Made by a program: the position numbers and the translations under genes. DNA of 25,459 nt from a virus: positions 1 to 25,459 of the IMG/VR virus record IMGVR_UViG_3300017963_002492; one strand, given 5' to 3'. The notes beneath the pieces are model-generated. The model made no database searches and was not told the origin of the DNA. It saw only the letters and a program-made list of their open reading frames with translations. Below, in pieces: positions 1 through 25,459 of this stretch. How positions within the stretch are numbered: position 1 is the stretch's first letter; each line of letters starts with the position of its first letter.

Positions 1-1
1 G

Positions 2-298
2 AGGCGGCTCCGTTCGGTGCCCCTGGGGACCGTGACCGGCTTCAACCTGCCGTTCCTGCGGGACATGCTGTCCCTGCCGCCCTGGGACCGTCTCAACCTG
101 TCCTGGGGGTCCTGCGTCATGGCCGAGGCCGCGCGCGTCGTGCATGGCGGTCAGAGGCTCAACCTCAACGCTGCTCTGACCTGGGCCGCTGAACGCGGCG
201 CTGACCTTCTCCCCCCAAAGGATGCGACACTGCGCTGCCACGCGAACGCGGTGCGGGTCGCCAAACTCAAATTGGAGCTAGACCGATGCCAGAGGTGA
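2..298 (+). CDS. DEDDh 3'-5' exonuclease-like protein, C-terminal part (5' truncated)
   Basis: The frame is open to the left edge, so only the last 98 residues are present. The stretch GFNLPFLRDML resembles the Exo II motif of DnaQ-type exonucleases (G-[HF]-N-x2-FD). The following WGSCVMAEAARVV resembles their conserved cysteine-methionine helix, and LNLNAALTWAAERG resembles the helix before Exo III. The usual H-x4-D of Exo III appears as CHANAVR: the histidine is there but an arginine sits where the metal-binding aspartate is expected. The fold match is therefore suggestive and activity is doubtful. The 3' end overlaps the next gene by 13 bases, which points to one operon with the downstream nuclease. 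The N-terminal Exo I motif (DxE) would lie outside the window and would settle the call. Confidence 0.45.
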   Translation, partial: RRLRSVPLGTVTGFNLPFLRDMLSLPPWDRLNLSWGSCVMAEAARVVHGGQRLNLNAALTWAAERGADLLPPKDATLRCHANAVRVAKLKLELDRCQR

Positions 299-480
299 AT
301 CAGATGCAGTGCGGGTTTCTCACGATCGACGTGCAGAAGAAGGGCAAGGAGGTCCACTTGACGCTGACGACGCAGGGCAAGGGCGCGCTGCAAAGCGCGA
401 AGCTGGGGAAGCTGCCCCTCCCGCTCAAGCTCCAGTGCAAGGAAGGCACCACGATGAACTTCGTGCTGCGCGAGCAGTAA
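286..480 (+). CDS. Small hypothetical protein, 64 aa
   Basis: A 64-residue basic protein, rich in Lys, Thr and Leu, with alternating hydrophobic and polar residues that suggest a small beta-rich fold. I do not recognise a family. The ATG is preceded by GGAG at 274-277 with suitable spacing, and it overlaps the end of the exonuclease-like gene. Its TAA stop overlaps the ATG of the following nuclease (TAATG), so translation is probably coupled. Position between two nuclease-like genes suggests a role in DNA metabolism, but this is only context. Confidence 0.65.
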   Translation: MPEVNQMQCGFLTIDVQKKGKEVHLTLTTQGKGALQSAKLGKLPLPLKLQCKEGTTMNFVLREQ

Positions 481-1295
481 TGGCGATCGATACCGGACGG
501 TCATCGGCAGGCTGGTCGTCATACGGCGCATGGCGGAAGTGCCCGCGCAAGTGGGCCTACGAGAACGTCTACAGCCTGGGAACCAGCGGTGGGGGCGCAC
601 GCGGGCTGGGGACCCTGATTCACGAGCTACTGGCCCGCCACTATCTCGTGAAAGCCGGGGACACATCGCAGCCGTCCATCGAGTCGATCCTGGGGACGGT
701 CGGCAACGGCATGAAGGCCGATGCCGTGGACCTCGCCCGAAGCCGCATCCTGAGCTACGCACTTCAGTACAGCGCAGAGGACTGGACGCCCATCGCCGTC
801 GAGCAGGAGCACCGAATCGGCTTCCTCCCGCAAGAGGACGGCTCCGTCCTCCTCGTGGACGCTGACACCCCCGGCTCCGTCCTCTACACCGCGCGCATCG
901 ACCTCGTCGTGAAGGACGGCGACGGGCGCGTGTGGTGCGTGGACCACAAGACCGCGTCTCAGATTCGGGAGTCCACGCACACCCGCTACGGGCTGCACGG
1001 ACAGTTCCACGGGCTCTGGCACATCGGCAGGCACCACTACGGCGAAGCCTTCGCCGGGACACTCATCAACTTCGTGCAGACGTGGGCAGGCGAACGCTTC
1101 CTCCGCGTGCGGCCTCCCGCTGCCCCGTCGATGATCGCGAACTTCCCGAAGCTGATCTACGCGACGGCGAGCGAGATGCAGCTTTGGAAGGGCATCGCCA
1201 AGGTCCCCGAGGACTGGCCCGCGACAAGTCACGAGACGGTCTGTGTCTCAAGCTATGGTGTCTGCGACCATGCCACACGTTGCCGATTCGGCTGA
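480..1295 (+). CDS. Cas4/RecB-like PD-(D/E)XK nuclease with Fe-S cysteines
   Basis: The 271-residue product opens with WSSYGAWRKCPRKWAY, the usual start of Cas4/AddB-type nucleases, where the Cys (C21) is the first iron-sulfur ligand. RecB-family motifs follow: GLGTLIHELL with H48, ARIDLVV with D141, and VDHKT with D155 and K157, then a Q-rich helix (HGQFHGLW) like the QxxxY motif. Three more cysteines cluster at the C-terminus (C255, C262, C268), which matches the Cx(n)CxxC-type end that closes a 4Fe-4S cluster in Cas4. The family degrades or trims DNA ends, often producing 3' overhangs for recombination. In this genome it could act with the Sak4-like ATPase and DUF669-like protein about 11 kb downstream. 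No CRISPR genes are nearby. The ATG at 480 is coupled to the preceding stop. Confidence 0.85.
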   Translation: MAIDTGRSSAGWSSYGAWRKCPRKWAYENVYSLGTSGGGARGLGTLIHELLARHYLVKAGDTSQPSIESILGTVGNGMKADAVDLARSRILSYALQYSAEDWTPIAVEQEHRIGFLPQEDGSVLLVDADTPGSVLYTARIDLVVKDGDGRVWCVDHKTASQIRESTHTRYGLHGQFHGLWHIGRHHYGEAFAGTLINFVQTWAGERFLRVRPPAAPSMIANFPKLIYATASEMQLWKGIAKVPEDWPATSHETVCVSSYGVCDHATRCRFG

Positions 1296-1587
1296 TCGCC
1301 CCCTCTGGCCCATCATCGTCGCCGTAATGGGCGATGGAGGCATCATCTTCCTGAGCCCGCCTCACGATGAGGTGCCGATCTCGTTTGAATTCGGCGTCGA
1401 ACTTCTCGCGGAGTGCGTGAGGAACCTTGAGTGGGCCAATCAGCCCGAGTGCGCCCTGGGCCTCTTCTTCAACGAGGAGTGCGCCCCGATCGATCTTGCC
1501 GAGCGCATCCGAGACGGCGACACGTTCCCCGAAGCCGTCAGGACGATGGTAATGGGCAAAGCCGCGCTGCTGTCGCTGCTCCGCTAG
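1255..1587 (+). CDS. Hypothetical protein, about 110 aa
   Basis: An acidic protein with a hydrophobic N-terminal stretch (LWPIIVAVMGDGGIIFL) that looks like a beta strand pair rather than a membrane segment, followed by two helices rich in Glu and Leu. I recognise no family. The start is uncertain: ATG at 1255 is given, but GTG at 1243 or ATG at 1270 are also in frame and none has a clear Shine-Dalgarno sequence. The gene overlaps the nuclease by 41 bases in another frame. It ends in TAG inside a CTAG that is shared with the convergent peptidase gene. Confidence 0.6.
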   Translation: MVSATMPHVADSADRPLWPIIVAVMGDGGIIFLSPPHDEVPISFEFGVELLAECVRNLEWANQPECALGLFFNEECAPIDLAERIRDGDTFPEAVRTMVMGKAALLSLLR

Positions 1588-2252
1588 GGAAGCTGCTTCA
1601 CGTAACCGCTGGCCGTCTTCCGTAGCACCTCGTTGCGATTGGTGCCACTACGCCGGTAGGAGATGTGGACGTGCGACGACTGATCAGGGTCGTACCAAAC
1701 GAGTTGGTCGAACTTGACCTTGCCCTGGTCGCGCAGCCTCACCACCATCGCGGCGATCTCCTGGCTGGTGAGCGTCTTGCCGATGAACTTGAAATCGGCA
1801 GCTTCTCCGAGTAGGTGCTGCGAGCCGCACGGCGTGTTCGTCCGTGCTGCGATGCGGAGCGCCGTCGCGCTGTTCGGGGCCTTGTTTCCCGGGAACCCGT
1901 GGTTGCGGCAGAGGAGCGACCCTCCGATGGCGTCGTTCACGGCAGGCGACCGGAAGGCCGAGGTGATCCGCACTGGCCCGTAAGCCTCCCGAATCGGGTC
2001 TAGCGCGTTTTGCACGAGGGCCCGAAGGTTCGCGACGACGTAGCCTTCTTCCGCATCCGGCGGCTGGTTGCTCAAGCCCTTGGCCCGCGCCGTGCTACTG
2101 ACGAGCATTTCGGGCAGCGTGAAGTATTTGCCGAGTCGCACACCTGTACTGATACGGGGCGCAGAGCGCCGACGCATAGCGAGGATGCCCACGACGCTGA
2201 CGGCTACGCCGCCGAGGAACAACGGGTTCAAGTACAGGGGCTGCTTTGCCAT
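1584..2252 (-). CDS. Membrane-anchored M15-type D,D-carboxypeptidase/peptidoglycan peptidase
   Basis: The 222-residue protein starts with a single membrane segment (about residues 10-25), followed by Arg-Arg-Arg, so the catalytic part is probably held at a membrane. Residues 42 onward match peptidase M15_3: FTLPEMLVSSTA, LDPIREAYG, ITSAFRSPAVNDAIGGS, SQHLLGEAADF and HVHISY. The zinc ligands are most likely H146, D153 and H196 (or H194). Family members cleave peptidoglycan stem peptides. Oddly, about 31 residues (113-143, bases 1824-1916) with two cysteines (C115, C142) separate the GGS and SQH elements, which are normally nearly adjacent. The gene has no Shine-Dalgarno. A TAGTCT box lies six bases before the ATG, so it is probably leaderless, and it diverges from the gene at 2290. 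Confidence 0.85.
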   Translation of the reverse strand: MAKQPLYLNPLFLGGVAVSVVGILAMRRRSAPRISTGVRLGKYFTLPEMLVSSTARAKGLSNQPPDAEEGYVVANLRALVQNALDPIREAYGPVRITSAFRSPAVNDAIGGSLLCRNHGFPGNKAPNSATALRIAARTNTPCGSQHLLGEAADFKFIGKTLTSQEIAAMVVRLRDQGKVKFDQLVWYDPDQSSHVHISYRRSGTNRNEVLRKTASGYVKQLP

Positions 2253-2258
2253 GCCGGG

Positions 2259-2264
2259 AGACTA
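2259..2264 (-). promoter_or_regulatory. Leaderless -10 box of the M15 peptidase gene
   Basis: Read on the minus strand this is TAGTCT, six bases upstream of the ATG at 2252. No Shine-Dalgarno fits in the gap, so transcription would begin at or next to the start codon. It lies back to back with the -10 box at 2277-2282 in a 37-base divergent spacer. No -35 hexamer is evident. Confidence 0.5.
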
Positions 2265-2276
2265 GAGCATTCGGTG

Positions 2277-2282
2277 TACCCT
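2277..2282 (+). promoter_or_regulatory. Leaderless -10 box of the cysteine peptidase-like gene
   Basis: TACCCT ends seven bases before the ATG at 2290, with no ribosome-binding sequence between. This is the same TANNNT-N6/7-ATG geometry seen at five other starts in the window. The two divergent boxes sit within 24 bases of each other, so polymerase binding at one probably excludes the other. Confidence 0.5.
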
Positions 2283-2289
2283 TCGGGCC

Positions 2290-2748
2290 ATGAATCGTCA
2301 GGACGCAATTACTCTCCTCCTGTCCCGTGCGGTGAAGCAGACGCGCCTGGGCGCTCCCTGGGGCAACTGCCTTGAGGCTTGCTACGCCACGCTGCTCGGC
2401 GTCCCGCTGTCCGAGGTGCCCGATCCCCGGAACCGGGCGCGATCCGACAAGGAAGCCTTCGCTCTCCTGCCTGAGCGCATCCCGGCGCTGTCGGCCTGGG
2501 TCGGGTCCCGTGGGTACGCGCGCACATGCGACACCGGGTCCCACGTCCCCGGCCTCGACTACCTCCCCTGGGATGCGCCCCTGTTTTGGATTGCCTCCGG
2601 CCCATCGGAGCGGGGCTTCCAGCACGCGACCATCTACGCGAACGATCAGCTTGTGTTCGACCCGCACCCGTCGAACGCGGGGCTTCTGAGCGTCAAGCTC
2701 TGGACCGTGCTCGCGCCTGTGGGCCCCCTCTGGTATCGGAGGCGCTAA
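2290..2748 (+). CDS. Papain-like cysteine peptidase-fold protein
   Basis: The 152-residue product has GNCLEACYATLLGVPLSEVPDP near the N-terminus, where C27 would be the nucleophile at the start of the helix, then a histidine in FQHATIYAN (H112), and FDPHPSNAGL with D124. This Cys-His-Asp order and the DPHPS-x-x-GL signature are typical of a small papain-like (NlpC/C39-like) family common in phage and bacterial genomes, whose substrate is mostly unknown. No signal peptide or membrane segment is visible. An eight-residue stretch, GLDYLPWD (88-95), is encoded by DNA identical to part of the gene at 8567. The gene is followed by a strong hairpin terminator. Peptide or cell-wall hydrolysis is possible, but a non-catalytic role cannot be excluded. 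Confidence 0.7.
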   Translation: MNRQDAITLLLSRAVKQTRLGAPWGNCLEACYATLLGVPLSEVPDPRNRARSDKEAFALLPERIPALSAWVGSRGYARTCDTGSHVPGLDYLPWDAPLFWIASGPSERGFQHATIYANDQLVFDPHPSNAGLLSVKLWTVLAPVGPLWYRRR

Positions 2749-2753
2749 ACAGA

Positions 2754-2786
2754 CGACCCCCGGAACAAGAAGCGTTCCGGGGGTCG
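2754..2786 (+). terminator. Hairpin terminator after the cysteine peptidase-like gene
   Basis: A perfect 13-bp inverted repeat (2754-2766 with 2774-2786) around a seven-base loop begins six bases after the stop codon. It is very GC-rich. No U-run follows, so it may be weak as a factor-independent terminator or may protect mRNA ends. Confidence 0.7.
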
Positions 2787-2860
2787 CTGGCTGACTTCCG
2801 CTGTGGGGTGGCTGCGGAGGATTGCGAGCAATCTACAGTCGATTCAGCGAAAGGACAACA

Positions 2861-3289
2861 ATGAACGAAGATTCCTATGACGCTGATTTGTTGGATCTGC
2901 TCTTTGCGGAAGAACCGCACTTGTTCGGGTACGCAGTCCTCATGCGCGTCTCGGCAGGCTCGGCGCGGGCGCAGGCGAGAACGCTGCCATCTAGCGACGA
3001 GAAGCTACGCGCCGAAGGCCGCTTCCAGGCATACGACGATGCGTGGCACCGCTCGCTGCGTGCGCTGGGCATCTTGCTTGTGGAGTGGGGTGAATTCGGG
3101 AACATTGAAGACGCCACCGAGGCTGTACGGGCACTGATCGTGCGGTCATCGAACGAGATCGCACGGCGTGAGATCGCAAAGCGAAAGAGGCAAGAAGAGG
3201 CTGAGAAACGCCGCTCTAAGGGGAAGACGCGCGCGTCTACGCAAAAGAGTCCGAAGGCGCAAGACCTTCAGCCTTTTGTCGAAAACTAA
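2861..3289 (+). CDS. Hypothetical charged protein, 142 aa
   Basis: The N-terminal 100 residues look helical and acidic (DADLLDLLFAEEPHLFGYAV), with one conserved-looking WHRSLRALGILLVEWGEF helix. The C-terminal third is dense in Lys and Arg (AKRKRQEEAEKRRSKGKT), so the tail could bind nucleic acid. I recognise no family. The ATG at 2861 is chosen because AAAGGA lies at 2850-2855; an upstream TTG in frame at 2822 has no such support. It precedes the MoxR gene by 40 bases. Confidence 0.7.
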   Translation: MNEDSYDADLLDLLFAEEPHLFGYAVLMRVSAGSARAQARTLPSSDEKLRAEGRFQAYDDAWHRSLRALGILLVEWGEFGNIEDATEAVRALIVRSSNEIARREIAKRKRQEEAEKRRSKGKTRASTQKSPKAQDLQPFVEN

Positions 3290-3302
3290 AGCGCGCTACC
3301 CT
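3275..3302 (+). promoter_or_regulatory. Possible promoter of the MoxR gene
   Basis: TTTGTC (3275-3280) and TACCCT (3297-3302) are spaced by 16 bases, upstream of a short leader carrying GGAGA before the ATG at 3330. The -35 lies inside the preceding gene. The match to a sigma-70 promoter is only fair. Confidence 0.35.
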
Positions 3303-3329
3303 CGCCGCATTCCACGGAGAATCGAATAA

Positions 3330-5033
3330 ATGCCCGCAGACAACAACAACGCCCTTCGGGCCATGGCCGTCGCAATTCAAACCCCCGGCCTCTCGATCAC
3401 GGTGGAGGGCAAGAAGAAGCGAATGCTCGGCCTTCCGGTCCTCCTTTGGGGACCACCGGGTGTGGCGAAGACGGCGTTCGTCCAGCAGCTTGCCGACAAG
3501 CTCGGCTTCTACCTGATCACGGTCCTGGCTTCGCTCCGCGAGCCGTCCGACTTTCTGGGCCTTCCGATCCCCGGGACGAGCCGACGTGCTGCCGAGAAGG
3601 CGGGGCTCCCGCCCGGTGTGGACCAGCAGATCGTGGGCGACATGCTCGATGCCGACTACATGCAGGGCGGCAAAGAGTTCGGAACGAACCTTGAGGTTCG
3701 GCGGGCTGAGTTCGATCAGGTGCAGTACGCGCCGCCGGACTGGGCGCTCAAGTGCTTGGAAATGGCCGACGACCCGGATGCCAAGAACGTCGGCAAGGGG
3801 CGACGAGTCCTCCTCTTCCTCGATGAGTTCGCGACCGCCAGCCCCCAGGTCCAGGCCGCGCTCCTGCGCGTCGTCCACGAGCGCGTCGTGGGCGACCTTC
3901 AGCTTCCGTCGAACGTGGCTGTCATCGCCGCTGCGAACCCACCGTCCATGAGCCCTGGTGGCTCCGACCTCACGGCTCCGACCGTCAACCGCTTCATCCA
4001 CCTCGACTGGATGCCGCCGAGCAAGAAGCAGTGGGCCGATTTCGTCACGGGCAAGCGGAGTTCGTCGCTGCAACTGCCGATCTTCGGAGACGCCGGGGGC
4101 GTGATCTCAAAGAGCCTCAATGAAGCCTTGAACACGTTTGACGACGCCGAGCGCACTCGACGGCTTGCGGCAGTCCAGACGCAGCGCCGACGAGCGGCCA
4201 TCACGGGCCTCGTGGAGTTCAACGAGGCGTACCAGACGCGCGGTGAAGGCTCGATCACGGAGCTTGCGGCGAAGTTCATCCTCGACCCGAAGAACGCAAA
4301 GCCCGCGAGCTTGAAGCGCGCGGCAAAGGCATCGGAGAAGGGAACCGGGACGTATGCGGAGTACAGGGAGTTTGAGCCCCTGTTCGCGATGCCCACCAAG
4401 AAGGTGTTTGACCGGCTCCAGAAGGCCGAGCCGTTCCAGGCCCAGAACCTTGCGTGGGCTTCTCCCCGGTCCTGGGAGATCGCGCTGCGCGCCGTTGCCG
4501 GAGCCTCTGCTTGCGGACTCGGAGCAGCGGCTTTCGGGCAGGTTGTCCAAACGCTCCTCTGCGGGACCATCGGCCCTGCCTACTGCGATGCCTTCACGAA
4601 GTTCATTCGGAACGAGTACAAGAGCGGGCTGCGGACACCGGAATCGATCCTGGCTGCTGGGCCCGCAAAGTTCGTCGCGGCGCTTCCCAAGACCAGCGAT
4701 GCAAAGGCGTTCGATGCAAACATTGCCTACGCCTCCTCGCTCGCTCGCTTTGGCCTGAACAGTTCCCTCGACGCGCCCGATGGGCTGGGGCGTCTTCCCG
4801 AAGTGCTCGCTTTCCTTGACGAGATCACAGTGAAGGGAGCAGGGCAGCGCGGGCTTCCCTACGACCGCGTCGTGAATCAGCTTCGCTCTGAGCTTCGCGA
4901 GTTCAAGGACGACAACGCCCTCCCGCCTGCGGCCAACAACGCAGTGAACAGCTGGCTGCGCCAGCGGGAGCAGGACACGCAGCGTGCCGTTCGGGACATG
5001 GGCATCGACCTCGACTTTGGGAGCTTCGGCTGA
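3330..5033 (+). CDS. MoxR-type AAA+ ATPase
   Basis: The 567-residue product has a clear AAA+ core in its first 290 residues: Walker A GPPGVAKT (41-48), Walker B VLLFLDEF with D165 and E166, a sensor-1 Asn (N203) in AAANPPSMSPGG, and TVNRF near 218-222 as in MoxR proteins. MoxR ATPases act as chaperones that remodel partner proteins, usually encoded next door and usually carrying a von Willebrand A domain. Here the partner gene, coupled by a one-base TGATG overlap, carries no VWA motif but half a helicase. The C-terminal half (about 290-567) is helical and not recognised. A Shine-Dalgarno-like GGAGA supports the start. A phage packaging or virion-assembly role and an anti-host role are both possible. 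Confidence 0.85.
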   Translation: MPADNNNALRAMAVAIQTPGLSITVEGKKKRMLGLPVLLWGPPGVAKTAFVQQLADKLGFYLITVLASLREPSDFLGLPIPGTSRRAAEKAGLPPGVDQQIVGDMLDADYMQGGKEFGTNLEVRRAEFDQVQYAPPDWALKCLEMADDPDAKNVGKGRRVLLFLDEFATASPQVQAALLRVVHERVVGDLQLPSNVAVIAAANPPSMSPGGSDLTAPTVNRFIHLDWMPPSKKQWADFVTGKRSSSLQLPIFGDAGGVISKSLNEALNTFDDAERTRRLAAVQTQRRRAAITGLVEFNEAYQTRGEGSITELAAKFILDPKNAKPASLKRAAKASEKGTGTYAEYREFEPLFAMPTKKVFDRLQKAEPFQAQNLAWASPRSWEIALRAVAGASACGLGAAAFGQVVQTLLCGTIGPAYCDAFTKFIRNEYKSGLRTPESILAAGPAKFVAALPKTSDAKAFDANIAYASSLARFGLNSSLDAPDGLGRLPEVLAFLDEITVKGAGQRGLPYDRVVNQLRSELREFKDDNALPPAANNAVNSWLRQREQDTQRAVRDMGIDLDFGSFG

Positions 5034-8000
5034 TGGCGACGGCTCCGGTGATTCTGGAAGCGGAACCTCGCGCCCTTCGCGCGACAGAAGACGCCGGAGG
5101 GCGCATCTATGCGCCCCGGATGGCGGCGCTGTCCGACATGGTCGTGAGCACGCTCATCGCGGACGAAGGCGAACAGGTCATTGAGGATCGGGGCGAGGGG
5201 CGTGTGCTCGTTCCCTGCGGCCACATCATCTTCAACGAGACGCTGGCCCTTCAGGCCATCGCTCTCGTGGATCTCGCGTGCGCGCTCGCGCGTGCGAGGA
5301 CGGCTGTTTTCGGCGGCTACCCGCCACGGCTGTTCCAGGGGCGCAAGGCCCTCAAGGATCAGCCGAATGAGACGGAGATGATGGCCGAGCTTCGGGGCTG
5401 GAATTTCTGGCCGCGCACGCTGAATGCCGTCATGTACGCGGCTACAGCGCACTTCTCAGATGAACCTTTCCGAGCCGTCATTACGCCTTTGGGCGCGACT
5501 CCGCTGGGCCGCACGGCGACGAACTACCCGAAGCTGACGGCGTACCTACAGGAGCAGTGGAAGAAGTCGCAGTACGAGATACAGGGCTCGTCTGGTGACG
5601 TGATCCGACGCCCCTACAAGGAGGACTTCGCTCCTGGGCGCGGTTACGAGGGCTGGTCGCCCGTGGAGTTCACCCGGGCCATGCAGCGCATGGTCGTGAT
5701 CAACGGTGAGGTGCTGGACGACAAGGAAGTCGGCAAGATTCGCGAGATCGGGGAGCAGTTCAACGGCGTCGTGCAGAAGGCCGACGACGGGGCGCTCTAC
5801 GTCCCCGAGCCGTCAGGGGACGACAACGAACCCGTGTGGGCGAAGCCCGATTACGACATTGTGATCGGTGGCGCGCAGATTTATGAGGGCGTCGATCTTC
5901 AGGTGCGGACCTGTGCGATCCACCACCTCGATCAGCCTTGGACGCCAAACGTCCTCACGCAGCGGAATGGCCGCGCAGTGCGGCAGGGCAACCTCTTCTC
6001 CAACGTCTCGGTCTACGCCTACCTCACGGACGGCTCGATCGACTATTACAAGTTGAATCGCGTGCGAGGGCGAAAGGCATGGCAGGACACCGTGCTGTCC
6101 AAGGGCCGCGCTGACGCAAGCATCGGTGGCGGGAACACAGAAGCGATCATCGACCTGATCGTCAAGGTGACGCCCGTCAAGTATCAGGCTGAGATGCGCG
6201 AGCGCGTGCGTAAGCAGTTTGAGCTACTGGCACGACGGAAGCGGGCTCGCATCGCCTCGCGCCTCCTCAACCTCTTCCGGGGCATCGCCGGGGACGGGAC
6301 TGCCGGGGCCAAGCGCCGCGCCGCTCTGGCGGCGTACCTCCCAATGCCGAAGTTTTTTGAGGTCTACCTCGCGCAGCCTATGCCGCCCAGCAATGCGCGA
6401 GCGGCGGCTGAGACGGCGCAGGAGCTTGGCGTTGACCAGCCCGCAGCGCAGGAGCTTGCGAACGTAATTGCAGACGCATCCCGCTGGAATCAAGCCTCGG
6501 GGCTATCCGAGCAGGCCATGCTGACGGGGAACGCGGCGGCTGAGTTTGAGCGTGTAAGTGACCAGAAGGGCGCGCTACTAGAAGCCGGGTTCTCCTCTGA
6601 ACCCCCGGAATGGCTCGCCCGGTTTTTCGACGCGCAGATCGTGACGCCCACCTTCCGCGACAACCTCGTGACGGATTTTCTCGGAGAAGGCGTTGCGACT
6701 TCACTGCCCGTCGATGTGACGACAACGAAGTCGTTGGTCGCCGTGGGGGACTTCATCCCGGGAGACGGGGCAGGCACGTATGTCTCGCAAATGGGCGTGA
6801 CGGTTCGGTTTGAGCTTACGGATCGCAACGTAGACGGTGCCCCCGAGATTCAGGCCACGGCTTTTACGACTCGGCCTTTTGGGATAAGTGCCGTGAACCT
6901 GGGCAACCTGAATGATCGTGGGCAGATCGTCCCGAAGCAGCCCGTGCTGCTGGAGCCAACAGACCCGAAGCCAACGGACGACAAGATTGCCGTGCTGCGG
7001 CTTCCCAGGCCGCTGGCGCATCTGGTGGACGAGGAGGGCCCGCGCCAGTACCTCTGGACCTACGACTTCGCCAACATCGACCCGGCCCCACTGGCACTCG
7101 CTACAGCCCGCTACAACGGGCTCCCGATCGAGGTGGCTAAGGGGGCCGGGACCACGGACAGGGCTGAATACTTCGCGCTGGGATCCGACGCATCCACGGG
7201 CATCGACCCGTTTCAATACATTCCACAGGCACTCCAGGGCCGGATGCCGTCCGCTTCCTACTACTCAGCGAAGCTAGGAAGGAATGCTTTTTGGGACACT
7301 CTTGGTCCCAACGAGCAGGAAACAGTGCTGTCAGGCAGCATGCCTCAAGACTTCTCCTCCGTCGAAATCAGCGCCCGGGGACTGGACGCCTTGTGGCCGT
7401 TGAATGCGGACAAGACGCGCGTCGTCGCAGAACTGTTCCTCCGCGCCGCGTGCCTTCAAGCCGACCCGCAGTATTCCTTCCCCTCGCCCCTCATGCAGCA
7501 CGTCGCAACGAACATACGCGCCGACGCGCGAGCGATGCTTCGCACGCGCTCAGGCAAGTTCCCGCCGATCGATGAGCAGAAGACGCAGGCGGCAAGCGAG
7601 GGGCTGAACCTGGGCGACGTGCTGTACCCCGGCTTCGCTCCGCGTGCGATTTTCGACTCTGCGGAGGTGTCGGCGGAAGGCGTGACCTTCACGTCCATCA
7701 CGGACGAGGACGGAAAGCCGGTCCACTTCGCGGACTACCACGACTTCATCACGCGCGTGCGCGAGGCATCCGTTGTCGGCGGCTTCAACTTCGACCCGCT
7801 GGTGTGGCGCGGTGCGCTTCAGGTTCCGGCTGATTTGGCCTGGGACGAAGAGCGCCGACTCTTCAGCCAGCCGCTCGCAAGTAACCAGCTTCCGACCTAC
7901 GTCCCAGCGGTCTACCCGCAAAGTGACCGATTGGTCATCGCTGAGTACCTGGGCCGTTTTAAGAAGGCAGCGGAGGCGGCTGAAGTCAAGGTGCGGAATG

Positions 8001-8566
8001 CGGTGGCAAAGGCCACGACCCCCGTTACAGCGGGCCAGCAGGAGTTGCCGACAAGCCCGAAGCTCTGGCCGGTTATCGGTGATAAGACGCATTTGGTGAC
8101 TTTTGCTTTGGACCCCGAAGACACCCTCGCTGTATTGCGCGACATAGCCCTCGGCAACCCGCTGTCCCACCCCGCCGGAACGAACCCGGAAGCACTCTTC
8201 TTCATCCTCCGCAGTAGCGCAGGTCCGCGCCTTCTCGCGATCCCGGTGCAATGGCAGGGTAGGGAAGGGGTCTTGCGGGGGAAGCAGGGCACCCTCGACG
8301 GCTATCAGGTCCGCTACTTCCGGCTCGATCTTGATTCTCTAGAGGAGATCGCAGGGTTCGCGGAAGGACTCTCGTCCGCTATGGAAAGCCTCCTCGACGC
8401 GCCTGCCAATGGCTTTATCTCAAGAGGCATAGATGTGGCGGAGACGGGGCGGCAGCAGTTGAACCTTCGCAGTGATAAAGGCACCACCCTCGGTCGGCTT
8501 GTGCTTCCGTCTTGGGTCGGATCGATCCGCTTTAGTGAGGGCTTCCTCCTCGTGGACGACGTGTAG
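5033..8566 (+). CDS. Large protein with an orphan SF2 helicase C-terminal lobe
   Basis: The 1177-residue protein contains helicase motifs V and VI at about residues 277-320: YEGVDLQ, HHLDQPWTPNVL and QRNGRAVRQGN, then a VYAYLTDGSIDYYKL strand and helix. These match the second RecA-like lobe of SNF2/SF2 helicases found in phage DarB-like and methyltransferase-linked proteins. The first lobe is missing: residues 1-276 contain no Walker A (GxGKT) and no DEAH-type motif. Residues about 360-440 are Arg-rich and helical. The remaining 700 residues are unrecognised and mixed alpha/beta, with many aromatic and acidic residues. Translation is coupled to the MoxR gene. Possibilities are a regulatory or DNA-binding helicase relic, a protein completed in trans, or an ejected virion protein. 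Confidence 0.75.
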   Translation: MATAPVILEAEPRALRATEDAGGRIYAPRMAALSDMVVSTLIADEGEQVIEDRGEGRVLVPCGHIIFNETLALQAIALVDLACALARARTAVFGGYPPRLFQGRKALKDQPNETEMMAELRGWNFWPRTLNAVMYAATAHFSDEPFRAVITPLGATPLGRTATNYPKLTAYLQEQWKKSQYEIQGSSGDVIRRPYKEDFAPGRGYEGWSPVEFTRAMQRMVVINGEVLDDKEVGKIREIGEQFNGVVQKADDGALYVPEPSGDDNEPVWAKPDYDIVIGGAQIYEGVDLQVRTCAIHHLDQPWTPNVLTQRNGRAVRQGNLFSNVSVYAYLTDGSIDYYKLNRVRGRKAWQDTVLSKGRADASIGGGNTEAIIDLIVKVTPVKYQAEMRERVRKQFELLARRKRARIASRLLNLFRGIAGDGTAGAKRRAALAAYLPMPKFFEVYLAQPMPPSNARAAAETAQELGVDQPAAQELANVIADASRWNQASGLSEQAMLTGNAAAEFERVSDQKGALLEAGFSSEPPEWLARFFDAQIVTPTFRDNLVTDFLGEGVATSLPVDVTTTKSLVAVGDFIPGDGAGTYVSQMGVTVRFELTDRNVDGAPEIQATAFTTRPFGISAVNLGNLNDRGQIVPKQPVLLEPTDPKPTDDKIAVLRLPRPLAHLVDEEGPRQYLWTYDFANIDPAPLALATARYNGLPIEVAKGAGTTDRAEYFALGSDASTGIDPFQYIPQALQGRMPSASYYSAKLGRNAFWDTLGPNEQETVLSGSMPQDFSSVEISARGLDALWPLNADKTRVVAELFLRAACLQADPQYSFPSPLMQHVATNIRADARAMLRTRSGKFPPIDEQKTQAASEGLNLGDVLYPGFAPRAIFDSAEVSAEGVTFTSITDEDGKPVHFADYHDFITRVREASVVGGFNFDPLVWRGALQVPADLAWDEERRLFSQPLASNQLPTYVPAVYPQSDRLVIAEYLGRFKKAAEAAEVKVRNAVAKATTPVTAGQQELPTSPKLWPVIGDKTHLVTFALDPEDTLAVLRDIALGNPLSHPAGTNPEALFFILRSSAGPRLLAIPVQWQGREGVLRGKQGTLDGYQVRYFRLDLDSLEEIAGFAEGLSSAMESLLDAPANGFISRGIDVAETGRQQLNLRSDKGTTLGRLVLPSWVGSIRFSEGFLLVDDV

Positions 8567-9139
8567 ATGCTTCCTGAGTACGCACGATATGGCGGAAAGG
8601 GGCTGGCTCTCGCAGCGGTGCTGGCGATCGTCCCGTGGTGGCTCCGGCGCGAGATGGCGAAGGAGCCCACAGGCACGAAGGGCCACCCGCTGTCTCCCCG
8701 TGGCGGTGCGCCGTCAGCGGGCCTCTACGTCGGCCTCGACTACCTCCCCTGGGACGCCGATGCCTTCGACCGTGCGCTGGCGGCAGCGGCCCCAACCCTG
8801 ACGGAAGAGGCCCGTGGGCTGCTGGGGCTGCACGCGAAGATCGCTTCGCGCGACGGCGGCATTCCGAACGGCAATCCGTTCCGCATCATCGCCCCGCATT
8901 TGACCCACCGCCGCTGGACGGCGATCCCGGTGCAAGAGTGGGACGGCGCACCCGTATGGCGATGGGTGCCGATCTTCTCCTACCTCTCGGTACACGCCGG
9001 AATCACCGACTACCTGCGCGGGTTGACTCCGGCTGCGCTCGCTGCGCTGAACGCTGGGGACGGGCGAACTTACGTCTCGACGCTCGACACCTACGGGCCC
9101 GTGCAGCCAGCCCTCGCCGCTGAACTGGAGAGACTGTGA
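8567..9139 (+). CDS. Membrane-anchored glucosaminidase-like (peptidoglycan hydrolase-like) protein
   Basis: The product is 190 residues and starts right after the preceding TAG. An N-terminal hydrophobic segment (about 11-25, ALAAVLAIVPWWL) is followed by basic residues, so it is probably anchored in a membrane. The C-terminal part resembles glucosaminidase-type muramidases: a helix ending in KIASRDGG, then NGNPFRI (compare N-N-x-F-G-I), FSYLSVHAGITDYLRGL and a final TYVSTLDTYGP helix. The catalytic Glu expected before the N-x-F-R-I element is not evident; Asp or Arg is found instead. The protein may thus bind rather than cut glycan strands. GLDYLPWD (56-63) is shared with the gene at 2290. 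It leads a run of small membrane-protein genes. Confidence 0.5.
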   Translation: MLPEYARYGGKGLALAAVLAIVPWWLRREMAKEPTGTKGHPLSPRGGAPSAGLYVGLDYLPWDADAFDRALAAAAPTLTEEARGLLGLHAKIASRDGGIPNGNPFRIIAPHLTHRRWTAIPVQEWDGAPVWRWVPIFSYLSVHAGITDYLRGLTPAALAALNAGDGRTYVSTLDTYGPVQPALAAELERL

Positions 9140-9378
9140 TGCCCTCTTGGGTGCCCAAGGCCGTCGCCTCAATCGTTTCCGCCGCCGCGATGGGCAGCTT
9201 CGCGTGGGCGTGGTCGCTCAACGCGCAGATCGCCGTGCTCGACGCACGCCTGGGGCAGACGGCAGCGTCCGTAGCCGACGCCCAGGATCAAGCCACTGCG
9301 ATCAAAGTGCTGGAAACGAAACTGACTTATATCGAGCAGGGAATCACCCGCATCGAAACCGCGTTGGCGAAGGAGTAG
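9139..9378 (+). CDS. Small membrane protein with coiled coil, 79 aa
   Basis: One hydrophobic segment (about residues 7-25, AVASIVSAAAMGSFAWAW) is followed by a 50-residue amphipathic helix with heptad-like spacing (LNAQIAVLDARLGQTAASV, then LETKLTYIEQGI). The layout fits phage lysis accessories such as holin- or spanin-like proteins, or a virion membrane protein; neither can be decided by sequence. The ATG at 9139 overlaps the preceding TGA by one base (TGATG). An alternative GTG lies one codon earlier. Confidence 0.7.
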   Translation: MPSWVPKAVASIVSAAAMGSFAWAWSLNAQIAVLDARLGQTAASVADAQDQATAIKVLETKLTYIEQGITRIETALAKE

Positions 9379-9381
9379 GGC

Positions 9382-9624
9382 ATGTCGGACGCAACCACAG
9401 AGCTTTGCGTCGGTGCGCTCGGCGGCGTGGTCGGCGGCGTTATCAGCGTCATCGCGGTGATGGTGTCCCCATTCAGCGGTACAGCGGATCTCGCTGCCGA
9501 TGAACCTCCGGTGGCGGTCGAAATGGTCCCTATGCCTGAAACGCTCGATCCGATGGATCAGCGCATCGAAGCCTTGGGCGAGCGGCTGGACCGCGTTGCC
9601 CAGCGCATTGAGGCCGATCAATGA
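9382..9624 (+). CDS. Small membrane protein, 80 aa
   Basis: It has a Gly- and Val-rich membrane segment near the N-terminus (about residues 9-28, GALGGVVGGVISVIAVMV), a Pro- and acid-rich linker, and a C-terminal heptad helix (MDQRIEALGERLDRVAQRI) that should form a coiled coil. The order is the same as in the preceding gene, although the sequences are not clearly homologous. It is three bases downstream of that gene and overlaps the next by ATGA. A lysis or virion role is inferred from context only. Confidence 0.7.
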   Translation: MSDATTELCVGALGGVVGGVISVIAVMVSPFSGTADLAADEPPVAVEMVPMPETLDPMDQRIEALGERLDRVAQRIEADQ

Positions 9625-9836
9625 GCCGCTACATTCCTCTGGACGCGCACCGGCCCATTCGCTCGGGCCTGGGGGCCTCCTCTATAGCTCCCGCGCGCGT
9701 GAGCGCGCCCGACGCGGACGCGCGCTTGCGCGAGCTTGAGCGCGCGCAGGCGGGAACGCACATGCTGGCTTTGGGCACCAGCGTCATCGTCCTGATGATG
9801 CTGTTCTTCGCTCTCCGCGAGCGGCAGGACGACTAA
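9621..9836 (+). CDS. Small C-tail-anchored membrane protein, 71 aa
   Basis: The N-terminal 45 residues are soluble and end in a short Arg/Glu helix (ADARLRELERAQAG). A hydrophobic segment (about 47-64, MLALGTSVIVLMMLFFAL) follows, with RERQDD at the end. The orientation is thus reversed relative to its two upstream neighbours. The gene overlaps the previous one by ATGA and the next by TAATG. Its middle third (9689-9752) is strikingly rich in alternating CG. Confidence 0.65.
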   Translation: MSRYIPLDAHRPIRSGLGASSIAPARVSAPDADARLRELERAQAGTHMLALGTSVIVLMMLFFALRERQDD

Positions 9837-10363
9837 TGGCCGGTCCTCGCCCGCTAGAGCGCGTCCTCTACGAGATCGTCCCGATCGCGCTCGTGGTCGG
9901 TGGCTTGATCTGGCTGGCGCGGCGCACGGGCGAAGTTCGCGAGGTCGCGCAGTTGGGCGGCACGGTCACGCGCTCACGCGCGGACTACCCAACGATCCCC
10001 GCGAGCGCGTGGCGCGCGCCTGCTGCCGTCCAGACGCGGCTGCGCCAGGGGCTCGCATGGCATCGCCGGGGCCACAGTGGCCGGGGCCTTGTCCCGGCGA
10101 CCGTCGCATGGGCGACACGCCTCTCACGCGGGGAGCCGATCTCCCCCGGCAAGGCCCGGAAGATGCGCGCGTGGCTCAAGCGCCACGCGGGGGACCTGAA
10201 CGCGCCAGCCGCGAAGCCGGGGCACCCGGAGTACCCGTCACCGGGACGGGTCGCTTGGGAGCTTTGGGGCGGCACGCAGGCGGGCCCGTGGGTGGCCCGG
10301 TTGGTCCGCGAGATGGATGCCTACGACGCGGCCCAAGGCCGCGCCCGTGCCCGATCAGCGTAG
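9836..10363 (+). CDS. Membrane protein with a phage RGLxWH domain
   Basis: The 175-residue product has an N-terminal membrane segment (about residues 11-28, EIVPIALVVGGLIWLA). Residues 60-165 match a domain I recognise from phage structural proteins: an R-G-L-x-W-H/R start, a Gly-rich GRGLVPATVAWA, LSRGEPISPGKARKMRAWLKRHAGD, and PSPGRVAWELWGGTQAGPWV. That domain is often found as a module attached to prohead protease or XkdF-like proteins and its function is not established. Finding it on a membrane anchor is unusual. It is the last gene of the operon that starts at the MoxR gene; an A-rich promoter region follows directly. Confidence 0.65.
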   Translation: MAGPRPLERVLYEIVPIALVVGGLIWLARRTGEVREVAQLGGTVTRSRADYPTIPASAWRAPAAVQTRLRQGLAWHRRGHSGRGLVPATVAWATRLSRGEPISPGKARKMRAWLKRHAGDLNAPAAKPGHPEYPSPGRVAWELWGGTQAGPWVARLVREMDAYDAAQGRARARSA

Positions 10364-10368
10364 TCCAA

Positions 10369-10380
10369 GAAAAAAATATT
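10369..10380 (+). promoter_or_regulatory. A-tract (UP-element-like) upstream of the small-gene promoter
   Basis: GAAAAAAATATT stands out in an otherwise GC-rich region and ends ten bases before the -35 at 10391. The same AGAAAAAAAT block precedes the promoter at 12184. A-tracts in this position bind the alpha subunit of RNA polymerase. Confidence 0.5.
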
Positions 10381-10390
10381 CACTTTGGCG

Positions 10391-10420
10391 TTGACACCCC
10401 TAGCTAGGGGGGTCTAGAGT
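10391..10420 (+). promoter_or_regulatory. Sigma-70-like promoter with operator in the spacer
   Basis: A consensus TTGACA (10391-10396), an 18-base spacer and TAGAGT (10415-10420) drive the small-gene cassette. The leader then carries AGGAGG before the first gene. The spacer holds a perfect palindrome, listed separately. The hexamers and spacing are the same as at 12184-12213. Confidence 0.8.
10397..10410. promoter_or_regulatory. 14-bp palindromic operator
   Basis: CCCCTAGCTAGGGG is a perfect inverted repeat that fills most of the space between the -35 and -10 boxes. A dimeric repressor bound here would block polymerase. The HTH protein encoded at 16498 is a candidate regulator, but nothing links the two directly. 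No second copy was noticed in the window. Confidence 0.6.
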
Positions 10421-10464
10421 CACTTCATCGACGGGGCACGCTGACGCCCCAGGAGGAGATGAAG

Positions 10465-10842
10465 ATGAAGACTCTGACGCCTAAGAACGTGACCACGATC
10501 GACACCATCACCGACGAGCAGATCATCACCCTTGGCGAGGAGGCGGGACGCGCTGGCGACCTCGATATGGTGGCCATCTGTGAGCGCGCCATCGACGGAG
10601 ACGACGAGGCGCGGGCTGAGTGCGTTGAGGTCATCCGAGACGCCGAGGCCCAGCGCATGGACCTTCGCGACTTTGCCGACGACGGCGAGGATTACGACGA
10701 CGCTATCCAGCGAGCCGACGCCGAGGGGTGGGACCTCAACCTCTACGCCGACCCCGAGCAGGACGGTGATGAGTTTGTTGACGTTGACGACGCGATCGAC
10801 GCCGCGCGCATCGATCCCGGCCTCGTTTACTTCACGCGGTAG
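10465..10842 (+). CDS. Small acidic phage protein, 125 aa
   Basis: A very acidic protein. The N-terminal half (ITDEQIITLGEEAGRAGDLDMVAICERAIDGDDEARAECVEVI) matches a motif I know from short hypothetical proteins of high-GC phages and plasmids, of unknown function. The C-terminal half is Asp-rich (DDGEDYDDAIQRADAEGWDLNLYADPEQDGDEF) and could mimic nucleic acid, which is an inference. The start at 10465 leaves eight bases after AGGAGG (10451-10456); ATG at 10459 is in frame but too close to the ribosome-binding site. It is the first gene after the promoter at 10391. Confidence 0.75.
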   Translation: MKTLTPKNVTTIDTITDEQIITLGEEAGRAGDLDMVAICERAIDGDDEARAECVEVIRDAEAQRMDLRDFADDGEDYDDAIQRADAEGWDLNLYADPEQDGDEFVDVDDAIDAARIDPGLVYFTR

Positions 10843-10853
10843 GAGGAGAAGCC

Positions 10854-11045
10854 ATGACCCGCACTCGAATCAATTTGGCCGGATACGCGCGACTGCACGG
10901 GCTGGAAGCTGCCCCGCGCGCCGAGCAAGTCCAGCACGCCCGTGCGGCGGGCTGGACCGTCTCCGGGGACACCCTCACGCGGTACAGCCGCGCCGAGGCC
11001 GCAATTGAGGCCGAAGAGGCCGAAGACGCACTGCTGGACGACTAG
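10854..11045 (+). CDS. Small hypothetical protein, 63 aa
   Basis: A 63-residue protein with a mixed first half (MTRTRINLAGYARLHG) and an acidic helical tail (AEAAIEAEEAEDALLDD). AGGAGGAGAAGCC precedes the ATG. The middle (VQHARAAGWTVSGDTLTRYSRAEA) could be a small helix-strand unit; I recognise no family. The first 15 bases around its start (CCATGACCCGCACTC) recur exactly at the gene starting at 19300. Confidence 0.65.
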   Translation: MTRTRINLAGYARLHGLEAAPRAEQVQHARAAGWTVSGDTLTRYSRAEAAIEAEEAEDALLDD

Positions 11046-11062
11046 GAGGATTGACCATGACT
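11044..11062 (+). repeat. Translation-initiation repeat, copy 1
   Basis: AGGAGGATTGACCATGACT, which holds the ribosome-binding site and start of the gene at 11057, is identical to 11407-11425. The two copies bracket one gene and a hairpin (363 bp period). Confidence 0.8.
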
Positions 11063-11347
11063 TTCACGACGATCACCGACTTGATCAACTGCATCGAGGC
11101 CCACATGGGAGTCCTCGATGAGGAGATCGGCGCGGGCCGCGACAGCGACCGCGAGAGCGCGGAGGCCATGGCCCAACGGGCCTGGGATCTCGGCGTGCGC
11201 GACGAGGTCGCGCTCGCGGACCTCTGGCCCGACCGCGTCTTCAACGCGGTCTGGGCCGCGACCATCGCGCGCCGACTCACCGCCAGGAGCGCCGGACGCT
11301 GGCAGGTAGCTGGCGACGGCGCGCTCAACCCGGAGGCCCGCGACTAG
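11057..11347 (+). CDS. Small hypothetical protein, 96 aa
   Basis: A mostly helical, acidic protein (ITDLINCIEAHMGVLDEEIGAG, then SAEAMAQRAWDLGVRDEVALADLW). No family is recognised. The ATG at 11057 lies six bases after AGGAGGA; a TTG two codons upstream is in frame but falls inside the spacer. A structured intergenic hairpin follows at once. Confidence 0.7.
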   Translation: MTFTTITDLINCIEAHMGVLDEEIGAGRDSDRESAEAMAQRAWDLGVRDEVALADLWPDRVFNAVWAATIARRLTARSAGRWQVAGDGALNPEARD

Positions 11348-11349
11348 GA

Positions 11350-11398
11350 CGCAAGCGGCCCCGCCCGCCCCGTACCCCGCAAGGGGTCGGGGCTTGCG
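11350..11398 (+). terminator. Intergenic hairpin with GCAA tetraloop
   Basis: CGCAAG (11350-11355) pairs with CTTGCG (11393-11398). Inside, CCCCG and ACCCC (11368-11378, one bulged T) pair with GGGGT and CGGGG (11383-11392) around GCAA, a GNRA-type loop. No U-run follows and the next gene starts 22 bases later, so attenuation, processing or partial termination are likelier than a full stop. Confidence 0.55.
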
Positions 11399-11406
11399 GC
11401 GGTAGA

Positions 11407-11425
11407 AGGAGGATTGACCATGACT
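11407..11425 (+). repeat. Translation-initiation repeat, copy 2
   Basis: Identical over 19 bases to 11044-11062, including Shine-Dalgarno, spacer, ATG and second codon. It drives the gene at 11420. Confidence 0.8.
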
Positions 11426-11803
11426 ACCACCACCATCACCGTCGAAGAGCACACGCACGTCCCTGGCTACGGGGTCGTCTACGCAGGCACCTACGACGTG
11501 GAGTTGCCGATGGGGCACCCTGACATTGACTCGCTCAACGCCGAGTCCCTGATCTGGGACATGCGCGTGCGGCCCAGCCAGTCCACCGTGGACTGGCTGA
11601 AGGCGCAGAAGCTCTGGCAGAGCGAGGGAGCCATCATGGAGTGGCACATGTTGCGCGCGGACGGCAAGACCGCGTGCGGGCGTGTGGCAAACGGTGGGTG
11701 CATCGACGCCGACCGTCACCTGGGTCCGCGCGCCGTCTCCTGCGGGTCCTGCCGTCGCACGCGCCTCTGGCGCGAGTGGGAGAAGGACTACGCGCGGAGC
11801 TAG
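11420..11803 (+). CDS. Small putative zinc-binding phage protein, 127 aa
   Basis: The C-terminal half has EWHMLRADGKTACGR followed about 25 residues later by VSCGSCRRTRLW. The H, C and C-x2-C set resembles a short zinc-ribbon or treble-clef protein common in high-GC phages (a W-H-x(n)-D-G-x-T-x-C-G pattern, then T-C-x2-C). The N-terminal half is strand-rich (TTITVEEHTH, GVVYAGTYDVELPMG). The function of that family is unknown to me. The start follows AGGAGGA by six bases. The stop lies in a CTAG shared with the convergent Nudix gene. Confidence 0.7.
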   Translation: MTTTTITVEEHTHVPGYGVVYAGTYDVELPMGHPDIDSLNAESLIWDMRVRPSQSTVDWLKAQKLWQSEGAIMEWHMLRADGKTACGRVANGGCIDADRHLGPRAVSCGSCRRTRLWREWEKDYARS

Positions 11804-12162
11804 GCACGTAGCAGGCGCGCGAGGCTGTCCCGCATCGGCGGCAGCGGCCCTTGGGGATCAACCCAGGCCGCTGCCGCCGATTCGTAGTTCAGGCGCGGCT
11901 TTAGCTCCCGAGGCACGTCTTGCGCGAACACGACGTAGCCCGGATGCAGCACCGCCAACCAGCGCAGGCGGGGGGTCCGCAAGCCCGCCTCTTCCCACGC
12001 CTCGCGCCGCGCTGTCTGCGCTGGCGTCTCCCCCCGCTCCGGTCGGCCCCCGGGCAGGTTCCACTCACGCGCGCGCGGCACCTTGTCGCTCCGCTGGAGC
12101 AGCAGGACGCGCCCGGAAGGGGCGCGGAAAAGGACGGCAGCGGCGCGGTAGGGGGCAGTCAC
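11800..12162 (-). CDS. Nudix hydrolase
   Basis: The 120-residue product has a complete Nudix box at residues 39-61: G, five residues, E45, seven residues, then REAWEEAGL with R53, E54, E57 and E58. This box binds the metal used to hydrolyse nucleoside diphosphates linked to another group. The rest of the chain fits a short MutT-like fold (RAAAVLFRAPSGRVLLLQRS before the box). The substrate cannot be read from sequence; clean-up of oxidised or unusual nucleotides, or of capped RNA, is possible. It starts with GTG at 12162. It is the only minus-strand gene between 2290 and 21085, and it points away from the replication operon, sharing its upstream region with the promoter at 12184. Confidence 0.9.
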   Translation of the reverse strand: MTAPYRAAAVLFRAPSGRVLLLQRSDKVPRAREWNLPGGRPERGETPAQTARREAWEEAGLRTPRLRWLAVLHPGYVVFAQDVPRELKPRLNYESAAAAWVDPQGPLPPMRDSLARLLRA

Positions 12163-12172
12163 AGAAAAAAAT
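12162..12172 (+). promoter_or_regulatory. A-tract upstream of the replication promoter
   Basis: AGAAAAAAAT, as at 10368-10377, lies about a dozen bases before the -35 at 12184. It overlaps the start of the Nudix gene. It probably acts as an UP element. Confidence 0.45.
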
Positions 12173-12183
12173 CACCAATCTCG

Positions 12184-12213
12184 TTGACACTCCGCAAGCG
12201 CCGCCCGTAGAGT
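12184..12213 (+). promoter_or_regulatory. Sigma-70-like promoter of the replication operon
   Basis: TTGACA (12184-12189), an 18-base spacer and TAGAGT (12208-12213), identical in hexamers and spacing to the promoter at 10391. The leader has GGAGAG (12235-12240) eight bases before the ATG at 12249. The first 15 bases, TTGACACTCCGCAAG, recur at 17083 and 17339. Confidence 0.8.
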
Positions 12214-12248
12214 CCTCTCGCTGACACCGACTGCGGAGAGAAAACATC

Positions 12249-13130
12249 ATGCCCGAACCTGCGATCGTCGTCGTGTACGGCGATTCGGGGCGTGGAAAGA
12301 GCGTGGATGCGCTCTACACCGTCCCTGATGCCCTGTACCTGACACCGGCCCCTGGCGGGCTCGCTGCGGCCACACGCCTCACGGGCGTCGAGCCGCGCGA
12401 GCAGCGCGTCAACACCATCGAGCACGCCTGCAAAGTCCTGCGCGAGACGAAGGGGATCCACAGCGTGGTCCTCGATGACTTCAGCGTCCTCGCGGAGCGC
12501 ACGCACCTCTCGTTCGACGCCACGGGGCGCGGCGGCTGGGACGTGTGGAAGCGACTGCAACGCAGCGTGATGGCCCTCCGCGAGATCGCCATCGAGCGGG
12601 GCCTCACGCTCGTGATGAACGCGCACGTCTCGCCGCCGAAGACCGACGACGGCGGCAACTCGATCCCCGGTGGCCCGAAGATGCCGAGCAAGGCGATGAC
12701 GATGGCGCTGCCGCACGTCGCCACGCTGGTCCTGCGCGCCGTCAACGACCCGTTCCTCGCGGCTCCGCGCTGGCCCGGTCGCTACGCCTGCGACCCCACG
12801 AACGCGCAGTGGGTCACGAAGGACCGCTACGTTGTGATTCAGGGCGGCAAGGCCCCGCAGAACGTGCGGGAAATCTTGTGGGCCGCGAAGGCCCACGGGC
12901 ACGACGTGGTCGTCCCGAAGCGGCCCCAGGGGCTTGAGGCATTGGACGACCTCGCGGAGTCGCTGGCCCAGGGCTTCCGCTCCGGGGCGCTGTCGAGCCC
13001 GCAGGAGGCCCGCAAGGCCATCGCCACGCAGCGCGGCAAGTTCCCCCCTCATGTACTGCATTGGGCGTGGCGCGATGGTTGCGCCCGTTCCGATCTCGCG
13101 GCTGACGACCTGTTTGCCGACTTGACCTAA
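12249..13130 (+). CDS. Sak4-like RecA-fold ATPase (AAA_24)
   Basis: The 293-residue protein has Walker A GDSGRGKS at 11-18 and a Walker B-like HSVVLDDFS with D76 and D77, followed by VWKRLQRSVMALREI and TLVMNAHVSPP (a sensor-like strand). This is the pattern of phage nucleotide-binding proteins of the Sak4 group, single-domain RecA-like ATPases that promote single-strand annealing and recombination with a cognate ssDNA-binding protein. The next gene is a DUF669-like protein, the known genomic companion of Sak4. The C-terminal 70 residues are helical and less conserved. GGAGAG supports the start. It is transcribed from the promoter at 12184, ahead of the polymerase. Confidence 0.8.
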   Translation: MPEPAIVVVYGDSGRGKSVDALYTVPDALYLTPAPGGLAAATRLTGVEPREQRVNTIEHACKVLRETKGIHSVVLDDFSVLAERTHLSFDATGRGGWDVWKRLQRSVMALREIAIERGLTLVMNAHVSPPKTDDGGNSIPGGPKMPSKAMTMALPHVATLVLRAVNDPFLAAPRWPGRYACDPTNAQWVTKDRYVVIQGGKAPQNVREILWAAKAHGHDVVVPKRPQGLEALDDLAESLAQGFRSGALSSPQEARKAIATQRGKFPPHVLHWAWRDGCARSDLAADDLFADLT

Positions 13131-13186
13131 TCCGCCGACCGGGCGGCGGCTGACTTCCACACTGACCCGGAATTGGAGACTGAACG

Positions 13187-13777
13187 ATGATCCTCAACCT
13201 GAGCAACGCTGGCGACGACCTCAAGGGTGGCGGCTTCCCCGAGCCCAACCGTGCCTACCGCTTCACCGTCGAGAAGGCCGAGATCGGCCAGACCATGAGC
13301 GGCAAGGCCAACTTCTCGCTGTTCGTGCGGGTGGCCGAGGGCGACCAGCAGGGCAGCGGCTTCTACACCAAGTACATGCTGCCGGACGGGGGCAAGGGGG
13401 ACGCGATCCGCCTCACCCTCCTGCGCCTGCTCTTCCTCGCGATGGGCGTCCCCGAGAACGCGATGGCGAACCTCGACATTCAGCAGATCGTCCCCGCGAC
13501 GGTCGGCAAGACCTTCGTCGGCTTCTACGAGCAGCGGAAGTACGAGTGGCAGGGCGAGACGAAGACCTCGCACGAGGTCATCGGCGTGAAGCGCGAGAAC
13601 GCTGACGCCGCCCTCACGGGCGACTGGTCCCCGCGCGGCACGACCGCCGCGAAGCCCGCGAAGCCCGCGCCGACCGCGCAGCCCGCGCAGCAGGCGATGT
13701 TCACGGCCCCGGCTGCCCCGGCGGCCCCGGCCCCCGCAGCCCCCGCGCAGGGCGGCTTCAACGGACTGTTCAGCTAG
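13187..13777 (+). CDS. DUF669-like putative ssDNA-binding protein
   Basis: Residues 1-145 form a strand-rich domain resembling DUF669: YRFTVEKAEIGQTMSGKANFSLFVRVAEGDQQG, then a helix LLRLLFLAMGVPENAM and VGKTFVGFYEQRKYEWQGETKTSHEVIGVKR in short blocks. DUF669 proteins sit beside Sak4 ATPases and bind single-stranded DNA. The tail (about 155-196) is a low-complexity Ala/Pro linker ending in GGFNGLFS. It resembles the flexible tail of bacterial SSB, but it lacks the acidic tip. GGAG precedes the ATG. The terminator at 13811 closes this transcription unit. Confidence 0.75.
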   Translation: MILNLSNAGDDLKGGGFPEPNRAYRFTVEKAEIGQTMSGKANFSLFVRVAEGDQQGSGFYTKYMLPDGGKGDAIRLTLLRLLFLAMGVPENAMANLDIQQIVPATVGKTFVGFYEQRKYEWQGETKTSHEVIGVKRENADAALTGDWSPRGTTAAKPAKPAPTAQPAQQAMFTAPAAPAAPAPAAPAQGGFNGLFS

Positions 13778-13810
13778 GGCACGCGCATGGCCCGTGGGCC
13801 ACGTACATCG

Positions 13811-13845
13811 GGCCCCCGGCAGACTTCTTCTGCCGGGGGCCTTTT
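13811..13845 (+). terminator. Intrinsic terminator
   Basis: A perfect 13-bp stem (13811-13823 with 13829-13841), a five-base loop and TTTT directly after it form a classical factor-independent terminator. It lies between the DUF669-like gene and the polymerase, so polymerase expression depends on readthrough or on a promoter not recognised here. Confidence 0.85.
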
Positions 13846-13862
13846 GCTTGGAGAGACGCACG

Positions 13863-16460
13863 ATGAGGTACGACCCGAGGACCGAAGGGGCGCGCTGCGA
13901 CGAGTGCCCCATGAAGCGATGGCACGGCGCAGAATGGGCTCCGGTCCCCGGCACCGGCATGGGCACGCTCCTGCTCACGGACGCCCCCGGCCCCAGGGAC
14001 AAGCGCCATCTCTTCGCAGGCGAAGACGGCACGGAACTGAACGACGGCTTGAACGCCGCTGGGATTTCGCGCGCGAACTGCCGAACCGACGCAGTGATCG
14101 CGTGCAGGCTCCCGAAGGCGATGAAAGGCAAGTGGGACCTGATCGCGGCGAAGCTCCGCAAGGAGAAGAAGCAGACCGGCGTTGCGCCGCCGCATCCTGC
14201 GGAATGCTGCGCTCCGCGTCTTCAGCCGTCCCTGGACGCCGCGCAGCACATCGTCGCGCTGGGCGGTCCCGCCGCGTCCCGAGTCCTGGGCGGCAAGCCG
14301 TCGATCATGGGCATCCGAGGCACGCCGATCACGCTGGACGATGGCCGCAAGGTCTTCCCTACCCTGAGCCCCGGTGTCGTGCGCGCTGCGCGCCGCTGGC
14401 GCAAGGTCTTCGCCGCCGACCTCTCACGCGCGCGGCGCTTCTTTGAGGACCGCTTGCTCTGGTCCGCGCCGCGCATCCAGTACACCCCGCGCTTCTATGA
14501 GGTGGTGGAGTTTTTCTCGCATCCGTCCCGGTGGTGGTCCTACGACGTGGAGACGGACGCGCGCGACCCGCTGCAAGCGAATCTCCGCTGCATCGCGATC
14601 AGCCGAGACGCAACCCCGGCGGAAGCGGACCAGGGGTATCCCGATGCCTGCATCGTCATTCCGTTCCGCTCGCTGGAATTGGAAGGGGAGCACCCGCTGT
14701 ACGACGCCGAGGAGTACCAGTTGATCGTGGACTACCTGCGGCGCGTCCTCACCGATGGGCGGCTGTGGTGCGGCCACAACGCGGGCTGGTACGACCGTCT
14801 CGTCATTGAGGAGCAGTTGGGCGTGACCCCGAAGCCGCTGCTGGACACCATCCTCCTCGCGCGGCTGGTAGCCAGCGAGTTGCCGAAGTCCCTGGGCGTC
14901 GTCGGATCCATGTACATCGACCTCCCGAGCGCATGGAAGCAGGACAACGAGGGCCTGAAGCTGTCCGTCGCAGCGCGGACGGACATGGAGTTGTGGGAAT
15001 ACTGCGCGCTCGACACCGCCGTGACGCACCGCTGCGCCGAGAAGTTGGTCGCGGGTACGCGGGAACGCGCACAAGCCGTGACGTGCGCGGCCTACCCGTC
15101 GATGACACTCGTGGAGTTGGATCACAAGATTCAGGACTTCTGCGCGGGGCTCACGCGCACGGGCATGTACATCGACCGGGAAGCGCAGCGGGTCATGGAG
15201 GCAGACCTCACGCAGCGCGTCGATGATGCGCGGCTCCTGATCGACCAGCGGTCCCCCATTGGGGCGATGAACCCAGCCTCCGTGTATCAGGTGCGCGACG
15301 TGCTGTACTCGTCCAAGGGCTTTGGGCTCGACCCCGTCGAGTTCACGGACGCGGGCGACCCAAGCACGAACGACGCCTCGATCCGCGCGTACCTCATGCG
15401 CTCCGGCCTCGACCCTGCGGCCCGGTCCTACTTGCTGGCGCTCCGTACCTTCCGCAAGGCGCACAAGCTCCTCACCGGGTTCGTGCGGCCTCTCAAGCTC
15501 CGCTCCGAGCACCCCGACGTGGGGGTGCTGGACGACGACGGACGGCTCCGCGTGGCGTGGTCGGCCCACGTCCCCGTGACCGGACGCCTGAGCAGTTCGC
15601 AGCCCATGAACGTCCAGAACTGGCCGAAGGAGCTACGCAAGCTCGTGATCCCCGCGCCGGGGAACATCTTGGTGGGCGCGGACTACGACCAGTTGGAGGG
15701 CCGCATCGGCGCGGCGCGCTGGGGCCTCAAGCGGTACTTGGAGGCATACGCAACGCCGGGAATCGACCCGCACCAGATCACGATGGAATTCTGCTTCGGG
15801 CAGCGCATTTGGAGCCTGCCGGGTGCGCCCAAGGAGCGGTACAAGAAGAAGGGCGACGGCTGGGAAATCAGCGGGAAGTTCAACGAACTGCGCCAGCTAG
15901 CGAAGTCCTACTACTACGCAAAGCAGTATTCATCGGGCGATGAGACGGTCCACGGGCTGCTCCAAAAGGTGGAGGACACAGACCCGGATACCGGCGAGCC
16001 CATCTTCCCGAACGCGGGGCTGAAGGTCGAAGAGGTCGCGGCCATGAGTCGCAAATTCCTCGCCGCGTGCCCCGAATTGGAGCGCGGCTGGAAGCGGGAG
16101 AAGGCGTACTACGACCGCTACGGGTGCAACGTCGAGCCCCTGACCGGACGGCGTCGAGACTTCCTCGATGGCTTCGACCTTCCCGAAGTCGTGAACTTCC
16201 CAGTGCAGGCGTCTGGCGCTGCGCTTATGAACATCGGCACCGTGCGCCTGATCGACGCTGGGTGGTCCTGCAACTACACGGGACCGGGCACCGGGCCCAT
16301 CCAGCAGGGGCACGATGCTCTCGTGGTCGAAGTGCCGGAGGCACACGCGGAGGACGCGCGGCGCGCTTTGGAATGGGCCATGACGCAGGAGCATCGCCGG
16401 ATCTACGACGTGGTCTTCAGTGCAGAGGCAGAGATTGGACGCCGCTGGTACGACGTGTGA
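13863..16460 (+). CDS. Family A DNA polymerase fused to a UDG-like domain
   Basis: The 865-residue protein has three parts. Residues 1-190 resemble family 4 uracil-DNA glycosylase: C12-x2-C15, TDAPG (39-43), then C81 and C115/C116 in ACRLPK and CCAPRL, the usual Fe-S ligands. The catalytic-type HPA motif reads PTLSPG (166-171), so the histidine is replaced by serine. Residues 220-430 are a 3'-5' exonuclease with YDVETD (D228, E230), GHNAGWYD and YCALDTA, all three Exo motifs intact. The rest is polymerase: motif A DYDQLEGR (D607), motif B-like RQLAKSYYYAKQY, and motif C HDALVVEVP (817-825), where the usual HDE is HDA. No 5'-3' exonuclease is present. Start at 13863 is placed after the terminator, with GGAG at 13850. 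Confidence 0.92.
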   Translation: MRYDPRTEGARCDECPMKRWHGAEWAPVPGTGMGTLLLTDAPGPRDKRHLFAGEDGTELNDGLNAAGISRANCRTDAVIACRLPKAMKGKWDLIAAKLRKEKKQTGVAPPHPAECCAPRLQPSLDAAQHIVALGGPAASRVLGGKPSIMGIRGTPITLDDGRKVFPTLSPGVVRAARRWRKVFAADLSRARRFFEDRLLWSAPRIQYTPRFYEVVEFFSHPSRWWSYDVETDARDPLQANLRCIAISRDATPAEADQGYPDACIVIPFRSLELEGEHPLYDAEEYQLIVDYLRRVLTDGRLWCGHNAGWYDRLVIEEQLGVTPKPLLDTILLARLVASELPKSLGVVGSMYIDLPSAWKQDNEGLKLSVAARTDMELWEYCALDTAVTHRCAEKLVAGTRERAQAVTCAAYPSMTLVELDHKIQDFCAGLTRTGMYIDREAQRVMEADLTQRVDDARLLIDQRSPIGAMNPASVYQVRDVLYSSKGFGLDPVEFTDAGDPSTNDASIRAYLMRSGLDPAARSYLLALRTFRKAHKLLTGFVRPLKLRSEHPDVGVLDDDGRLRVAWSAHVPVTGRLSSSQPMNVQNWPKELRKLVIPAPGNILVGADYDQLEGRIGAARWGLKRYLEAYATPGIDPHQITMEFCFGQRIWSLPGAPKERYKKKGDGWEISGKFNELRQLAKSYYYAKQYSSGDETVHGLLQKVEDTDPDTGEPIFPNAGLKVEEVAAMSRKFLAACPELERGWKREKAYYDRYGCNVEPLTGRRRDFLDGFDLPEVVNFPVQASGAALMNIGTVRLIDAGWSCNYTGPGTGPIQQGHDALVVEVPEAHAEDARRALEWAMTQEHRRIYDVVFSAEAEIGRRWYDV

Positions 16461-16462
16461 AC

Positions 16463-16491
16463 TTGCTATTACGCAATCGCAAGGTTAATGT
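16463..16491 (+). promoter_or_regulatory. Promoter of the HTH gene, leaderless
   Basis: TTGCTA (16463-16468), a 17-base spacer and TAATGT (16486-16491) lie directly after the polymerase stop codon. The ATG at 16498 begins six bases after the -10 box, so the transcript has no leader. Confidence 0.6.
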
Positions 16492-16497
16492 CCGGCT

Positions 16498-16740
16498 ATG
16501 TCGATGCCTCAAATACGCAGCCTGGATTCTATTGACCTGGGGAGCAGCGAAGCCGCCACCCTCGTCGCCACTGTGCTGCGCCGCAGCCCCACGCTTGAAG
16601 CGGGGATGAAAGCCATCGCAGACGAAACCCTCGTCTCCGAATGGACTGTCTACCGCTGGCTGAGAGGAAAGCACGTTCCGCGTGCAAGACAGCTTGCGCG
16701 TCTGCGCTCCCTGGCCGATCCTGCCGAGGATGCACGCTGA
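16498..16740 (+). CDS. Small HTH protein (putative regulator), 80 aa
   Basis: Residues about 36-65 (MKAIADETLVSEWTVYRWLRGKHVPRARQLARLRSL) read in short as a lambda-Cro/XRE-type helix-turn-helix: a helix, VSEWTVYRWL as recognition helix, and a following helix. No other domain is present. It could be a regulator of the palindromic operator at 10397 or of its own promoter. The gene is leaderless. Its 3' end overlaps the start of the next gene by 11 bases. Confidence 0.7.
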   Translation: MSMPQIRSLDSIDLGSSEAATLVATVLRRSPTLEAGMKAIADETLVSEWTVYRWLRGKHVPRARQLARLRSLADPAEDAR

Positions 16741-17086
16741 CGTTTTTCTAGACCGCTGGGCCACCGCGCTCCGAAATCGCAATCCCGGCCTGATCACGGG
16801 AATGTATGCACCCAGCGCGGTGCTTCTCCCGACGCTGGATGCACGACCGCTCGTCGGCCACAAAGCGATTTACGCATATTTCGATCAACTTATGCAGACC
16901 AACGGGTTGGGCGTTGAGTACGACCGAGTGCTCCCGGTGTGTGGCCCGCCTATGGCCGAAAGTGCCGTAGGCATCATCGCGGGCCTCTACACGTTCCGAT
17001 TGCCGGAGCCGACGCCTGCGCGCTTCACGTTCGTGTACCGGCGAGGCGGCAGCATCCTGCATCATCACTCTTCCGCCGCGCCTTGA
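16730..17086 (+). CDS. SgcJ/EcaC-like NTF2-fold protein, 118 aa
   Basis: The sequence matches the NTF2-like group related to the CaM-kinase II association domain: FLDRWATALRNRNPGLITGMYAPSAVLLPTL in pieces, YAYFDQLMQ, AGLYTF, ARFTFVYRRGG and a final HHHSSAAP. The VLLPTL and HHSS elements are characteristic. Members are small dimeric proteins whose ligands are mostly unknown; some act in secondary metabolism. This is an unusual gene for a phage. The start at 16730 overlaps the HTH gene; an alternative start at 16682 would overlap it more deeply. Its stop TGA is part of the TTGACA in the 23-bp repeat. Confidence 0.75.
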   Translation: MHADVFLDRWATALRNRNPGLITGMYAPSAVLLPTLDARPLVGHKAIYAYFDQLMQTNGLGVEYDRVLPVCGPPMAESAVGIIAGLYTFRLPEPTPARFTFVYRRGGSILHHHSSAAP

Positions 17087-17099
17087 CACTCCGCAAGTC
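17077..17099 (+). repeat. 23-bp direct repeat, copy 1
   Basis: Exactly identical to 17333-17355. It contains TTGACACTCCGCAAG (17083-17097), also found in the promoter at 12184. This copy has no recognisable -10 box at 16-18 bases. It carries the stop codon of the SgcJ-like gene. Confidence 0.9.
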
Positions 17100-17122
17100 T
17101 GCGCGCCCTGGCCGGTCCTGAG

Positions 17123-17359
17123 ATGCCCCCCGAGATCCGCGTGTCGATCAAGCAGTACCTCGCCATCCAGTCCGAGTGCAGCGCCATCGAGGCGTGGGTC
17201 CTCGCGTACACCGAAGGCCCTGTGCCGCCTGAGCACCCGGAGCGTTTCGCCGAACGCTACCGGCGGCTCGGGGAGTTGCTGAAGAGCATCGGCGTGCCGG
17301 TCGCTCCCATCGGTACTTCTCCCGACGCTGGGCGCGCCTTGACACTCCGCAAGTCATAG
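17123..17359 (+). CDS. Small hypothetical protein, 78 aa
   Basis: A helical protein (RVSIKQYLAIQSECSAIEAWVLAY, then PERFAERYRRLGELLKSIG). I recognise no family. The gene lies precisely between the two 23-bp repeats, and its last residues (ALTLRKS) are encoded by the second copy, so its C-terminus is built from promoter-like sequence. It has no convincing Shine-Dalgarno sequence or -10 box, so expression may come by readthrough. It may be a recent insertion. Confidence 0.55.
   Translation: MPPEIRVSIKQYLAIQSECSAIEAWVLAYTEGPVPPEHPERFAERYRRLGELLKSIGVPVAPIGTSPDAGRALTLRKS
17333..17355 (+). repeat. 23-bp direct repeat, copy 2
   Basis: Identical to 17077-17099, spaced by 256 bp. Here the TTGACA is followed by a usable -10 box, so this copy is part of the promoter for the SMC-like gene. 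Confidence 0.9.
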
Positions 17360-17366
17360 CTAAGAT
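17339..17366 (+). promoter_or_regulatory. Promoter of the SMC-like gene
   Basis: TTGACA (17339-17344), a 16-base spacer and TAAGAT (17361-17366). An ATG at 17373, in frame with the gene, is six bases downstream in leaderless position. A second ATG at 17403 has GGAGGA before it, so two start forms are possible. Confidence 0.6.
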
Positions 17367-17402
17367 CCTCCCATGCGCGGGCTGACGCGCGTGGAGGATT
17401 CA

Positions 17403-19115
17403 ATGACTGCATCGAGCAGCGGGGCGCTGTACGTCTCGCACATTCACACGAACTGGAAGCACGACGACCCCATCGACCTCGACCTGGGGCCGCGCGTCCT
17501 GCTGGTCGGACCCAACGGCTCCGGCAAGTCGGCTGTCTACGAGGCCGTCGAACTTGCCCTGACGGGGGCCGTCTCCAACTACAGCGGGCGGGCCACCGTC
17601 AAGGATGCCAAGCGGCTGTGGCGGGCGAAGCCCAAGCGCCACAAGGCACTGTGGATCAAGCTGACGCTGTCGGATGGCCGCAAGGTCGAGTGGCGGCAGG
17701 ACCGCGCCAACGGACGCCCCAAGTGGTCGCTCGACGGTGAGAAGCTCACGGACGCCCCCATACAGGTACACGCGCGCGTGAACGAACTGCGCGCCGAGTT
17801 GTTCGGCTCCGCGCAGCGCGCGGAGAAGTTCCTCACGGGCGCGCTGGGCTTGGGGAACCTCCGCATCCTGCGGGCGCTCCCCGAGGACGTGCGGGACCTC
17901 GTGAGGGGCATCGCCGGGACCCGCAAGCCCGCCGAAGTGCTCGACACGCTCCGCAAGATGGAGCGGGAGGCGAAGGCCGAGGCGAAGGCCGCAGAGCAGA
18001 TCGAGCGGGAGCTTGAGCACCACGCGGGCATCCCGCCCACGGACGAGGAGATCGCAGAGACGCGCGAGCGTCTGGCCGAAGTACAGGCCGCGCTCACGCG
18101 GGCGCGGGAGGTCGATGCGACGGCGCTGCAACTGCGCGACGTGCTGGAAGAGTGGCGGGCTGTGCAGGGGGATCTGATCCCGCCGACGCCGGTTGCGGGT
18201 GAAAACCTGCTGCCGCTCATGGAGGCCACGTTGACCATGCTGCGGACGATCGGTCGCGTGCTGCCGGACGCGGAGAACTGTCCCTGCTGCCAGCAGGCGT
18301 TCAACGCCGAAGCGCGGACGGCACGCGCCGCCGCCCTCACCGGAGCCGTGCAGGGCATCCACCAAGCGCGGAGCGCCAACCGGACCTACCAGAACCAGCA
18401 GGACCAGTTGGCGAGGCTCAAGGAGCAGGCAGCGCGCCTCAAGGCGGCGCTGCCCGAGTCCGTCTTCGCCCGTGTCGTCTCGCCCGAGTCCTTCCTTGAA
18501 CTGACGCCTAAGCTCAAACTGGAAACGCTCCTCACGGAGACGCAGGCGTTGCTGGACGACCAGCAGGCGCGGCGCGTGTCGTCGGCAGCACCGACGATGG
18601 CGCGGCAGCGGGCCGAGGCCGCGACGAAGCGCGCAGCGAGCCTCAAGGCCGCTGCCGACGCCTGGGAAGCGGCGCAGTCGCAGGTAGTCGAGACGGCGTT
18701 GGACGACCTCGTCTCGCGCGCGTGTGAGTACTTCCCCGAGCGTTTCGGCAAGGCGCGGATCAAGCTGCGCCCGTCCGTGGACGTGGGCGTCGATCGCGCG
18801 GGGACCGTGGGCTCGCCATCGGGAGCGGAGGAAGCGACCCTCATGCTCGCGCTCGCGGCAGCACTGAGCGACTACGCCTCTCCCGGCGACTACGACCTCC
18901 TCGTCATGGAAGACCGCGCTGTGGACCCGCAGAGCGCCGCTGCGCTCCTCTCGTCCCTCTCGGACTGGTCCACGGGGCAGTTGTTCGTGCAGGCCGTCGA
19001 AGACGTGGGTGACGTGGCCGGATGGACTACGCATCGCTTCGCCCGCAAGGATGAGGCCGGGAACAACGCCGCCGCTAAGGTCCGGCAGTTGACCCAGATG
19101 CTGGCCGAAGCATGA
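17403..19115 (+). CDS. SMC/Rad50-like ATPase (SbcC-type), short
   Basis: The 570-residue protein has the head-hook-head order of Rad50/SbcC. Walker A is GPNGSGKS (36-43). Two coiled-coil arms (about 170-285 and 310-440) flank CPCC at 293-296, in the place of the zinc hook CxxC. The ABC signature is PSGAEEATLML (472-482) and the Walker B strand is DLLVMED (498-504), where the usual Asp-Glu pair appears as Glu-Asp. The arms are much shorter than in SbcC (about 1000 residues). Its usual nuclease partner SbcD is not in this window. It may process DNA ends in replication or recombination. The start at 17403 is chosen for GGAGGA; ATG at 17373 would add ten residues. Confidence 0.85.
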   Translation: MTASSSGALYVSHIHTNWKHDDPIDLDLGPRVLLVGPNGSGKSAVYEAVELALTGAVSNYSGRATVKDAKRLWRAKPKRHKALWIKLTLSDGRKVEWRQDRANGRPKWSLDGEKLTDAPIQVHARVNELRAELFGSAQRAEKFLTGALGLGNLRILRALPEDVRDLVRGIAGTRKPAEVLDTLRKMEREAKAEAKAAEQIERELEHHAGIPPTDEEIAETRERLAEVQAALTRAREVDATALQLRDVLEEWRAVQGDLIPPTPVAGENLLPLMEATLTMLRTIGRVLPDAENCPCCQQAFNAEARTARAAALTGAVQGIHQARSANRTYQNQQDQLARLKEQAARLKAALPESVFARVVSPESFLELTPKLKLETLLTETQALLDDQQARRVSSAAPTMARQRAEAATKRAASLKAAADAWEAAQSQVVETALDDLVSRACEYFPERFGKARIKLRPSVDVGVDRAGTVGSPSGAEEATLMLALAAALSDYASPGDYDLLVMEDRAVDPQSAAALLSSLSDWSTGQLFVQAVEDVGDVAGWTTHRFARKDEAGNNAAAKVRQLTQMLAEA

Positions 19116-19119
19116 AGTC
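19093..19119 (+). repeat. 27-bp direct repeat, copy 1
   Basis: Exactly identical to 19892-19918. It spans the end of the SMC-like gene and the ATG of the next gene (overlap ATGA). Confidence 0.9.
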
Positions 19120-19303
19120 TGACGTGAGCCTCAACCTGAAGGGGGAGTTGCAGCGCCGCAAGGACGCTGCGGACCTGTGTTGGGTGTGGGGCGGGGATGA
19201 GATCCAGGCGGTCTACCGCGAGTCGTTGGAGGAGGCTCTGGCCTTCGCCAAGCAGTTCACGGACGAGACGATCGATTCGACCACGAAAGGGAAAGAACCA
19301 TGA
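19112..19303 (+). CDS. Small hypothetical protein, 63 aa
   Basis: An acidic 63-residue protein beginning MKSDVSLNLKGELQRRKDAADLCWVW, with a helical second half (YRESLEEALAFAKQF). No family is recognised. Its ATG overlaps the TGA of the SMC-like gene and its end overlaps the next gene by ATGA, so translation is coupled on both sides. Confidence 0.65.
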   Translation: MKSDVSLNLKGELQRRKDAADLCWVWGGDEIQAVYRESLEEALAFAKQFTDETIDSTTKGKEP

Positions 19304-19863
19304 CCCGCACTCTCAACGACGTGCCGACCCTCTCGGTCGGCGCCCACCGCGACCCGGCTGCGGGCATGTGCGCCATGGAAGCTGCCGCGTGGCTGGCCGG
19401 AGAAGAGCATTCGGATCGCCCGAAGTGCGTCTGCCCGGTGTTGGCTGCCGCATGTCGTCAGGCAAACGATGATGGTGACGACACCGTCCGGGAGCGGCTG
19501 CGGCAGATGCTCCCGGTGCTGATCGGCACGCGCTCGACCATCGAGGTCGAGCGCCGTCGCGCCTACACATTCACGGATACGGCGGTGAGGGTCCTCGCCC
19601 CGCTTGCGCTGGATGCTGCGGGGCTGGGGGCGGAAGCGGAGCGTCTGCGGGCGCTTCCGCCAGTGGTCGACCGGACCACTGCACGCGCCGCCGCCGTCCG
19701 CGCCGCCGACGCCGCCGTCTGCGCCGCCGCCGTCCGCGCCGCCGCCGTCCGCGCCGCCGCCGTCCGCGCCGCCGACGCCGCCGTCTGCGCCGCCGACGCC
19801 GCCGCCGTCTGGGTGTCGCTGCTCGACGCAATCGAACGGGCAGCGAAGATTGGTGGCGAGTGA
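19300..19863 (+). CDS. Hypothetical protein with Ala-Val-Arg repeat, 187 aa
   Basis: The first 125 residues look like an ordered helical domain with CVCPVLAAACRQANDDGDDTVRERLRQMLPVLIGTRST in pieces, which resembles short hypothetical proteins seen in high-GC phages; the function is unknown. Residues about 129-170 are a low-complexity tract of AAAVR and AADAAVCA units. The final helix (WVSLLDAIERAAKI) resumes ordinary composition. The tract could form a long alanine-rich helix. AAAGAACC precedes the start, with GAAAGG further upstream giving weak ribosome-binding support. Confidence 0.65.
   Translation: MTRTLNDVPTLSVGAHRDPAAGMCAMEAAAWLAGEEHSDRPKCVCPVLAAACRQANDDGDDTVRERLRQMLPVLIGTRSTIEVERRRAYTFTDTAVRVLAPLALDAAGLGAEAERLRALPPVVDRTTARAAAVRAADAAVCAAAVRAAAVRAAAVRAADAAVCAADAAAVWVSLLDAIERAAKIGGE
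19686..19810 (+). repeat. Imperfect tandem GCC-rich repeat
   Basis: About 125 bases of GCCGCCGCCGTCCGC-type 15-bp units, with interspersed GCCGACGCCGCCGTCTGC units, encode AAAVR and AADAAVC. Units remain in frame. Such tracts expand and contract by slippage. Confidence 0.8.
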
Positions 19864-20240
19864 TGGCCGACGACCTCGTGCGCCCTCAACGCCCAGATGC
19901 TGGCCGAAGCATGAAGTCGAACAGTCTTGGTGAACTTCGACACCGCATCGAAGACCTGACCGGGTGGACATTCAACCACGCTGACGCGCGGGGTCGAATG
20001 TCCTTCTGTGTCGGAAAGGCAACCGATGTGCGGCTCACGGTCGCGCAGGCAGAGCGGCTGCTGGATCAGGGGGCCGATCGAGACGGATTGGTGCAAATGG
20101 ATTTGACTGAGGCGTTCGACGCTGTGCAGCGCACGCATGGCTTGGACGATGCCACGATGCTGGCGGCGCTTCAGATGTTCATAGCCCGCGAAACCGAATG
20201 GGTGCGCCGCCAGGAAGAGAAGCGTGTCGTTCGCGACTGA
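19863..20240 (+). CDS. Hypothetical protein, 125 aa
   Basis: The product contains a strand-helix region (ELRHRIEDLTGWTFNHADARGRMSFCVGKATDVRLTVAQAERLLDQG in pieces) and a helical C-terminus. I recognise no family. Start choice is open: ATG at 19863 overlaps the preceding TGA (TGATG), but ATG at 19911 lies inside the 27-bp repeat that carries the true start of the gene at 19112. If the repeat was copied together with its start, 19911 may be the functional ATG. Confidence 0.6.
   Translation: MADDLVRPQRPDAGRSMKSNSLGELRHRIEDLTGWTFNHADARGRMSFCVGKATDVRLTVAQAERLLDQGADRDGLVQMDLTEAFDAVQRTHGLDDATMLAALQMFIARETEWVRRQEEKRVVRD
19892..19918 (+). repeat. 27-bp direct repeat, copy 2
   Basis: Identical to 19093-19119 with a period of 799 bp. 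It lies inside the N-terminal coding region of the gene at 19863, in a different frame from copy 1 with respect to the upstream half. Confidence 0.9.
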
Positions 20241-20475
20241 CATGCGCTACGCGATCCAAGGCGTCGAGCGCAGGATCCTCGACGCCTTGGACGAGGGCAC
20301 GGTGCTACGTGCGGCAGTACGAACACCTACATGGACTGACGGCGACCGGCTGTTGAAGCTGGCCCGTCTGCTGCGCCAGCGCGAAGAGGCGCTGCGATGG
20401 CTGGCCTACGCCGAAGACCTGCCTAGCGGGCTCACCGAGGTGGCCGCCCCCGAATCGAGATACACGGGGATGTAG
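20224..20475 (+). CDS. Small hypothetical protein, 83 aa
   Basis: A helical protein (MRYAIQGVERRILDALDEG, then LLKLARLLRQREEALRWLAYA) with no recognised family. GTG at 20224 follows AGGA at a good distance and overlaps the previous gene by 17 bases; ATG at 20242 is an alternative without a ribosome-binding site. The last codons and the TAG stop lie inside the acceptor stem and following positions of the tRNA-Ala gene. Confidence 0.6.
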   Translation: MSFATDMRYAIQGVERRILDALDEGTVLRAAVRTPTWTDGDRLLKLARLLRQREEALRWLAYAEDLPSGLTEVAAPESRYTGM

Positions 20476-20541
20476 CTCAGTTGGGAGAGCATCGGCTTTG
20501 CAAGCCGAGGGTCAGGGGTTCGACCCCCCTCATCTCCACCA
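20466..20541 (+). tRNA. tRNA-Ala (UGC)
   Basis: A full 76-base cloverleaf: acceptor GGGGATG with CATCTCC (one G-U), D arm with AGCTCAGTTGGGAGAGC, anticodon stem TCGGC/GCCGA around TTTGCAA with anticodon TGC (20499-20501), T arm GGTTCGACCCC, discriminator A and an encoded CCA. It reads alanine codons. It overlaps the end of the gene at 20224. Confidence 0.95.
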
Positions 20542-20544
20542 AAT

Positions 20545-20620
20545 GCCGCTGTAGCTCAATTGGTAGAGCTACTGATTTGTAATCAGTGGGTTGTAGGTTC
20601 AAGTCCTATCAGCGGCCCCA
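20545..20620 (+). tRNA. tRNA-Thr (UGU)
   Basis: 76 bases, three after the first tRNA: acceptor GCCGCTG/CAGCGGC, D arm AGCTCAATTGGTAGAGC, anticodon stem ACTGA/TCAGT around TTTGTAA with anticodon TGT (20578-20580), T arm GGTTCAAGTCC and encoded CCA. It reads threonine ACA and related codons. It is likely co-transcribed with tRNA-Ala. Confidence 0.95.
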
Positions 20621-20644
20621 TCTTTCGGTCGCGGCGAAGACCTG

Positions 20645-20650
20645 TAGACT
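20645..20650 (+). promoter_or_regulatory. Leaderless -10 box of the M15 endolysin gene
   Basis: TAGACT ends six bases before the ATG at 20657. No ribosome-binding site is visible, and no good -35 lies between it and the tRNA-Thr gene. Confidence 0.5.
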
Positions 20651-20656
20651 GCCGCC

Positions 20657-21088
20657 ATGCCGAAGTTCAGCAGCAGTTCCCGCAGCCGATTGGAGACGTG
20701 TGACCCACGCCTTCAGGCCCTCTTCACCGCCGTCGTGGAAACGCACGACTGCACGATCCTTGAGGGCTTGCGGACGCTAGAGCGCCAGCAGGAGCTTTAC
20801 CGGCAGGGCAAGTCGAAGCTCGACGGCGTGAACAAGAAGAGCAAGCACCAGAGCGACGACGGCGTCAGCCGTGCCGTGGACGTGGCCCCGTATCCGATCG
20901 ACTGGAATACGCACCAGCCCGCCGTCGCAAAGCGGTGGCTCGACTTCGCGCGTGCCGTGCTCGCGGAGGCCGAGCGCCAGGGAACCTCTGTGCGCTGGGG
21001 CGGCGACTGGGACGGCGACTGGGACCGTGTCTCCGACCCGACCCTCGACCAGTCCTTCAACGACTGGCCGCACTGGGAACTGCGCTAG
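20657..21088 (+). CDS. T5-type M15 L-alanyl-D-glutamate endopeptidase (endolysin)
   Basis: The 143-residue protein matches the M15 peptidases related to the T5 endolysin: ILEGLRTLERQQELYRQGKSK, SKHQSDDGVSRAVDVAP, VRWGGDWDGDWD and FNDWPHWEL. The zinc ligands are H64, D75 and H139. Enzymes of this type cut the L-Ala-D-Glu bond of peptidoglycan stems and lyse the host. No signal peptide or membrane segment is present, so export would need a holin or another route; several small membrane proteins elsewhere in the window are candidates. It is distinct in sequence from the M15 peptidase at 1584. The gene is leaderless and ends in the CTAG shared with the minus-strand operon. Confidence 0.9.
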   Translation: MPKFSSSSRSRLETCDPRLQALFTAVVETHDCTILEGLRTLERQQELYRQGKSKLDGVNKKSKHQSDDGVSRAVDVAPYPIDWNTHQPAVAKRWLDFARAVLAEAERQGTSVRWGGDWDGDWDRVSDPTLDQSFNDWPHWELR

Positions 21089-21333
21089 GGGTGCGCCAGT
21101 AGCACGCCGTCCGCAATGAATCCCGAGATCGCGGACTCGTCCCAGACCGCATCGTCGGCAAACAAGGTGCTCCCGGTGACTCCGGCGATGGGGTAGACCC
21201 GGAACACCCGGCCCTCGTGGACCGTGGGCCGCACCGAGATCACGACGCTGCGCGTCTCCTCCTGCACGGGTCCGATGACAATGTCCAGGCCGGTAGCCTG
21301 CTCGATCCACGTCTCGTTGCTGTAGTCGGCCAT
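21085..21333 (-). CDS. Small hypothetical protein, possibly virion-associated, 82 aa
   Basis: A strand-rich protein (LDIVIGPVQEETRSVVISVRP, RVFRVYPIAGVTGSTLF) with no membrane segment. I recognise no family. It is the last gene of the minus-strand operon, starting one base after the stop codon of the preceding structural-type gene, and converges on the endolysin. A small virion or tail accessory role is inferred from position. Confidence 0.65.
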   Translation of the reverse strand: MADYSNETWIEQATGLDIVIGPVQEETRSVVISVRPTVHEGRVFRVYPIAGVTGSTLFADDAVWDESAISGFIADGVLLAHP

Positions 21334-21334
21334 C

Positions 21335-22402
21335 TCAGCTCTCGTTGTAGAAGACGCAGGCGTCGTAGATGCTGCTGATCAGACTGCCGCCCATGCGGTA
21401 GCCCTTCGGCGTTGCGCCCGTGTCGAGCAGGATGCTGCGTGCGGGCCCTTGCTGTGTCCAGTAGATGCCCCGCAGCCGTCCGCAGTAGCCCGCGTAGTAG
21501 GGAGCCTGGGTAGTGCCGCCGATGAAGCGTCCGCGCCAGGACTGCAACGGGACGACGGCGAGCCCGCCGTCGAACGTCAGCGTGTTGAAGATGCGCTGGC
21601 CCGTTCCGATGCCCGAGCCGCGTGGGGCGATGGTGGCAGGGAACGACACAGAGCCCGCTGGAACCGTGGGGTCGAAGACGCCCGCGTGCGCCTGTGCGTT
21701 TGCTGCAACGTGACCAAGCGTGACGTTGACTCCCAGGACCGCGCTGTAAGACCATGTTGACGGCATGGGGGTGATTTGGTTGCCCGAGACGCACATGCCA
21801 TAGAGGCGATCGTCACTCTCGACGTTGGCCGCGTTGACTCCCTCCACAATCGCACCGAAGTAGATGAAGCCGCAGGCGTTGTCGGTGCCGTAGCGGAAGC
21901 AGATGGCACACGTCTCAGCCGACGCGACGACCCATACCTTCGTGATGGCACTGATGCCGCCGGAGTTCGCCGTAGCGCACCAGAAGCCCGATTCGCGGCC
22001 ACTCGTGCCGAAGGCATTGACGCCGCTGTACCAATTAGTCGGCGCGGTCGCGTTGTCGTAACCATCGGGCCCGACCGCCAAGTAGAAGTTGCCGGGACCA
22101 ACGGTGTCTACCGCTGCCGTCTGTGTGTAGTCGCGATATGACGCCCGCCTGAAACCCGACGACGCGGAGGCGGGTGCGCCCAAGATCGCGTTGAAGTTGC
22201 TGATCGGGCTGCCGGACGGCGCGGTGATGCGGATCGCCGGGTTGCTGGCGTCCTCGCCCTTCGCGCGAGCCGTCGTCCACTGGTTCGTAGACAAGGCGGC
22301 GAACGCAGCCTCGATGGCCGTGAGCACGTCGGCAGTAGACGACGATGCAGCCGTCTCAAGGGACGACTGCTCAAAGGTGAGTGCGGGATTGGGGAGGGCC
22401 AT
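21335..22402 (-). CDS. Putative virion/receptor-binding structural protein, 355 aa
   Basis: After an N-terminal helical region (SLETAASSSTADVLTAIEAAFAAL) the chain is Gly-, Ser-, Ala- and aromatic-rich with many short strands (GNFYLAVGPDG, TNWYSGVNAFG, GFWCATANSG). This composition is typical of phage tail, spike or fibre beta-sandwich domains. No specific family is recognised. The ATG at 22402 follows GGAG by six bases and overlaps the stop of the preceding small gene (TAATG). An in-frame TTG lies four codons upstream. It is the longest non-enzymatic gene of the minus-strand operon and sits downstream of the sugar-modification genes. Confidence 0.65.
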   Translation of the reverse strand: MALPNPALTFEQSSLETAASSSTADVLTAIEAAFAALSTNQWTTARAKGEDASNPAIRITAPSGSPISNFNAILGAPASASSGFRRASYRDYTQTAAVDTVGPGNFYLAVGPDGYDNATAPTNWYSGVNAFGTSGRESGFWCATANSGGISAITKVWVVASAETCAICFRYGTDNACGFIYFGAIVEGVNAANVESDDRLYGMCVSGNQITPMPSTWSYSAVLGVNVTLGHVAANAQAHAGVFDPTVPAGSVSFPATIAPRGSGIGTGQRIFNTLTFDGGLAVVPLQSWRGRFIGGTTQAPYYAGYCGRLRGIYWTQQGPARSILLDTGATPKGYRMGGSLISSIYDACVFYNES

Positions 22403-22602
22403 TAGTAGCTCCAACCGGGGGCGAGGGTGTGCTCGTCCACCTCTTGCGCGCCCGTCACGTCAAGGTTCGTGACCAGCGTGGTGTCGTTGGGCAGCGTGGT
22501 CGTTGGGGGCGGTGGTGTGGGGCTCCCGCCGCTATCGGGGATCGGAGGGAAGATCCGGTCTACGGTGGAGCCGTTCGGAATGATGCGCGTGACCGTTGCC
22601 AT
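22402..22602 (-). CDS. Small Pro/Thr-rich protein, 66 aa
   Basis: The middle is a low-complexity Pro-Thr stretch (PIPDSGGSPTPPPPTTTLP) between two short ordered ends (MATVTRIIPNGSTVDRIF and VTNLDVTGAQEVDEH). This looks like a flexible connector or decoration protein of the virion. The coupled structural-type gene downstream supports that. It is probably leaderless. Confidence 0.6.
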   Translation of the reverse strand: MATVTRIIPNGSTVDRIFPPIPDSGGSPTPPPPTTTLPNDTTLVTNLDVTGAQEVDEHTLAPGWSY

Positions 22603-22609
22603 GCGCCGA

Positions 22610-22615
22610 AGAGTA
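22610..22615 (-). promoter_or_regulatory. Leaderless -10 box of the Pro/Thr-rich gene
   Basis: Read on the minus strand this is TACTCT, seven bases before the ATG at 22602. It follows the TGA of the upstream gene directly. It would give the structural genes their own transcript. Confidence 0.5.
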
Positions 22616-22780
22616 TCAGTCTTCGCTTGACTCGCAGTCCAAACTCAGCTTGTGAGCAAGGTATTCGCTGTTGCGGCGATGCCGCAGCCATTCCTTCAAT
22701 CGGAGGCGTTCAGCCTTCAGCGCGCGTAGCTGCTCTGCTCGTGCGTCGTTCTTCGCCCGAAGAGTGTCGGGGTCCCACAT
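22616..22780 (-). CDS. Small basic helical protein, 54 aa
   Basis: Almost the whole chain is one charged helix (LRAKNDARAEQLRALKAERLRLKEWLRHRR in pieces), likely a coiled coil, with a short acidic end (ESSED). No family is recognised. The ATG at 22780 lies one base after the TGA of the preceding gene, so coupling is likely; longer in-frame forms would overlap that gene deeply. Confidence 0.55.
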   Translation of the reverse strand: MWDPDTLRAKNDARAEQLRALKAERLRLKEWLRHRRNSEYLAHKLSLDCESSED

Positions 22781-22781
22781 G

Positions 22782-23174
22782 TCAGCGATCCCAGGGAATC
22801 GCGAGCAACGTCTTGAGCGTGTTGCGCCACGACTTGCCCCGAATCGGCTTGCCACCGGCTCCGGCCCACAAGCGGCACCACGCACCCCAACCCACACGGC
22901 CCTCGATCTGCGAGCAGATAATGTCGCCCGTCAGAATGCGGACGTAGGCAAAGCGGCAGTTTCCGCACACCTGACCCTTGGCTTGCGGCGGCGGGGCTCC
23001 GTAAGCGGAGTCCTCCTTCGACATTTTGTAGGGAGGGGTTCCGTCACCCAGCAGCCAGTAGACCAGGGGAAGACGTGCGCGCACGCGCGCGGGGAGAGTG
23101 CGGAAGCGTTCGACCGCTTCTACGACTTCCGGCTGCGCTTTGCCGGGAATGCCAGCGTCGGGGTACTCGTTCAT
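22782..23174 (-). CDS. Four-cysteine protein, possible metal or Fe-S binder, 130 aa
   Basis: The central part has YKMSKEDSAYG followed by VCGNCRFAYVR, then IICSQIEG and GAWCRLW. The C-x2-C, C, C spacing and the trailing Trp resemble small phage proteins that are often labelled high-potential iron-sulfur-like. Whether they carry iron or zinc is not known to me. The C-terminus is basic. The ATG is one base after the stop of the preceding gene. Confidence 0.6.
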   Translation of the reverse strand: MNEYPDAGIPGKAQPEVVEAVERFRTLPARVRARLPLVYWLLGDGTPPYKMSKEDSAYGAPPPQAKGQVCGNCRFAYVRILTGDIICSQIEGRVGWGAWCRLWAGAGGKPIRGKSWRNTLKTLLAIPWDR

Positions 23175-23175
23175 C

Positions 23176-23436
23176 TCAGCAGCGCCGCAGGTATGCGATA
23201 CCGAGGATCGTGATCAGGCCGAGGCCCATGAGGCCCGTCAGTTGCGCCTGATCTGCGATGGACTCAGTCGTCGTCGTCAGCCGGTCGATGCGAGCCGTCA
23301 GTTGCGGCGTCGTGTCGATCGTGACCTTGCCGAGCGGCGGGCCTGTCCGCTGCTGTTGCTGCTGCTGCTGCTGCGACCCTTCCCCCACCGGGACGCGAAA
23401 GTCGAAGACGCCAAAGCTGGGAATGTGGTAGCGCAT
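23176..23436 (-). CDS. Membrane protein with polyglutamine tract, 86 aa
   Basis: The chain has a short N-terminal part, eight consecutive glutamines encoded by 23350-23373, a helical stretch with heptad-like Thr and Ile positions (LTARIDRLTTTTESIADQA), and a C-terminal membrane segment (about residues 66-82, LTGLMGLGLITILGIAYL). It is predicted to be a tail-anchored protein. No family is recognised. The gene is leaderless; the -10 box overlaps the stop codon of the upstream dehydrogenase gene. Confidence 0.65.
   Translation of the reverse strand: MRYHIPSFGVFDFRVPVGEGSQQQQQQQQRTGPPLGKVTIDTTPQLTARIDRLTTTTESIADQAQLTGLMGLGLITILGIAYLRRC
23350..23373 (-). repeat. CAG/CAA tract encoding eight glutamines
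   Basis: Eight glutamine codons in a row, seven CAG and one CAA on the minus strand. Trinucleotide runs of this kind are slippage-prone. Confidence 0.9.
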
Positions 23437-23442
23437 GGCGGG

Positions 23443-23448
23443 ATGCTA
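23443..23448 (-). promoter_or_regulatory. Leaderless -10 box of the polyglutamine protein gene
   Basis: Read on the minus strand this is TAGCAT, six bases before the ATG at 23436. Its TAG is the stop codon of the dehydrogenase gene. Confidence 0.5.
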
Positions 23449-24369
23449 CGCCCGCTTTCGCAAATCTGCTAGCAAACTCGTGACGGGGCCGAGGTCCGAA
23501 AGCCGCATGTAGGGCTCGTCGCTTGCGACCACGTTGGCGTACACAGCCTTGTGGAGATCGGTGAATCCGCTGGAGAATTCCAGCCGCGTCCCCTTGCCGC
23601 TCCAACAACTGTCGGTAGACGTGTCGGGGAAATGCAGCGTCAGTTCCCGGTGGCTCTGCTGCGTCGGATACGGCAGGTACTTGCGGTCGATGGACAAGAG
23701 GAAGTCGATCACCGTGTCCTTGAAGACGACCACGCCCATGGCCTCACGAGTCGTCAAGGAGCCGATTGAGACGGACTGATGCTCACCGAAAATCCAGCAC
23801 AGCGCATCGAGCATGTGGATTCCGATGTTCGCGAGGATGCCGCCGCTCCGACTCGCATCGCCCTTCCATGACCAGTCGTACCACTGGCCCCGAGGCGTGA
23901 CATAGGTGAGCGTGCCCATGCTGGGGGGCTGGGGGGCCGTGAGGATCGACTCACGGAAGGTCTGTAGCTTTTCCGAAAGCCGCAGTTGGTGGACCGGGTA
24001 GATGCGCTTCCCGGTGTCTTTTTCCAGCGCGAGCAGCAAATCGAGATTGCGCGGGTTGACGACGACGGGCTTTTCGCATATCGCGTGCGCGTCATTCCGT
24101 AGAGCCAACCGGCAGTGCGCGTCGTGCAGGTAGTTCGGGGAGCACACCGAGACGTAATCCACGCCCTCTCCGTCGCGCCGCAAGCGGTCCAAGTGCCGCT
24201 CAAAGCGTTCCACCTCCGTGAAGAAGTGGCAGTCGGGGAAGTACCGATCGATCACGCCGATGGAATCGTGCGGGTCCACGATCGCGACCAGATCCCCGCC
24301 GATCGCCTTGATGGCTTCCATGTGCCGGGGGGCGACGTAGCCACCCGCCCCGATCAGAGCAAAACGCAT
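23446..24369 (-). CDS. WlbA/WbpB-type sugar-nucleotide dehydrogenase (Gfo/Idh/MocA)
   Basis: The 307-residue protein starts with the Rossmann motif FALIGAGGYVAPRHMEAIK, followed by DPHDSIGVIDRYFPDCHFF, YVSVCSPNYLHDAHCRLALR and CEKP with K100, then GGILANIGIHMLDALCW. These blocks match WlbA/WbpB, which oxidises C3 of UDP-N-acetylglucosaminuronic acid with NAD on the way to diacetamido-uronic acids of lipopolysaccharide. The length is close to the family norm of about 315. In a phage this could alter host surface glycan or supply a sugar for virion glycosylation. AAGGAG lies seven bases before the ATG, which overlaps the stop of the glycosyltransferase gene (TGATG). The partner enzymes (6-dehydrogenase, aminotransferase, acetyltransferase) are not in the window. 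Confidence 0.9.
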   Translation of the reverse strand: MRFALIGAGGYVAPRHMEAIKAIGGDLVAIVDPHDSIGVIDRYFPDCHFFTEVERFERHLDRLRRDGEGVDYVSVCSPNYLHDAHCRLALRNDAHAICEKPVVVNPRNLDLLLALEKDTGKRIYPVHQLRLSEKLQTFRESILTAPQPPSMGTLTYVTPRGQWYDWSWKGDASRSGGILANIGIHMLDALCWIFGEHQSVSIGSLTTREAMGVVVFKDTVIDFLLSIDRKYLPYPTQQSHRELTLHFPDTSTDSCWSGKGTRLEFSSGFTDLHKAVYANVVASDEPYMRLSDLGPVTSLLADLRKRA

Positions 24370-25459
24370 CACCGCACTCCTTGAATGTGCTCATACAGGC
24401 TGCGCCAGCGCGCGGTCACGCTTGCTGCGCCGTGGGTCCGCTGGGCCCACTCGATCTGAGGACGCTGCGTGTCTGCATCGCCCCAAAGGCCCCGAGCAGC
24501 GGGGTTCGCCACGTCGAGACGGATGGCCTCTGCCAGCTCGTGCTCGTCCCGCACGCGCCTGACCGGAGCATCCGGGTGGATGGACTTCGACCATGCGTTC
24601 AAGTCGGAGTAGACCGTGTGGCCCAAGGCGATCGACTCTGCGCCGCTCATGCCGTAGATCCCAACCGCGAACTGATCGAACGTCGCGTGGCACGTCCGCT
24701 TGATCTCCATGCACTCCTCGTTCGACTTGCCTTCAATCACGACGGCTTCGACGGGGACGCCGTCAGCCTTCAACGCATCCACCACGTCGAGGAACACTTC
24801 CGTCTTCTTGAACCGGCGGTTCGTCGTCGGGTGGCAGATCCGGTACACCCCCTTGCCGCGCCATGCCGGAGCGCGCCGAGCGAAGACGTGGTCGGGGACA
24901 ATCAGGGGCATGTGGTACGGGAGCCAAGACCGCTCCAACATCGTCCAGTCCCAGGCCGAGACTCCCATGATGCCGGTGTGCTTGTGCCACGCCATGTACT
25001 CGTGAGCGTGCTGCCGCAGCGGTGAACCGAGGTACTGCACGAGGCAGTTGTGCGGCGTCAGAATCTCGCGCCAGTCCAGCTTGCCCACGCTGACCGGGTG
25101 CCGAACGAAGTGGAAAAACCAGTCACGGCTCGACACCAGTTCGTACAGCGGTTCCACGTCGTCCAAGTCACTGAGGACCAGCGCATCGTCGGGCAGCGGG
25201 AAGTCGATGTAGTCCTGCTGGAGCACGATGCAGGGAGCGCCCATCGCCTGCGCGAGGTAGCCCGCTTGACCGGCTGCGTTCGTGTCCGTCACGAACAGGA
25301 CCGGGCGCGTCTTCGCCGTTTCAGGGGCGGGGACATGCCTGCGGGGCGTCCACCCCTCAAGGTCATGGGACTGCGTCTCTAGCCAGTGGAACCCAGCCGC
25401 AGCCGCCATTTCATCCTTGGCTTCCTGCGGGATTACCAGCGCGCCCCCGTGCTCAAGGC
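24369..25459 (-). CDS. GT-B glycosyltransferase (5' end outside the window)
   Basis: The frame is open to the right edge, so the N-terminus is missing; at least 362 residues are present. The region ICHPTTNRRFKKTEVFLDVVDAL, VEAVVIEGKSNEEC and FDQFAVGIYGMSGAESIALG in pieces is the C-terminal Rossmann half of GT-B enzymes of GT4 type, where the GMSGAESIALG loop takes the place of the nucleotide-sugar binding E-x7-E region (E in SGAESIA). The N-terminal half has LFVTDTNAAGQAGYLAQAMG. The acceptor is unknown. It is co-transcribed with the sugar-nucleotide dehydrogenase, so it probably transfers the sugar made with its help. It is also upstream of putative virion genes. Confidence 0.8.
   Translation of the reverse strand, partial: LEHGGALVIPQEAKDEMAAAAGFHWLETQSHDLEGWTPRRHVPAPETAKTRPVLFVTDTNAAGQAGYLAQAMGAPCIVLQQDYIDFPLPDDALVLSDLDDVEPLYELVSSRDWFFHFVRHPVSVGKLDWREILTPHNCLVQYLGSPLRQHAHEYMAWHKHTGIMGVSAWDWTMLERSWLPYHMPLIVPDHVFARRAPAWRGKGVYRICHPTTNRRFKKTEVFLDVVDALKADGVPVEAVVIEGKSNEECMEIKRTCHATFDQFAVGIYGMSGAESIALGHTVYSDLNAWSKSIHPDAPVRRVRDEHELAEAIRLDVANPAARGLWGDADTQRPQIEWAQRTHGAASVTARWRSLYEHIQGVR

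Follow-up and report, generated by a model that had tools for sequence, protein, structure and literature searches.

Methylase-SWI2/SNF2 proteins of the polyvalent or DarB type are known from phages and plasmids, P1 DarB being an example (PMC5512222), and a metallopeptidase-vWA partner of the MoxR ATPase has been described for jumbo phages (PMC7824862). The locus reported here comes from a viral record in IMG/VR; the window refers to the whole stretch of DNA analysed, 25,459 bases in length. A first-pass annotation of the window had described a MoxR gene coupled to a gene for a 1177-aa protein carrying part of a helicase. In SF2 motors the two lobes face each other across the ATP site, lobe 1 bearing the Walker A and B motifs and lobe 2 the motif VI arginines, and because of this arrangement both RecA-like lobes are almost always kept in one chain.

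The MoxR gene and its junction with the downstream gene

The MoxR gene is a complete ORF (Table 1). Its product matched Pfam AAA_5 (E = 2.4e-9) and AAA_3 (2.9e-7), as well as the PHROG ATPase family (PHROG 1297, 4.8e-36), which supports its description as a canonical AAA+ ATPase. It contains a Walker A motif (GPPGVAKT, residues 41-48), a Walker B motif (LLFLDE), a sensor (AAANPP) and NRF, and showed 38-52% identity with the MoxR of the syntenic phage G002, described below. The proposed TGATG overlap with the 1177-residue gene was found at T5031-G-A-T-G5035, and the coordinates of both genes were borne out; a GGGAG is present nine bases 5' of the second ATG. Read at the level of sequence, the overlap would favour co-production of MoxR and the 1177-aa protein.

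Table 1. Features of the MoxR/half-helicase locus in the window.
Feature	Coordinates	Strand	Evidence
MoxR-type AAA+ ATPase, 567 aa	3330..5033	+	Pfam AAA_5/AAA_3, PHROG 1297; identity with G002 MoxR
Ribosome-binding-like site GGGAG (5019-5023) and stop/start overlap TGATG (5031-5035)	5019..5035	+	sequence read
1177-aa protein P0002: SNF2-type lobe 2, then C-terminal arm	5033..8566	+	profiles, alignment, tree, AF2 model
Complete lobe 2 (second RecA-like domain), residues ~26-362	5108..6118	+	alignment to G002H 2476-2906, G007H and L055H; AF2 model
Motif IV strand CGHIIF, residues 62-67	5216..5233	+	alignment; predicted strand E63-67
Helical insert between lobe-2 strands 1 and 2, residues ~94-209, low confidence	5312..5659	+	alignment, model
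Motif V YEGVDLQ, residues 284-290	5882..5902	+	sequence
Motif VI QRNGRAVRQGN, residues 310-320, arginine fingers intact	5960..5992	+	sequence
C-terminal arm, residues 430-1177	6320..8563	+	without recognisable relatives

The 1177-aa protein

The 1177-aa protein is composed of a complete SNF2-type lobe 2, of the polyvalent/DarB kind of SWI2/SNF2 translocase found in large phages and mobile elements, and a long C-terminal arm, and lacks lobe 1. Residues 275-404 matched phage SNF2/methylase-helicase families (E = 9e-23 and 1e-22), including PHROG 1685, 11801 and 10089 (E from 9e-23 to 1e-14), and the matches to these families were confined to residues 270-411. These profile matches indicate that the SF2 motifs V and VI noticed in the first-pass annotation are real; Pfam Helicase_C, taken alone, scored below its own cut-off on this protein. 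No methylase match was found in the 1177-aa protein.

Neither profiles nor tblastn with lobe 1 of two close relatives detected a lobe 1 in the 1177-aa protein or elsewhere in the window, all frames included. The view that residues 1-276 are without lobe 1 is upheld by these searches, but the region is not blank, as it forms the front of lobe 2 and includes the motif IV strand. A divergent P-loop lobe 1 hidden in these residues was the alternative to consider; the profile and tblastn searches gave none, and the AlphaFold model of residues 1-430 corresponds to lobe 2.

This AF2 model, built with 35 aligned sequences, had a mean pLDDT of 65 (74-93 in the core) and shows the lobe-2 layout in the order found in the protein: a helix, the motif IV strand, an insert of ~130-150 residues, and then motifs V and VI. 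Strand E63-67 is separated from strand E220-223 by ~150 residues that are predicted to be helical with low confidence. The model matched the second lobe of MtISWI, other SNF2 motors and FANCM (Foldseek E = 2.5e-5; VIA-align Z 13-15), with identities of 10-22% over the aligned residues. With a pLDDT of 41, a full-length AF2 model of the protein was set aside.

The start of the gene coincides cleanly with the lobe boundary, and coding-like GC by codon position extends over all 1177 codons. Of 57 near-invariant lobe-2 positions, 41 (72%) are retained, compared with 47/56, 43/54 and 43/58 in full-length relatives. Judging from its sequence, it looks like a kept gene rather than debris. For residues 430-1177 no match was found in phages, PHROGs, the profile of the C-terminal part following the helicase in G002 and G007, or the ORFs of the genome loci, so that the ~700 further residues listed as unrecognised were without a match in any comparison made.

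Relatives of the half-helicase

Relatives were sought by means of the motif VI codon pattern, and the phage contigs G002 (IMGVR_UViG_3300025141_000040, 105.7 kb) and G007 (IMGVR_UViG_3300045738_001144, 18.1 kb) were among those found, with helicases of 3703 aa (G002H) and 2685 aa (G007H), respectively. A third relative, the 2430-aa helicase L055H, is encoded by the MAG contig CALFRK010000049 (L055). G002H and G007H align with the 1177-aa protein from residue 14-26 to ~440, and L055H aligns with it in the motif IVa-VI part. In all three helicases motif I (DVGVGKT), motif II (DEAH; VIDEAH in G002H and G007H) and motif III (LTATP) are located upstream in the same chain. They have in common a lobe-2 insert, long in G002H and G007H and shorter in L055H, and no methylase was found in them either, whereas the bacterial relatives carry one.

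A tree of 65 lobe-2 rows placed the 1177-aa protein with L055, G002 and G007, all three full length, with support of 100/96. None of the other three has a branch as long as its own (2.36 vs 0.25-1.19 in the clade), which makes its precise position less certain than the support implies. The long branch could mean relaxed or changed function. According to the first-pass annotation, a full-length helicase as the closest homologue would point to a simple truncation. The closest homologues are in fact full-length helicases, but the clean start, the intact motif VI and the number of near-invariant positions kept do not fit simple decay. The G002/G007/L055 group does include a case of fission, since in G007 an overlapping ORF of its own encodes the C-terminal part that follows the helicase.

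Among 85,000 prokaryote genomes scanned, 64 relatives were identified, mostly Myxococcota methylase-SNF2 proteins. Lobe-1 profile matches were in the same ORF in 60 of these 64 relatives and in an overlapping upstream ORF in two, and the other two were cut by a contig end. Genomes of Nannocystis and other Myxococcota encode several of the large methylase-SNF2 proteins (L046-L109; 1,700-2,900 aa, Eco57I + SNF2), L057, L058 and L082 being copies within one Nannocystis genome; these multi-copy loci look like a conflict or mobile family. Loci L004-L006 were discarded as relatives, their neighbour genes being similar in size but unrelated (methylase-helicase giants, other phage genes). Among viral contigs, a scan with the pattern YEGxDLQxRT retrieved G002 and G007 only, single-sequence scans with the 1177-aa protein and with MoxR gave no confirmed relatives, and a scan for a stand-alone lobe-1 partner gave none, in a set of contigs from which near relatives of the window may have been left out.

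Genome context and MoxR partners

Genes for replication and recombination in the window include those for a PD-(D/E)XK exonuclease, Sak4, PolA and SbcC-like proteins. Synteny with G002 comprises the exonuclease, g2290, Nudix, MoxR, Sak4, PolA, SbcC, Gfo/Idh and a glycosyltransferase-like gene. The helicase of G002 maps at ~60-71 kb, ~60 kb away from its MoxR gene (7-8 kb). Downstream of the latter come three ORFs, one of 205 residues, one for a DUF2201_N metallopeptidase and one with a VWA (VDTSASV); the last two represent the metallopeptidase-vWA partner known from jumbo phages (PMC7824862). The MoxR partner of G002 is split in two adjacent ORFs, one for the metallopeptidase part and one for the VWA part (L032:3843-6270, minus strand). 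A partner gene also follows MoxR in N4 and in phage SBP1. In the window, the half-helicase occupies the place of the G002 metallopeptidase/VWA genes. It is not a truncation in place, because the G002 helicase is far from MoxR and the metallopeptidase/VWA pair is found there instead.

Searches of the window by tblastn with the G002, N4, SBP1 and L042 partners detected no VWA or metallopeptidase, nor was there a suitable ORF with HExxH or DxSxS (MIDAS), in agreement with the initial observation that a VWA domain is lacking beside MoxR. Among the 64 bacterial and three close phage/MAG relatives, none had MoxR beside the helicase, and G007 and L055 gave no MoxR match. A weak MoxR-profile match in L101 was dropped, as it had no AAA match in Pfam. 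The same MoxR/half-helicase pair, for which a search of phage genomes had been recommended, was found neither in the relatives nor in the viral-contig scans. A working MoxR/half-helicase pair is possible, with one example.

Other genes of the window were also observed. The family A DNA polymerase encoded at 13794-16460 carries, in the same ORF, a uracil-DNA-glycosylase-superfamily domain at its N-terminus (PF03167, residues 61-195) and is 51% identical to that of G002. Two tRNA genes, tRNA-Ala (TGC) and tRNA-Thr (TGT), are adjacent at 20466-20620, and two separate M15-type peptidase genes were found at 1584-2252 (minus strand) and 20657-21088 (plus strand). The ORF at 19300-19863 contains a repeated, Ala-rich stretch (AAVRAADAAVCAAAVRAA...). 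At 23446-25457 (minus strand) a Gfo/Idh-type oxidoreductase gene adjoins the glycosyltransferase-like gene, both of them present in G002 too; these are perhaps conserved sugar-modification genes of the G002-type phage group.

Discussion

The explanation that we prefer, and to which we give about an even chance, is that a polyvalent/DarB-type SWI2/SNF2 translocase was split in two genes, with lobe 2 working in trans with a lobe 1 encoded elsewhere in the phage. Lobe 2 would have reached the MoxR operon through gene fission, and the 1177-aa protein would dock in trans with a lobe-1 polypeptide, the product of a gene beyond the 25 kb fragment. It would supply its motif VI arginine fingers to the lobe-1 ATP site and would still be an ATPase half; that motif VI was kept intact makes sense if the lobe-1 polypeptide comes from elsewhere in the phage. 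More tentatively, MoxR would act on its own as an AAA+ chaperone, produced alongside the half-motor, and may help to assemble the split enzyme or may merely be co-expressed with it. Against the split motor, no lobe-1 gene was seen in the 25 kb of the record, which is a fragment, or in the viral-contig scan, the example is a single one, and its branch is the longest in the clade.

The half-helicase takes the exact position of the DUF2201_N and VWA genes of G002, none of which was found in the window, and this would also be consistent with its having been repurposed as a client or adaptor of MoxR that replaces the metallopeptidase/VWA co-chaperone, with MoxR remodelling or loading it (on DNA or the virion) and lobe 1 uninvolved. 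The TGATG coupling and the fast-evolving branch point in the same direction. We consider this unlikely: the intact motif V and motif VI arginines would be unneeded by a non-ATPase adaptor, coupling in a phage operon does not require the neighbours to interact, the VWA gene could simply be located outside the fragment, and there is one example only. It is decidedly doubtful that the VWA/metallopeptidase co-chaperone was swapped for a detached SNF2 lobe 2 with a new 750-residue arm, forming a two-gene machine in which MoxR would remodel the half-motor or load it on DNA. A decaying remnant, that is, a duplicated or displaced functionless 3' end of a giant helicase, would account for the missing lobe 1, the C-terminal arm without matches and the long branch, and an intact copy may exist elsewhere in the phage; however, the 1177 codons are open and coding-like in GC by codon position, the start and ribosome-binding site are exactly at the domain boundary, and near-invariant residues are kept at a level close to that of the full-length homologues, which makes a remnant rather improbable.

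The separation of the two genes by ~60 kb in G002 could point to a chimeric contig in which MoxR was joined to the middle of a helicase gene. Such a join is very unlikely because both flanks of the junction are co-linear with G002 (exonuclease and MoxR on one side; Sak4, PolA and SbcC on the other), and a random join would not yield a ribosome-binding site and a TGATG overlap at a domain boundary. The least probable of the readings is the suggestion in the first-pass annotation that MoxR, as an AAA+ ATPase, replaces the missing lobe and makes up a composite helicase together with the SF2 lobe 2. Adjacency and translational coupling are the only points in its favour, but the established partner of an SF2 lobe 2 is a RecA-like lobe 1 on the other side of an ATP site, and MoxR hexamers use their own arginine fingers, which come from the neighbouring MoxR subunit. 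Moreover, the MoxR of the window keeps its complete set of ATPase motifs, from Walker A to NRF, and the pairing was seen in none of the 64 + 3 relatives.

If the two lobes are separate phage genes, as the split-motor explanation proposes, the locus would represent a natural split motor, testable for trans assembly and expression control. To our knowledge, the targets of phage MoxR proteins are essentially unknown, and the link with MoxR could show what such targets are.

With respect to known systems, the PDB SNF2/SF2 motors (MtISWI, FANCM) are alike in the second lobe, and the 1177-aa protein has only one of the two lobes. An identity with DISARM DrmD was rejected, since the NCBIfam equivalog scored 29.6 bits against a cut-off of 610 and only the shared motif region matched. 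The giant helicases of G002, G007 and L055 share the lobe-2 insert and differ from the 1177-aa protein in having lobe 1 in the chain. Polyvalent/DarB-type proteins have in common with it the lobe-2 motifs YEGVDLQ, IHHLDxPW and QRNGRxVRQGN, as well as the insert after lobe-2 strand 1, but their members contain lobe 1, usually with a methylase, in one chain, whereas neither is present in the 1177-aa protein or in the 25 kb fragment. The MoxR of the window belongs to the same family (PHROG 1297) as that of the phage MoxR-metallopeptidase/vWA pairs (N4 gp24/gp25; jumbo phages, PMC7824862); the partner genes are present in those phages, while in the window MoxR is accompanied by a half-helicase instead.
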